NCBI GenBank assembly: GCA_017642445.1
Contig: JAGCPA010000084.1
Location: 1-54,019, forward strand
Direction: 5' to 3'
DNA length: 54,019 nt
From: Spirochaetia bacterium
GTDB lineage: Bacteria > Spirochaetota > Spirochaetia > CADAEX01
Part shown: positions 1-54,019 of the stretch, in pieces
Numbering within the stretch: the stretch's first letter is position 1
Layout: each line of letters opens with the position of its first letter
Made by a program: the position numbers and the translations under genes
Notes under the pieces: model-generated
What the model saw: the letters and a program-made list of their open reading frames with translations, nothing else
What the model was told of the DNA's origin: nothing
The model's database searches: none

Positions 1-175
1 CAAAACAGCCGATGAGCTTATTGCCCTTGCAAAGAAAGAAGGTATCCAGATCACCAAGGCAGAGGCTGAGGCATATCTGACTGAGCTTGCTGATGCAGAG
101 CTGAAACCAGAGCAGCTTGAGAAAATAGCAGGTGGTTTCGGTCTTGAGGACGAAGCTCCACAACCTAAATATTAA
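1..175 (+). CDS. C-terminal end of a Nif11-type RiPP leader-like peptide (partial)
   Basis: The reading frame entering at base 2 codes for 57 residues and stops at 173-175; the start lies outside the window. The visible part runs from TADELIALAKKEGIQIT through EAEAYL and ELADAEL to a GG pair in EKIAGG. This is the layout of Nif11/nitrile-hydratase-like leader peptides (TIGR03798-type), in which a helical leader ends at a double-glycine cleavage site. Twelve residues follow the GG (FGLEDEAPQPKY). That would-be core is short, acidic and has no Cys, Ser or Thr, which is odd for a lanthipeptide or similar substrate. It may be a precursor modified in an unknown way, or a leader-like protein with another role. 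No maturation or export gene is visible on this side. The family call is recognition from sequence pattern; function is not known. Confidence 0.6.
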   Translation, partial: KTADELIALAKKEGIQITKAEAEAYLTELADAELKPEQLEKIAGGFGLEDEAPQPKY

Positions 176-184
176 TCCCTTGCC

Positions 185-321
185 GGAAACAAGTTCTAAG
201 CTAAAGGTTCTATATAATCCCAGCAATAAGACACCCCTGTCAGTAAACAGCCAGAGGCTGTGACACCTCCAGGGGTGCCTTTTGCTGGGAGATAAGGCTT
301 TCTGGCTTAGAACTCGTTTCC
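185..321. repeat. 137-bp nested palindrome between convergent genes
   Basis: Four inverted-repeat layers share one centre. The outer arms 185-201 and 305-321 match over 17 bp with one mismatch. Inside lie 219-226/282-289 (CCCAGCAA/TTGCTGGG), 232-239/270-277 (CACCCCTG/CAGGGGTG) and 247-252/256-261 (ACAGCC/GGCTGT). The element separates the leader-peptide gene from the convergent XRE gene. It could fold into a long hairpin acting as a two-way terminator, or be a small palindromic mobile element; no target-site duplication is obvious. Confidence 0.6.
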
Positions 322-343
322 TTTATGGGGCGAGGGGGCTTTA

Positions 344-544
344 TCAGGATGGGATGTATTCCATCACTTCTTCGACAGAACACTTTAAGATAGAACAGAA
401 CATCTCGATGGTATGGGTGCTGACACTTTCATTGCGCTTTAACCGGGTAATCTGCCCGGGACTCACGTTATATTTATGAATCAGCGTGTATTGTGATATT
501 CCTTTATGACGCATGGTTTCCCACAGTCTGTCATAAGAAATCAT
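344..544 (-). CDS. Small XRE-family (Cro/C1-type) transcriptional regulator
   Basis: The 66-residue protein is essentially one helix-turn-helix domain. Residues about 16-40 (GISQYTLIHKYNVSPGQITRLK) match the Cro/C1 HTH pattern, and the C-terminal half (IEMFCSILKCSVEEVMEYIP) is the usual closing helix of very small XRE proteins. A good Shine-Dalgarno (GGAGG, near 551-556) lies before the ATG at 544. The gene is divergent from the two membrane-protein genes starting at 644. The 99-bp gap holds two dyads of the form TTAACC-N6-GGTTAA that overlap the promoter of the 644 gene, so the protein is probably a repressor of that operon and of itself. DNA binding is inferred; the HTH assignment is firm. 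Confidence 0.85.
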   Translation of the reverse strand: MISYDRLWETMRHKGISQYTLIHKYNVSPGQITRLKRNESVSTHTIEMFCSILKCSVEEVMEYIPS

Positions 545-567
545 GCAGTTCCTCCGGTCAACAGTTC

Positions 568-597
568 TTGACTAATATTAACCATATTTGGTATATA
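568..597 (+). promoter_or_regulatory. Sigma70-type promoter of the AT-rich operon
   Basis: A -35 box TTGACT (568-573) is followed at 17-18 bp by GTATAT/TATATA (591-597). Transcription would start near 604 and reach the Shine-Dalgarno GGGAGGAGG just before the ATG at 644. The first operator-like dyad fills the spacer. Confidence 0.6.
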
Positions 598-622
598 AAT
601 AGTATTAACCAATATCGGTTAA
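578..622. promoter_or_regulatory. Two tandem operator-like dyads, probable XRE binding sites
   Basis: Site 1 (578-595) is TTAACC-N6-GGTATA, imperfect in one position. Site 2 (605-622) is a perfect TTAACC-N6-GGTTAA. Their centres are 27 bp apart. Site 1 sits between the -35 and -10 boxes and site 2 covers the expected start of transcription, the classic placement for repression. The adjacent divergent XRE gene is the obvious candidate ligand. Confidence 0.6.
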
Positions 623-643
623 TGTAATTAGGGAGGAGGACTA

Positions 644-1681
644 ATGGGCTTTTTCTTATTTATATTAATAAGTTTGTGTGTTATCGGAGGAATATTTTAT
701 TATTTTATACGAAAAGCTATTGTGGGTGTTAATTATTTAAAAGATACCATAGTTAATAGAGAAGAATTAACATCAGAAAAATTAATAAGCATAATAAATA
801 AATATGCTGAGCATTTTGAAGCGAGTATTCTGACCGATAACAAACCAGAGGATAATTTAGATATAGGGGTAATTTGTAAGCAAAACTGGAATGAGAGGGT
901 TATTTGCATTGATATAAATAATATTTCTCAAGGATATCTCTTGTTCAAATGTTATATGATAATGAATAATAATTTTTCAGAAGATGAATTAGTACAGACA
1001 TTGAATGAGTGGAATAATAAGGATAATGAATTTAATGCAAAGACACAACTAAAAAATGGTAAGATTTGTTTGGAACATCAATATTTTTTCTCGGATAGTC
1101 TTTCTTCTAAAGATTTATGCTCTGAATTAATTATGATGAATGAAACAGCAGATAATTTCATTACGGCTTTGAGATTAAAGTATAATGTCTTAAATGATGA
1201 AGAAGAAGATGATGATGATGATATTGAACTCCCAATAAATAAAATCACTCCTCAAAATATAATAAAAATAATTGATAAGAAAGATTTCCCAAAGGCTAGA
1301 CCAGTTGGAGATGTCGCAATAGAATTGTTTTCTAAAGAATATCAAATTTATCTTTACGTAAGTTTAGAACATATTGCAGACGAATATTTATTGTTAACAT
1401 ATTTTATTGATGCTGAGAATATTAAAAAAACTGAAAATGTAAAAATAAGTATTTTTGATGACAAATTAGAATCACTTGTTTATAACTATAATAATTCAAA
1501 AGAAAGTTTTGATCCAAAGGCTTATTATGATGGGCAATCCTTTAGTCTTTTAGATAAATTTTATTTTACAGACTGTATATCTAGTTATAGCCTTAACTAT
1601 CAATTGTCCCAATTTGCGCGTTCAGTAAATATTTTCATTAATAAGTATCCTATAGACAAAATAATAATGGAGTCAAAATGA
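644..1681 (+). CDS. Membrane-anchored protein with two divergent YbjN-like repeats
   Basis: I do not recognise a named family for the whole protein (345 residues). One N-terminal membrane segment (residues about 2-25) is followed by a soluble part made of two similar halves. Each half has a beta-rich stretch (around ICIDINNISQGYLLFKCYMI and IYLYVSLEHIADEYLLLTYF), a strand with an aromatic turn (EHQYFFSDSLSSKDL; DKFYFTDCISSYSLN) and a closing helix. That order resembles the YbjN/type III chaperone-like fold, here in tandem, with an acidic linker (EEEDDDDD, near 200). The reading is very AT-rich compared with the 45-50% GC genes from 3130 onward, which suggests horizontal acquisition. A strong Shine-Dalgarno (GGGAGGAGG) supports the start. 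It overlaps the next gene by 4 bp (ATGA), so the two are co-translated. The YbjN link is inference from pattern only. Confidence 0.6.
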   Translation: MGFFLFILISLCVIGGIFYYFIRKAIVGVNYLKDTIVNREELTSEKLISIINKYAEHFEASILTDNKPEDNLDIGVICKQNWNERVICIDINNISQGYLLFKCYMIMNNNFSEDELVQTLNEWNNKDNEFNAKTQLKNGKICLEHQYFFSDSLSSKDLCSELIMMNETADNFITALRLKYNVLNDEEEDDDDDIELPINKITPQNIIKIIDKKDFPKARPVGDVAIELFSKEYQIYLYVSLEHIADEYLLLTYFIDAENIKKTENVKISIFDDKLESLVYNYNNSKESFDPKAYYDGQSFSLLDKFYFTDCISSYSLNYQLSQFARSVNIFINKYPIDKIIMESK

Positions 1682-2778
1682 GTGTAGAAGAAAGAGAATC
1701 AAGTGGTGGAAGATATGTATTAATTGCTTTTTTTGCAATATGTTCAATTGTAGGATGTTGGATTGAGTTTGAGGGACATTATTTCCTTAAAATAATTACA
1801 ACAATACTTATACTGATTGGTTGTTTCCCTCTTGGGTTGCTTGGGTATAAAATTGGAAATGCAATTACAATGCTTTTTTGTCCTGATGCTATACTAACAA
1901 CAAGTGCCGTAAGGGGTAGGTTATATTTCCTTGCCTGGAGAATTTTGCCAAGACTGTTGTGTGTTATGATATTAGTAGCTCTTCCAATTGGACTTATGCA
2001 AGTATTCGGGCAAGATGAGAGTGACAATTCACAGGAATATTCAGAAAATACATATCAAGATAAGACAGTAACTAACAACAAAGTTGCGGCTGAGGAAAAT
2101 GTTTTTACTATAATGGCGGTTGATGCAGAACAAAAAGGATTAGATTTATTAGCAGCAGGCCCTAGAGTTTTTCTTTGCAGAGATTCAAAATGGGTATTGT
2201 ATCTTTATGTTGCTAATGCCGAGTTTAATTCGTGGACAGTCTATACCGAAACAAAAAAATTGGACGGGAGCGACCTAGATACTATTACAAAAACAACACT
2301 TTGTCCAGAAATTCTTAACAATGATAATTATATAATCAATTGTTGCAGAAATCCTGAACCAGAATATATTGTTAAAACTCAGAAGGGTAATTATTATTCT
2401 GTTTCAACCCGGAAATACAGTACTGTAAAATCTGAAAATGATTCTTTGAAATTTCTTAAAGAGGAAGGAATTATAAAAGATAAAAAATTTAAACCTTCAG
2501 AACAACTATTGGATATTTGTTCGGGTAAAAAAGATACCTCAAATATTGATGAGTGTATAATGTTTGCAAATTTAAATATAACAAATAAAGATGGATCAAC
2601 CCCACTTATACTTGCATGTCAAAATAGGTTATCCGATGATATTATAAATAAGCTTATAGCATTTGGTGCAGACTTAAATATAAAGAATAAAAAAGGACAG
2701 ACAGCTCTCTATTGGGCAAAATCTAATAATCTAGATTGGATTGTTGCTGTATTGAAATCTGCAGGAGCCAAAGAGTGA
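1678..2778 (+). CDS. Multi-pass membrane protein with C-terminal ankyrin repeats
   Basis: The 366-residue protein begins with three hydrophobic segments (residues about 14-28, 34-60 and 89-110), then has a polar region with several paired Cys, and ends in ankyrin-type repeats. The clearest repeat is DGSTPLILACQNR..IINKLIAFGADLNIKNKKGQTALYWAKSNN, near residues 300-355. Ankyrin repeats bind protein partners, so the C-terminus is probably a docking surface on the side of the membrane where it sits. The gene is translationally coupled to the YbjN-like gene and shares its low GC content. A rho-independent terminator follows at 2824. No enzymatic motif is visible. Function is unknown; a sensor, immunity or stress-envelope role would be guesswork. 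Confidence 0.65.
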   Translation: MSVEERESSGGRYVLIAFFAICSIVGCWIEFEGHYFLKIITTILILIGCFPLGLLGYKIGNAITMLFCPDAILTTSAVRGRLYFLAWRILPRLLCVMILVALPIGLMQVFGQDESDNSQEYSENTYQDKTVTNNKVAAEENVFTIMAVDAEQKGLDLLAAGPRVFLCRDSKWVLYLYVANAEFNSWTVYTETKKLDGSDLDTITKTTLCPEILNNDNYIINCCRNPEPEYIVKTQKGNYYSVSTRKYSTVKSENDSLKFLKEEGIIKDKKFKPSEQLLDICSGKKDTSNIDECIMFANLNITNKDGSTPLILACQNRLSDDIINKLIAFGADLNIKNKKGQTALYWAKSNNLDWIVAVLKSAGAKE

Positions 2779-2823
2779 TTTATAATTCTTTATTGTCCTA
2801 ACAATAAAAATCTTTTACATACC

Positions 2824-2852
2824 ACCGGTCGCACCCCGCGGCCGGTTTTTTT
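2824..2852 (+). terminator. Rho-independent terminator of the AT-rich operon
   Basis: A 9-bp stem (ACCGGTCGC with GCGGCCGGT, one T-G pair) closes a 5-nt loop and is followed by seven T residues. It lies 46 bp after the ankyrin gene and isolates that operon from what follows. Confidence 0.85.
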
Positions 2853-2910
2853 ATGCCCCTCCGCCTTAAACGAATAATGGGGTAAATAAGTTTATAACTT
2901 TTCTTATAAC

Positions 2911-3042
2911 CAACAGGCAGTAATGCCTGCCTGAGATATTGGGCTCCTCAGCAACAAGCATGCCATACTGTAAAGATGGCAGTATGGCTGGGCTTGTCTG
3001 AGGGGTACCCACCGATCGAGGGCAGGTATTAACTGCCTGTTG
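2911..3042 (+). ncRNA. Candidate structured RNA element, copy 1
   Basis: This intergenic stretch folds into nested helices: a long closing stem 2911-2921/3032-3042 continuing into 2926-2931/3021-3026, then TGGG/CCCA (2940-2943/3008-3011), CCTCAG/CTGAGG (2946-2951/2998-3003), CAAGC/GCTTG (2955-2959/2992-2996) and GCCATACTG/CAGTATGGC (2962-2970/2980-2988). A second copy at 17155-17295 keeps every helix while changing several base pairs in a compensated way. The copies share unpaired blocks such as AACAAGC and GGGTAC. The element lies between a terminator and the rpsF promoter; its 3' arm overlaps the rpsF -35 box, so it is not simply an rpsF 5' leader. Strand is not certain. I could not match it to 6S, SRP, tmRNA or a known riboswitch. 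Confidence 0.6.
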
Positions 3043-3068
3043 ACTTATATATATAAATAATGTTATAA
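3040..3068 (+). promoter_or_regulatory. Promoter of the rpsF-ssb-rpsR block
   Basis: TTGACT (3040-3045), a 17-bp spacer and TTATAA (3063-3068) form a good sigma70-type promoter, with a start of transcription near 3075 and a leader of about 55 nt. The -35 box overlaps the last helix arm of structured element copy 1, so folding of a transcript through the element and use of this promoter may interfere with each other. Confidence 0.6.
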
Positions 3069-3129
3069 ACAAATTTGACCTCTTTATTCTATCTGTATGG
3101 GTAGAATCAAAAGACCACAAGGAGGAAAA

Positions 3130-3411
3130 ATGAGAAAGTACGAAGTAACCTTCATTTTCCGCGCGGAAAGTGACAAGTTAGAGCAGGGAAAGACATTCGT
3201 CAAGGATGTTCTCACCAAAGCTTCTGCAAATTTTCTTGAAGAAAAGGACGTAGGAGAAAAGATCCTTGCTTACGAGATCAAGAAACAGACAAAAGGACAC
3301 TACTACTATTTCACACTGGAAATGAACCCAGCAGTTCTTGATTCAGTTGAAAAAGAGATCCGACTCAACGCTGATGTACTTAAATTCTTGTTTGTAAAGC
3401 TGGACGACTGA
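3130..3411 (+). CDS. rpsF: 30S ribosomal protein S6
   Basis: The 93-residue product has the S6 ferredoxin-like fold, with RKYEVTFIFRA at the N-terminus, the conserved basic/aromatic stretch YEIKKQTKGHYYYF and the end of helix 2 (LNADVLKFLFVKLDD). S6 pairs with S18 on the platform of the 30S subunit. I use the ATG at 3130 rather than one 33 bases upstream because AAGGAGG sits just before it and because S6 proteins start at MRKYE. It opens the rpsF-ssb-rpsR order that is conserved in many bacteria, followed here by DUF2232, rplI and dnaB. Confidence 0.95.
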   Translation: MRKYEVTFIFRAESDKLEQGKTFVKDVLTKASANFLEEKDVGEKILAYEIKKQTKGHYYYFTLEMNPAVLDSVEKEIRLNADVLKFLFVKLDD

Positions 3412-3431
3412 TTTACAAAAGGATTTAGCGT

Positions 3432-3875
3432 ATGACAGATATTAATCGGGTTATCCTGGTAGGTAGACTGGTTAAGGATGCTGAGCTTAAGTTCACAAGC
3501 GCAAGCACCCCGGTGACACGGTTTTCAGTAGCTGTAAACAGAAGCCGCAAGAACGGCGATCAGTGGGAAGAAGAGGTCAGCTATATTGATATCGTGCTGT
3601 GGGGACGCTCTGCAGAGTCCATCAGCAAGTTCCTGACAAAAGGAAAACAGGTTGCAGTGGAGGGAGAACTCCGCCAGAACCGTTGGGAGCAGGATGGTCA
3701 GCAGAGAAGCAAGCTTGAGGTTGTAGCCAGCAATGTCCAGCTTTTAAGCGGCGGGACAGCAACAGGCGGTGGAAATGCACAGCCACAGGGCCAGCAGGGC
3801 AGTTTTGCCAAGAAGAGTGCTCCACAGAGCGCTCCGGAGCCTGACCATTTTGATGATGATGGCATTCCATTCTGA
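3432..3875 (+). CDS. ssb: Single-stranded DNA-binding protein
   Basis: The 147-residue protein has an N-terminal OB-fold (residues 1-110, starting [22 protein letters not shown] and including the [13 protein letters not shown] strand), a Gly/Gln-rich linker (about 111-137) and the acidic tail ending DDDGIPF. This tail recruits replication and repair proteins. The gene sits 20 bp after rpsF with an AAAGGA ribosome site and is in the standard S6-SSB-S18 operon. Length and domain order are typical of the housekeeping SSB. Confidence 0.95.
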
Positions 3876-3904
3876 TTTTGTTTGTAAAAGGAGATTGTAA
3901 GACA

Positions 3905-4189
3905 ATGGAAAATAAAGATGATGTTAGAGAAATGATGCCGGAAGAGGACGAGAAGGCCGAATTCGGTAAAAGAGCAAAAGTAGTATTCAAAAAGAAAGTT
4001 TGCAAGTTCTGTGCTCAGAATCTGCAGATTGACTATAAGAATCCTGATTCCCTCAGAAGATTTGTGACAGAACGGGGAAAGATCCTTCCTCGCAGAATCA
4101 CAGGAACATGTGCAAAGCATCAGAGGGCATTGACCAGAGAAGTTAAGAAGTGCAGAGTTCTTGCTCTTCTTCCATTTGACAAGAAATGA
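3905..4189 (+). CDS. rpsR: 30S ribosomal protein S18
   Basis: The S18 core is clear: [33 protein letters not shown], then [24 protein letters not shown]18 binds S6 and helix 22/23 of 16S rRNA. I choose the ATG at 3905 (94 residues) over an ATG at 3878, because the latter follows the ssb stop by only 2 bases with no ribosome site, whereas AAAGGAG precedes 3905, though at an 11-nt distance. The N-terminal extension is acidic ([15 protein letters not shown]), longer than in E. coli. Two Cys pairs near the N- and C-terminal parts of the core (C-x2-C not fully kept) mean zinc binding is uncertain. Confidence 0.93.
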
Positions 4190-4208
4190 TTGACCGGGAA
4201 AAGCGCTG

Positions 4209-5162
4209 ATGTCTAAACGGGATTACATGGGAGCACTTATCGCCTCCTGCGTTTCTGTCTTTGCATATCAGACCGGCTTTTTCTTCTTTCTGTTTCTGGT
4301 CCCGCTCCAGCTGCTCCTTTTCAGAAGCGGCTTAAAGGTGGCCCGCATTGCGGTGCTTGGAGTAGGGGTTGCTCTGGTTTATCTGGGGATACGGCATACT
4401 GCACAGGGAACTGGCGATGTACGGAGCTATCTGCTTTTAGTGGAGCTTGTCATTCCGGTCCTTCTGCTGGGCGGTTTTCTTCTGGAGAACGGTTTCTTCG
4501 GGAACCTGGGAGGAGTGCTTCTGAATGCTCTTCTTGCCACTGCCATAACAGCTCTGGTAAGCATAGCAGTTCTGCATGTGCTTCTTAATAATGAAGCTTT
4601 TTTAGCTTACTACAAGGCCCAGTTCGCCGAGATGTTCAATATCCTGAAGTCGACTTTGGCTGTCAGCAGCGATATAGACCTGATCCCTATGATGGATATG
4701 GATGTTGACACCATGCTTAGTCATGTGTCTTCTGTTTTTTTCAAAGGCTTTCTGTTTGCCTATTTCGGCATCCTGTTTTTAAGCTATATATTCGCCCTTT
4801 CGGTGGAGAAGCTTACAAAGCGCGAGCCGGGAATAATAACAGTGATGATTCCGGACTACTTTGTCTGGGTCCTGATTGCGGCTTTGAGCCTGGTGCTTAT
4901 AGATGCCAGATTCCAGCCCAATCCGGTGCTTGGCTATGTAGGATGGAATGTGTTTCTGATTGTCATGCTCCTCTATGGACTTAGGGGAATGGGACTTATC
5001 AGACAGATGCTGGAGGTGCGCAAGGTGCATCCCGTGGTGCGTTTTTTCTTGGCTTTTGCAACTGTGATCCTGCTTATGCATCCGCGGTATGGACGCGTTC
5101 TTCTGGTAGGAATTCCGCTGGTCGGGATTTCCGAGATCTGGTTTAAATATAAACGGACTTGA
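4209..5162 (+). CDS. DUF2232 (YybS-type) membrane protein
   Basis: The 317-residue protein is almost wholly hydrophobic, with about eight predicted membrane segments and a short polar stretch in the middle (residues about 140-170). Position and topology fit the DUF2232/YybS family, which is usually found between rpsR and rplI in Gram-positive and related genomes. The biochemical role of the family is not established. The gene begins 19 bp after rpsR and ends 12 bp before rplI, so it is almost certainly co-transcribed. The ribosome site (GGGAAAAG) is weak. Confidence 0.75.
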   Translation: MSKRDYMGALIASCVSVFAYQTGFFFFLFLVPLQLLLFRSGLKVARIAVLGVGVALVYLGIRHTAQGTGDVRSYLLLVELVIPVLLLGGFLLENGFFGNLGGVLLNALLATAITALVSIAVLHVLLNNEAFLAYYKAQFAEMFNILKSTLAVSSDIDLIPMMDMDVDTMLSHVSSVFFKGFLFAYFGILFLSYIFALSVEKLTKREPGIITVMIPDYFVWVLIAALSLVLIDARFQPNPVLGYVGWNVFLIVMLLYGLRGMGLIRQMLEVRKVHPVVRFFLAFATVILLMHPRYGRVLLVGIPLVGISEIWFKYKRT

Positions 5163-5174
5163 AGGAGTTTTTAT

Positions 5175-5642
5175 ATGTCAATCAAAGTTATTCTTAATCA
5201 GGATGTTTTGAATCTTGGAGAAGAAGGGGATGTCTGCAAGGTTGCAGATGGATATGCAAGAAACTATCTTTTCCCTCAGAATCTGGCAGTTCCTTATACA
5301 AAACAGTACATTGTCCTGTTTGATCAGAGAAAAGAGCAGATTGAGAAGAGAAAGGCAGAGAAGCACGCAGCTGCACTCAGCCTCAAGGAGAAGATCGAGG
5401 CTCTTGGATCTGTAGAGATTAAGATGCCTGCAGGCGAAGGCGACAAGCTGTTCGGTTCTGTAAACAACGCAATGATCGCAGAGCAGCTGGCTGCAAACGG
5501 CATCGAGGTGGAGCGCAAGAAGATCGAGCTCGGAACTTCTGCCATCAAGATGATCGGAACATACCCTGTAAAAGTTAAACTCTATAACAACGAGACTGCA
5601 GAGCTCAAAGTTGTTGTATCAAAAGAAGAGGCTAAGGCATAA
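5175..5642 (+). CDS. rplI: 50S ribosomal protein L9
   Basis: The 155-residue protein has both L9 domains: the N-terminal rRNA-binding part (MSIKVILNQDVLNLGEEGDVCKVADGYARNYLFPQNLA), the long central helix (residues about 45-78) and the C-terminal domain with GDKLFGSV and the conserved IELG segment. The start has a good ribosome site (AAGGAG). Length is the normal 147-155. Confidence 0.95.
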   Translation: MSIKVILNQDVLNLGEEGDVCKVADGYARNYLFPQNLAVPYTKQYIVLFDQRKEQIEKRKAEKHAAALSLKEKIEALGSVEIKMPAGEGDKLFGSVNNAMIAEQLAANGIEVERKKIELGTSAIKMIGTYPVKVKLYNNETAELKVVVSKEEAKA

Positions 5643-5644
5643 CT

Positions 5645-6991
5645 ATGGCTGAATCCGGACTGAGAGACAAGATACCGCCTAACAACCTGGAGGCAGAGAA
5701 GGCTACATTGGGAGCTATCCTGATGAACTCCGACTCTCTCCTTACAGTATCTAAGATACTCCGTCCGGATGATTTCTATAAGAATGCCAACAAGAAGATT
5801 TATCAGGCTATGCTGAACCTGGACCAGCAGAACAGCAGCAATGTTGATATTCTTACTGTGATCCAGGAGCTCAAGCGCATAGGGGAGCTGGAGGCGGCCG
5901 GTGGAGCAGCCTATGTCTCATCCCTAACCTCCGAGGTTCCAACCACAGCAAATGTGGAGTATTATGCACAGATTGTCCAGGACAACAGCGTAAGGCGTTC
6001 CCTTATCCAGACCTCCAACGAGATCATAGCTGGTGCTTTTGACGATACTGTAGCTACCGGAACTATGCTGGAAAGCGCAGAGCGCAAGATTTTCGATATC
6101 ACCGAAAAGCATCATTCCTCAGATTATAAATCGGTAAGCAGCCTGGTATCTCCTGCCTTTGACCTTATCCAGTACAGGATGGGAACCAAGGCAGACTGTA
6201 CAGGTATCCCTTCTGGGTATTCAGATCTGGATTCCCTGACCAACGGTTTCCAGAATTCAGAGCTTATAGTCATTGGAGCCCGTCCTTCCAAGGGAAAGAC
6301 AGCGCTTGCCCTCTCCATGGCAGCCAATATGGCCGGCCGTTATAAGAAGAGGGTTGGTTTCTTCTCCCTGGAGACCGATGGAATGGCTCTTATGCAGCGT
6401 CTCCTTGCCGGAGAAGCCCATGTGAACAGCCACAGGATCCAGAGCGGTTTCCTCTCTGACCGTGAGTTCACCAAGCTTGGAGTGGCCGGAGATGTAATAT
6501 ATGAGTCTCCTATGTTTATCTGCGATACCCCGAATATGCGGCTTATCGACCTCAGGACCGAGGCAAGGAAGCTCCGTGCCAAGGAGAAGATTGAGATCAT
6601 CTTCATCGACTACATAGGTCTTATCTCTTCTGATAACAAGGATCTGCCGCGGCATGAGCAGGTGGCCGAGATATCCCGTTCCCTGAAGCAGCTGGCCCGT
6701 GAGCTTAAGATTCCTGTTATAGTGCTTGCCCAGGTTAAGAGAGAGGTTAAAGAGGACAAACCGTCTCTGTCCGACCTCAGGGAATCAGGCTCTATTGAGC
6801 AGGATGCCGACCTGGTTCTGTTCCTTCACGATGCCAAGAAGAAAGAGGAGAAGGACGAGCAGGATGTCTCTGCCGGAAAAGAGGTCGATGTCATCATAGC
6901 CAAGAACAGAAACGGCCCGATCGGCGAGGTCAAGCTCATGTTCCTCCCTGCATACACCCGTTTCGAGCCTATCTCCAAGGAGCAGCAATGA
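5645..6991 (+). CDS. dnaB: Replicative DNA helicase DnaB
   Basis: The 448-residue protein has the N-terminal helical domain ([17 protein letters not shown], residues about 10-110) and the RecA-like motor domain. Walker A is [11 protein letters not shown] (near residue 216), Walker B is [12 protein letters not shown] (near 325) and the last conserved block is the [16 protein letters not shown] stretch. It unwinds DNA at the fork and loads primase. It follows rplI by 2 bp, an arrangement also known in other bacteria, and overlaps rnhA by 4 bp. No intein is visible. Confidence 0.96.
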
Positions 6992-7434
6992 AAGATGTGT
7001 CTGTATATACAGATGGCGGCTGTTCCGGCAATCCCGGCCCCGGTGGATGGGCTTTTGTAATCCTTTCCGGAGATGCCAAGGTGCTCCTTTCAGGGGGCGA
7101 GCAGGCTACCACCAACAACAGGATGGAGCTTACAGCAGTAATCTCTGCCTTGCGCTATATCTCTTTGAACCTAAAGGATTCCTCTGTAACCTTGTATACC
7201 GACTCTCAGTATGTGCAGCAGGGTATAACCCAGTGGATAAGCCGCTGGCTAAGGAACGGCTGGCGCACTGCAGACAAAAAGCCTGTTAAGAATGTTGAGC
7301 TCTGGCAGACTCTGTATCAGCTGGACCAGGAGCTCCACCCGTCATGGCAGTGGGTCAAGGGCCACGCAGGCAACACATATAATGAGATGTGCGATTCCAT
7401 GGTAAGGAAAGAGATGGATAAATTCTTATCCTGA
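6988..7434 (+). CDS. rnhA: Ribonuclease HI
   Basis: The 148-residue enzyme cuts RNA in RNA-DNA hybrids. All four metal-binding acids are seen: D9 ([12 protein letters not shown]), E47 (NNRMEL), D72 (LYTDSQYV) and D136, plus the catalytic-loop His126 (VKGHAGN). The basic protrusion [18 protein letters not shown] is present, which makes it the E. coli RNase HI type. Its ATGA start overlaps the end of dnaB, so translation is coupled. The stop lies 1 bp from the stop of the convergent lipoprotein gene. Confidence 0.96.
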
Positions 7435-7435
7435 C

Positions 7436-8548
7436 TTATTCTTCTTTAAGCAGCTTGTCGCTGCGCCACCAGACAGCAGAGACCTCATCCTCGTAAGAGA
7501 TAAGCGCAGTTATAATTCCATGGCTGCCCAGGCTCAGCTCCAGAAGCTGTATATCCTTATGGCCGAATGCCAGAGGGGTGTTCACCGCAATATTCTTCTG
7601 CCCGTCCAGCACCAGGAGGTTGTAGGTGTCGTCGTCATCGGGGCTGACCAGATAGATCTGGTCTTTCTTATATACACCTAAAAGCTGGTACAGAGTCTCT
7701 GCCACAGGGATATCCATGCTCCATATGCATTTTCCAAGAGTTAGATCATAGCAGCAGATAGAGGATTTGTAGAAATCTATATCATCCCCGTTTTCTTTAT
7801 AGTAGTCAGCTTTTATGAAAAGCAGGGAATCGGTCCTGGATGCCGAGATGCTGTCCAGATCCACTATATAATCTGCAGTCTCCTCCTGGGGCAGGATAGA
7901 ATTGTCGGCCAGGAGAGAATACAGAAGCCTGAAACTGTCGTCGAACCAGTATATGACCTGGCCTTTCGGAGTCTGGGTATGCACCACCAGGTGCCTGTTG
8001 TCGGTGGCCTCCAGATGTGTTATCCGAGAGAATGGTGTGGCACCGGCTCTTCCTTCCTGCCCAAGGTCGCAGATCAGTTTGCCCTGTGGGTCAAAGCAGT
8101 GGACAGTGCTTGTCAGCATACAGCTGTAATCGTCGCTCCACAGGGTCTCCTCGTCCGGCAGGGTGTCGGCCACAAAAAAGGCCTGGTCGTCGGCCACTGC
8201 TATCTGAGATGGCTCAATGTATGGGAAAGGGATTGCAGCCTTGTTGGAAGGGGCGTTCCCGCTGTTTTTATGCACCAGTATCTGGGTTGGATTCTTCTCC
8301 TGGTTGTACTGCAGCAGGAGCAGGTCGCCATAGGAGTTGAACTTCATCATCTTGGCCAGGCTGCTGTCTATAATATAGAAGAAACCGTCATTCATAGCCA
8401 CCTTGGCATCTGCCAGGGGGGTAAGCTCGTCGTCCAGGACTCCGTAGGGAAGGGTGAACATGGTCTTCTTCTCCAGCTCCACGTCGGAACCGCGGCTGCA
8501 GGCGAAAAGAGACAACACAGCAAGGACAACGACCAGTTTTTTCATCAT
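7436..8548 (-). CDS. Lipoprotein with predicted beta-propeller repeats
   Basis: The N-terminus MMKKLVVVLAVLSLFACSRGS is a lipoprotein signal with a lipobox (LFAC), so the mature protein is attached at Cys17 or Cys16. The rest of the 370 residues carries repeated beta-strand units with Asp/Gly turns (for example FDPQGKLICDLGQEGRAG, FNSYGDLLLLQYN and CYDLTLGKCIW), which looks like a six-bladed NHL/WD-type propeller. I do not recognise a specific function; spirochaetes carry many such surface or periplasmic lipoproteins. A second ATG three bases in is an equally good start. A promoter-like pair TTGCAT (8580-8585) and GATAAT (8558-8563) reads toward it, divergent from the DUF4912 promoter. Confidence 0.75.
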   Translation of the reverse strand: MMKKLVVVLAVLSLFACSRGSDVELEKKTMFTLPYGVLDDELTPLADAKVAMNDGFFYIIDSSLAKMMKFNSYGDLLLLQYNQEKNPTQILVHKNSGNAPSNKAAIPFPYIEPSQIAVADDQAFFVADTLPDEETLWSDDYSCMLTSTVHCFDPQGKLICDLGQEGRAGATPFSRITHLEATDNRHLVVHTQTPKGQVIYWFDDSFRLLYSLLADNSILPQEETADYIVDLDSISASRTDSLLFIKADYYKENGDDIDFYKSSICCYDLTLGKCIWSMDIPVAETLYQLLGVYKKDQIYLVSPDDDDTYNLLVLDGQKNIAVNTPLAFGHKDIQLLELSLGSHGIITALISYEDEVSAVWWRSDKLLKEE

Positions 8549-8552
8549 ATAC

Positions 8553-8581
8553 TTGATATTATCGTAAAATATTACTACTAT
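8553..8581 (+). promoter_or_regulatory. Promoter of the DUF4912-GH57 operon
   Basis: TTGATA (8553-8558), a 17-bp spacer and TACTAT (8576-8581) are well spaced. Transcription would start near 8588, giving an 11-12 nt leader that holds the GTGGGG ribosome site. Confidence 0.55.
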
Positions 8582-8598
8582 GCAAGCAGTGGGGACGT

Positions 8599-9318
8599 AT
8601 GACGAAAAACAGATTGCAGTCTCTCTCTTTATCTGACCTTATTGCTGTTGCAGAGCAGCAGGGAATAATCAACTGCAGAGAGATGGAAAAAGAGGATTTG
8701 ATAGACTCTATCATAGATGCTTTTGAGGAATCCAGGCTTGAGCGGCTGGAGGATGACAACTGGACTATCCAGTCCATGTGCCGGAAGTTTGATATTTTCC
8801 AGGATGAAGAGATTTCTCCCGAGAAAGTTTCCGAGATTCCAGACCACTTCAATGCGTCCAAGGTAGAGATTCTCCTCGTCAACCCACTCATGGCCTTCGT
8901 ATTCTGGGAATATGGCGACAGTGCCAAGGAACTGGCCCAGAAATGCAGCAGGCATAACCATCTGCTTCTCCGTGTCCACGAGAAGAAGTTTAAGGATGGA
9001 AAGGTGAGCTTCTTTGATATTCCGGTCAAGTTCGAGGAGAATAAATGGTACATAAACCTTCCTTCGAACGGCTGTCAGTATTACATTGAGCTTATATGCC
9101 ATCTTGCCTCCGGCGATAAGGTTCTGGCTGTCTCCAACAAGATAGAGAGCCCTCTTAAGATAACCCGCGACATTGTAAGCAACGAAAGCATGAACCGTTC
9201 CGATTTTCTGGTTCTTGCAGGTGTATACGGCTTTTATGACGATGATGACGGATCCGGTGACAACTCACAGAAGATTGTCTCTTTCCTCAACACTGGATCT
9301 ATCAGGGAAGGAGATTGA
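8599..9318 (+). CDS. DUF4912 protein with N-terminal Rho_N/SAP-like domain
   Basis: The 239-residue protein starts with a helix-extended-helix unit (LSLSDLIAVAEQQGIINCREMEKEDLIDSI, residues about 8-42) like the N-terminal domain of Rho or SAP motifs. The remaining part matches the DUF4912 pattern: NPLMAFVFWEY (near 90-100), a beta-sandwich with LLLRVHEKKF and WYINLPSNGCQYYIEL. DUF4912 is thought to be related to carbohydrate-binding or polysaccharide-recognition modules, but no role is proven. The stop codon is 2 bp before the GH57 start, so the two products probably act together, perhaps in handling glycogen-like polymer. Confidence 0.75.
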   Translation: MTKNRLQSLSLSDLIAVAEQQGIINCREMEKEDLIDSIIDAFEESRLERLEDDNWTIQSMCRKFDIFQDEEISPEKVSEIPDHFNASKVEILLVNPLMAFVFWEYGDSAKELAQKCSRHNHLLLRVHEKKFKDGKVSFFDIPVKFEENKWYINLPSNGCQYYIELICHLASGDKVLAVSNKIESPLKITRDIVSNESMNRSDFLVLAGVYGFYDDDDGSGDNSQKIVSFLNTGSIREGD

Positions 9319-9320
9319 TC

Positions 9321-10910
9321 ATGCCTAAAGGATATCTGATCTTTGAACTTACCTGTCATCTTCCGTTTGTAAAGAGTTCCAGACCGGGCGATTACCCCCA
9401 TGAGAACTGGCTTAACGATGCTATCTCCAACACATATCTGCCGCTTTTAAGGACTTTGCGCCGGCTTGATATCAAGTCTGTTCCTTTCAAGCTTACTTTC
9501 ACCATATCTCCGACCCTTGCCAGCATGCTCTCAGATCCGATTCTCCAGGAGAGGTTTGTCTCCTACCTGGACAGCCGCATAGCGCTGGGAGAGAAAGAGG
9601 TTGAGCGCACCTCATCTGAGCCCGACAAGAACAAGCTTGCCAAGCTGTATCTGGAGTCGTTCCTCCAGAATAAATCGGATTTCATAGGCCTTTATGGCAT
9701 GAATCTGCTTAACGGCTTCAACGAGCTGCAGAAAGATGGGAAAATCAATATAATCACCACATTCGCAACCCACTGCTACCTCCCGTTCTTCCAGTCCTAT
9801 ACCAACAGCGTAGAGGCACAGATTTATACTGCAATATCGACTCATAACACCATGTTCAACAGCACCCCGAAAGGGTTCTGGCTGCCTGAGCTTGGTTACC
9901 GCCAGGGAATCGAGGATATCCTGAGCAAGTTCAAGATAGACTACTTCTTTACTGCAATCCATGCCTTCCTGTTCGGCAGCAAGGTGCCAAGCAATGGAAT
10001 CTATGCTCCGGTCCAGGTCGGAGATTCAGGTGTCTATGCATTCTGCCGCGACCTGGCATCCTCAATGTATGTCCTTTCACAGACAGAAGGTTATCCGGGA
10101 GACTTCTCATACAGGGAATACTCCCATGATATAAGCGGAGAGCTGGATGCCGAATATCTGGGCAAGGATATCGTATATCCTGACGGCTCCAGGGTGAACA
10201 GCGGATTCAAATACTATTCCAACACCGACAGCTTCAGGGATGCAAAGCAGGTTTATGACCCGGGCAAAGCAGCCGATGTAGTCAGGGAACATGCTGAGAA
10301 CTTCATCTACAACCTTAAGAAGAGGGTCAAGAAGCTGCTCCGGTATACCGACAGGCCTCCGGTCATTGTGTGTCCTTATGATGCACAGGTGTTCGGCCAC
10401 TGGTGGTTTGAGGGTATCGACTGGCTTGAGACAGTGATCAAAGAATTGGCTTCTGATGATGATCTGGCCCTGATTTATCCAGAGGAATATCTGGTCAAGA
10501 ACAAGTGCGAGGAGAAGATATCCCTCTCGTTCTCAAGCTGTGGCAACGGAGGCTATTCCGGCGACTGGCTCAACGGCTCCAACGACTGGATCTACCGCCA
10601 TATCTACAGCATAACAGACAAGATGACAGAGCTTGCAAACCGCTTCCCGGACGAGGGTGGGCTTAAGCGGAGAGCGCTTAACCATGCGGCTAGGGAAGTT
10701 CTTCTGGCCCAGGCATCCGACTGGCCGTTCATAATGAAGAGCGGAATCGCAGCCCCATTTGCCTCGAATCAGATAAAAGAGCATGTCTCAAGCTTCCTCA
10801 AGATCTACAACGACCTTTCAGGCAACTCTGTTGACACCGAGTGGCTTACAACTATAGAGAGAAAAAACAGCCTGTTCCCAGATATCGACTACCACATCTT
10901 CAGAGGGTAG
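9321..10910 (+). CDS. GH57 family glucan-active enzyme (branching-enzyme type)
   Basis: The 529-residue protein belongs to glycoside hydrolase family 57. Visible conserved regions are LTCHLPFV (motif 1, residues 11-17), GFWLPELGY with the probable nucleophile E190, and CPYDAQVFGHWWFEG with the probable second acid D354. The His of motif 1 that is usually HxHLP is here a Thr-Cys-His, so one His of the family signature is missing. The length and the HWWFEG block fit the 1,4-alpha-glucan branching enzymes of the family rather than alpha-amylase, but the exact activity is not settled. I use the ATG at 9321, with AAGGAG 7 nt upstream, rather than an in-frame TTG at 9315. The stop overlaps the convergent rex gene by 11 bp. 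Confidence 0.82.
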   Translation: MPKGYLIFELTCHLPFVKSSRPGDYPHENWLNDAISNTYLPLLRTLRRLDIKSVPFKLTFTISPTLASMLSDPILQERFVSYLDSRIALGEKEVERTSSEPDKNKLAKLYLESFLQNKSDFIGLYGMNLLNGFNELQKDGKINIITTFATHCYLPFFQSYTNSVEAQIYTAISTHNTMFNSTPKGFWLPELGYRQGIEDILSKFKIDYFFTAIHAFLFGSKVPSNGIYAPVQVGDSGVYAFCRDLASSMYVLSQTEGYPGDFSYREYSHDISGELDAEYLGKDIVYPDGSRVNSGFKYYSNTDSFRDAKQVYDPGKAADVVREHAENFIYNLKKRVKKLLRYTDRPPVIVCPYDAQVFGHWWFEGIDWLETVIKELASDDDLALIYPEEYLVKNKCEEKISLSFSSCGNGGYSGDWLNGSNDWIYRHIYSITDKMTELANRFPDEGGLKRRALNHAAREVLLAQASDWPFIMKSGIAAPFASNQIKEHVSSFLKIYNDLSGNSVDTEWLTTIERKNSLFPDIDYHIFRG

Positions 10911-11565
10911 GCAGGTTGTGCTCGTCCATCATCCTGTTTGATGTGGCAAGCTCCATTGAATTGTTGGCATAGAAGAACAGGTTCTCGATCATTATCGCAA
11001 TATTCACATTGTTCACCAGGCATTTTCCCGATGAATCCTTAAGCTCTGTAGGGGAGAAGTTGAGAACCCCCTGTATTCCAGCCTTAAGCATGGTGCTGAA
11101 AATCTCTGATGCCGCAAACTTGGGCACCGATATCACAGCCACCTTTATATTGTGTTCCTTGATATATTCAGCCATATCCTTGACCGGCAGGATAGGAATC
11201 TTCCCCTTGTAGGCCACATTCTCCGGGTTCAGGTCGAAGCCGGCCATAATCTTTATACCTTCCTCGTGTATTCCCCGGTAGCCCAGGAGTGCAGTGCCGA
11301 TCTTTCCGCAGCCGCAGATTATGACATTCATGGGCTTGTTCTTGCCAAGGATCTGGTCCATCTCCTCGATAAGCTCGTCGATATTGTAGCCGCCACGCTT
11401 ATGGCCGGTTATCTTGAGCACCGACAGGTCCTTGCGCACCAGGGCAGGGGCAGCCCCGATAGCATCGCCTAAGTTGTTTGAGAACACTTTTTCCATCCCC
11501 ATCATCTTAAGCTTCTGAATAATTCTTCTGTACTTGGATAAACGTAAACTTGTCTCTTTATTCAT
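10900..11565 (-). CDS. rex: Redox-sensing transcriptional repressor Rex
   Basis: The 221-residue protein has the winged-helix DNA-binding domain (YRRIIQKLKMMGMEKVFSNNLGDAIGAAPALVRKDLS, residues about 11-60) and an NAD(H)-binding Rossmann domain (VIICGCGKIGTALL, 81-94). Rex leaves its operator when NADH/NAD is high and usually controls fermentation genes. The gene is divergent from the hydrogenase operon, a likely target. I start at the ATG at 11565, where the Rex alignment begins; a longer frame adds 14 unlikely residues. There is no ribosome site: a promoter TTGACG-N17-TAAAGT ends 7 bp before the ATG, so the message may be leaderless. A Rex operator covers the -35 box, which predicts autoregulation. 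Confidence 0.92.
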   Translation of the reverse strand: MNKETSLRLSKYRRIIQKLKMMGMEKVFSNNLGDAIGAAPALVRKDLSVLKITGHKRGGYNIDELIEEMDQILGKNKPMNVIICGCGKIGTALLGYRGIHEEGIKIMAGFDLNPENVAYKGKIPILPVKDMAEYIKEHNIKVAVISVPKFAASEIFSTMLKAGIQGVLNFSPTELKDSSGKCLVNNVNIAIMIENLFFYANNSMELATSNRMMDEHNLPTL

Positions 11566-11572
11566 ATATTGT

Positions 11573-11601
11573 ACTTTAAACCGTAAATAATGTGCCGTCA
11601 A
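11573..11601 (-). promoter_or_regulatory. Probable leaderless promoter of rex
   Basis: On the minus strand TTGACG (11601-11596), a 17-bp spacer and TAAAGT (11578-11573) are followed by 7 bases and then the rex ATG at 11565. No Shine-Dalgarno is present. The start of transcription would fall on or next to the ATG. Confidence 0.45.
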
Positions 11602-11607
11602 GCACAA
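11590..11607. promoter_or_regulatory. Candidate Rex operator
   Basis: The 18-bp site ATGTG-N8-CACAA reproduces the spacing and nine of ten end bases of the known Rex consensus TTGTG-N8-CACAA. It overlaps the -35 box of rex and lies 32 bp upstream of the hydrogenase -35 box. That placement fits direct autorepression; action on the hydrogenase promoter would need cooperative or upstream binding. Confidence 0.6.
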
Positions 11608-11638
11608 TTTTTATCCTAAGTTTACCCCCGTTTCTACC

Positions 11639-11667
11639 TTGCACTATTTTGGCTTTTCTTCTATAAT
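11639..11667 (+). promoter_or_regulatory. Promoter of the hydrogenase operon
   Basis: TTGCAC (11639-11644), a 17-bp spacer and a perfect TATAAT (11662-11667) lie 42 bp before the ATG of the first hydrogenase gene. The leader of about 35 nt ends in the ribosome site AGTGGAGG. Confidence 0.75.
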
Positions 11668-11709
11668 ACTGGGTAATGTATTCTTTATAAATTAATAAGT
11701 GGAGGTTTC

Positions 11710-12198
11710 ATGTCTGTAGGTACAGCTGAAGAGATTAAGTTCTCAGATGAACTTATGGCCTTTATTGAGGAATGGAAAAACAAACCGGGTAATCTTATTA
11801 TGATTCTTCACAGAGTACAGGGCGAATTCGGATATATTCCACGCGCTGCAGCTATGAAGGTATCAGAGATGATCGGCATCCCTCTGGCTAAGATTTACGG
11901 TGTTATTACTTTCTATCACTTCTTTAAAACAAAGAAACCAGGAAAGTATATCATCCAGGTATGCCTTGGTACTGCCTGCTATTTGAGAGGTGGCCAGGAC
12001 ATTATGAACGAATTGGAGACAATTCTTGGCACAAGCGTCGGTCATGTTACAGATGACGGTCTGTTCTCTATCGAAGCCGTAAGATGTATCGGATGCTGTG
12101 GTCTTGCTCCTGTAATGATGATTGGTAACGAGGTTTTCGGAAAGCTTACACCTGAGAAAGTTCCTGAGATCATTGCTGATTTCAGAAATAGGGCATAA
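11710..12198 (+). CDS. hndA: NuoE-like [2Fe-2S] subunit of NADH-linked [FeFe] hydrogenase (HndA/HydC)
   Basis: The 162-residue protein is a thioredoxin-like ferredoxin of the NuoE (24 kDa) family. The four cluster ligands are seen in VCLGTACYL (C-x4-C) and RCIGCCG (C-x3-C). It passes electrons between the NADH site of the NuoF-like subunit and the other Fe-S centres. It is the first gene of a five-gene operon with a strong promoter and ribosome site. Length is normal for the family. The extra Cys inside CIGCC is unusual but does not disturb the ligand pattern. Confidence 0.92.
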   Translation: MSVGTAEEIKFSDELMAFIEEWKNKPGNLIMILHRVQGEFGYIPRAAAMKVSEMIGIPLAKIYGVITFYHFFKTKKPGKYIIQVCLGTACYLRGGQDIMNELETILGTSVGHVTDDGLFSIEAVRCIGCCGLAPVMMIGNEVFGKLTPEKVPEIIADFRNRA

Positions 12199-12203
12199 CT
12201 TGT

Positions 12204-12761
12204 ATGCATGCTGAGATCGCTGATTTCCTTGTAGACTGCCTGCAGAACTCTGTGGAAGCAAAAGCAGCTAAGGTTATCCTTAACTACACAGAGTATACCG
12301 GCGACAGAATCGAGGTGGAGATCATCGACAACGGCTGTGGTATGACCCCTGCAATCCTTAAGAAGATTCAGGATCCGTTCTTCACAGACGGCACAAAGCA
12401 TGTAAAAAGAAAAGTTGGCCTGGGAATTCCTTTCCTGATGCAGGCTGTCAGCCTTTCGGGCGGACAGTTCCATGTGGAATCCGAGGTTGGAAAGGGAACC
12501 AAGTTCACCTTCAGCTTCGACCTGAAGAACATAGACACTCCTCCTCAGGGAGATTTGAGTGCCGCAGCGCTTCAGACCATGATGTTCGACGGAGACTTTG
12601 AGTTCGAGTTCAACCGGAAGAAGATAACAGACGGAGAGGAGAAAGGGTATACAGTTTTAAGAACTGAATTAATTGATGCACTTGGGGGCGATTTGTCAGA
12701 CGCATCTTCAATCAAGCTGGCAAAAGATTTCTTACGTTCCCAGGAAGAAGAATTGATTTAA
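12204..12761 (+). CDS. GHKL-type (histidine-kinase-like) ATP-binding protein in the hydrogenase operon
   Basis: The 185-residue protein has only the HATPase_c fold: an N-box with N15 (DCLQNSVEAKA), the G1 box around D42 (IDNGCGM), a lid and the G2 box (VGLGIPF, 71-77). There is no dimerisation/phospho-acceptor domain, so it is not a complete histidine kinase. Such ATPase genes occur between the NuoE-like and HndB-like genes in other hydrogenase operons of anaerobes, but their role is not established. The C-terminal 70 residues are acidic and without a motif I recognise. It starts 5 bp after the previous stop without a clear ribosome site, so it probably relies on coupled translation. Confidence 0.82.
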   Translation: MHAEIADFLVDCLQNSVEAKAAKVILNYTEYTGDRIEVEIIDNGCGMTPAILKKIQDPFFTDGTKHVKRKVGLGIPFLMQAVSLSGGQFHVESEVGKGTKFTFSFDLKNIDTPPQGDLSAAALQTMMFDGDFEFEFNRKKITDGEEKGYTVLRTELIDALGGDLSDASSIKLAKDFLRSQEEELI

Positions 12762-12773
12762 AGGAGAAAGTCA

Positions 12774-13163
12774 ATGGCAAAAATGACACTTGAAGCCCTT
12801 CGCGCCCTTAGAGAAGGCAAGAAGGCAGAGATTGATAGAAGAGAGACAGACGGTAAAGATGTTCACATCATCATCGGTATGGGAACATGCGGTATCGCTG
12901 CAGGTGCAAAGCAGGTCCTCGAGGCATTCATCAACGAGATCGATGCAAAGAAGATCGAGAATGTAACCGTAAAACAGACAGGTTGTATGGGTCTGTGCTA
13001 TGTAGAGCCTACTGTAGAAGTTAAGGTTCCTGGTATGCCTGATACAATTTATGGAAAGGTTGACGCAGATGTTGCTAAGAAGATTCTTAAAGACCATGTT
13101 GTCGGAAAGAAGCTTGTAAGCGACCATATCTTTGATAGACCTTCAACAGATATCTTAAAATAA
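12774..13163 (+). CDS. hndB: HndB-like [2Fe-2S] ferredoxin subunit of the hydrogenase
   Basis: The 129-residue protein is a stand-alone thioredoxin-like [2Fe-2S] domain. The cluster ligands lie in GMGTCGIAAGAK and in TGCMGLCYVEP. It resembles HndB of NADP-reducing hydrogenases and the N-terminal domain of the NuoF-like subunit encoded next, so it is likely an extra electron-transfer module of the same complex. AAAGGAG precedes the start. It lies 12 bp after the ATPase gene and 18 bp before the NuoF-like gene. Confidence 0.9.
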   Translation: MAKMTLEALRALREGKKAEIDRRETDGKDVHIIIGMGTCGIAAGAKQVLEAFINEIDAKKIENVTVKQTGCMGLCYVEPTVEVKVPGMPDTIYGKVDADVAKKILKDHVVGKKLVSDHIFDRPSTDILK

Positions 13164-13181
13164 AGGCTGAAGGAGATAGCA

Positions 13182-14984
13182 ATGGTTAAGAAAAGCTATA
13201 TTTTAGTTTGTGGTGGTTCTGCTTGCGAAGCTTCAAAAGCTGATGCAATCTATGAATCTTTCAAAAAGGTTCTGGAAGATGAAGGCCTCAAGAACGACGT
13301 TCAGGTTGTAAAGACCGGATGCTTCGGATTCTGCGAGAAAGGACCTATCGTAAAGATCCTCCCTGAAGAGGAGTTCTATGTAGAGGTTAAGCCTGAGGAT
13401 GCAGATGAGATTGTTCACGAGACAATCATCAAGGGACGTCCAGTTCAGAGACTTCTGTACAAGGATAAGGACCTTAAGGTTGATCCAAAGGCAGACAAGT
13501 TCGATATGAGCAAGATCGGCTTCTACCAGAAGCAGTTCAGAATCGTTCTCAGAAACTGCGGTTTCATCGATCCAGAGAATATTGACGAGTATATCGCAAG
13601 AGACGGTTATCAGGCTCTTGAGAAAGCTATTACACAGCTCGGACCAGACGGAATTATCAACGAAGTGAAGACATCCGGACTCCGCGGCCGTGGTGGTGCA
13701 GGATTCCCTACATGGATCAAGTGGAACACAACAAAGGGTGTTTCAGCACCTCAGAAATATGTTGTATGTAACGCCGACGAGGGAGACCCAGGTGCATACA
13801 TGGACCGGTCAACTCTTGAAGGTGACCCGCACTCTGTACTCGAGGCAATGACAATCGCAGGTTACTGCGTTGGCGCTTCCAAGGGTATCATCTACATCAG
13901 AGCAGAGTATCCTCTGGCAATCAAGAGACTCGAGGTTGCTATGGCTCAGTCCAGAGAGTACGGACTCCTTGGCGACGACATCCTGGGAACAGGATTCAAC
14001 TTCGACATCGAGATCAGACTCGGTGCAGGTGCATTCGTATGCGGTGAGGAGACAGCACTTCTGCGCTCTATCGAAGGAAACAGAGGTATGCCGACACCAA
14101 AGCCTCCATTCCCAGCAGTAGAGGGTCTGTGGCACTGCCCAACCGTCATCAACAACGTTGAGACATATGCAAACATTCCAGTTATCGTCCTCAAGGGCGG
14201 TGAGTGGTTCAAGTCTATCGGAACCGAGAAATCCCCTGGAACAAAGGTATTCGCCCTTACAGGTAAGATCAACAACTCAGGTCTGGTAGAGGTTCCGATG
14301 GGAACAACACTCCGCGAGATCATCTATGATATCGGCGGTGGAATCAGAAACGGAAAGGCATTCAAGGCTGTTCAGACTGGTGGACCTTCCGGTGGTGTAA
14401 TCACAACCGAGAACCTTGACACCGGTATCGACTTCGATGCTCTTGCAAGAATCGGTTCCATGATGGGTTCCGGCGGTATGATCGTAATGAGCGAGGAAGA
14501 CTGTATCGTAGACGTAGTCAAGTTCTACATGACATTCTGTGTAGACGAGTCCTGCGGTAAGTGCTCACCTTGTAGAATCGGTACCAGAAAGCTTCTGGAC
14601 TACCTGACCAAGATCTCCAACGGAAACGGAACAATGGAAGACCTGGACAAGATGACAGAGATCGGTATGGCTATGAAGAAAGCTGCACTCTGCGGTCTTG
14701 GACAGACAGCTGCAAACCCAGTCCTCTCAACAATGAGATACTTCAAGGACGAGTATATCCAGCACGTTCAGGATAAGAAGTGTGTTGCTGGTAAGTGTAT
14801 CAACCTTATCAGATACGAGATCGATCCTAGCAAGTGTATCGGATGTACACTCTGTTCAAAGAGATGTCCTGCCGGCGCAATCACAGGCGAGAAGAAGATG
14901 GCACACAAGATCGACCAGGCTAAGTGCGTGAAGTGCGGTGAATGCTACAAGGGCTGTAAGTTCGGCGCTATTTCAAAAATCTGA
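13182..14984 (+). CDS. hndC: NuoF-like flavoprotein subunit of the hydrogenase (HndC/HydB)
   Basis: The 600-residue protein contains, in order, an N-terminal thioredoxin-like [2Fe-2S] domain (CGGSACEAS and TGCFGFCEKGP), the NADH/FMN-binding NuoF core (GLRGRGGAGFPTWIKW near 163, VVCNADEGDPGAYMDR, then GAGAFVCGEETALL), the [4Fe-4S] site SCGKCSPCRIGT, and a C-terminal 2x[4Fe-4S] ferredoxin (CIGCTLCSKRCPAGA and CVKCGECYKGCKFGA). This is the NAD(P)H-oxidising subunit; in related enzymes it is central to electron bifurcation or confurcation with ferredoxin. All cluster ligands are intact. It has a good ribosome site (GAAGGAG). Confidence 0.93.
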   Translation: MVKKSYILVCGGSACEASKADAIYESFKKVLEDEGLKNDVQVVKTGCFGFCEKGPIVKILPEEEFYVEVKPEDADEIVHETIIKGRPVQRLLYKDKDLKVDPKADKFDMSKIGFYQKQFRIVLRNCGFIDPENIDEYIARDGYQALEKAITQLGPDGIINEVKTSGLRGRGGAGFPTWIKWNTTKGVSAPQKYVVCNADEGDPGAYMDRSTLEGDPHSVLEAMTIAGYCVGASKGIIYIRAEYPLAIKRLEVAMAQSREYGLLGDDILGTGFNFDIEIRLGAGAFVCGEETALLRSIEGNRGMPTPKPPFPAVEGLWHCPTVINNVETYANIPVIVLKGGEWFKSIGTEKSPGTKVFALTGKINNSGLVEVPMGTTLREIIYDIGGGIRNGKAFKAVQTGGPSGGVITTENLDTGIDFDALARIGSMMGSGGMIVMSEEDCIVDVVKFYMTFCVDESCGKCSPCRIGTRKLLDYLTKISNGNGTMEDLDKMTEIGMAMKKAALCGLGQTAANPVLSTMRYFKDEYIQHVQDKKCVAGKCINLIRYEIDPSKCIGCTLCSKRCPAGAITGEKKMAHKIDQAKCVKCGECYKGCKFGAISKI

Positions 14985-15003
14985 GAGAGAAGGAGATAAG
15001 TCA

Positions 15004-16767
15004 GTGGAAACTGTAAAGATCAAAATTGACGGAATTCCGGTAGAAGTTGCAGCCGGAACAACAATATTGAATGCTGCAAAATTAGCAGGAGTAAAAATTC
15101 CTACTCTCTGTGCCCACCCAGACCTTGAGCCATGGGGAGCTTGCGGTATTTGTGTAGTAAAGACAGAGAACCAGATGGGTGTAAGCCCAAGACTGGTTAG
15201 AGCTTGTACAACCAAGGTTATCGAGGGCTTCAACTATATTACCCACGATCCAGAGCTTCAGAGCATCAGAAAGACTGTTGTCAACCTGATCCTCTCCAAC
15301 CACCCACAGGAATGTCTTACATGCGGCAGAAACCAGCAGTGTGAGCTCCAGAGACTGGCTGAGGAATTCTGCATCCGCGAGGTTGCATTCCCATCCAACG
15401 TACGGAGAGTTCCAAAGGATAACTCAACACCATCTATCGTTCTGGACGCTACAAAGTGTGTTCAGTGCGGACGCTGTGCTCAGGTTTGTCAGCAGCTCCA
15501 GGGCGTATGGGCTCTCGAGTTCATCCACAGAGGCGAGAACACAAGAATCGCTCCTGTTGCTGACTCCACATTGAATGAATCACCATGTATCAAGTGCGGT
15601 CAGTGTGCTGCACACTGCCCAGTAGGCGCTATCTACGAGAACGACGAGACCGACAAGTTCCTGGCTGCTGTAAAGGATCCAGAGCTTCACGTTGCAGTTC
15701 AGATGGCTCCAGCAGTTCGTGTTGCACTTGGCGAAGCATTCGGAATGCTCCCAGGTGAAATCGTTACTGGAAAGATCTATGCCGCACTCAGAAGACTTGG
15801 TGCAGATGCAATCTTCGATACAAACTTCTCCGCAGACCTTACCATCATGGAAGAGGGAAGCGAGTTTGTTAAGAGACTCACAACAGGTGGCGTTCTTCCA
15901 CAGCTTACATCTTGCTGCCCAGCATGGACAAACTACATGGAAGAGTACTATCCAGATATGATTCCTAACTTCTCAACTGCTAAGTCACCTATGATGATGC
16001 AGGGTGCTATCACCAAGACATACTATGCAGAGCAGAAGGGTATCGACCCTGCAAAGATCTTCTCTGTAGCTATCATGCCTTGTACAGCAAAGAAGCACGA
16101 GATCGAGCGCGATGACAACATGCACGCTTCCGGCTATCCAGATGTAGACCTTGTTCTCACAACAAGAGAGCTTGCACGCCTTATCAAGATGGCTGGTATC
16201 GACTTCGCAAACCTGGCAGACGAGAAGGCAGACAGCCCGATCGGAGCATACACAGGAGCTGCAACAATCTTCGGTGTAACCGGTGGTGTAATGGAAGCTG
16301 CTGTAAGATCCGCTTACTTCCTGGTAACCGGCGAAGAGCTTAAGGACGTAAATATTGTGGCTACCCGCGGTATGGACGGAGTTAAGTCTGGTGTTGTAGA
16401 CATCAAGGGAACCAAGGTAAGAGTTGCTATTGCACACGGTCTGGCAAATGTCAAGGCTGTACTGGATGAGGTACGTGCTTTAAGAGAGGCTGGACAGCCA
16501 CAGAAATATGACTTCATCGAGGTTATGGCTTGCCGTGGTGGTTGTATCGCCGGCGGTGGACAGCCTTACGGAACAGACGATGACCTGCGTGCTAAGAGAA
16601 CAGCTGGATTGTACAAAGATGATGAGAAGTGCACACTGCGCTGCTCACACCACAACCCAGAGATCAAAGAGATCTACGAGAAGTACCTCGGTGCACCTCT
16701 CTCCGAGAAATCACATCACCTGCTGCACACAACATACGAGAAGGTTAAGACCTATAAGGCACTCTGA
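15004..16767 (+). CDS. hndD: [FeFe] hydrogenase catalytic subunit (HndD/HydA)
   Basis: The 587-residue protein has the full modular set of a group A hydrogenase: an N-terminal plant-type [2Fe-2S] domain (CAHPDLEPWGACGICVV), the His-Cys site (HPQECLTCGRNQQCEL), two [4Fe-4S] motifs (CVQCGRCAQVC, CIKCGQCAAHCP), and the H-cluster domain with L1 TSCCPAW, L2 MPCTAKKHE and L3 MACRGGCIAGGGQP, followed by the small-subunit-like tail. It makes or oxidises H2. I choose the GTG at 15004, with AAGGAG 8 nt upstream, over an upstream ATG at 14938 that lies inside the previous gene. A terminator follows the stop. Confidence 0.93.
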   Translation: METVKIKIDGIPVEVAAGTTILNAAKLAGVKIPTLCAHPDLEPWGACGICVVKTENQMGVSPRLVRACTTKVIEGFNYITHDPELQSIRKTVVNLILSNHPQECLTCGRNQQCELQRLAEEFCIREVAFPSNVRRVPKDNSTPSIVLDATKCVQCGRCAQVCQQLQGVWALEFIHRGENTRIAPVADSTLNESPCIKCGQCAAHCPVGAIYENDETDKFLAAVKDPELHVAVQMAPAVRVALGEAFGMLPGEIVTGKIYAALRRLGADAIFDTNFSADLTIMEEGSEFVKRLTTGGVLPQLTSCCPAWTNYMEEYYPDMIPNFSTAKSPMMMQGAITKTYYAEQKGIDPAKIFSVAIMPCTAKKHEIERDDNMHASGYPDVDLVLTTRELARLIKMAGIDFANLADEKADSPIGAYTGAATIFGVTGGVMEAAVRSAYFLVTGEELKDVNIVATRGMDGVKSGVVDIKGTKVRVAIAHGLANVKAVLDEVRALREAGQPQKYDFIEVMACRGGCIAGGGQPYGTDDDLRAKRTAGLYKDDEKCTLRCSHHNPEIKEIYEKYLGAPLSEKSHHLLHTTYEKVKTYKAL

Positions 16768-16791
16768 AACTCTCCACAAGTTTCATAAATG

Positions 16792-16821
16792 GCCTGCCCC
16801 TAACCGGGCAGGCTTTTTTTT
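16792..16821 (+). terminator. Rho-independent terminator of the hydrogenase operon
   Basis: A perfect 8-bp stem GCCTGCCC/GGGCAGGC with a 6-nt loop is followed by eight T residues, 24 bp after the hydrogenase stop. Confidence 0.9.
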
Positions 16822-16856
16822 GTTCTGCAAGTTCGCCAAAACCAGCAAAAAGCATT

Positions 16857-17031
16857 CCTGCTTGCAGCACCCATCCTCGATCGGTGTGATTCTGTACACA
16901 GGCAAAAGTTATCCCGGTCAGTCAGTGACATTGCTTTCGCACTGTCATCCTGAACAAGTTTCAGGATGCTGCCCGGTATAACAATGCCTGTATGTACAGT
17001 CCACAATATCTCGGATGGGTACTGCCGCAGG
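16857..17031. other. Large folded intergenic element with a three-way junction
   Basis: In about 175 bp the sequence pairs as a long interrupted stem: CCTGC/GCAGG (16857-16861/17027-17031), GCAG/CTGC (16864-16867/17022-17025), ACCCATCC/GGATGGGT (16869-16876/17013-17020), CTGTACA/TGTACAG (16892-16898/16993-16999), CAGGCA/TGCCTG (16899-16904/16985-16990) and GTTATCCCGG/CCGGTATAAC (16908-16917/16973-16982, one mismatch). The tip carries two hairpins, CAGTG/CACTG (16923-16927/16940-16944) and CATCCTGAA/TTCAGGATG (16946-16954/16960-16968). The last hairpin resembles palindromes dispersed in many bacterial genomes. It may be a structured RNA of 6S-like size or a palindromic repeat element; strand is unknown. 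Confidence 0.5.
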
Positions 17032-17154
17032 GTGACTTATGTGTGGGTGGAGGGGCTGTAATAACAGCGTTTACAAAATTTTAAAAAGGTTCCAGTTCTC
17101 GCCCCAACTTTATTCGACATCTGAGGTTATAATTTTAAGTAAAGAAGAATTAGA

Positions 17155-17295
17155 TTTGCTGCCGGCGGAAGTGCCTGCCAGAGGCATTGCGCTCTGCAGT
17201 AACAAGCACGCCACACTGGGAAGAAAACAGTGTGGCTTATGCTTGTCTGCATGGGTACGCACCAGCCGATGGCAGGTGCTGTAGCAGACAGCAAA
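17155..17295 (+). ncRNA. Candidate structured RNA element, copy 2
   Basis: This is the second copy of the element at 2911-3042. The same helices form: TTTGCTG/CAGCAAA (17155-17161/17289-17295), CCTGCC/GGCAGG (17174-17179/17271-17276), TGCG/CGCA (17188-17191/17258-17261), TGCAG/CTGCA (17195-17199/17247-17251), CAAGC/GCTTG (17203-17207/17241-17245) and GCCACACTG/CAGTGTGGC (17210-17218/17228-17236). Compared with copy 1, one G-C pair became C-G, one T-A became C-G, and two pairs of the CTCAG helix changed together. It lies just before the promoter of the YgiW-type gene, as copy 1 lies before that of rpsF. Confidence 0.6.
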
Positions 17296-17315
17296 ATTTT
17301 ATAACAAATTTTTTA

Positions 17316-17344
17316 TTGTAAATATATTTTATATATATTATATT
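17316..17344 (+). promoter_or_regulatory. Promoter of the YgiW-type gene
   Basis: TTGTAA (17316-17321), a 17-bp AT-only spacer and TATATT (17339-17344) precede a short leader with the ribosome site AGGAG before the ATG at 17362. Confidence 0.55.
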
Positions 17345-17361
17345 CCCAGTAGGAGAAAAAA

Positions 17362-17742
17362 ATGAAAAGATTTATTGTAGTTTTAGTATTAGCAATGGTA
17401 TGTGTTGCATTTGTAAGCGCACAGGGATTCACAGGAGAAAAGGCTGCCAAGGGTGGCTTCTCCGATGGTACAAATGCTCCTTCAGCTATAACAACAGTTG
17501 AGAAAGCTCTTAAGATGAGAGATGACACACATGCAACACTCCGTGGAAATATTGTCAGACAGATCAGACATGAGAAGTATCTGTTCAAGGATGCAACAGG
17601 CGAAATCGTAGTAGAAATTGACGATGATGACTGGGGTGGAGTTACTGTAGGTCCAAACGACACAGTTGAGCTTATTGGTGAGATTGACAGAGACATCAAC
17701 AAAATTGAGTTTGATGTGGACATTGTTAAGAAAGTTCAGTAA
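17362..17742 (+). CDS. YgiW/YdeI-type periplasmic OB-fold protein
   Basis: The 126-residue protein has a Sec signal peptide (MKRFIVVLVLAMVCVAFVSAQ, cut after about residue 20) and a single OB-fold of the bacterial BOF family. The diagnostic stretch is TLRGNIVRQIRHEKYLFKDATGEIVVEIDDDDWGGVTV and the following strand VELIGEIDRD. E. coli YgiW and Salmonella YdeI of this family help with stress or cationic-peptide tolerance in the periplasm; the ligand is not known. Here it is headed by structured element copy 2 and its own promoter, and rpiA follows 18 bp later. Confidence 0.85.
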   Translation: MKRFIVVLVLAMVCVAFVSAQGFTGEKAAKGGFSDGTNAPSAITTVEKALKMRDDTHATLRGNIVRQIRHEKYLFKDATGEIVVEIDDDDWGGVTVGPNDTVELIGEIDRDINKIEFDVDIVKKVQ

Positions 17743-17760
17743 GAATAAGGATTTTACACC

Positions 17761-18471
17761 ATGGCTGATGAGGAATTGAAGAAAAATATTGGTTACGCAG
17801 CTGCTGATGCAATGGTGAAAAGCGGCATGAAGCTGGGCCTCGGCACCGGCAGCACCGCAAAATGGGCTATCCGACGGATAGGACAGCTTTTAAAAGAGGG
17901 CAAGCTCTCTGACATCATCGCAGTTGTCACCAGCTCTCAGAGCGAGATAGAGTGCCAGAATGCAGGCATTCCTATGGTCACATTGAACGACCCAAAGATT
18001 GACGGTCATCTTGACCTGACTATCGACGGTGCCGACGAGATTGACCCCGACTACAACCTGGTCAAGGGGGGTGGCGGTGCACTGCTTCAGGAGAAGATTG
18101 CAGGCTATGCATCGGATCACTATGCAGTTCTTGCGGCCGGCGACAAGCTGGTCTCAGGCATTGGCCCTGGCTTCAAGGTGCCGGTGGAGGTGGTGCGGGA
18201 AGCACGTGTCACTGCTTCAAAGGCTATGGAAGCCCTGGGTGCAGTTCCAGAGGTACGTATGGCTGTAAAGAAGATGGGGCCTGTCATCACCGATAACGGC
18301 AACATTCTTATCGACCTGCACTTTGAAAAGCCTATAAATCCGCCCGAGATGGAGCAGAAGATCAACATGATTCCAGGTGTGGTTGAGACAGGTCTTTTCA
18401 CCAAGCTTAAGAAGCTTGATGCCTTTATCGGCTACGAGGATGGCACTGTAAAGCACATCAAGGTGCGCTGA
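17761..18471 (+). CDS. rpiA: Ribose-5-phosphate isomerase A
   Basis: The 236-residue enzyme interconverts ribose-5-phosphate and ribulose-5-phosphate in the pentose phosphate pathway. Family blocks are clear: LGLGTGSTAKWAI (phosphate-binding loop), DLTIDGADEIDP with the catalytic Asp, and VKGGGGALLQEKI with the catalytic Glu/Lys. Length is normal. AAGGA precedes the ATG. The stop abuts directly on the stop of the convergent thioesterase gene. Confidence 0.95.
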   Translation: MADEELKKNIGYAAADAMVKSGMKLGLGTGSTAKWAIRRIGQLLKEGKLSDIIAVVTSSQSEIECQNAGIPMVTLNDPKIDGHLDLTIDGADEIDPDYNLVKGGGGALLQEKIAGYASDHYAVLAAGDKLVSGIGPGFKVPVEVVREARVTASKAMEALGAVPEVRMAVKKMGPVITDNGNILIDLHFEKPINPPEMEQKINMIPGVVETGLFTKLKKLDAFIGYEDGTVKHIKVR

Positions 18472-18891
18472 TTATTTTTCTAACTGAGCCTCAAGCTTAG
18501 CATAAACCTCAGGACACGCAGTCTTGAGGTTTATTATTTTAAGGTTCTTGTCGCAGCAGGCAAGGGTGGTGCTGCCGGTTGCCAGAAGTGCTCCATCAGA
18601 CTTCCTTTTCACAGTGTAGGAGAATGTGAATTTGATAAGGCCAAGCTCTGTTATCTTGGCATCCACCAGTACAGTATCGCCATACTTTGCCCCAGACTTA
18701 TAGTTCACATCCAGCTTTATGAGCGGGGTCATGAACCCCTCTTCCTCAATCCGGCTGTAGGGGTATCCCAGCTGCTCCATGAAATCGGTGCGGCAGGCCT
18801 CGAACCAAATAGGGTAGACTGCGTGGTGCACAACTCCCATCTGGTCAGTCTCGGCGTAGCGGACTTTTATTTCTGTACTTTTAATCTCCAT
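18472..18891 (-). CDS. Acyl-CoA thioesterase of the 4-HBT/YbgC hotdog family
   Basis: The 139-residue protein shows the 4-hydroxybenzoyl-CoA thioesterase signature RYAETDQMGVVHHAVYPIWFEACR, with D16 as the catalytic residue. It hydrolyses a short or aromatic acyl-CoA, but the substrate cannot be told. I start at the ATG at 18891, preceded by GGGAG; a much longer open frame upstream is not homologous and runs into the divergent acyltransferase gene. Being beside a PlsC-type acyltransferase is compatible with lipid metabolism. Confidence 0.88.
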   Translation of the reverse strand: MEIKSTEIKVRYAETDQMGVVHHAVYPIWFEACRTDFMEQLGYPYSRIEEEGFMTPLIKLDVNYKSGAKYGDTVLVDAKITELGLIKFTFSYTVKRKSDGALLATGSTTLACCDKNLKIINLKTACPEVYAKLEAQLEK

Positions 18892-18907
18892 AACTGGCTC
18901 CCGATAG

Positions 18908-18936
18908 TTGCTTTTTTTCATTATACCATTTATTTT
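18908..18936 (+). promoter_or_regulatory. Probable leaderless promoter of the acyltransferase gene
   Basis: TTGCTT (18908-18913), a 17-bp spacer and TATTTT (18931-18936) are followed by 6 bases and the ATG at 18943. No Shine-Dalgarno is visible, so the message would begin at the start codon. Confidence 0.45.
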
Positions 18937-18942
18937 GATAAT

Positions 18943-19746
18943 ATGGAAACCCTGATGAAGTATGTTCGCATTGTTGTCAAATTTTTCCTTTCCCTTGTGA
19001 CTCTGATCCTTTTTTTCTTGTTCGGATGCATATTCTTCATCCTTCCTGCCAGGAATATGGTGCAGAAGCGCAGGCAGCTTATGGTTGTAGCAACCTGGGG
19101 CTGCAAGGCTATGCTCAGGATACTTAACATCAAGGTTATCATAAAAAATAAAGAGATTTTCGACTCTGAGAAAAACTGGTACATCATGGGAAATCACATG
19201 TCATACATCGATATCCTCATGCTGCTGGCCAACTTCCGCACACTTTTCATAACATCCAAGGAGATGGGCTCAAAGCCTATTCTGGGACAGATCTGCTTCT
19301 TCGGCGGCTCCTTCTTTGTGGAACGGCGTAAAATCACAACACTGGGCGAGGAGATTCCCCGCATAAGCCGCACATTAGGAGAGGGGCTCAACATCACTCT
19401 GTTCCCTGAGGGACGCTGCTCCGACGGAAAAGGGCTTCTGCCATTCCGCTCTGCTTTGATAGAGGCAGCTGTGAGCTCCGGTGTGGATGTCCTTCCGCTC
19501 TGTATTATGTATACCGAGATCAGCGGCCGGCCTGTAAAGGTTTCCGACTTTATGACAATAGGCTATTTCAACGGCCTTCCATTCCCAAGCCAGTTCAAGA
19601 AGATGCTTATGCAGAAGAGCCTGACAGCCGAGATTGAGATCCTGGAGCCTGTAAAGACAGAAGGGAAGGACCGCAAGGAGATCAAGCGGGAAATCTCTGA
19701 AAAAATGAATTCCAGATACAATTCCTACCTCGAGGGAAGATTATAA
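18943..19746 (+). CDS. plsC: 1-acyl-sn-glycerol-3-phosphate acyltransferase (PlsC family)
   Basis: The 267-residue protein has an N-terminal membrane helix (residues about 11-34) and the four acyltransferase blocks: NHMSYID (84-90, catalytic His85/Asp90), FFGGSFFVERR (119-129), LFPEGR (153-158) and the LPLCIMYT segment. It adds the second acyl chain to lysophosphatidate in phospholipid synthesis. I use the ATG at 18943: an upstream ATG at 18823 lies inside the divergent thioesterase gene, and the promoter at 18908-18936 would put transcription start at 18943. Confidence 0.88.
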   Translation: METLMKYVRIVVKFFLSLVTLILFFLFGCIFFILPARNMVQKRRQLMVVATWGCKAMLRILNIKVIIKNKEIFDSEKNWYIMGNHMSYIDILMLLANFRTLFITSKEMGSKPILGQICFFGGSFFVERRKITTLGEEIPRISRTLGEGLNITLFPEGRCSDGKGLLPFRSALIEAAVSSGVDVLPLCIMYTEISGRPVKVSDFMTIGYFNGLPFPSQFKKMLMQKSLTAEIEILEPVKTEGKDRKEIKREISEKMNSRYNSYLEGRL

Positions 19747-19829
19747 ATAATTTCCCCTCAACTCATTTATTTTTTTTATTATTTTAATTTATTTATCTTA
19801 TATTAATTTTACAATTTATATTGTACTTT

Positions 19830-19858
19830 TTGACAGTTTTTGTTATTCTTTTCACTAA
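19830..19858 (+). promoter_or_regulatory. Promoter of nifJ with a weak Rex-like site
   Basis: A perfect TTGACA (19830-19835), 17-bp spacer and CACTAA (19853-19858) precede the ribosome site AGAGGGGG. Bases 19840-19857 match the Rex consensus TTGTGAAATATTTCACAA at 12 of 18 positions, with good TTGT and TTTCAC parts; that is suggestive only. Confidence 0.45.
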
Positions 19859-19875
19859 AAAAAGAGGGGGTTGTC

Positions 19876-22800
19876 ATGTCGAAGAAAATGATTACTGTTG
19901 ACGGAAACTTTGCTGCCGCACATATCGCATATATGTTCAGCGAAGTTGCTGCAATTTACCCTATTACTCCATCATCCCCGATGGCTGAGTATGTTGATGA
20001 ATGGTCTGCAAATGGCAGAAAAAACCTTTTTGGCGAACAGGTCAAAGTTGTAGAGATGCAGTCTGAGGGCGGTGCCGCCGGTGCAGTCCATGGTTCTCTG
20101 CAGGCTGGTGCCCTGACCACCACTTTTACAGCATCCCAGGGTCTTCTTCTCATGATCCCTAATATGTATAAAATTGCGGGAGAGCTCCTTCCTGGCGTTT
20201 TCCATGTCACAGCACGTTCTCTTGCTGCCCAGGCACTCTCTATTTTCGGCGACCACTCCGATGTAATGGCTACCCGTGCCACAGGCTTTGCAATGCTTGC
20301 AACCAGCTCTGTGCAGGAGGTCATGGATCTGGCTCCTGTGGCCCACCTTGCCGCTATAAAGGGGAGCATCCCATTCCTCCATTTCTTCGACGGCTTCCGC
20401 ACGTCTCACGAGATTCAGAAGATAGAGGAGATGGATATGGAGGATCTGCGTCCTCTGGTTGACTGGGAAGCTCTTAAGCGCTACCGGGACAAGGCTCTGA
20501 ACCCAGAGCATCCTGTTACACGCGGAACTGCACAGAACCCTGACATCTACTTCCAGACAAGGGAAGCACAGAATAAATATTACGACGCAATTCCAGATAT
20601 TGTTGCTGACTACATGAAGGCAATAAGCAAGATCTCAGGACGTTCCTATGCACCTTTCAGCTACTATGGTGCTCCTGATGCAAAGGATATCATCATTGCC
20701 ATGGGCTCTGTATCTGATGTGGTCAAGACAGCTGTGGACAAGCTTAATTCTGACGGAAAGAAGACAGGTCTTATCACAGTTCATCTGTACCGGCCGTTCT
20801 CTGTTAAATACCTCATGGATGTATGTCCTAAGAGCGTAAAGCGCATCTGCGTCCTGGACCGGACCAAGGAGCCTGGTGCCAACGGCGATCCTCTCTATCT
20901 TGATGTTGTGGAGGCATTCAAGGATTCTGATATCAAGCCTCTTATCATCGGCGGCCGCTACGGTCTCTCCTCAAAGGACACAACACCATCCCATATCCTC
21001 TCTGTGTTCCAGAACCTGGAATCAAAGAGTCCTAAGAATCAGTTCACAATCGGTATTGTGGATGATGTCACAGGCCGCTCTCTGCCGCTTCTGCCAGAGG
21101 TCTCCATGCTTCCAGCAGGCACCTTCGAGGCCAAGTTCTACGGCCTTGGTGCAGACGGTACAGTAGGAGCAAACAAGAACTCCATCAAGATCATCGGAGA
21201 GAATACTGACAAATACTGCCAGGCTTACTTCGACTACGACAGCAAGAAGTCGGGCGGATACACATGCTCGCACCTCAGGTTCGGCGACCTTCCTATCGCA
21301 GCACCATATCTGGTCAACACCCCGGACTTCGTGGCAGTGCACGTTCCTTCATACCTTGACAAATACGACTGCCTGCGCGGTCTTAAGAAGGGCGGCACAT
21401 TCCTCTACAACTCTATCTGGGATCCGGAGGAGACCAAGAAGCATCTTCCTGACCATGTTAAGAAATATCTTGCAAAGAACGACATCAATATGTATATCAT
21501 CGATGCCACAAAGATTGCACAGGAGATCGGCCTTGGAAACAGGACCAACACTATCCTCCAGTCTGCATTCTTCAAGATCTCTCAGGTTATCCCTTACGAC
21601 CTGGCTGTTGAGCAGATGAAGCTCTTCATTAAGAAGTCATACGGAAAGAAAGGCGATAACATTGTAAGCATGAACTTTGCCGCAGTGGACAAGGGTGCAG
21701 ATGTCATCAAGCTCGAGATACCGGAAGAGTGGAAAGATATTGTGATTGAGAAGAAAGAGGATAAGCGCAATATCCCTGAATTCATAAAGAAAGTTGTGGA
21801 GCCTATGCTCTCTCAGAAGGGCAATGACCTTCCTGTAAGCGCATTCAAGGGCTACGAGGATGGAACATTCCCTGCAGGAACCACTGAGTACGAGAAGCGT
21901 GGTATTGCAGTTAATGTACCGCACTGGAACCCGGTTAAGTGTATCCAGTGCAACAGCTGTTCCACAGTATGTCCACACGCAGCTATCCGCCCTATAGTCA
22001 TGGACGAGAAGGAGATGGATGGTGCGCCTATCGGAATGATCACCACCGCAATAAAGACTCCAAAGCCATTTGTAGGAATGGGCTACCGCATGCAGATCTC
22101 TGTCCTGGATTGTACTGGCTGCGGAAACTGTGTCGATATCTGTCCTGCCAAGGAGAAGGCTCTGGTGATGAGGCCTCTTGATTCACAGAAAGCAGAGATC
22201 GCAAACTGGAATTATGCAATGAAGAAAGTTGCTCCGAAGGATGACCTGATAGAGAAGTTTGCAAGCATCCGGAACAGCCAGTTTGCACAGCCTCTGTTCC
22301 AGTTCTCCGGTGCCTGCGCAGGCTGTGGAGAGACTCCATATATCAAGCTGCTTACCCAGCTGTTCGGCGAGGAGATGCTGGTTGCCAATGCAACAGGCTG
22401 TTCCTCCATCTATGGCGCTTCTGCACCAGCAACACCATACTGCAAAAGCTGCAAGAACGGCTTCGGCCCTGCATGGGCAAACTCTCTGTTCGAGGATAAC
22501 GCCGAGTATGGCCTTGGTATGGCTATCGCAACCCGTAAGATGCGGGATCGCCTTGAGGCCCTTATGAAAGAGGCGATCAACAACACAGACTGTCCTCCTG
22601 ATGTGAGCGAGCTTTTCCTTACATGGATCGAGAACCGTGAGAACAGGGAAGTGAGCCGTAAGACAGGGGAGAAGATTGTAGCCAAGATTGAAAGCTGCTC
22701 AGGCGGCCCAATAGGAAAGCAGATTCTTGAGCTCAAGAATTACCTTGCAAAGAAATCCCAGTGGATTATCGGCGGAGACGGCTGGGCCTACGATATCGGC

Positions 22801-23418
22801 TTCGGCGGCCTTGACCATGTGCTGGCATCGGGCGAGAACATCAATGTTCTGGTTCTCGATACCGAGGTTTACTCCAACACAGGCGGCCAGTCAAGCAAGG
22901 CAACACCAGCCGGCGCTGTAGCCAAGTTTGCCACCTCTGGAAAGAAGATCCGCAAGAAGGACTTGGGTATGATTGCAAAGTCCTACGGTTATGTCTATGT
23001 GGCTCAGGTTGCACTCGGCGCAAGCCAGGACCAGTTCTTCCGTGCTGTAAAAGAGGCAGAAGCCTACAACGGACCTTCCATTATCATCTGCTATGCTCCA
23101 TGTATCAACCATGGCCTTAAGGTGGGCATGGCCCATTCTATCCTTGAGGAGAAGAAGGCAGTTGAGTGCGGTTATTGGCACCTGTGGCGGTTCAACCCAG
23201 TGATGGAATCTCTGGGACAGAACGGCTTTATCCTTGACAGCAAAGAGCCAGATTGGAACAGGTTCCAGGATTACCTGAGGGGCGAAGTGCGCTTCGATGC
23301 ACTGACTAAGACCTTCCCAGCTGAGGCAAAGATACTCTTCGAAGTTACTCAGGAGAATGCCGAGTGGCGGTACAACCAGTATAGAAAACTGGCAAAAATA
23401 GGCGATAAGTCTTATTAA
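19876..23418 (+). CDS. nifJ: Pyruvate:ferredoxin (flavodoxin) oxidoreductase
   Basis: The 1180-residue single-chain enzyme oxidises pyruvate to acetyl-CoA and CO2 and reduces ferredoxin. It carries the alpha/PYR domain at the N-terminus (DGNFAAAHIAYMFSEVAAIYPITPSSPMAEYVDEW), the gamma domain (residues about 420-630), two [4Fe-4S] motifs (CIQCNSCSTVCPHAAI and CTGCGNCVDICPAKEKAL), and the TPP-binding beta domain (GDGWAYDIGFGGLDH with NTEVYSNTGGQ-like TEVYSNTGGQSSKATP) and an extra Cys set (CAGCGETPY). Start at 19876 has a purine-rich ribosome site. It is followed only by guaB, which has its own promoter. The product feeds reduced ferredoxin to the hydrogenase. Confidence 0.97.
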   Translation: MSKKMITVDGNFAAAHIAYMFSEVAAIYPITPSSPMAEYVDEWSANGRKNLFGEQVKVVEMQSEGGAAGAVHGSLQAGALTTTFTASQGLLLMIPNMYKIAGELLPGVFHVTARSLAAQALSIFGDHSDVMATRATGFAMLATSSVQEVMDLAPVAHLAAIKGSIPFLHFFDGFRTSHEIQKIEEMDMEDLRPLVDWEALKRYRDKALNPEHPVTRGTAQNPDIYFQTREAQNKYYDAIPDIVADYMKAISKISGRSYAPFSYYGAPDAKDIIIAMGSVSDVVKTAVDKLNSDGKKTGLITVHLYRPFSVKYLMDVCPKSVKRICVLDRTKEPGANGDPLYLDVVEAFKDSDIKPLIIGGRYGLSSKDTTPSHILSVFQNLESKSPKNQFTIGIVDDVTGRSLPLLPEVSMLPAGTFEAKFYGLGADGTVGANKNSIKIIGENTDKYCQAYFDYDSKKSGGYTCSHLRFGDLPIAAPYLVNTPDFVAVHVPSYLDKYDCLRGLKKGGTFLYNSIWDPEETKKHLPDHVKKYLAKNDINMYIIDATKIAQEIGLGNRTNTILQSAFFKISQVIPYDLAVEQMKLFIKKSYGKKGDNIVSMNFAAVDKGADVIKLEIPEEWKDIVIEKKEDKRNIPEFIKKVVEPMLSQKGNDLPVSAFKGYEDGTFPAGTTEYEKRGIAVNVPHWNPVKCIQCNSCSTVCPHAAIRPIVMDEKEMDGAPIGMITTAIKTPKPFVGMGYRMQISVLDCTGCGNCVDICPAKEKALVMRPLDSQKAEIANWNYAMKKVAPKDDLIEKFASIRNSQFAQPLFQFSGACAGCGETPYIKLLTQLFGEEMLVANATGCSSIYGASAPATPYCKSCKNGFGPAWANSLFEDNAEYGLGMAIATRKMRDRLEALMKEAINNTDCPPDVSELFLTWIENRENREVSRKTGEKIVAKIESCSGGPIGKQILELKNYLAKKSQWIIGGDGWAYDIGFGGLDHVLASGENINVLVLDTEVYSNTGGQSSKATPAGAVAKFATSGKKIRKKDLGMIAKSYGYVYVAQVALGASQDQFFRAVKEAEAYNGPSIIICYAPCINHGLKVGMAHSILEEKKAVECGYWHLWRFNPVMESLGQNGFILDSKEPDWNRFQDYLRGEVRFDALTKTFPAEAKILFEVTQENAEWRYNQYRKLAKIGDKSY

Positions 23419-23448
23419 CCTTATATTTTTACTATTAAATTCTCAAAT

Positions 23449-23490
23449 TCCTTGATTAAACCTGCTTAATACAGTAGTATTAATCAAGGA
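23449..23490. promoter_or_regulatory. guaB promoter bracketed by a perfect 11-bp inverted repeat
   Basis: The arms TCCTTGATTAA (23449-23459) and TTAATCAAGGA (23480-23490) flank 20 bp. A promoter TTGATT (23452-23457), N17, TAGTAT (23475-23480) lies within it, so the left arm contains the -35 box and the right arm begins at the end of the -10 box and includes the start of transcription and the AAGGA ribosome site. It may be an operator for an unknown regulator, or an RNA hairpin if a transcript enters from nifJ. Confidence 0.55.
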
Positions 23491-23498
23491 TGGGTATT

Positions 23499-24941
23499 AT
23501 GAATTTAAAGATTAACGAAGGTTTGAGTTTTGATTACGTTCTGCTGATTCCCGGTTATACAGATATCGCTCCTGGCGAGGCTGATGTCACATCCCGGCTT
23601 ATCGGCAATATATTTTTAAATGTTCCGATCATGTCCGCCGCCATGGACACTGTAACCGATGCCCGCATGGCTATTGCACTTGCCCTTGAGGGCGGAGTAG
23701 GTGTTATCCACCGCAACTTCAAGCCGCATCAGCAGGCCGAAGAGGTTGAGAAAGTAAAGCGTTACCTGAACTGGGTAATCAAGAATCCAAGCGTAATTGA
23801 TCAGAACGCAACCCTTGGCGACCTGAGGAACCTCATGGTTGCAAACAATGCTTCCGGTATTCCGGTTGTAAACAGAAACAAGCGGCTCTGCGGTATCATA
23901 ACTTCCAGAGACCTCCGCTTCTGCACCGACGACCGTGTTCTTATCAAGGATATAATGACCAAGAAGGTTATTTACGAAAAGGGAACACCATCGGTTGAAT
24001 CAGCACAGAAAAAGTTCGATACATATAAGATCGAGAAACTGCCTGTTATTGATGAAAAGCACCGTGTGATCGGTCTTCTTACATATAAAGATATGGATAA
24101 GAAGCGCCGCCACCCGAACGCAGCTATGGACGGCACCGGCAGACTTTTAGTTGGTGCTGCTATCTCTCCTAAGGATTATGACCAGCGTATTCCGCTTCTT
24201 ATGGAGAGCAATGTAGACTTTGTGATCATGGATACAGCTACAGGCGACACCAAGGAATCTGCAGCTGCAATCCAGGATATCAAGAAAAAGTATAATATCC
24301 TTGTTATGGGCGGAAACACTGTAACTGCCGAGGCTACAAAGCGCCTTATCGACGCTGGTGCAGACGCAGTCAAGATCGGTATCGGCCCTGGTTCTATCTG
24401 TACCACCAGAATCATCTCTGGATGCGGTATGCCGCAGTTCTCTGCAGTCCTTGACTGCGCCGAGGAGGCTGCCAAGTACAATATTCCTGTTATCGCAGAC
24501 GGTGGAATCAAGTATTCAGGCGATATTGTTAAAGCCCTTGCTGCAGGTGCCAATGCAGTTATGATCGGTAACCTGTTCGCAGGTCTCAAAGAGGCTCCGG
24601 GCCGTGAGATTATCTACGAAGGGCGTATCTTCAAGGAGTACAGAGGCATGGGTTCCTTGAGCGCAATCGGCGCCGGAAGCGGAGACAGATACTGCATGAA
24701 ACCGGGCGAGGATCCTGTTCCTGAGGGAATCGAAGGAAGAGTTGCATTCAAGGGCGAGCTCAAGCCTTATCTGCACCAGCTTGTAACAGGTATCAAGAAA
24801 GGTATGGCATACTGCGGCTGCCACAACATCGACGAGCTCAAGAAGTACCGCAAGTTTATCAAAATTACTGGCGCAGGCCTTAAAGAGAGCCATGTACACG
24901 ACATCTCCATAACTCACGAGGCTCCTAACTACAGCAAGTAA
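23499..24941 (+). CDS. guaB: Inosine-5'-monophosphate dehydrogenase
   Basis: The 480-residue enzyme oxidises IMP to XMP, the first step to GMP. The TIM-barrel starts at [15 protein letters not shown], two CBS domains occupy residues about 90-205 ([27 protein letters not shown] and [24 protein letters not shown]), and the catalytic loop [15 protein letters not shown] holds the active-site Cys. The flap [18 protein letters not shown] is complete. An alternative ATG at 23490 is possible, but the AAGGA at 23486-23490 is better placed for 23499. No guaA lies beside it. Confidence 0.95.
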
Positions 24942-24942
24942 G

Positions 24943-26100
24943 ATGGAGAAAAAGTATAATTTTGACACTGTCATAAACCGGTGGGGGACAAGTTCTGTAA
25001 AGTATTTAGATGGAACAGATCTCCTTCCACTCTGGGTTGCTGATATGGACTTCCCCCTGCCGGAGGAAGTTCTTTCTGTAATTAAGAAGCGTGTTGACCA
25101 CGGCATATTCGGCTACACTCTGACCGGCGCCTCCTATTGGAAGGCTCTGGACAGCTGGTGTGCAACTGAATACGGCTACCATGTAAAACCTTCAGAATGG
25201 GTTACAGTACCAGGAATAGTCTATGGTTTGTCCATTGCTATAAGAGCAGTCACAGAGCCTTCTGATGCTGTTTTGATAGAACAGCCGGTCTACTATCCGT
25301 TCAGTCAAGTTGTAAAGGATAACAACCGTAAGCTTATAGTTGCGCCCCTCTGTTATAAGGATGGCCGCTACACCCGTGATATCGGAGCTTTTGAGAAGGC
25401 GATCCGCGAGAATAATGTAAAGGCTTTTATCCTCTGCAGCCCTCATAATCCGGTGGGGCGTGTCTGGACCAAGGAGGAGCTCCTTGCGGTTGCAGAGATC
25501 TGCAGGCGCTATGATGTGACTGTTATTGCCGACGAGATCCACTGCGATTTCATCCGAGCCGGGATAAAGTTCACCTCCTTTGCGACACTTGGTGATGAAT
25601 ATAAGCAGAAGCTTATTCTCTGCACCGCCCCCAGCAAGACATTCAACCTGGCAGGGCTGCAGGTCTCCAACATCTGGGTTCCGGATACCGAGATAAGGAA
25701 AAAGTTCAAGAAAGAGAACCGTGCCAACGGCTACAACGAGGTGAATGCTCTTGGAATGACAGCTGCCGAGGCAGTCTATACTCTTGGTAAGCCCTGGCTG
25801 ACACAGCTCAAGGCCTATCTTGAGGGCAACATCGCCTATGTAAAAGATTTTCTTGCAAAGAATCTCCCTTCGGTTTATCTGGTGGAGAGCGAGGGAACCT
25901 ATCTCCTGTGGCTCGACTTCCATGGAACAGGGCTTTCGAACCAAGATATCAAGGATAGAATAGAAAATAAGGCAAAGCTTTGGCTTGACCACGGAGATAT
26001 GTTCGGAGAGGGCGGGGAATATTTCGAGAGAATAAATATAGCCTGTCCCCGGAGCATCCTGGAACAGGCTATGAACAGGCTTAAAGGAGCTTTTAAATAA
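24943..26100 (+). CDS. patB: PatB/MalY-type PLP-dependent aminotransferase (cystathionine beta-lyase family)
   Basis: The 385-residue protein belongs to the fold type I PLP enzymes. Markers are LPLWVADMDFPLPEEV near residue 27, GIVYGLSIAIRA, LCSPHNPVGRVW, DEIHCDF (PLP-binding Asp) and the lysine block TAPSKTFNLAGLQVSN. The WVADMDF and DEIHCDF signatures point to the PatB/MalY group, C-S lyases that act on cystathionine or cystine and form H2S and pyruvate, rather than a plain transaminase. It starts one base after the guaB stop region, so it is co-transcribed with guaB, but a metabolic link is not evident. Confidence 0.87.
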   Translation: MEKKYNFDTVINRWGTSSVKYLDGTDLLPLWVADMDFPLPEEVLSVIKKRVDHGIFGYTLTGASYWKALDSWCATEYGYHVKPSEWVTVPGIVYGLSIAIRAVTEPSDAVLIEQPVYYPFSQVVKDNNRKLIVAPLCYKDGRYTRDIGAFEKAIRENNVKAFILCSPHNPVGRVWTKEELLAVAEICRRYDVTVIADEIHCDFIRAGIKFTSFATLGDEYKQKLILCTAPSKTFNLAGLQVSNIWVPDTEIRKKFKKENRANGYNEVNALGMTAAEAVYTLGKPWLTQLKAYLEGNIAYVKDFLAKNLPSVYLVESEGTYLLWLDFHGTGLSNQDIKDRIENKAKLWLDHGDMFGEGGEYFERINIACPRSILEQAMNRLKGAFK

Positions 26101-26655
26101 TCAGGCCTTGACGTTTCCTTTCTCATCAAAGAGGGGCAGCTTATGGAGTGCTGTGATATCAGGTCTCTCCATGGCATCGCCTTCGGCAAGTACAGCCATC
26201 TTTCCTACGATTCTGCCGCCAGCCTTCTTCACCAGCTCCTCCATAGCTTTCAGTGAGCTTCCGGTGCTTATCACGTCATCCACAATCAGGACCCGTTTAC
26301 CTTTAACTTTGTCCACCTCGGTCTGGCCTAAATAGAGGTGCTGCTTGCCAGCAGTGGTTATAGAGGCAACTTCCACTTCCACAATGTTCTTCATATACAT
26401 TTTCTTGGCTTTCCGGGCAATCACATAGTCATTCATACCTGCCAGCTTTGCCATCTCATAGGCCAGCGGAATGCTCTTTGCCTCGGCAGTGAAGATGATA
26501 TCAAACTCCGGTGCTCTCTCCAGAAGCTTTGCGGCTGCTGCCTGTGTTATCTCAACATCGCCGAACATGATGAATGCCGCGATACAGGTGGTCTCGTTGA
26601 TAGGGAATAACTCCAGGTTCCGTTTTACACCTGCAATCTCCATTGTATAGTACAT
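26101..26655 (-). CDS. Phosphoribosyltransferase (adenine PRTase-like)
   Basis: The 184-residue protein has the PRPP-binding motif KRVLIVDDVISTGSSLKAM (near residues 120-138) and an upstream loop FTAEAKSIPLAYEMA like those of adenine/xanthine phosphoribosyltransferases. It would join a purine base with PRPP to form a nucleotide in salvage. Base specificity cannot be told. A strong AGGAGG site precedes the ATG. It abuts the convergent patB gene stop-to-stop and is separate from the DUF401 gene behind it by 65 bp. Confidence 0.82.
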   Translation of the reverse strand: MYYTMEIAGVKRNLELFPINETTCIAAFIMFGDVEITQAAAAKLLERAPEFDIIFTAEAKSIPLAYEMAKLAGMNDYVIARKAKKMYMKNIVEVEVASITTAGKQHLYLGQTEVDKVKGKRVLIVDDVISTGSSLKAMEELVKKAGGRIVGKMAVLAEGDAMERPDITALHKLPLFDEKGNVKA

Positions 26656-26720
26656 GGTCTCCTCCTGACGAATTTTCTTTCTATATTTTACTGCAGAAAA
26701 GGGTGTTTTTCAACCTGTTT

Positions 26721-27998
26721 CTACATTATCCAGTATACCGCCGAAGCGCTTAATATTGCCCCTGCCACAATGAAAAGACAGGGCTTTCCTATAAAGAGTG
26801 TGTTCTTGAACAGATTGGTGCCAAAGAACCGGTTTGTAACCACATTGCACACATGGACAGGGGACAGCAGCTGCCCAATCTGGCCGAAGCTGTAGCCTAT
26901 TATCACCATGATAAGGATGCTCTTGAGTGATGGATCCGGCCCCAGGAGCGAGAATATGATGGGGAAGCTTGTCCCTACAAAGCCAAGCGCAATACCGGTG
27001 GCAATACCGCTTACCAGAGGGAGTATGGCAAAGAGCAGTACAGTCGGTATTCCGGTCTGGCTGAGCTCCTGCCGCATAACATCCATAAGGTATGAGCCGT
27101 CGGCAAGGGGCATTCCGATAAAGCCGCTGTAAACAGTTATCACCATGACTATAAGAACCATGCGCCAGGTGTTCTTTGCAATTAAAAGGCGCTTCCATAC
27201 AACGCTTCCAAGGGGTTTCCACACCTGTGTGGTGATTATGGCGGCAAGTATGCTTGTAATCAGCGGCAGGTACTTGGATATAGCCTTGAGGGCCGGAAAG
27301 AATGCCGAAAGAAGGAAGGATCCAACTATGATTATGATAATTGGAAGAAGATACCGGACCACAGGTTTCTTCTTTCCGGCTGCAGGTTGCACTTTCGGCA
27401 GGTCCAGACCCCTTAGGATGCACACATATCCGGCAAAGATATGAACGAAGGTCATGGAGATATTGGCCAGGAACATCTGGTAGAACTCAAGCCCTGTTAT
27501 CTGCAGCGCCATGATCACACCGGCGTAGAGCGGGAACCAGTACTCCCACATATGGCGGAACCAGTAGTTGATTCTGGTCTTGATATCATTGTCCAGCCGG
27601 TGCTCTGTGTCGCAGGCCTCGACCAGAGGGGCAGAGAACAGGGCTCCTCCAGGCATGGGGATAAGGCCTATCAGCGCGGCCACCGATACAAGGAGTGTCT
27701 TGCCCGAGAACCTCTCCTGGAGCCCATCGGTCATGGCCCCCATTATGTTGTTCTCCTTTATCTGATTGCTCATTGTTATCATAAGGAAGATTAGGAGGAA
27801 AAGCATGCAGGAGTCGAAGTTCCAGATCCTGAAGGCTGCTATCTTGAGAGTCTCCATCAATGTACGCTTCGAGAGGATGGAGAGGAGGAATGAGCCGGCC
27901 AGAATAGAGACTGCCAGGTTCTTTATAAAGCGGTCTGCGATAAGAATTGCCCCAAGAGAGACAAAAATAGCAGCAATGACTGGAATGTTCCACAGCAT
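26721..27998 (-). CDS. DUF401 family integral membrane protein (putative transporter)
   Basis: The 425-residue protein has about 11-12 hydrophobic segments. Its most telling feature is the block GLIPMPGGALFSAPLVE (near residue 115), characteristic of DUF401, a group within the ion transporter superfamily. Substrate is unknown. It has no ribosome site; the bases TACACT lie 6 bp before the ATG but there is no good -35 box. It is upstream of the phosphoribosyltransferase gene in the same direction and may be read together with it. Confidence 0.75.
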   Translation of the reverse strand: MLWNIPVIAAIFVSLGAILIADRFIKNLAVSILAGSFLLSILSKRTLMETLKIAAFRIWNFDSCMLFLLIFLMITMSNQIKENNIMGAMTDGLQERFSGKTLLVSVAALIGLIPMPGGALFSAPLVEACDTEHRLDNDIKTRINYWFRHMWEYWFPLYAGVIMALQITGLEFYQMFLANISMTFVHIFAGYVCILRGLDLPKVQPAAGKKKPVVRYLLPIIIIIVGSFLLSAFFPALKAISKYLPLITSILAAIITTQVWKPLGSVVWKRLLIAKNTWRMVLIVMVITVYSGFIGMPLADGSYLMDVMRQELSQTGIPTVLLFAILPLVSGIATGIALGFVGTSFPIIFSLLGPDPSLKSILIMVIIGYSFGQIGQLLSPVHVCNVVTNRFFGTNLFKNTLFIGKPCLFIVAGAILSASAVYWIM

Positions 27999-28058
27999 AG
28001 AACAAGTGTATCATGCAATAAATAGAAAAAAAAGAGATTTTTTATAACATTCTGACAG

Positions 28059-28087
28059 TTGGCTTGTTTGTAATTTGTGAGTATATT
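28059..28087 (+). promoter_or_regulatory. Promoter of the HtrA protease gene
   Basis: TTGGCT (28059-28064), N17 and TATATT (28082-28087) are followed by a short leader with CAGGAG before the ATG at 28111. Confidence 0.55.
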
Positions 28088-28110
28088 TTAAGTATCAGGA
28101 GATAAATTGT

Positions 28111-29610
28111 ATGCGTCTTAAAAAATTTTTACTTGTGCTTTTGATTTTTATGTTCTCAGCTTCCCTTATCTTTGCAATGGGTTCCCCGGAACAGGCAAAA
28201 CCGGAGAGCGGAGCTGCAGAATCCCAGCCATCCCAGGATCAGAGGGTGGTACCCGGCACTAAAGGAGAGGTATACTTTTCCTTCAGCGGAATAACCAAAA
28301 AGGTGCTTCCTGCTGTAGTAGAACTGGATGTAGTAGAGGTTGTCCGCCAGGAGACCACTCCATTCAATTTCTTGAATCCATTTGAGTTCTTCTTCGGTGG
28401 CGGCCGTGGAGGCAGCAATAATAACAATGAGAAAAACGGCAGGACATATAAAGAGTATGAGCGGCCTGGACTTGGTTCTGGTATCATGATCAAGCAGGAT
28501 GGCGATACAGTATATGTTCTTACAAACAGCCATGTTGCAGGAAAAGCAGACCAGATCACTGTAAAGCTTGCTGACGGACAGAAGTTCGAGGCTGTAAAAG
28601 TCGGTGCAGACGACAGAATGGACCTGGCTCTCGTATCATTCAAGTGTTCAGACAAGGTTCCTCTCGCAACATTCGGCGACTCCGATTCCCTTGAGGTAGG
28701 CGATATTGTTCTGGCCATCGGTTCACCATATGGTTATGAGTCTACAGTTACTATGGGTATTGTCAGCGGTCTTCAGAGAAAGAGCACCGGCAATGTCTCA
28801 AGCTATACCGACTATATCCAGACCGATGCTTCCATCAACCCTGGAAACTCCGGCGGTGCCCTTGTGAATATGAAAGGCGAGGTGGTTGGAATCAACACAT
28901 GGATCGCAACCCAGAGCGGCGGCAGCGTAGGACTTGGCTTTGCCATCCCTTCCAACAATGCAAAGCGGATTGCCAACGACTTTATCACCAAAGGAAAGGT
29001 TGAGTATGGCTGGCTTGGTGTCTCAATCGATACAGTGGACGAGAACAGCTATCCTGAGCTGAGAAAGGACCTTGGCCTTGGAAACAAGGGCGGTGGACTT
29101 ATCCTCGGTGTATTCAAGGGTTCTCCTGCTGATAAAGCCGGAATCCTCCCGGGCGACTTCATCACCAAGATCAACGGAACAGCAATCTCTGATTCTGTAC
29201 AGCTTACCAAGGTTATCGGTACTATCGCTCCTAAGGAGAAGGCTACATTCACCCTTATCAGGAACAAGAAGGAGATGACTCTGAGCGTAGTCCTCGAGGC
29301 CCGTGACGAGGAGGACAAAGTCCAGGCCAACCATGATATCTACCCAGGATTCCTCGCTATCAATATCGATGAGAAGATGCGGACAAAGGGCGAGCTTGGC
29401 GACATCAAGGGTGTTATGATCGTGGCAGTATCTCAGGGTACAGCTGCAGAGCAGGCTAACCTTAGGCCTGGAGATATCATTCAGGAGATCAACGACAAGC
29501 CTGTGACCAATATGCTTGAGTTCTATAATGCTCTGAATGATAAATCGAGCAAGAAGATGTTCCAGATCAGCAGAAAGGGACAGAAAATTATTATTGGAAT
29601 TGTTAAATGA
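28111..29610 (+). CDS. HtrA/DegP-type serine protease with two PDZ domains
   Basis: The 499-residue protein has a Sec signal (MRLKKFLLVLLIFMFSASLIFA), then a trypsin-like domain with the triad H141 (TNSHVAG), D171 (DDRMDLALV) and S247 (NPGNSGGAL), and two C-terminal PDZ domains (residues about 315-400, starting GWLGVSI, and about 415-495). It degrades or refolds misfolded envelope proteins. A loop of Phe, Gly and Asn before the catalytic His (NPFEFFFGGGRGGSNNNN) corresponds to the LA loop that controls oligomer state in DegP. It overlaps the next gene by 4 bp. Confidence 0.92.
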   Translation: MRLKKFLLVLLIFMFSASLIFAMGSPEQAKPESGAAESQPSQDQRVVPGTKGEVYFSFSGITKKVLPAVVELDVVEVVRQETTPFNFLNPFEFFFGGGRGGSNNNNEKNGRTYKEYERPGLGSGIMIKQDGDTVYVLTNSHVAGKADQITVKLADGQKFEAVKVGADDRMDLALVSFKCSDKVPLATFGDSDSLEVGDIVLAIGSPYGYESTVTMGIVSGLQRKSTGNVSSYTDYIQTDASINPGNSGGALVNMKGEVVGINTWIATQSGGSVGLGFAIPSNNAKRIANDFITKGKVEYGWLGVSIDTVDENSYPELRKDLGLGNKGGGLILGVFKGSPADKAGILPGDFITKINGTAISDSVQLTKVIGTIAPKEKATFTLIRNKKEMTLSVVLEARDEEDKVQANHDIYPGFLAINIDEKMRTKGELGDIKGVMIVAVSQGTAAEQANLRPGDIIQEINDKPVTNMLEFYNALNDKSSKKMFQISRKGQKIIIGIVK

Positions 29611-30440
29611 GGCGGATTTACTGCCTTGCAATTATCTTCTTCCTGGCTCTGACCACAGTTTGGGGCCAGGAGAGGGTATATCTCTGGAAGGACGTCCGTT
29701 CCATGCGGAATGAGCGTTCTTGCTTTTATGCTTATTCACCTGAGAAAGAGACAGATACCCATGCCGCTGTAATTATATGTCATGGCGGCAGCTACCATCA
29801 CAGGAGCATGGGAACCGAGGGGCACGATGTGGCTGCCTGGTTTAAGGAGCGTGGCTACCATGCCTTTGTCCTCAAGTACCGTGTCGCTATGGATGGCTAC
29901 CATCATCCTGCCATGATCCAGGATTTCCAGCGCACTATGCAGCTGGTGCGGGAGAATGCATCTGAGTATGGCATTGATCCTGAACGGGTAGGTGCAATCG
30001 GTTTTTCAGCCGGCGGTCATCTGGTTACTATGGCAGGTGCATTCGGCGATAAGAACTTTTTAAAAGAGCTTGGTATTGAGACCAGCGTAAGTCTTAAGCC
30101 AGACTTTGTCATACCTGTCTATCCTGTTGTCTCCATGGAAAAGCCCTATGCACACCATTGGTCTCAGATCAGCCTGTTAGGACGCAGCGCATCGGATGAG
30201 ACAAAACACCTTTATTCAATGGAATGCCAGATGACCAGCGGAATGCCTCCTGTGTTCCTCCTGGCCTGCAAGGATGATAAGACTGTGGACTACCGCAACA
30301 GCGTGGACTTGGACCAGGCTCTTACAGAGGCCGGGGTAGAGCATGAGTTTATCCTCAGGGAGACCGGAGGCCATGGCTTTGGTATGAATTATGGCTGGGG
30401 AGATACACTTTACAGTTGGCTGAAAAAATTATACCATTGA
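29607..30440 (+). CDS. Exported alpha/beta-hydrolase, probable esterase
   Basis: The 277-residue protein has a signal peptide (MRRIYCLAIIFFLALTTVWGQ) and the alpha/beta-hydrolase core: oxyanion motif CHGGSYHHRS, nucleophile elbow GFSAGGHL, acid CKDDKTVDY and His GGHGFG. This is the pattern of BD-FAE/acetyl-xylan esterase-like enzymes, which remove acyl groups from plant sugars or similar esters, plausible for a gut or rumen spirochaete. Its ATGA start overlaps the protease stop, so it is translated with the protease. Confidence 0.82.
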   Translation: MRRIYCLAIIFFLALTTVWGQERVYLWKDVRSMRNERSCFYAYSPEKETDTHAAVIICHGGSYHHRSMGTEGHDVAAWFKERGYHAFVLKYRVAMDGYHHPAMIQDFQRTMQLVRENASEYGIDPERVGAIGFSAGGHLVTMAGAFGDKNFLKELGIETSVSLKPDFVIPVYPVVSMEKPYAHHWSQISLLGRSASDETKHLYSMECQMTSGMPPVFLLACKDDKTVDYRNSVDLDQALTEAGVEHEFILRETGGHGFGMNYGWGDTLYSWLKKLYH

Positions 30441-30443
30441 AGA

Positions 30444-31634
30444 ATGGAACTCTTATCTCCGGCTGGAAATATAGAAAAACTCTACTATGCCTATGAATAT
30501 GGCGCCGATGCTGCTTATATCGGTATAAAGAACTTCTCGCTCCGCGCCAAGGCCGATAACTTCTCGGCCGATGAATACGAGGCTATCCGCCGTGTAAAAG
30601 GGAATAAAAAGCTCTACACAGCGCTCAACATCTATTTCCACGACTCTGATATCGAGACACTGGAGAAAGAGTCAGACTACATCCATCAGTATCCTCTGGA
30701 TGGCTTTATTGTAAGCGATATCGGCATACTGGGCTTCCTCAAGAAGAATTTCCCTGACAAGGAGCTGCATCTTAGTACCCAGGCAAACTGCGTCAACACC
30801 GAGGCTGCCAAGATGTACCGTGATATGGGTATAAAGCGGATAGTGCTCGGCAGAGAGCTTTCCTTGAAAGAGATTGAGGCTATAAAGAATAATGTGCCTG
30901 ACCTGGAGATCGAGGTATTTGCCCACGGTGCCATGTGCCTTGCTTATTCGGGCCGCTGCTTCCTGAGCAAATATCTGGCTGACCGGAGCGCAAACCAGGG
31001 GGACTGTGCCCATTCCTGCCGCTGGCAGTACAGGGTGCTGGAGGAGTCGGAGCGGCCCGGAGAATACTTCCCAGTAGTGCAGGGAGAAAACTTTACATCT
31101 ATCCTCTCTTCCAAAGACCTTTGCATGATAGGCCATCTAAAGGAGCTTAAGGATGCTGGTGTAGACTCCATCAAGATAGAAGGTCGGATGAAATCTATCT
31201 ACTATACAGCTGTAATCACACGGGCTTACCGCAAGCAGCTCGATTTTATAGAAGGCATTTCCAAAGAGGATCCAAAGCCCTATGTGGACGAGATTTTCAA
31301 GGTGAGCCACCGGGAATTCTCCACAGGGTTCTACTATGGCAAGGATGAGATTGAGATGCCTACCTTCAAGTCCTATATGTCCGAGGCTCAGTTCCTGGGC
31401 AGCGTGGAGGAGAGTGCAGGCGAGGGAATATACCGCCTTGATGTAAAGAACCAGATACTTGCATCTGACAGCATTGAGTACATTGGACCGGATCTTCTTT
31501 ATCTCAAGGATGAGGGCTTTACTCTTCTGGACGAGAATATGCAGGCTGTCCTGAAGACAGATCATGGTAAAATTGCTTATATAAAGACAGACAAAAAGCT
31601 GAAAAAGGGATATATTATAAGAAAGAAGGGATGA
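30444..31634 (+). CDS. U32 family protein (peptidase-like / tRNA or rRNA hydroxylation factor)
   Basis: The 396-residue protein starts with the U32 barrel (MELLSPAGNIEKLYYAYEYGADAAYIG) and has the U32 signature EVFAHGAMCLAYSGRCFLSKYL followed by GDCAHSCRWQYRV; these cysteines probably hold an Fe-S cluster. Members (for example TrhP, RlhA) take part in prephenate-dependent hydroxylation of tRNA or rRNA, although the family was first named for collagenase. Only 3 bp separate it from the hydrolase. The length and C-terminal beta domain fit the TrhP-like branch. Confidence 0.82.
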   Translation: MELLSPAGNIEKLYYAYEYGADAAYIGIKNFSLRAKADNFSADEYEAIRRVKGNKKLYTALNIYFHDSDIETLEKESDYIHQYPLDGFIVSDIGILGFLKKNFPDKELHLSTQANCVNTEAAKMYRDMGIKRIVLGRELSLKEIEAIKNNVPDLEIEVFAHGAMCLAYSGRCFLSKYLADRSANQGDCAHSCRWQYRVLEESERPGEYFPVVQGENFTSILSSKDLCMIGHLKELKDAGVDSIKIEGRMKSIYYTAVITRAYRKQLDFIEGISKEDPKPYVDEIFKVSHREFSTGFYYGKDEIEMPTFKSYMSEAQFLGSVEESAGEGIYRLDVKNQILASDSIEYIGPDLLYLKDEGFTLLDENMQAVLKTDHGKIAYIKTDKKLKKGYIIRKKG

Positions 31635-32506
31635 TGGTAAGGAAAAAAGCTCTTTTATTATTTTTATCTGTTTTCCTCTTTTTGATCTGCCAGACAGGTA
31701 TGGCCGCCATAAAGAACCCTATCCAGTCTGTCTTCAACAAGCCCGATGTCGAGACAGAAGGGTTTGAGATAACATCCCTTGACTTTGATTCGATAGAGGG
31801 GATTCTCAACCTGAAGATAAACAACCTGAACTCCATCTCCATCGATTATCCTCAGGTCACCTGGAGCCTTAAGCTTGGAGATATTCTCTATAAGTCTGAG
31901 ACGCTCCCTGATAATGGCAAGATTGCTCCGAACAAGGTTGAGGAGATCAAGATTCCTATCTCCATCCAGTTCGATGAGCTGTACGAGAAGCATCCTTCCC
32001 TGCAGCGGGTAGATGTGGTTCCATATACAGTTGATGCCGATTTCAATTTCAAGCTTCCTATATTCGGAAAATCGAATAACTCTGTCGTGGCGACAGGCGA
32101 GCTTCCTATGCTTAAGAAGCCGGTGGTAACCCTGGATTCTATCCAGCTTACTTCTATGGAGCCGGAGCAGGTTGTCTTTGCAGTCACAGCATCGGTACAG
32201 AATAAAAATGGCTTTGATATCCACGTTGAGCGCGTAGATTATTCACTGATCATAAACAATACAAAATGGGCAGTTGGAAACACACGGCGCCAGATACTTG
32301 CAAGGCCTGCCCAGAAGAGCGACATACCGCTTAATATAGCCCTCAGAACCAGCAGCATGGTATCCGAGGCCTATGCACTTGTCCTGAGCGAGCAGGATGT
32401 GCGCTTTGATTTCCAGGGGACTCTTTTCTGCAAGTCAAGCTCCCCATATCTTAAGAGTTTTGAGCTTCCATTCCAGCTTATTGGAAAAAAACGGATAAAG
32501 CTTTGA
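31631..32506 (+). CDS. Exported LEA-14-like (WHy/LEA type 2) protein
   Basis: The 291-residue protein has a signal peptide (MMVRKKALLLFLSVFLFLICQTGMAA) and two similar beta-sandwich halves. The first (LDFDSIEGILNLKINNLNSISIDYPQVTWSLKLGDILYKSETLP) and the second (SIQLTSMEPEQVVFAVTASVQNKNGFDIHVERVDYSLIINNTKW) both show the LEA_2/WHy pattern of an NPN-like turn followed by a strand pair. In bacteria these are exported proteins of unclear function, perhaps in protecting the envelope. It overlaps the U32 stop by 4 bp. Confidence 0.78.
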   Translation: MMVRKKALLLFLSVFLFLICQTGMAAIKNPIQSVFNKPDVETEGFEITSLDFDSIEGILNLKINNLNSISIDYPQVTWSLKLGDILYKSETLPDNGKIAPNKVEEIKIPISIQFDELYEKHPSLQRVDVVPYTVDADFNFKLPIFGKSNNSVVATGELPMLKKPVVTLDSIQLTSMEPEQVVFAVTASVQNKNGFDIHVERVDYSLIINNTKWAVGNTRRQILARPAQKSDIPLNIALRTSSMVSEAYALVLSEQDVRFDFQGTLFCKSSSPYLKSFELPFQLIGKKRIKL

Positions 32507-32521
32507 TATAAGGATTGAGAC

Positions 32522-33883
32522 ATGGCTAAACTGTGGTTTAAAAACTATGAATTGAATGAGCTTCTCGAGAAGTTCACTGTTGGAAACGACTATATCCTTG
32601 ATAAGAATCTGGTTGTGTCAGACTGCCTCTGCAGCATTGCCCATATCCAGATGCTCTCTGAGATCGGAGTCCTTACAAAACCTGAATTCAAAGCACTTAA
32701 AGCCGCACTTCTTGAGATTATCAAGCTGGACAGAGAAGGGAAGTTTGAGATAAAGCTTTCGGACGAGGATTGCCATACTGCTATCGAAGGCTATCTTACA
32801 GCCAAGCTTGGAGATGCAGGAAAGAAGGTGCATACAGGAAGGTCAAGGAACGACCAGGTTCTGACTGCAACCCGTTTCTATGCCAAGACAAGGCTGCTTC
32901 AGATTATTGATAAAGCCCTTGATCTTGTGGATTCCCTCACTGCGTTTGCAGAGAAGAATAAGAATGTCCCGATGCCTGGCCGCACCCATATGCAGATTGC
33001 AATGCCATCTTCTGTTGGGCTGTGGGGAGCTGCGTTTGCCGAGGAGCTCCTTGACGACATAGCATTCCTCAAGGCTGCCTATGACCTTAATAACCGCTGT
33101 CCGTTGGGCTCTGCCGCAAGCTATGGCGTGCCTCTGCCGCTTGACCGGGAGCTTACCGCATCCCTTTTAGGTTTTGCAGGAATACAGAACAACGTGCTCT
33201 ATGCCAACAACTCGCGTGGCAAGATCGAGTCTATGATTGCCGATGCACTTGAGCAGATGACCCTGACCTTCAGCAAGCTGGCACAGGATCTGATCATCTT
33301 CTCCATGCCGGAATTCGGCTATTTCTCTCTGCCTGCCTCATTGTGCTCCGGAAGCAGCATAATGCCGCAGAAGAAGAATCCGGACGGCCTTGAGCTTCTG
33401 CGTGGAAAAGCGGCCTCTGTATCTGGGCTCTGCATGGGAATGAAGAATGTGGTAAGAGCTCTCCCGACCGGCTATAACCGGGATTTCCAGGAGACCAAGG
33501 AGCTATTCATGAAGATAATGGATATTGCCTACATGAGCACTCTTGTCGCAAAGCTTACTGTAGATGAGCTTCAGGTGAACAAGGCTAAGCTTAAAGAGGG
33601 CTTTACACCAGATATTTTCGCCACCGACGAGGCACTCCGCCTTGTGGCCTCTGGAAAGAGCTTCCGCGATGCATACAAAGAGGTTGGACTCAACCTGGAC
33701 AAGCTTAAGAACGAGGATCCGGAGGCAGCCCTTAAGAAGCGGACTTCCACCGGCACACCAGGAAACCTGAACCTTAAGTGTGCAAAGAAAGCTTCTGCCT
33801 CCTTCAGGAACTTTGCGGAAGGGGAGCATGCTGCACTGCTTGATGCAGTCAGGAAGCTTACTGGGAAAAAGATACTGCTTTAA
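32522..33883 (+). CDS. argH: Argininosuccinate lyase
   Basis: The 453-residue enzyme splits argininosuccinate into arginine and fumarate. Family blocks: HTGRSRNDQV, the TGMPGRTHMQ-like PMPGRTHMQIAMP, and the fumarase/lyase signature GSSIMPQKKNPD. Length is normal and all are complete. No argG or other arginine gene is beside it, so the pathway is either split or uses an external source of argininosuccinate. Its stop overlaps that of convergent recG by 4 bp. AAGG precedes the start. Confidence 0.94.
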   Translation: MAKLWFKNYELNELLEKFTVGNDYILDKNLVVSDCLCSIAHIQMLSEIGVLTKPEFKALKAALLEIIKLDREGKFEIKLSDEDCHTAIEGYLTAKLGDAGKKVHTGRSRNDQVLTATRFYAKTRLLQIIDKALDLVDSLTAFAEKNKNVPMPGRTHMQIAMPSSVGLWGAAFAEELLDDIAFLKAAYDLNNRCPLGSAASYGVPLPLDRELTASLLGFAGIQNNVLYANNSRGKIESMIADALEQMTLTFSKLAQDLIIFSMPEFGYFSLPASLCSGSSIMPQKKNPDGLELLRGKAASVSGLCMGMKNVVRALPTGYNRDFQETKELFMKIMDIAYMSTLVAKLTVDELQVNKAKLKEGFTPDIFATDEALRLVASGKSFRDAYKEVGLNLDKLKNEDPEAALKKRTSTGTPGNLNLKCAKKASASFRNFAEGEHAALLDAVRKLTGKKILL

Positions 33884-35844
33884 AGGTTCTCAAGGTCTTT
33901 TCTGATTCTTTTTACTAAATCAATATCCTCGAAGATATCGGCCAGACGGAAGTTCATGAAGCCAGACTGGTCAACTCCTGCTATATCGCCGGGGCCGCGG
34001 AGCTTAAGGTCACGCTCTGCTATCTCAAAGCCGTCGTTGGTCTCCTTCATTATACGCAGCCGCTCCTTGGCGTGGTCGGTCAGCTCGTTGCTGAAGACCA
34101 GGAATGTGTAGGCCTGGAGCTCGGAGCGGCCCACGCGGCCCCTGAGCTGGTGCAGCGATGAGAGGCCGAACCGCTCAGCATGCTCGATCTCCATGCAGGT
34201 TGCAGTCTTGACATCAACACCGACCTCCACAACGCTGGTTGCAATGAGGATCTGTATCTGGCCAGCTGCAAAGTCGGTCATTATTCTCTCCTTGTCCTCC
34301 TCCTTCATCTTGGAGTGGATAAGGGCACACTTGTATTCAGGGAATATCTCTTTGCTCAGCATCTCGTGCATCTGGCTGGCATTCTTAAGGTTCATCTTCT
34401 CAGATTCATCTATAAGAGGGTAGACAAAGTAGGCCTGGTGTCCCATGGCCAGCTCTTTACGTACCCAGGTGTATATCTTCTCTTCGTTTCCTTCCTTGAC
34501 AGTGTAGGTGATTACTGGCTTTCTTCCAGGCGGCATGGTGCGTACTGTTGATATCTTGAGCTCGCCGAAGAAAGCCATCTCCAGAGAGCGTGGAATAGGG
34601 GTTGCTGACATCATGATGTAATCTATCTGCTTGCCTTTCTCAAGGAGTGCAGACCTCTGTATTACGCCGAAGCGCTGCTGCTCGTCTATGATTGCGAACT
34701 CAAGATCCTTGAACACCACATTGCTTGAGAGAACTGCATGGGTGCCGATAAGAAGGTCAATCTCCCCCTTGGCAAGGGCCTCGAGCAGCAGCTCCCGCTT
34801 CTTGCCGGTAAGCTTGCCAGAAAGGAATGCAAGCCGTACACCGGTACCTTCGAAAATACGGGATGCAGTCTTCACATGCTGCTCGGCAAGAAGCTCGGTG
34901 GGGGCTATAAAGGCAGTCTGCATTCCAGCTTCGATATAAGGGAGGGCAGAGAGGAAGCCTATCAAAGTCTTTCCGCAGCCCACATCTCCCTGTATTATGC
35001 GGGAAATGCTCTCGTCCAGGTTTGAGTCGGCATATATCTGGTCTATCACCTCAATCTGGTCGTCGGTAAGCTGGAATGGCAGGCTGGAGGCCACTTTGCG
35101 CTGCAGTTCCCGTGGCAGCCTGACAGTGCGCTTCTTAACAACCTTACGCTTCTTCACAGCCTCCTTGATATTCTGCTCGAAAAGGAGGATCTCCTCATAC
35201 TTCAATGTGCGTATAGCATCCTCAAGCTTCTCCTTGCTCTCGGGGAAGTGGATGTTGCGTATTGCGTCCCGCCTTTCCATAAGGCCGTTCAGCTGTCTCA
35301 GCTTCTCTGGTATTAAATTCTCCTCATACTGTCCCTGGAGTGTGTAGGCCTGCATGACGCTTTTACGCAGGAAGTTCTGTGTCAGCTTGCCCGAAAGGGG
35401 ATAGATAGGGAGTATCTTGCCGAAGAACTGGGGATGTTCGGAATAGAGCTCATAGTCGAAGTTTGAGCTCTGAAGCTCGCCGAAACGCACCTGGAACACA
35501 CCGGAAAGGAATAATTTTCTGCCGACCTTAAGTGTGTTTGCCAGGAAGTTCCTTCCAAAGCATATCAAAGAGGCGTAGCCTGTTCCGTCCGATACAGTTA
35601 TCTTAAGGGTCTGCTTGAAGGTCTGGCCGAAGTATTCCTGCCCTGTGACTGTGCAGACTGTGTTTATCTTGACCTGCTGAGCTCCGAAGGTGAATCCATC
35701 TTTGAACTGTACTATTTTATCGCGGAATTCGTAATCACGGGGAAAGTACCCCATAAGGTCATCAAGGGTGGCAATGCCGGCCCCTTTCAGCTCCCTTAAG
35801 GAAGCCTGACCCACACCTTTCAGAGACTCAAGGGTTGCCATCAC
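33880..35844 (-). CDS. recG: ATP-dependent DNA helicase RecG
   Basis: The 654-residue protein has the N-terminal wedge/OB domain (residues about 1-230), the helicase core with Walker A GDVGCGKTLIG, DEQQRFGV (DExx box with Gln in place of the usual His), SATPIPRSL, and motif VI QLRGRVGRSELQAYTFLV, then the C-terminal RecG tail. It reverses stalled forks and processes Holliday junctions. It is shorter than the 690-residue E. coli protein, mostly in the N-terminal part. It is the last gene of the dnaE-yggT-recG operon and overlaps yggT by 4 bp. Confidence 0.95.
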   Translation of the reverse strand: MMATLESLKGVGQASLRELKGAGIATLDDLMGYFPRDYEFRDKIVQFKDGFTFGAQQVKINTVCTVTGQEYFGQTFKQTLKITVSDGTGYASLICFGRNFLANTLKVGRKLFLSGVFQVRFGELQSSNFDYELYSEHPQFFGKILPIYPLSGKLTQNFLRKSVMQAYTLQGQYEENLIPEKLRQLNGLMERRDAIRNIHFPESKEKLEDAIRTLKYEEILLFEQNIKEAVKKRKVVKKRTVRLPRELQRKVASSLPFQLTDDQIEVIDQIYADSNLDESISRIIQGDVGCGKTLIGFLSALPYIEAGMQTAFIAPTELLAEQHVKTASRIFEGTGVRLAFLSGKLTGKKRELLLEALAKGEIDLLIGTHAVLSSNVVFKDLEFAIIDEQQRFGVIQRSALLEKGKQIDYIMMSATPIPRSLEMAFFGELKISTVRTMPPGRKPVITYTVKEGNEEKIYTWVRKELAMGHQAYFVYPLIDESEKMNLKNASQMHEMLSKEIFPEYKCALIHSKMKEEDKERIMTDFAAGQIQILIATSVVEVGVDVKTATCMEIEHAERFGLSSLHQLRGRVGRSELQAYTFLVFSNELTDHAKERLRIMKETNDGFEIAERDLKLRGPGDIAGVDQSGFMNFRLADIFEDIDLVKRIRKDLENL

Positions 35845-36419
35845 ATTCCCATAAGAAGGTTGGTCAGGTATGTAATTCCGAAGCTGCCCACAGTCAGGAT
35901 AACTGTCACCACAATTATAGAGATTATCAGGTTGAGCTGATAGCTTGATGATGAATTCTTGATGAAGACCGAAGCGATCCTGCTGGAGAGAGGGATAAAG
36001 AAAGCATCGCAGGCATTTGCGAAGGAGTTCATCTTATTGGTTGTGAACATAAGGAAAAGATATCGGATTATGGCAACCACCAGCACTGCAAAAAGGAGGG
36101 TCATGATCACGTTCCAGATTGACGAGATGATAATTGCTATGACTGCCCAGAAGGTGATGCTTCCAAGCTCGCGTACACGTCCCAGAATCTGGTTTATGAT
36201 AGAGAGCGTCAGCACAGCCAGCAGGGGAGAGAGGTCGATATATCCGATGCGGGAGATGCGTAATCTTCTGAAGAAGTTGAGGAAAGGATCGGTAAGCTGT
36301 GATATCATCCTGGTTCCTCTTCCTTTTGGACCTGTATAAATCCATTTAAGGATGATATCCACCACGATAAGCATGGTATAGAGCGAGAAAATAAATGCAA
36401 GAACCTCTAAAAACTTCAC
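35841..36419 (-). CDS. YggT family membrane protein
   Basis: The 192-residue protein has two YggT units: an N-terminal hydrophobic hairpin (VLAFIFSLYTMLIVVDIILKWI then TDPFLNFFRRLRISRIGYIDLSPLLAV) and a second one near the C-terminus. YggT proteins are small inner-membrane proteins of unclear function, often placed with cell-division or DNA-related genes. The start is GTG with GGGAGG just upstream. It lies 11 bp after dnaE and overlaps recG by 4 bp. Confidence 0.8.
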   Translation of the reverse strand: MKFLEVLAFIFSLYTMLIVVDIILKWIYTGPKGRGTRMISQLTDPFLNFFRRLRISRIGYIDLSPLLAVLTLSIINQILGRVRELGSITFWAVIAIIISSIWNVIMTLLFAVLVVAIIRYLFLMFTTNKMNSFANACDAFFIPLSSRIASVFIKNSSSSYQLNLIISIIVVTVILTVGSFGITYLTNLLMGM

Positions 36420-36430
36420 GGGAGCCTCCC

Positions 36431-39400
36431 TTATTCCTTCCAGATATCAGTTATGAACTGCCTGAGTTCTGATTCTTCAGGCACGTCAAAATCGCTTTTC
36501 ACCTTGATCTGATGACTGGCCTGCACAACGCTCTCTTTATCAGATCCTTTTATATGTAAAAATACTGAGCAGCCTCCCTCGTGGTCAAGCAGATATTCCC
36601 TCAGCTTCTCAAGCTGCTGCTCGCTGAAAGGCTCTTCAATTGCTATATGGACCTGGCTGAAGCTGCTGTGGGTTCTGCTCAGCTCATCAATCTCCTGTAC
36701 TGACTCGCCCCTGAGCTGAGGAGAATCGATATTCCTCAGGTCTATCTGTCCTGTGAATGCAAGGGCCTTGTCCTCGGCAATCAATGGCTTGTATTCAGTC
36801 CAGGCCTTGCTGAAGAAGACAATAGGGAGGTCGCCGTCAAAGGTCTCTATAGTCACCACTCCCATGGCACTGTTGTTCTTGGTTATGATATTCCGTATAT
36901 CCTTGACCATGCCGATTATCAGGTATTTTCTCCCTGGAGCTGCATGCCTGAGGTCGTCCATAGGGAGTGTGACATGCTTCTGGTATATCTTCTTGTACTT
37001 ATCAAGCGGATGTCCCGAGACATAGAAGCCAAGCCGTTCCTTCTCGAATGCCAGCTTCTCCTTGATGTCCCAGTCTGCAACCTCTTCCATAGCCATAGGC
37101 TGCATAGCCACATCATCGTCTCCGAAGAGGGATATCATACCCATCTTCTCCTTCTCCTGCTCGGCTGCATAGTAATCGACAAGCCGCTCTGTATTGTAGG
37201 CCAGCTTTGCCCGGTTGGGCTCAAGCTCGTCAAATACACCGGCCTTGATCAGAGAATCGATCACACGCTTGTTCAGCACCCGCAGATCCACCCGCTTGAG
37301 GAAGTCGTCGAAGCTCTTGAACGGCCCATCCTTGCGGGCTCTCAGAACTTCGTCCACCACAGCATCGCCTGTATCCTTTATACCCTGGATACCGTAGACA
37401 ATCTTCCCCTGGTCGACTGTGAAGAACTTCTCAGACACATTTATGGTAGGTGGAAGAACCTTTATCTTCATGGTCTTGGTCTCTTCCAGATATTTCTTGA
37501 AATGATCAGGGTTTCCTATCTCGTTTGTCAGGTTGGCTGCCATGAACTCGGCAGGGTAGTGGCATTTAAGATATGCAGTCCGGTATGCAACTACTGAATA
37601 TGCGGCAGCATGGCTCTTGTTGAAGCCGTATCCTGCGAAAGGCTCCAGATCCTTAAACACTTTTTCTGCAAGCTCCTGGGAATATCCCCTGCTTTTGGCC
37701 CCTTCCATAAACTCGGCCTTTTGAGCCAGAAGCTTATCCACCTTCTTCTTTGACATGTTCCGGCGCAGGATATCGGCATTGCCCAGGGTGAAGCCGCCTA
37801 TTATCTGGGCCACCTTCATGACCTGCTCCTGGTAGACTATTACACCGTAGGTGTTTTTAAGGACAGGCTCAAGATCTGGGTGGAAATAGTGTATAGGCTC
37901 TTTCCCGTTCTTGCAGTTGCAGAACTGAGGGATGTTATCCATAGGACCTGGCCTGAACAGGGCGTTCAGAGCTATAAGGTCCTCTATGCATGTCGGTTTT
38001 GCATCTTTAAGGACTTTCTGCATTCCCGGGCTTTCAAACTGGAATACAGCTATGCTTTTTCCGGCGCTCATCATCTGGTAGGTCTTCTTGTCATCCATAG
38101 GGATGTTCCTGGAATCAAACTCTACACCCCGTTTGCGTATAAGCTCTTCGGTATGCTTTATTACATCAAGGGTCTTGAGCCCCAGGAAGTCCATCTTCAC
38201 AAGGCCGCATTCCTCAAGCTTTTCCATAGTGTACTGGGTGGCGACGCTGTTTGCCTTGTCGTCCTTGGTCCCCTTGAAGAGCGGAACATATTCGGAAAGC
38301 TCCTTCTCGCCGATTACTATTCCGGCAGCATGGAGCGATGCATGGCGGGCCATGTTCTCAAGGTATTTGCTCTCCTTGAACAGCCTTTCGTAGATACCGC
38401 CTTTCTCCTTGATTGCGATAAGCTCAGGAATACCGACCAGCTCAGGAATCTTAGCAAGCTTAGGATCCTGCTTGAACTTTTCCACTTCGCCCAGCATTGA
38501 GGCCAGAGAAGCCTTCTTATGAGGCATGTCCGGGATATATTTGACTATGTCATTGGCTTCGGCAAACGGAATCTCCAGAACCCTTGCCACATCCTTTATT
38601 ACAGCCTTGGCCTTGAGGGTTCCGAATGTGATTATCTGACCCACTTTCTCGGCCCCATACTTTTTGGTCACATAGTCAATCACCTGCTGTCTTCCCTCGT
38701 TGGCAAAATCGACGTCAAAGTCAGGCAGGGAGACCCGTTCCCTGTTGAGGAACCGCTCAAAGAGAAGGTCGTATTTCAGAGGGTCTATGTCGGTGATCTT
38801 CATACAGTAGGCCACAATGGAGCCTGCTCCGGAGCCACGGCCAGGTCCCACAGGAATTCCATGGTCCTTTGACCAGTTGATGAAGTCTGCCACAATCAGG
38901 AAATAGCCGGCAAATCCCAGGCCTATAATAGTATCAAGCTCATACTCAACCCGGTCCTTTATCTCCTGGGTTATATCGGAATAACGCTCAGGCAGCCCCC
39001 TGTAGGTCAGGTGCCGCAGGTAATCGGCCTGGGTAGGGAACTCCGGCGGAATCTCGAAGATAGGGAACTTAGGTCCCGGGAAATCAATCGTCAGGTTGCA
39101 CATCTCCTCGATAAGCTTGGTGTTGGAGATAGCCTCAGGCACATTGGGGAACAGGGCTGCCATCTCGTCCGGGCTCTTCATATAGAACTGGTCGTTGTAG
39201 AAGGTGAGCCGGCCCGGGGAGTTTATAGTCTTCTGGGTTCCAATGCAGATAAGGATTTCCTGGGCAGTGGAGTGCTCTCTGTTCAGGTAGTGGATATCGT
39301 TTGTGGCAATAAGAGGAATCCCTGTCTTCTTGGAGATCTCCATAAGCCCCTGGTTTGATATCATCTCCTCCGGTATGCCGTGGTTCTGAAGCTCAAGGAA

Positions 39401-39916
39401 GTAGTTGCCCTTCCCGAAAATATCGTTGAACCTCATGGCCATTGCAGTTGCCTCGTTCAGCTTGCCATTCAGGATCAGCTTTGGGACAACTCCCGCAATA
39501 CAGGCGCTTGAGCAAACAAGCCCCTCGTGATACTTCTCCAGCACCTCGAAATCGATCCTGGGTTTATAATAGAAGCCGTCGATATAGGAGGCAGAGTTCA
39601 GTTTCATCAGGTTCTTGTAGCCGGTGTTGTCCTTTGCCAGGAGAATAAGGTGATAATATTTGTTTCCGAATTCGGTTCCTGTCTTTATCTTTCTGGAACC
39701 CTCTGCCATATAGAATTCACAGCCCACAATAGGCTTGATATCATTCGCTTTGCACTTTTGATAGAAATTCAGGGCTCCGAACATATTGCCATGGTCTGTT
39801 ATGGCGATGGAGGTCATTCCAAGGCTCTTTGCCTTTGCCACCATGTCGTCGATCTTCATTGCTCCGTCTAAGAGCGAGTAGTCTGTATGATTATGTAAAT
39901 GGACAAATTCAGTCAT
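36431..39916 (-). CDS. dnaE: DNA polymerase III alpha subunit
   Basis: The 1161-residue replicative polymerase starts with the PHP domain (FVHLHNHTDYSLLDGAMKI, then ITDHGNMFGAL). The polymerase core has GPGRGSGAGSIVAYCMKITDIDP and PDFDVDF, which holds two catalytic Asp, followed by the helix-hairpin-helix and an OB domain near residue 970-1050 (YLIIGMVKDIRNI). It synthesises DNA in the holoenzyme with the sliding clamp. A perfect TATAAT ends 6 bp before the ATG and there is no ribosome site, so the message may be leaderless. yggT and recG follow. Confidence 0.96.
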   Translation of the reverse strand: MTEFVHLHNHTDYSLLDGAMKIDDMVAKAKSLGMTSIAITDHGNMFGALNFYQKCKANDIKPIVGCEFYMAEGSRKIKTGTEFGNKYYHLILLAKDNTGYKNLMKLNSASYIDGFYYKPRIDFEVLEKYHEGLVCSSACIAGVVPKLILNGKLNEATAMAMRFNDIFGKGNYFLELQNHGIPEEMISNQGLMEISKKTGIPLIATNDIHYLNREHSTAQEILICIGTQKTINSPGRLTFYNDQFYMKSPDEMAALFPNVPEAISNTKLIEEMCNLTIDFPGPKFPIFEIPPEFPTQADYLRHLTYRGLPERYSDITQEIKDRVEYELDTIIGLGFAGYFLIVADFINWSKDHGIPVGPGRGSGAGSIVAYCMKITDIDPLKYDLLFERFLNRERVSLPDFDVDFANEGRQQVIDYVTKKYGAEKVGQIITFGTLKAKAVIKDVARVLEIPFAEANDIVKYIPDMPHKKASLASMLGEVEKFKQDPKLAKIPELVGIPELIAIKEKGGIYERLFKESKYLENMARHASLHAAGIVIGEKELSEYVPLFKGTKDDKANSVATQYTMEKLEECGLVKMDFLGLKTLDVIKHTEELIRKRGVEFDSRNIPMDDKKTYQMMSAGKSIAVFQFESPGMQKVLKDAKPTCIEDLIALNALFRPGPMDNIPQFCNCKNGKEPIHYFHPDLEPVLKNTYGVIVYQEQVMKVAQIIGGFTLGNADILRRNMSKKKVDKLLAQKAEFMEGAKSRGYSQELAEKVFKDLEPFAGYGFNKSHAAAYSVVAYRTAYLKCHYPAEFMAANLTNEIGNPDHFKKYLEETKTMKIKVLPPTINVSEKFFTVDQGKIVYGIQGIKDTGDAVVDEVLRARKDGPFKSFDDFLKRVDLRVLNKRVIDSLIKAGVFDELEPNRAKLAYNTERLVDYYAAEQEKEKMGMISLFGDDDVAMQPMAMEEVADWDIKEKLAFEKERLGFYVSGHPLDKYKKIYQKHVTLPMDDLRHAAPGRKYLIIGMVKDIRNIITKNNSAMGVVTIETFDGDLPIVFFSKAWTEYKPLIAEDKALAFTGQIDLRNIDSPQLRGESVQEIDELSRTHSSFSQVHIAIEEPFSEQQLEKLREYLLDHEGGCSVFLHIKGSDKESVVQASHQIKVKSDFDVPEESELRQFITDIWKE

Positions 39917-39922
39917 GCTTAT

Positions 39923-39951
39923 ATTATATCATAAAGATTGAAATTTTTAAA
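39923..39951 (-). promoter_or_regulatory. Probable leaderless promoter of dnaE
   Basis: On the minus strand TTTAAA (39951-39946), a 17-bp spacer and TATAAT (39928-39923) are followed by 6 bases and the dnaE ATG at 39916. There is no Shine-Dalgarno. It overlaps the opposing manA promoter. Confidence 0.5.
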
Positions 39952-39966
39952 GATTATATATATTAT
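39938..39966 (+). promoter_or_regulatory. Probable leaderless promoter of manA
   Basis: TTGAAA (39938-39943), a 17-bp spacer and TATTAT (39961-39966) are followed by 6 bases and the manA ATG at 39973. There is no Shine-Dalgarno. The two divergent promoters share about 14 bp, so polymerase binding on one should hinder the other. Confidence 0.5.
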
Positions 39967-39972
39967 TGTGAT

Positions 39973-41172
39973 ATGGATAGATTTGAATACAACCGATTCT
40001 ACCATTTAATCCCAGCCCAGAAGCATTATGCCTGGGGTTCCGAGACCAAGATTCAGGCTCTTACAGGACTTAAAGCTGATGGAAAGCCTCTTGCCGAGAT
40101 CTGGATGGGAAGCCATCCCAACGGCATGTCCTATATAGAGATAGAAGGGAAGGCCATCCCCGTATCTGATTTTATCGCAGGAAACCCGGAGAAAGCCCTT
40201 GGAAAACGCTGTATTGAGAAGTTCGGCTCAATGCCGTTCCTGTTCAAGATGCTGGCTGCCGACAAGCCTCTCTCCATCCAGGCACATCCCGATTCCGAGA
40301 CTGCTATATCAGGCTTTGAGAGAGAAGAGCGTAACCATATCCCTATGGATCATTTTACCAGAGTCTATAAAGATTCTAACCATAAAAGGGAGATGATTTA
40401 TGCAATTTCTACATTCTATGCTTTAAAAGGTTTTAGAAGTGTAGAAGAGATTAAAGTAAACTTTAAAAAATTCTTTCCATTCAGCGGCAATGCTTTTGTA
40501 GATTTCCGCTATTCAGGGGAAGAGGATTTTTATAAAAAATTCTTCACAAGACTCCTTTCCATGGATCAGACACTGCGGAAAGCCATGCTCCGGGAGCTTG
40601 AGGCGACAGCCTCTGGAATGGGCGAGGTGGAGCAGTTCATATTCCGCAAGCTTTTGTATGATTTCCCGGGCGACAGATGTGTATTTGCACCGTTATTCCT
40701 CAACTGCATCAAGCTTAACCCTGGTGAATGCATGTCTATAGACGAGGGACAGCTCCATTCCTATGTGGACGGCCTCTGCTTCGAGGTCATGTCCTCTTCC
40801 GACAATACAATCCGTGGCGGCCTTACCGAGAAGTTCATAGATGTCCTTGAGCTTTTCACTATAATGAAGTTTGTCCATGGATCCAAAGTCTGCGTAGATC
40901 CTGTCTGGAATGGTCTTGAGAAGATCTATTCCCCGGGCTGGGATGAGTTCTGCTTCTCCTCCATAGTCATAGGCGGTAAGAGCTATACAGGGCCAAAAGA
41001 GCACAGCCTTGAGATTATATTTATCTATTCCGGCTCCGGAAAGATTGAGAACAGCGCTTTCTCACTTGATATAAAGAGTGGAACAGCTGTCCTGATCCCT
41101 GCTGAGGCTGGGGAGTACACAATCTTTGGAAGCCCGGACCTGGTTCTCTACAAGGCGGCAATGCCACTATGA
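39973..41172 (+). CDS. manA: Mannose-6-phosphate isomerase, class I
   Basis: The 399-residue enzyme interconverts mannose-6-phosphate and fructose-6-phosphate. The zinc-binding pieces are present: QAHPDSETA (residues near 103), DSNHKREMIYAI with Glu, and the C-terminal HSYVDGLCFEVMSSSDNTIRGGLTEKFID. The longer frame from 39829 overlaps dnaE, and its first 48 codons have no manA similarity, so I start at MDRFEYNRFYHL. It is the first gene of an operon with yaiI and the TRAP genes. Confidence 0.92.
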   Translation: MDRFEYNRFYHLIPAQKHYAWGSETKIQALTGLKADGKPLAEIWMGSHPNGMSYIEIEGKAIPVSDFIAGNPEKALGKRCIEKFGSMPFLFKMLAADKPLSIQAHPDSETAISGFEREERNHIPMDHFTRVYKDSNHKREMIYAISTFYALKGFRSVEEIKVNFKKFFPFSGNAFVDFRYSGEEDFYKKFFTRLLSMDQTLRKAMLRELEATASGMGEVEQFIFRKLLYDFPGDRCVFAPLFLNCIKLNPGECMSIDEGQLHSYVDGLCFEVMSSSDNTIRGGLTEKFIDVLELFTIMKFVHGSKVCVDPVWNGLEKIYSPGWDEFCFSSIVIGGKSYTGPKEHSLEIIFIYSGSGKIENSAFSLDIKSGTAVLIPAEAGEYTIFGSPDLVLYKAAMPL

Positions 41173-41636
41173 AGATATTTGTGGACTGCGATTCCTGCCC
41201 GTCCCAGGTGCGGGAAATTATAGTGAAAGCGGCAGAAAGGACCAAAAGCCTCTCATTTTTTGTCGCAAACCACAAGATTCCGCATGGCACAAATGCCTAT
41301 ACCCATGATATAATAGTCGAAGAGGGGAAGGACAAGGCCGACGACTACATAGTAAGCCATGCCTCAGAGCGCGATATAGCGGTGACCAGGGATATCCTCC
41401 TGGCAGAGCGTCTGGTGGCCGGCAGGGTGGCTGTGGTGAACGACCGTGGAACTCAGTATACAGCCGAGAACATAAGGGAGCGGGTGTCGATCCGCAACTA
41501 TATGCTGGAACTGGCTCAGAACGGCCTTAAGACCGAGGAGGCCACCAGCTTCGGTAAGAAGGAGCTTTATCAGTTTGCCAACGCCTTTGATGCCCTTATA
41601 ACCAGGAAGCTGAAAGGAGAGAAAGATGAAAGTTAG
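41169..41636 (+). CDS. YaiI/YqxD family protein (DUF188)
   Basis: The 155-residue protein matches the YaiI/YqxD family: FVDCDSCPSQVREIIVKAAERT at the N-terminus, HIIVEEGKDKADDYIV-like segment and the Asp-rich TRDILLAERLV and NDRGTQYT parts. The family has a PIN-like nuclease fold in its overall pattern, but no activity is proven. ATGA overlaps the manA stop and its stop overlaps the tatT-like gene by 11 bp, so all three are translationally linked. Confidence 0.85.
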   Translation: MKIFVDCDSCPSQVREIIVKAAERTKSLSFFVANHKIPHGTNAYTHDIIVEEGKDKADDYIVSHASERDIAVTRDILLAERLVAGRVAVVNDRGTQYTAENIRERVSIRNYMLELAQNGLKTEEATSFGKKELYQFANAFDALITRKLKGEKDES

Positions 41637-42555
41637 ACATTTTCTTGCATTCCTTGCAATAATAGCCCTTTTATCCTCCTGTTCAATCAAGAAGATGGCT
41701 GTGAACTCCATGGCCAAGAATATGTCCGGGGATGCGGCCGCAGTGTTCATGGAGGATAACGATCCTGAACTGGTTGGAGATGCTTTCCCTGTAATCCTCA
41801 AGATGATGGATATGATGGCAGCCACAGCACCGGACAACAGCGCTGTCAGATCCTCTGCCGGCAGCATGTATGTTATGTATGCCAATGTCTACCTGCAGGG
41901 TAAGGGCTCTATGCTCCCTTACGACCAGTGGGAAGAGCAGAAAGAGCTTTACGACAGGGCAAAGAAGCACTACCGCCGTGGTTATGACTATGTCATGGAT
42001 TCCCTTGAGCTTAAGCATAAAGGGTTTAAAGCTGCTTTTGCAGAATCAGATTACGATACAGCCTTCTCTGGGTTCAAGAAAGAGGATGCCGCAGACCTTT
42101 ACTGGGGTGGGGCGGCAGTGCTTGCCGGAGTATCGGTAGATGTGCTGGATCCCCATTTTGCTGCCGACCGGGATGGTGCAATAAAGATGCTGTTCAAGGC
42201 CCTGGAGCTGGATCCAGACTTTGGAAACGGCATGCTGGACGATATAATGATGCAGTACTATGCCTCTATGCCGGAAGGGATGGGAGGCAGCATGGAGAAG
42301 GCTCTCTACCACTATAAGCATGGGGTTGAGCTCTCCAAGGACAGCCTGGTTTCCATCCATGTATCATACGCAAGCGCTGTCTGCACCAAGAACCAGAGCC
42401 AGGAGGGGTACGATGAGTTCACATCTGTCCTTGAGTCTGTGCTTGAGCGCGATGTCGAGAGTGTGCCGGAAAACAGGCTGGCCAACATAATAAGCCAGCG
42501 GAAGGCGGCCTGGCTTTTAGAGAACCGGGATGATTATTTCTTGTTTGGGTTTTAA
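41626..42555 (+). CDS. TatT-like lipoprotein, TRAP transporter accessory component
   Basis: The 309-residue protein has a lipoprotein signal (MKVRHFLAFLAIIALLSSC, lipobox LSSC) and an alpha-helical body with TPR-like helix pairs (KELYDRAKKHYRRGYDYVMDSLELKHKGF). This is the pattern of T. pallidum TatT (Tp0956), which trimerises and associates with the solute-binding protein of a TRAP transporter. Order tatT - solute-binding protein - fused QM is the same as Tp0956-Tp0958. AAGGAG precedes the ATG. Confidence 0.85.
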   Translation: MKVRHFLAFLAIIALLSSCSIKKMAVNSMAKNMSGDAAAVFMEDNDPELVGDAFPVILKMMDMMAATAPDNSAVRSSAGSMYVMYANVYLQGKGSMLPYDQWEEQKELYDRAKKHYRRGYDYVMDSLELKHKGFKAAFAESDYDTAFSGFKKEDAADLYWGGAAVLAGVSVDVLDPHFAADRDGAIKMLFKALELDPDFGNGMLDDIMMQYYASMPEGMGGSMEKALYHYKHGVELSKDSLVSIHVSYASAVCTKNQSQEGYDEFTSVLESVLERDVESVPENRLANIISQRKAAWLLENRDDYFLFGF

Positions 42556-42564
42556 GGTGGTTTT

Positions 42565-43548
42565 ATGAAAAAACTGTTTATCCTTCTATTCTTGTTCTGT
42601 TCACTTATCTCTTCTTATGCAGGAACTGTCATAAAGCTGGGTACTATTGCGCCGGCAGGCTCCCTGTGGGATATAAAGCTGCGCGAGATTGCCTCTGAAT
42701 GGAAGCGGATCACAAATGGCGAGGTTCAGCTTAAGCTCTATATGGGCGGTACAGTAGGGGACGAGGACAATATGATCCGTGCCATGAAGGTGGGCGGCCT
42801 TAATGCCTGCGCCATAACAGCCCAGGGAATGAAGGAGATTGCCTCCGACACATTTGCCCTCTGCCTGCCGTATATTGTCAAGGATGATGATGAGTTTGAG
42901 TATGTTCTGGACAAGATGAAAGGGGATTTCGAGCAGGCTCTTGATAAGCAGGGGTTTGTGACCCTGGGCTGGGCTATGACCGGCTGGGTGAACTTCTTCT
43001 CAAGAGACCCGGTTATAGGGCCTGAAGACCTTAAGAAGGAGAAGATTGCCATAGATACAGACGGCAGGATAAGCAAGATCTGGACCGAGCTGGGGTTCCG
43101 CGCCATTCCTCTTTCCTTCAACGACCTGGTTGCTTCCCTTTACAGCGGCATGGTGGATTCCACCTATCTTACACCGCTTGCAGCCTCTGCCATGGGTGTT
43201 GCAAAGACAGCTCCGCATATGTGCGATTTCAGGATTGCCCCTGTTTACTGCACTGTGATTGTAGAGAAAAAGGCCTGGAACCGTGTGCCGGCTAAATACC
43301 GGGAAGCTCTTAAGGAGCGTACTGCAGAGATTGCGGCAGAGTTCTATGATATAATAAAGGTGGACGAGGCCAAGGCTGTCGAGGTGATGAAGAAGAACGG
43401 TCTCCAGGTGCATGAGGTATCTGATGAGGTTGCCCAGGAATGGCTTAATCTCAGCCGCGACGGCAGCGCAGCCTTCTCCAAAGAGCTTATATCCCAGGAA
43501 ATCTATGATAAGATAATTGCAATTGTAGATGAGTACAGAAAGAAATAG
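42565..43548 (+). CDS. TRAP transporter solute-binding protein (DctP family)
   Basis: The 327-residue protein has a signal peptide (MKKLFILLFLFCSLISSYA) and the DctP fold, with LGTIAPAGSLWDIKLREIASEWKRITNGEVQLKLYMGG and PHMCDFRIAPVYCTVIV. It binds the ligand in the periplasm and hands it to the membrane subunit. In T. pallidum the counterpart is Tp0957. The usual carboxylate-binding Arg/Asn pattern is not clear to me, so the ligand may be a hydrophobic or carboxylate molecule. AAGGTGG lies before the start. It overlaps the next gene by 20 bp. Confidence 0.88.
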   Translation: MKKLFILLFLFCSLISSYAGTVIKLGTIAPAGSLWDIKLREIASEWKRITNGEVQLKLYMGGTVGDEDNMIRAMKVGGLNACAITAQGMKEIASDTFALCLPYIVKDDDEFEYVLDKMKGDFEQALDKQGFVTLGWAMTGWVNFFSRDPVIGPEDLKKEKIAIDTDGRISKIWTELGFRAIPLSFNDLVASLYSGMVDSTYLTPLAASAMGVAKTAPHMCDFRIAPVYCTVIVEKKAWNRVPAKYREALKERTAEIAAEFYDIIKVDEAKAVEVMKKNGLQVHEVSDEVAQEWLNLSRDGSAAFSKELISQEIYDKIIAIVDEYRKK

Positions 43549-45385
43549 ACCGCTGATTGAGATTTACATATCTGCTTTTCTCATAGTTCTTCTGGCTGGA
43601 ATTCCGACTGCGGAGATAATTGTACGCAAGCTGTTTGGAATGGGGCTGAAAGGGGGCTATGACTACACCCGTCATATCGTGCTCTGGCTGACTCTGCTGG
43701 GGGCTTCGGTCAACTCTTTCACCGACCGTCACATGAAGATAGAGTTCTGCACCAAGTTTCTATCGGAGAGGGGAAAGAGGTTTGCAGATTCACTCTCTCT
43801 TTTTATTGTAGTCCTTGTTTCAGGTGTTTTCTTTATTATCTCTGCTGTATTCCTTAAGATGGGGTTTACTCCCGATAATAAGATCGGAGTTATCAGCCAG
43901 CGGCTTATTACAGTGATAATGCCGGTAGGTTTTCTCCTGGTCATTGTACGGGAGATGCAGAAGAAAGCCCTTTCCAAGGGACGCCTTGTTGCCCTGTGCA
44001 TCGGTATTGCCGCTGCGCTGTGGGCTTCTGTGTCGCCGCTTGTCAACTGTATCTGCGAAATAGCAGGGGATGTCCCTGAGTGGGCCTGGACTCTCTCCGA
44101 TTATTCGGTTGTATCAGTCGCCGCATTAAAGCTTCCGCTTCTTCTGCTCTTTATAGCATCCGGTGTGCTGGGAGCTCCTATCTTTGCAGTTTTGGGTGGA
44201 ATAGCCTATATGCTTATAACTGCATCGGGCAGCTATGCAGAGATCTCTGCCAACGAATTCTACACCATGCTTATCGGCAACACAGTGCCAGCTATACCTC
44301 TCTTTACCCTTACAGGCTTTATCCTTTCGGAGAGCAAGGCAGGGGACAGGCTTATCAGGACTTTCAACGCTTTCTTCGGCTGGATGCCTGCCGGCATAAT
44401 AATTGCCTCTGTTGTTATCTGCGCTTTCTTCACTGTATTCACCGGGGCTTCCGGTGTGACTATACTGGCTATCGGCGGTCTTCTTGCCGCTATTCTGGAG
44501 AAGAATGGAATAGAGGAGAGGTATCGGGACGGACTTCTCTGTTCTGCCGGCAGCATAGGCCTGCTGTTCCCGCCCAGTCTCCCCATGATTCTCTACGGTA
44601 TTATTGCTCAGCTTGATATAAAGGCTATGTTCCTTGGAGGCATTTTCCCGGGTCTTCTTCTGGTTCTCTCCCTGGTCATCACCGGGTTCATTTATATCTC
44701 AAAGCACCCTATAAAAAGGGTAAAGTCCACCGCTTCTGAATGCGCATCAAGCTTTGTCGCATCAATATGGGAGATTCTTCTTCCTTTCATAATCATATTC
44801 TCCTATTTCTCAGGGCTCACCACACTGGTTGAGACCGGGGCAGTGGCAGTTCTCTACACTATGCTGGTGGAGTTTGTGATCAAGAGGGAGCTCCATTTCA
44901 AGGATATGTTCACTATTGCGCGGAAAAGTGTTCCTATCATAGCCGGAATCCTTATTATCCTGGGTATGGCGAAGGTGCTTTCCTACTATATGATAGACGA
45001 GCAGATCCCGCAGCGCTTTGCCGACTGGATTGCCATGCACATCCATTCCAAGATACTGTTCCTCTTCCTCTTGAACATTGCTCTGCTTCTGGTGGGCTGC
45101 TTCATGGATATCTATTCTGCCATCATGGTGGTGGTTCCGCTCATCATTCCTCTGGGAGAGGTTTTCGGCATCCATCCTATCCATCTGGGAATAATCTTCC
45201 TGGCAAACCTGGAGCTGGGATACATCACACCGCCTGTGGGGCTCAACCTGTTCCTTGCAAGCTACCGGTTCAACGTGCCGCTGGACAAGATGTACAGGGC
45301 AGTGGTGCCATTCTTTCTGATTATGCTGCTTACTGTCTTTGTTATTACTTATGTTCCGGGTTTCACTCTGCTTATGGCAAGGTGA
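43529..45385 (+). CDS. TRAP transporter fused DctQM permease
   Basis: The 618-residue membrane protein joins the small DctQ subunit (residues about 1-190, four membrane segments) and the large DctM subunit (about 195-618, eleven to twelve segments). DctM marks are LIGNTVPAIPLFTLTGFILSESKAGDRLIRTF, VFTGASGVTILAIGGLL, LLFPPSLPMILYGI and the C-terminal ELGYITPPVGLNLFLAS. It uses a sodium or proton gradient for uptake. The start lies 20 bp inside the solute-binding gene. The stop abuts directly on the convergent FAD-subunit gene. Confidence 0.9.
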   Translation: MSTERNRPLIEIYISAFLIVLLAGIPTAEIIVRKLFGMGLKGGYDYTRHIVLWLTLLGASVNSFTDRHMKIEFCTKFLSERGKRFADSLSLFIVVLVSGVFFIISAVFLKMGFTPDNKIGVISQRLITVIMPVGFLLVIVREMQKKALSKGRLVALCIGIAAALWASVSPLVNCICEIAGDVPEWAWTLSDYSVVSVAALKLPLLLLFIASGVLGAPIFAVLGGIAYMLITASGSYAEISANEFYTMLIGNTVPAIPLFTLTGFILSESKAGDRLIRTFNAFFGWMPAGIIIASVVICAFFTVFTGASGVTILAIGGLLAAILEKNGIEERYRDGLLCSAGSIGLLFPPSLPMILYGIIAQLDIKAMFLGGIFPGLLLVLSLVITGFIYISKHPIKRVKSTASECASSFVASIWEILLPFIIIFSYFSGLTTLVETGAVAVLYTMLVEFVIKRELHFKDMFTIARKSVPIIAGILIILGMAKVLSYYMIDEQIPQRFADWIAMHIHSKILFLFLLNIALLLVGCFMDIYSAIMVVVPLIIPLGEVFGIHPIHLGIIFLANLELGYITPPVGLNLFLASYRFNVPLDKMYRAVVPFFLIMLLTVFVITYVPGFTLLMAR

Positions 45386-46240
45386 TCACAGGCGGCTTAA
45401 GAACTCAGTGAACATATTGGTCAGCGCTTTCTGCACATAAGGGGAGAAGAATGTATATTTCTCGGTGAACAGGCCGGTGAACTTCTCTGTCCATCCATCG
45501 ATTATCTTCTCCGGTATAGGGAGCTTCTGCTCGACAAGACCGCTCTCTATCTCGGTCTCACGGATAATCTCATCGCCCCAGTTGCCTATGGCGAACTTGC
45601 AGATAGAGATGCTGCTCTTGAATGTTGAGGCAGTCCCTACAAATGTTATCACAGTCCCTTTGTCATGGATCTCGTTATAGTAGTCAACATCATACTCCTC
45701 GTATGGAATCCTGATCTTGAGTATCATCTCTCCGGGGAGGAGGGTCAGTGTCTCTTCCTTAAAAAGCTGCTGTATAGGAACCAGGAACCTGAGGTTCGCT
45801 GTTGTGTATGAGACAATCTCCACCTTGGCATTGAGTATAGAAAGGGCGGCAAATACGCTGTTCCTGATCTTTGGAGCACAGATAAGACCGCCTATTGTAA
45901 GGATGTTGCGCACATTTGGGGTACCGCATTCGGTAAGAGCCCTGATAAGGATAGGGGGAAGCACTGTGGCTCCCTTCTTGAGCAGCTCGTTGATCCTTAG
46001 CTCAGGACCTATCTCGAAGAACCGCTCGCTCCGCTTGAGGGCAGAGAGCTCAGAGATATAACCTGGATATATAGCTTTTGTCAGAGGGGTGTTCAATGTC
46101 GATTTATCAAGGATATCGACGCTGTTCAGGTCGTCGAAGCAGAGCCTGTATGACTTGCAGGCGTTCATGGTCTTGAGAAGCCCGTTCACATTGTCCGGGG
46201 TATAGTAGATGAGTTTTGTCTTGTCATCTCCGTTCAGCAC
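45386..46240 (-). CDS. XDH/CoxM-like FAD-domain subunit, diverged
   Basis: The 284-residue protein lines up with the medium, FAD-binding subunit of xanthine dehydrogenase-type enzymes: an Arg-Asn-rich GTPNVRNILTIGGL (normally IRN.GTIGGN), LNAKVEIVSY, and the end of the CO dehydrogenase flavoprotein C domain. Two key FAD loops are changed: the first loop, normally AGGTDL, reads YRLCFDDLNS, and GGN reads GGL. FAD binding may therefore be weak or lost. It is the third gene of the nusG-like/XDH-like operon and overlaps the Fe-S gene by 17 bp. Confidence 0.72.
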   Translation of the reverse strand: MLNGDDKTKLIYYTPDNVNGLLKTMNACKSYRLCFDDLNSVDILDKSTLNTPLTKAIYPGYISELSALKRSERFFEIGPELRINELLKKGATVLPPILIRALTECGTPNVRNILTIGGLICAPKIRNSVFAALSILNAKVEIVSYTTANLRFLVPIQQLFKEETLTLLPGEMILKIRIPYEEYDVDYYNEIHDKGTVITFVGTASTFKSSISICKFAIGNWGDEIIRETEIESGLVEQKLPIPEKIIDGWTEKFTGLFTEKYTFFSPYVQKALTNMFTEFLSRL

Positions 46241-46709
46241 GTTTACCTCGCTTTATGGCATTCAGGGCCAGCCTTATTCCTGCAGCCATGGACTGAAAGT
46301 CGGTGCAGTTGCAGATATTCCCCGAAAGGGCCTCATAGATATCCTTGTCTGTCAGCTGGCCGGCATTCTGGACCAGGGCATAGATGGTGATCATCTTTCC
46401 ATGCTTGCAGAAGTCGCAGAAGTTGCAGCCCATAGCTTCCAGAACTTTGGTTATAGTCTCAAACTCCTTGGTTGTGGAGATATATTCATAGGTGAGTATG
46501 TTGGAGTTCCGGACCGAGAACATCCGCACCATACATGCAGGCACAGGAATGTTGTCCTTGAGCACTGTACAGCCTCCGCAGCGGCCTGTGTTGCAGCCGC
46601 TGTTGACCGACAGGAGTCCGAAGTCGTCCCGGAGCACATCCGAAAGCTTGTCTGCAGGATCTGCATCCAGATTCTTCTTCATATTGTTCAGCATGAATCT
46701 GATTATCAT
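46224..46709 (-). CDS. XDH/CoxS-like 2x[2Fe-2S] subunit
   Basis: The 161-residue protein is a small Fe-S subunit of the xanthine dehydrogenase family. Both cluster sites are complete: CNTGRCGGCTV with the later AC (C-x4-C-x2-C...C), and CDFC plus CNCT. In usual members these read QCGFCTPG and CRCTGY; here they read NFCDFCKHG and GNICNCTDF. The subunit is probably functional in electron transfer. It overlaps the large-subunit gene by 4 bp. Confidence 0.85.
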   Translation of the reverse strand: MIIRFMLNNMKKNLDADPADKLSDVLRDDFGLLSVNSGCNTGRCGGCTVLKDNIPVPACMVRMFSVRNSNILTYEYISTTKEFETITKVLEAMGCNFCDFCKHGKMITIYALVQNAGQLTDKDIYEALSGNICNCTDFQSMAAGIRLALNAIKRGKRAERR

Positions 46710-48685
46710 TGTTCCTCCACCATACGGTACAGTTTCTCTGGTGTCACAGGCATGTCAGTGATTACTTTCCCTACCGCCTGGCTTACAGCATTGCAGTAGG
46801 CCGAAGGGATTATTCCAAACGGGATGTCGCCGCAGTAATTGACAGTATCGGCTCCCTTGCTGTTGATAAGGCTTATGCTGATAGGGAGGTTTGCGAACTT
46901 CCAGGAGGAGGTCTCGTCCTCTCCAGGGCTGGTGCACCAGTATAGGCTGTTTATTATGCGCTGCATCAGGAACCGCTTGGAAATATCCTCATCTATGGTG
47001 TCTCCGACATCAAAGCAGGTCCAGATTCCCTTTATAGACGGCTTGTAGGTGATTATATCCACCGAGACCTCTACTATGGCAGCACCCCAGACTGCAGCGT
47101 TGATGTCGTCGGTAGGATCGTAGCTCTCCTCCACAGTTATAGGAAGCGGGGTGCTTACTCTCAGCTCCTGGAGCTTCTTGCTGCATTTCTGTATCAGCTG
47201 GATAGGTCCTTTGGTCATCTCGCCGAGTATGTCGGGGATTGAATCCTCGTTTGTCGCTGTGTCATGCGGCATCATATGTATGCTTGATTCATCAAGCTCA
47301 GTTATTTTATGGACTACTTTTCTCCACAGGGTATACTCAAAGAAGTTCTGAGGCACTGTGGCGGTGGAGTAGTTGACCTGCCAGTTGTCATCCAGGGTCA
47401 GTTTTCCGGTGAACGGGGTGCATATCTTCTTGCTGAAACCGCTGGTGGCCTTATAGGTGGCAAAGGCAAGCCCTATGCCCCGGTAGTAGCGGTCGGAGCC
47501 AATACCGTTAAGCCGGTTCTGCTTGGCAAGCTCATAGGCCGAGAACTTACGCTGGAAATCTGAGCTTTTGGATGCCTTCTCTATTACGATGTTTCCAGCT
47601 TTGGCCGAGGATTTTACTATATTTTCCAGACGCCATTCATCAGGGAACTGCTCAGTCACAGAGATTATCTTGTTGACATGGGTCTCTATGCCGGCCAGTA
47701 TCTGGGTGAATTTGTTTCCTGTTATGAAGAACATAGGAGGGTAGCTGGTCTTGATCAGCTGTTCCCTGATCAGCACCCTGTTCACCTTATAGGGGCCCAT
47801 TGTGCTTACAAGGGCGTTCTCCATTACTTCGTCGGCGAACAGAGGGTAGGCACCCGCATTTATGGCCAGGTCCACAGTGCACTGAAGGATAGCACCTGTA
47901 TTCTTGTCAACCTGCGATGTATGTTTTATCTTGAACGGGTACTGAGCCCCAATATACTGCTGAACCTCTTCCTTGCTCAGGATAAGGCGCACCGATTCTC
48001 CGGGCCGCAATGCTATGACCGAGGCGGCCAGAGCTGCCAGGTAGGATGGGAACCAGAGGCGTCCCTCCATAGGAGATGCAATCTGCGGTACATTCACCTT
48101 TACCGATTCTTCCGGCTTTTTCAATATGCTGCTTACTGTGGAGCGGACATGATGCGGCCACTGTGTGGAGGTGCATACAGAGACAGAATCGGAGTCTGTG
48201 TATATAGCAACTCCGATAGGGTCGTTGTATACCGGCTTATAGATATCGCCCGAAGTGAGTGTCTCCACTGTAATGACCTGCTCTGGGTCGATTATCTTGT
48301 CATCATAGGTCCAGGTCTCGTTCCGTTCCTTGACCATCTGGTTTTCCTTTAAATCGCTGTCGAAGAAAAGAGGGGTGCTGGGCTGGTATTCAACCTGTAT
48401 CTGCCTGGAGACAGACTCTGCATCGGCCTGGCTCTTGGCTGCGATTATAAAGATAGGCTCTCCCTGATAGTTCACATACCTGTCGCAGAGCAGTGGAAGC
48501 CTGCTGCCCAAGATATCAAACTCTTTCTGGGGAAGATCCTGGTAGGATATGATGGTGCACCCTTCCGGAAGGTCATCCGGGATATGGACATTCTTTATCT
48601 CGCCGCAGAAGATAGAGGCCCTGTAAAGGGATAGATAGAGAGAATTCCTGAGGTTCAGGTCCCTGTCTTTAAGATCATCCCACAT
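46706..48685 (-). CDS. XDH-like large subunit, strongly diverged
   Basis: The 659-residue protein resembles the molybdenum-cofactor subunit of xanthine dehydrogenases over its length (for example RPGESVRLILSKEEVQQYIGAQYPFKIKH and LAINAGAYP), but is about 100 residues shorter. The standard cofactor loops are not found: GGGFGG is replaced by SPMEGRLWF, AFRGFG is replaced by MFFITGNKF, and the region of the catalytic Glu in GEP reads CGDIPFG. The enzyme may have another substrate, or no Mo chemistry. It starts inside the end of the NusG-like gene (11-bp overlap). No molybdenum-cofactor insertion gene is in the window. Confidence 0.7.
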   Translation of the reverse strand: MWDDLKDRDLNLRNSLYLSLYRASIFCGEIKNVHIPDDLPEGCTIISYQDLPQKEFDILGSRLPLLCDRYVNYQGEPIFIIAAKSQADAESVSRQIQVEYQPSTPLFFDSDLKENQMVKERNETWTYDDKIIDPEQVITVETLTSGDIYKPVYNDPIGVAIYTDSDSVSVCTSTQWPHHVRSTVSSILKKPEESVKVNVPQIASPMEGRLWFPSYLAALAASVIALRPGESVRLILSKEEVQQYIGAQYPFKIKHTSQVDKNTGAILQCTVDLAINAGAYPLFADEVMENALVSTMGPYKVNRVLIREQLIKTSYPPMFFITGNKFTQILAGIETHVNKIISVTEQFPDEWRLENIVKSSAKAGNIVIEKASKSSDFQRKFSAYELAKQNRLNGIGSDRYYRGIGLAFATYKATSGFSKKICTPFTGKLTLDDNWQVNYSTATVPQNFFEYTLWRKVVHKITELDESSIHMMPHDTATNEDSIPDILGEMTKGPIQLIQKCSKKLQELRVSTPLPITVEESYDPTDDINAAVWGAAIVEVSVDIITYKPSIKGIWTCFDVGDTIDEDISKRFLMQRIINSLYWCTSPGEDETSSWKFANLPISISLINSKGADTVNYCGDIPFGIIPSAYCNAVSQAVGKVITDMPVTPEKLYRMVEEQ

Positions 48686-49211
48686 TGTTCTTCACCTCTT
48701 CGGTTCCTTCCAGAAGCTCGAAGCCGAAATCTATAAGATAAGCGTTGTTATAGAGCGAAAGCCGTACTTTTGCCCGCTTCTTGCGTCTGTCCACTTTGAC
48801 AATCTGCCCCTCAAGCCCTTTCATAGGACCATCTATGACAACAATTCTGTCCTGCTCGTTGTAGATCACCTTGGACTGGCCAATCACACGTCCATATTTG
48901 GCCAGCTCGTATATCTTTCTTGCCTCTTCCGGCGGAAGGGGATAGATATTCTCATCAGCCTTAAGGAAACGGCTGAAGAAATGGATGCGCCTGAACTCCT
49001 GGAAGGTGTCGGGATCGATCTGCTCGGCCTCCAGGAAAAGGTAGCCTGGGAATATAGACTTGAGCCCTTTGTGGGTATGCCCATTCTTCCTGATCATAAG
49101 CTCTTTGCGTAGCCAGAAGATTCTAAGGGGCTGATGACCTTTCCTGCTCTCCCAGAGTTTTATGTATGTATCTTCTTTTCCAGTTTTAACCTGGATAACG
49201 TATAAATTCAT
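48675..49211 (-). CDS. NusG-family paralogue heading the XDH-like operon
   Basis: The 178-residue protein has a NusG N-terminal domain (NLYVIQVKTGKEDTYIKLWE; FPGYLFLEAEQID) and a KOW domain (IDGPMKGLEGQIVKVDRRKKRAKVRLSLY). I start at the ATG at 49211; 22 upstream residues in the same frame look like untranslated sequence, and the promoter fits this ATG. It is not in the secE-rplK context of housekeeping nusG and overlaps the following XDH-like gene by 11 bp, so it is more like LoaP-type or other specialised antiterminators dedicated to one operon. That role is inference. Confidence 0.78.
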   Translation of the reverse strand: MNLYVIQVKTGKEDTYIKLWESRKGHQPLRIFWLRKELMIRKNGHTHKGLKSIFPGYLFLEAEQIDPDTFQEFRRIHFFSRFLKADENIYPLPPEEARKIYELAKYGRVIGQSKVIYNEQDRIVVIDGPMKGLEGQIVKVDRRKKRAKVRLSLYNNAYLIDFGFELLEGTEEVKNNVG

Positions 49212-49218
49212 TAATAAT

Positions 49219-49247
49219 ATATTAATCTTAAAAAGGCTGATTTTCAA
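49219..49247 (-). promoter_or_regulatory. Probable leaderless promoter of the NusG-like gene
   Basis: On the minus strand TTGAAA (49247-49242), a 17-bp spacer and TAATAT (49224-49219) are followed by 7 bases and the ATG at 49211. There is no Shine-Dalgarno. Confidence 0.5.
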
Positions 49248-49305
49248 TAGAAAAAATTTTTTAAAAAATTGAAGCAAAAATGCATTTTCTGTTGTAGGTA
49301 CTTAT

Positions 49306-50583
49306 ATGAAAGGTATAGGTATCGTATTTTTAATGCTTCTCTTGCCCTTTGTCTGCAGGGCAGAAGCTGATTTAGAGATCAAGTCGGAATGCTCCTCCGA
49401 GAAGGTGATAAAAAGGCGTGTGGATATCAAAGGGGAGGTGCTGGAGGTCTGTGCAGTCTCTGAAAAGGAAGAGGAAAAGGAATTTGAGACTGTATCTGCA
49501 GTCACCCCATGGTTCGGATTCGGCCATCTCAAGACCAGAGGGCTTCTGACCGAGTCCATGAATCCCTGCGGTTATTCGCCTACATCCGAAGTCTTCTTTG
49601 AGCCTGCAAGGCTGGTTATGGACCGCAGCATAGAGGAGAGCGGCACCTATGGGGTCTTTGTGAAGCCTATGGACGGCCTTACCTGCTTTTCCCTCGGAAG
49701 CAGGGAGGAACAGTATATCCGCGGTGTTTTGGCAAGCCTCTCCATAAATGACTTCACCTGCTGTCTGCTCTTTGAGAACAGCGATATCCAGGAGTACTCA
49801 AGCCCCTCTTCCTGGTACCTCTCAAGGCCGGAGAACAGTGGTGGAGCTGAACTCTGGAACCTTCTTTTCAACTCCATTTACGAAAAGGAGTGGTTTCTTA
49901 TATCTTTTACAGCAGGCTCCTGCTTCGGTGATTATGTGGAATGGGGCTTCTTCAACCGTGATTATTTCACTTTTTTCTACAGCAATCTGTTTGAGCTGAA
50001 CTTTATGTTCTCTGGAACCACAGAGCAGTATCTGGCTCCAGGTGGCTCTGTTCCAGCCTCCCAGTATAAGTATGGTGTCGATGCCTGGTTCCGCCCCTGG
50101 AGGCCACTCAAGCTTTCCGGGGTCTGGTACACCGATTATAAGAGGCCGGACTATAAAGACCTTTACTACAACGACTTTGCCAGGCATCTTACCTTGAAGG
50201 CCGCACTCTATGCCGGGGATTTCACTTTTTCAGCCTCCTATTCGGCCGACACAGTATTTGCCGACACATCAGAGACCACCGAGAAAAGGGATTATCAGGG
50301 GAGCATAGTCTACGATTCCGACTTTTTAAGGCTTTCCCTTTCTAACCAGTGGTATGTAGAGGATGAGCGGTTTTACCGCGATGTGGTGACTGCCGGCTTC
50401 AAACTCTATTTTGAGTATCTGCAGGCCAGTTTCACCTGGAAGCGTGACATAGGGGAGCAGATAACCGATTCCTTCTCCGAGGAGCTGGTGCTCAGGCTTG
50501 ATAATTTCAGGCTTAACGTAAGCCATAAGAAAAATGGAGATAAACCTTCTTTATTCACAGTTACAGGGATAATCAACTATTGA
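49306..50583 (+). CDS. Exported protein, probable beta-barrel envelope protein
   Basis: I do not recognise a family. The 425-residue product has a signal peptide (MKGIGIVFLMLLLPFVCRAEA) and a body rich in alternating aromatic strands (FYSNLFELNFMFSGTTEQY, WFRPWRPLKLSGVWYTDYKRPDYKDLYY, FTFSASYSADTVF, YFEYLQASFTWKRD) with the end LFTVTGIINY. Strand pattern and terminal aromatic fit an outer-membrane or periplasmic beta-barrel. It is divergent from the NusG-like gene. Start context is a weak TAGGT. Confidence 0.6.
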   Translation: MKGIGIVFLMLLLPFVCRAEADLEIKSECSSEKVIKRRVDIKGEVLEVCAVSEKEEEKEFETVSAVTPWFGFGHLKTRGLLTESMNPCGYSPTSEVFFEPARLVMDRSIEESGTYGVFVKPMDGLTCFSLGSREEQYIRGVLASLSINDFTCCLLFENSDIQEYSSPSSWYLSRPENSGGAELWNLLFNSIYEKEWFLISFTAGSCFGDYVEWGFFNRDYFTFFYSNLFELNFMFSGTTEQYLAPGGSVPASQYKYGVDAWFRPWRPLKLSGVWYTDYKRPDYKDLYYNDFARHLTLKAALYAGDFTFSASYSADTVFADTSETTEKRDYQGSIVYDSDFLRLSLSNQWYVEDERFYRDVVTAGFKLYFEYLQASFTWKRDIGEQITDSFSEELVLRLDNFRLNVSHKKNGDKPSLFTVTGIINY

Positions 50584-50608
50584 ATTTTTAGCCCTTGCGT
50601 TTTATTAT
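50580..50608 (+). promoter_or_regulatory. Probable leaderless promoter of the fused pyrBI
   Basis: TTGAAT (50580-50585), a 17-bp spacer and TATTAT (50603-50608) are followed by 6 bases and the ATG at 50615. There is no Shine-Dalgarno. The -35 box overlaps the stop of the preceding gene. Confidence 0.5.
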
Positions 50609-50614
50609 GTAAGT

Positions 50615-52204
50615 ATGAACACATTCAAAGGTAGAAGTTTTACTGTTATTGATGATTTCTCGTTCGACGAGAAAATGTATCTTTTCCAGAAGGCAAGGGA
50701 GCTTAAAAGCTATATTAAGGCAGATGACAAGGCTGGTATGGACAAGTTCAGGATAAATGATTCCGACTTCGGTATCTACGAGGTATTTATCGAGGACAGC
50801 ACCCGTACCAAGGAATCCTTCAAGAATGCCGCAGAATTCCACCGGGTCAAGCTCTCCAACCTGGATACCTCCCATTCTTCCATCAACAAGCAGGAGAGCT
50901 TTGCCGACACCTTCAACACCCTGTCCGGCTACTACAACAAGATTTTCATAGTCAGGAGCAGGCAGGAGGGACTCTGCCGCTGGCTTGAGGAGAACGGCCG
51001 CAACTATGCACAGCGCAACGGTCTTGCCACAACACCGGCCTTTATCAACGCAGGGGACGGCAAGCACGAGCATCCTACACAGGAGCTTCTGGACGACTTC
51101 ACTTTCCTTGAGCATAACGGCTGGAACACCGACAGCATCCATATTGCTCTGGCCGGCGACCTTTACCACGGCCGCACAGTCCACTCCAAGGCAGACGGCC
51201 TTAAGATATTCAGTAAGGTAAAGGTGGATCTGATTGCACCGTCTGAGCTGGCAATGCCTGAATTCTATGTGAACAAGATGGTCGCTAACGGCTTCGAGGT
51301 CAATTTCTTCTCTTCCATCGAGGAATATATAAACTCCGGCAGAATGGCCAAGATATGGTACTTCACCCGGCCGCAGCTTGAGCGGATGGGAGACGCTATC
51401 CTTAAGAAGCAGGACCAGCTGAGGGACAGCATAACATTCCAGAAGGAGTATTTAGAGAAGCTGCCAGAGGGGACAATCTTCTACCATCCTCTTCCACGTC
51501 ACAAGGTTTATCCTTCAATTCCTACATTCCTGGATTCAACACCTCTGAACGGCTGGGAGACCCAGTCTGCCAACGGTATGATAATCAGAATCATCCTTCT
51601 GGCCCTGATTTCAGGGAAAATAGGCGATGATTTCAAGGGAGAGGTGAAAGTGCCTCAGTGCCACGAGGATTCCGAGGACTTCATAGTTCCGCTTCCAATC
51701 CATCCGAATGCCCCTATAAAGGATTGCTCCGAGGGTGTGAAGCCTATTGCCGACGGCCTTGTCATAGACCATATCCTGAGGGGCCGCACTGAGACCGAGA
51801 TAAGGGAGCAGCTTATAAGGATAATCCGCACCCTCAAGCTCTATGGAAAAGGTGGCGAGTGGGTTACTGCATCCAGGAAGGAGCCTGGCAAGATGAAAGG
51901 AATCATATTCCGCCCGGGCCATGATGAGTTCGGCATTAAGAGCATGAAACGTCTTGCGGCCCTGGCACCGGGATGTACAGTGAATATCATCAAGGACAAG
52001 CATGTGATCAAGAAGCTCAGGCTCCTTATGCCTCCAGCCATCTACAACTTTGATGATATAGAGTGCTCCAACCCAGACTGTATCTCCAATCACGAGCAGG
52101 GAGAGGGAATTCCAGCCGAGTTCTACCGTACTGACGAAGATAAGTTTATCTGTAAATACTGCGAGAAAATTCATACATTCATGGATATCTGGAAATGGAA
52201 CTGA
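50615..52204 (+). CDS. pyrB: Aspartate carbamoyltransferase, fused catalytic and regulatory chains (PyrBI)
   Basis: The 529-residue protein joins both chains. The catalytic part (residues about 1-340) has STRT (62-65, carbamoyl phosphate), HPTQ (153-156) and the PLPR loop (292-295). After a linker near 345-355 comes the regulatory part, with the allosteric domain (about 356-460) and a Cys4 zinc site (C484, C489, C513, C516). It makes carbamoyl aspartate, the first committed step of pyrimidine synthesis; the regulatory half implies nucleotide feedback. Fusion of PyrB and PyrI into one chain is known in a few lineages including Thermotoga. The next gene overlaps by 10 bp. Confidence 0.92.
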   Translation: MNTFKGRSFTVIDDFSFDEKMYLFQKARELKSYIKADDKAGMDKFRINDSDFGIYEVFIEDSTRTKESFKNAAEFHRVKLSNLDTSHSSINKQESFADTFNTLSGYYNKIFIVRSRQEGLCRWLEENGRNYAQRNGLATTPAFINAGDGKHEHPTQELLDDFTFLEHNGWNTDSIHIALAGDLYHGRTVHSKADGLKIFSKVKVDLIAPSELAMPEFYVNKMVANGFEVNFFSSIEEYINSGRMAKIWYFTRPQLERMGDAILKKQDQLRDSITFQKEYLEKLPEGTIFYHPLPRHKVYPSIPTFLDSTPLNGWETQSANGMIIRIILLALISGKIGDDFKGEVKVPQCHEDSEDFIVPLPIHPNAPIKDCSEGVKPIADGLVIDHILRGRTETEIREQLIRIIRTLKLYGKGGEWVTASRKEPGKMKGIIFRPGHDEFGIKSMKRLAALAPGCTVNIIKDKHVIKKLRLLMPPAIYNFDDIECSNPDCISNHEQGEGIPAEFYRTDEDKFICKYCEKIHTFMDIWKWN

Positions 52205-52863
52205 AAGGTGTTATCTTTGACATGGACGGGGTTATCGTAAACAGCGAGGCCCTGCATGTGAAATTTGAATGCGATATCCTTAAAAGCCTTGGGATTGATT
52301 TCCCAAAGGAGGGGTTTCCTGAGTATGCAGGGCTTGCTATGGACAAGTTCTGGCTCTCCCTTAAGGAGAGATATGGCCTCAAGCAGCCTGTGGAGGAGCT
52401 TTTAGCCTACGATACTGAGATGAGGGCCAAGGCTTTCCGGGAGCATGACCACTTTGATGCTCCTGCCGGTGTCTCAGGCCTTATAAAGAGCCTTAAAAGG
52501 GCAGGTGTTCCACTGGCGCTGGCCAGTTCCTCCCATACAATGGTTATAGATGCTATTCTGGACAAGCTTGGCTTCCGCCGCTACTTTGATGTGGTTGTGA
52601 GCGGTTTTGAGCTTGAGAATGGAAAGCCGGCCCCAGATATCTTCCTATATGCCGCAGACCTGCTGGGTACACCGAATGCCGAGACTCTTGTGATAGAGGA
52701 TACTGCCAACGGTGTGCTGGCTGCCAAGAATGCGGGGATGAAGTGCTTCGGCTACCAGAATACAACAAATCCTACACGGCAGGATCTTTCGATGGCCGAT
52801 TTTATAAGCGATGACTTCTCTTCTGTGACACTTGATCAGCTTAGAAAAGTGATGGAAGGCTGA
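52195..52863 (+). CDS. HAD hydrolase, beta-phosphoglucomutase-like subgroup
   Basis: The 222-residue protein has motif I FDMDGV (D9 nucleophile, D11), motif II ASSSHT, motif III Lys in GKPAPDIF and motif IV VIEDTANG, with a helical cap inserted after motif I. This is the phosphatase/phosphomutase branch of HAD enzymes; substrate cannot be told. It overlaps pyrBI by 10 bp and its TGA overlaps the next ATG by one base. Confidence 0.85.
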   Translation: MELKGVIFDMDGVIVNSEALHVKFECDILKSLGIDFPKEGFPEYAGLAMDKFWLSLKERYGLKQPVEELLAYDTEMRAKAFREHDHFDAPAGVSGLIKSLKRAGVPLALASSSHTMVIDAILDKLGFRRYFDVVVSGFELENGKPAPDIFLYAADLLGTPNAETLVIEDTANGVLAAKNAGMKCFGYQNTTNPTRQDLSMADFISDDFSSVTLDQLRKVMEG

Positions 52864-54019
52864 TGGAACTGTTTGACGAAGGAAAGAACAGCATAAGTCC
52901 TCTGGCAGATGCCATGCGTCCCGAGACCCTGGACGATTTCTTCGGCCAGGAGCATATTGTGGGAAAGGGAAGGCTTTTACGCCGTGCAATCCAGGCCGAC
53001 CAGCTCTCATCCCTTATCTTCTACGGCCCGCCGGGAACTGGAAAGACCACTCTGGCACGTATAATAGCAAACACCACAAGCAGCTACTTCATATCGATAA
53101 ACGCAGTCCTATCCGGAGTCAAGGAGATAAGGGATGCCATAGAGGAGGCCAAAAAACGGCGGGACTTCTACGGCAAGCGGACAATTCTCTTTGTGGACGA
53201 GGTGCACCGCTGGAACAAGGCCCAGCAGGATGCCCTTTTGCCATGGGTGGAGAACGGCACATTCATCTTCATCGGCGCAACCACCGAAAATCCATATTTC
53301 GAGGTGAACTCAGCCCTGGTCAGCCGGAGCCGTGTGTTCCAGCTTCTTCCCCTTACCAAGGAAGACCTCAAGAAGGCGGCCCTCAAGGCTATTTCCGACA
53401 AAGAACGGGGCTACGGCCGCTTCAAGGTCACTATTGATGACGATGCCCTTGAGCACCTTGCTTCCATAGCAGACGGCGATGCCCGGAGCCTTCTGAATGC
53501 CCTTCAGCTGGCTGTGGAGACAACTCCAGACTCATATCCTCCGCCTGAGGGGACCGAGATACATATAACCCTTGAGATTGCCGAGGAGAGTATACAGAAG
53601 AAAGCTATCCTATACGATAAAGAGGGTGATTACCACTACGACATGATAAGTGCCTTCATAAAATCGCTCCGTGGCAGCGACCCGGATGCGGCTTTATACT
53701 GGATGGCACGGATGATTGCCGGAGGCGAGGATCCCAAGTTCATCTTCCGCCGTCTGATGATTCAGGCCTCCGAGGATGTGGGAATGGCTGATCCTTATGC
53801 ACTTGGTGTTGTTGTCTCCTGCGCACAGGCCTTTGACCGTGTCGGAATGCCGGAGGGGCAGTTCTTCCTTGCCCATGCCGCGCTGTATCTTACATCCTGT
53901 AAAAAGACAAACACTACATACGCCTACTATGATGCCCTTGATTTTGTCCAGAAGGAGAAACAGTACGATGTCCCTTCCCACCTCAAGGATGCATCACGTG
54001 ATAAAGAGAGCTTCGGCCA
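52863..54019 (+). CDS. rarA: Replication-associated recombination ATPase RarA/MgsA (partial, 3' end outside the window)
   Basis: From the ATG at 52863 the frame stays open to the window edge (385 codons and 2 bases). Translation starts MELFDEGKNSISPLADAMRP and shows FFGQEHIVG, Walker A YGPPGTGKTT, Walker B FVDEVHRW (usual form DEIHRFN), the sensor GATTENP and an arginine finger in LVSRSRVF. RarA acts at stalled forks with SSB. The region after about residue 250 (YHYDMISAFIKSLRGSDPDAALYWMARM) is the MgsA C-terminal domain. TGATG coupling with the HAD gene. Confidence 0.93.
   Translation, partial: MELFDEGKNSISPLADAMRPETLDDFFGQEHIVGKGRLLRRAIQADQLSSLIFYGPPGTGKTTLARIIANTTSSYFISINAVLSGVKEIRDAIEEAKKRRDFYGKRTILFVDEVHRWNKAQQDALLPWVENGTFIFIGATTENPYFEVNSALVSRSRVFQLLPLTKEDLKKAALKAISDKERGYGRFKVTIDDDALEHLASIADGDARSLLNALQLAVETTPDSYPPPEGTEIHITLEIAEESIQKKAILYDKEGDYHYDMISAFIKSLRGSDPDAALYWMARMIAGGEDPKFIFRRLMIQASEDVGMADPYALGVVVSCAQAFDRVGMPEGQFFLAHAALYLTSCKKTNTTYAYYDALDFVQKEKQYDVPSHLKDASRDKESFG

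Follow-up and report, generated by a model that had tools for sequence, protein, structure and literature searches.

The window, by which we mean the whole analysed stretch of 54,019 nucleotides, carries three copies of a hairpin element designated W. The first copy, W1 (2911..3042, + strand; core 2921-3028), folds as a rod-like hairpin and scores 106.6 bits to R1, a covariance model built on six W copies. It occupies the gap that separates the upstream gene's terminator, read from the sequence as a terminator-like hairpin with a T-run at 2825..2852 on the + strand, from the start of rpsF (ribosomal protein S6, PF01250; 3097..3411, + strand). An outer imperfect inverted repeat surrounds W1 with arms at 2884-2908 and 3052-3076 (span 2884..3076). 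The second copy, W2 (17155..17295, + strand; core 17169-17278), stands upstream of the gene of a BOF-domain (OB-fold) protein at 17362-17742. About 130 bp from W2 lies W3 (16868..17024, minus strand), a 157-nt copy of the long class with a branched tip (three-way junction) and 65 bits to R1. A related hairpin of the HP3 type was located at 185..321 on the minus strand, its HP3 core (219-289) being accompanied by CCCAGCAAAAGGCACCCC arms and by outer arms GGAAAC..GTTTCC.

A first-pass annotation, made from the sequence alone, had described W1 and W2 as a two-copy intergenic element with compensatory changes. Both elements were found where it had placed them; W3, the hairpin at 185-321 and the outer inverted repeats around W1 had been overlooked. 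The two copies do share an alignable core, of about 110 nt in our analysis, with the blocks AACAAGC, GCTTGTCTG and GGGTAC, and the paired changes reported from W1 to W2 are all present (TGGG/CCCA to TGCG/CGCA, CTCAG/CTGAG to TGCAG/CTGCA, and GCCATACTG/CAGTATGGC to GCCACACTG/CAGTGTGGC). The six matching helices that had been proposed are stacked segments of a single imperfect hairpin and not separate helices. The predicted folds reach −85.4 kcal/mol for W1 (z = −11.3) and −78.3 kcal/mol for W2 (z = −6.7), and none of 200 shuffled sequences was equally stable in either case.

Family size and distribution

DNA searches located four more W-related places in the genome that contains the window, and R1 returned 12 W copies from it, together with one weak opposite-strand match of W1 itself. 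When 60 relatives were searched with R1, the kind of covariance-model search that the first-pass annotation had called for, the element was present in six of the seven genus-mates; the exception was G001, and no copy was found outside the genus among these relatives, which included four genomes of the same family. The six carrier genomes yielded 54 distinct aligned copies. W is therefore not a two-copy element or a lone RNA gene but an interspersed repeat family. A second covariance model, rebuilt from all 54 copies, recovered the same six carriers from 395 genomes of the class and none of the other 388, under strict filters by which weak matches may drop out. A BLAST search of W1 against phages and plasmids gave no match. 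The pattern AACAAGCN{14,44}GCTTGTCTG was also sought in genome and viral contigs; with unrelated taxa among the matches listed, it was too generic, and its matches were treated as chance.

The copies are single, dispersed and mainly intergenic, and their neighbours are unrelated genes, including housekeeping genes. Core sizes range from 65 to 160 nt over the 54 copies, with two main classes of about 110 and about 155 nt, and the elements extend to about 300 nt once nested outer arms are counted. Five near-identical copies occupy separate places in G002, each set in differing outer arms. In the window and at 12 loci, no Rfam 15 family other than tRNAs matched at the gathering threshold, so that the known-family match named in the first-pass annotation as a refutation was not obtained, and no description of the W family was found in the searched literature.

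Fold and covariation across copies

In the 54-copy alignment, standard pairs fill 95.5% of pair cells, compared with 69.9% after shuffling and at most 39.5% when the pairing was slid. Two-sided changes occur in 33 of the 39 pairs, and double-change cells number 505 against 131 in shuffles. The covariation score was 0.666 as opposed to 0.201 for shuffled alignments, none of 500 reaching the observed value, and at most 0.115 for slid pairings. Because this alignment had been fitted to the structure, its statistics are biased towards it, although hardly any gaps interrupt the helices. For the long class, 17 copies aligned separately with MAFFT give 54 pairs, 31 of them doubly changed, and a covarying three-way junction at the tip; as read from that alignment, many long-class copies have GNRA-like tip loops. 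The additional copies with broken pairing that would have spoken against a conserved fold did not appear; the further copies keep the pairing.

The conservation of the element resides in its loops. Over the 54 copies A19, U20 and A174 are unpaired and 100% conserved, and C166 and G173 are conserved at 83-85%, whereas paired columns average only 70% for the majority base. A19 and U20 form the 5′ side of an internal loop opposite CC, A174 is part of a GA/GA step, and the UA bulge in GGGUAC alternates among copies with a GGA/GGAG arrangement. The copies were thus shown to form one family with fixed internal loops (5′-AU opposite 3′-CC, the GA/GA step, and the UA or GGA/GGAG asymmetry) and freely covarying stems. 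Invariant loops within stems conserved for pairing only would suit a candidate binding site on a rod.

Orthologous sites, shared arms and gene context

The upstream site of rpsF holds W elements with very different cores in G000 and G002, HP2 hairpins in G003 and G006, and an unrelated hairpin in G001. Upstream of the BOF gene there is W in G000, HP2 in G003, G004 and G006, and no hairpin in G002 and G005. The gap between the BOF gene and rpiA measures 14 nt in G000, contains only a terminator in G003 and G005, HP3 in G002, and in G006 a long-class W past the T-run of the terminator. Relative to the gene, hairpin orientation is the same in every genome at the rpsF site and at the site upstream of BOF. 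One site compared by eye between G002 and G003 has its insert between T-runs, after the terminator. Central blocks are also swapped as units between orthologous copies (loci L254 and L276). Since such an exchange preserves complementarity within the block, part of the compensatory record may reflect block replacement instead of stepwise mutation; it leaves the strand bias described below and the fixed loops unexplained.

The W family has terminal inverted repeats, consisting of the arms CCCAGCAA..TTGCTGGG and layered outer repeats. The outer arms CCCAGCAAAAGGCACCCC / GGGGTGYCTTATTGCTGGG are common to W and to HP2, a second and commoner hairpin family with 3 to 23 matches per carrier genome, and some HP2 cores (GATATTGCG..CGCACNNTATCGAG) possess the AU/CC and GA motifs of W. 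The HP2 and HP3 loci (L340-L369 and window 185-321), whose outer arms are shared with W, gave no Rfam match. Pairing of the outer arms beyond these shared arms exceeded the 99th percentile of mismatched flanks at 4 of 52 loci, with a slight overall shift, and the additional complementarity is thus real at some loci only.

Two side observations concern the composition of the arms and tips. At L257 and L289, the outer arm is an inverted copy of the neighbouring 20-21 nt of tRNA 3′ end sequence, and at L276 and L270 it is an inverted copy of adjoining coding sequence, including the end of the coding region; at such loci the palindrome looks as if it had been extended by copying its flank in inverted form. 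Hairpin tips often contain GTCATCCTGAAC..GTTCAGGATGAC (L258, L276, L257, the long class, and window 16943-16970), which we take to be a widespread palindromic repeat of other bacteria, and this tip may have been acquired as a module from another source.

By a crude ORF rule and with orthologues included, 51 of 73 W and HP2 copies have a downstream gene encoded on their own strand. About a third of the copies are opposed to it, which excludes a pure leader role; the candidate of a riboswitch or leader for a defined gene set was rejected on these counts and because the downstream genes are unrelated. T-runs follow the hairpin in some copies and are absent from most, so that a general terminator role was likewise dropped. 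A promoter-like TATAAT stands in the left flank on the + strand in 11 of 81 cases and on the minus strand in 4, a weak bias, and several copies, a minority, are preceded by a module CATTCGATAACAGAGGTTATAAT with a −10-like box. W1 has a terminator on one side and the rpsF promoter region on the other, so that its transcription would need a start of its own or read-through.

Selection on one strand and its possible explanations

Counted over the mostly Watson-Crick pairs of the 54 copies, the ratio of G.U to A.C on the window + strand was 62:16, and among 16 representatives below 60% identity it was 22:3; the raw tally of 130:16 takes in two columns in which G.U is the norm. The + strand outfolded its complement in 51 of the 54 copies, under RNA and DNA parameters alike. 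If the element acted as duplex DNA or a cruciform alone, G.T and A.C mismatches should be equally frequent. Consequently, the strand-specific excess of G.U together with the better folding of the + strand strongly supports selection on one folded strand, as RNA or possibly as single-stranded DNA. Of the earlier proposal that RNA folding and not a simple DNA repeat is under selection, the single-strand folding stood up; the element is nevertheless an interspersed, genus-specific repeat, nested in inverted repeats and differing between orthologous sites by presence or absence and by core swaps.

The strand asymmetry by itself does not separate RNA from single-stranded DNA, for which the same result is predicted. 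One strand could fold while the DNA is replicated or transferred and then be the target of a transposase or recombinase, in the manner of REPIN/RAYT or attC systems, with the loops as protein contacts on DNA. Such a substrate would account equally well for strand-specific folding and fixed bulges; REPIN hairpins also show compensatory changes (PMC3116915), and the near-identical copies in G002 point to recent copying. We consider this explanation unlikely. The Y1 transposase (PF01797) was detected in none of the six carriers while controls were positive, and the reverse transcriptase PF00078 likewise in none, both results being limited by the draft assemblies. The only genus-mate with either is the W-less G001, which has five Y1 transposases and one reverse transcriptase (L388-L393). 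Their absence from the carriers argues against REPIN/RAYT-like and retro-mobilisation, and the lack of PF00078 also led us to rule against a retron or group II intron RNA. An integron attC array was rejected in view of copies that stand singly, dispersed beside housekeeping genes, and not in arrays at gene cassettes. Preference is given to RNA because of the GNRA-like loops in many long-class copies and an orientation that mostly matches the downstream gene. A miniature inverted-repeat transposon acting purely as DNA, in which palindrome correction (template switching) or block exchange maintains the pairing, appears rather improbable: the nested repeats, the trading of central blocks and the arms that invert adjoining tRNA or coding sequence are what it would lead one to expect, but correction should erase conserved bulges and internal loops and should treat G.T and A.C alike, neither of which is seen.

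Among explanations that do involve RNA, each copy could be an independent gene for a trans-acting sRNA with a promoter and an end of its own, comparable to multi-copy sRNAs. We regard this as highly doubtful, for although the CATTCGATAACAGAGGTTATAAT module and the T-runs would provide such signals, both are confined to a minority of copies, the strand bias of the promoter motif is weak, and stems without sequence conservation offer no common antisense seed. A structured RNA or riboswitch of known type, missed by the covariance models, would explain covariation as strongly RNA-like as that observed, and is barely conceivable given that Rfam matches remained at chance level at E up to 10 and that the copies are scattered beside unrelated genes.

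The reading that we favour, with about even confidence, is a genus-restricted interspersed long-hairpin repeat whose + strand is selected as the folded strand, most likely as RNA, and which acts in cis like ERIC and NEMIS, with the loops as a putative protein or nuclease site. Transcripts entering or crossing the intergenic region would carry the folded + strand hairpin. As with ERIC and NEMIS RNA, it could act in cis, in an orientation-dependent way, on transcript processing or stability or as an insulator, presumably at transcript boundaries and mostly right upstream of a same-strand gene, with the invariant loops being bound by a protein or nuclease. Copies would spread or be swapped, probably by recombination between the shared arms.

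Palindromic repeats that are interspersed in bacterial genomes and have RNA structure are a known kind of element, while the W family itself was not found described; its place is closer to the ERIC/NEMIS-type repeats than to any new class of classical ncRNA. The RNAs of Yersinia ERIC and of NEMIS act on neighbouring mRNAs through RNA folding, and the orientation of ERIC matters (PMC2229807, PMC2267715). Like ERIC/IRU and Correia/NEMIS, W is about 100-200 bp long, intergenic, non-coding and dispersed, and would form a long stem-loop in the transcript. Unlike ERIC and NEMIS, it combines near-freely variable stems with invariant internal loops, has two tip architectures, one of them a three-way junction, and nests its arms in layers. 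REPINs, which are dispersed extragenic hairpin units with compensatory changes (PMC3116915), share these properties with W, but their conserved ends are REP sequences, whereas W conserves internal loops and no Y1 transposase was found in its carriers. The stem-loop containing sequence families are, as W is, genome-specific repeats with a common predicted secondary structure (PMC2267715); compared by description, W differs in that its covariation, its strand asymmetry and the replacement of cores at the same site between genomes have been shown. Borrelia plasmids likewise have RNA motifs (PMC2674063) in which intergenic stem-loops recur and their pairs change in a compensatory manner; set beside W by description only, these motifs differ in being plasmid-borne and, for some of them, in their association with particular protein genes.

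It has long been asked if the palindromic repeats of bacteria are DNA parasites or persist because they function as RNA. In the more than 50 divergent copies of W, both the covariation and the comparison of strands favour single-strand (RNA) selection, the fixed internal loops hint at a searchable binding partner, and same-site core replacement with orientation retained constitutes a natural experiment on the effect of the repeat on its neighbours. It is a speculative and rather unlikely extension that W represents a new class of mobile, RNA-acting hairpin repeats: modular rods whose invariant internal loops would be bound by a dedicated protein, fixed in orientation at transcript boundaries, with stems and tips swapped wholesale between sites and neither Y1 transposase nor reverse transcriptase involved.

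As a minor observation on transcription signals, a promoter-like motif TTTTAAACTTTTTTCTCAAAAATTGAAGCAAAATGAAC..GTGTATACAGGTAAA was noticed upstream of different genes (L254:1700-1761 and many other loci, among them L325, L326, L331 and L336), and perhaps marks a shared promoter class or regulon. The probe, which also contained other sequence, gave about 100 matches over the genus.
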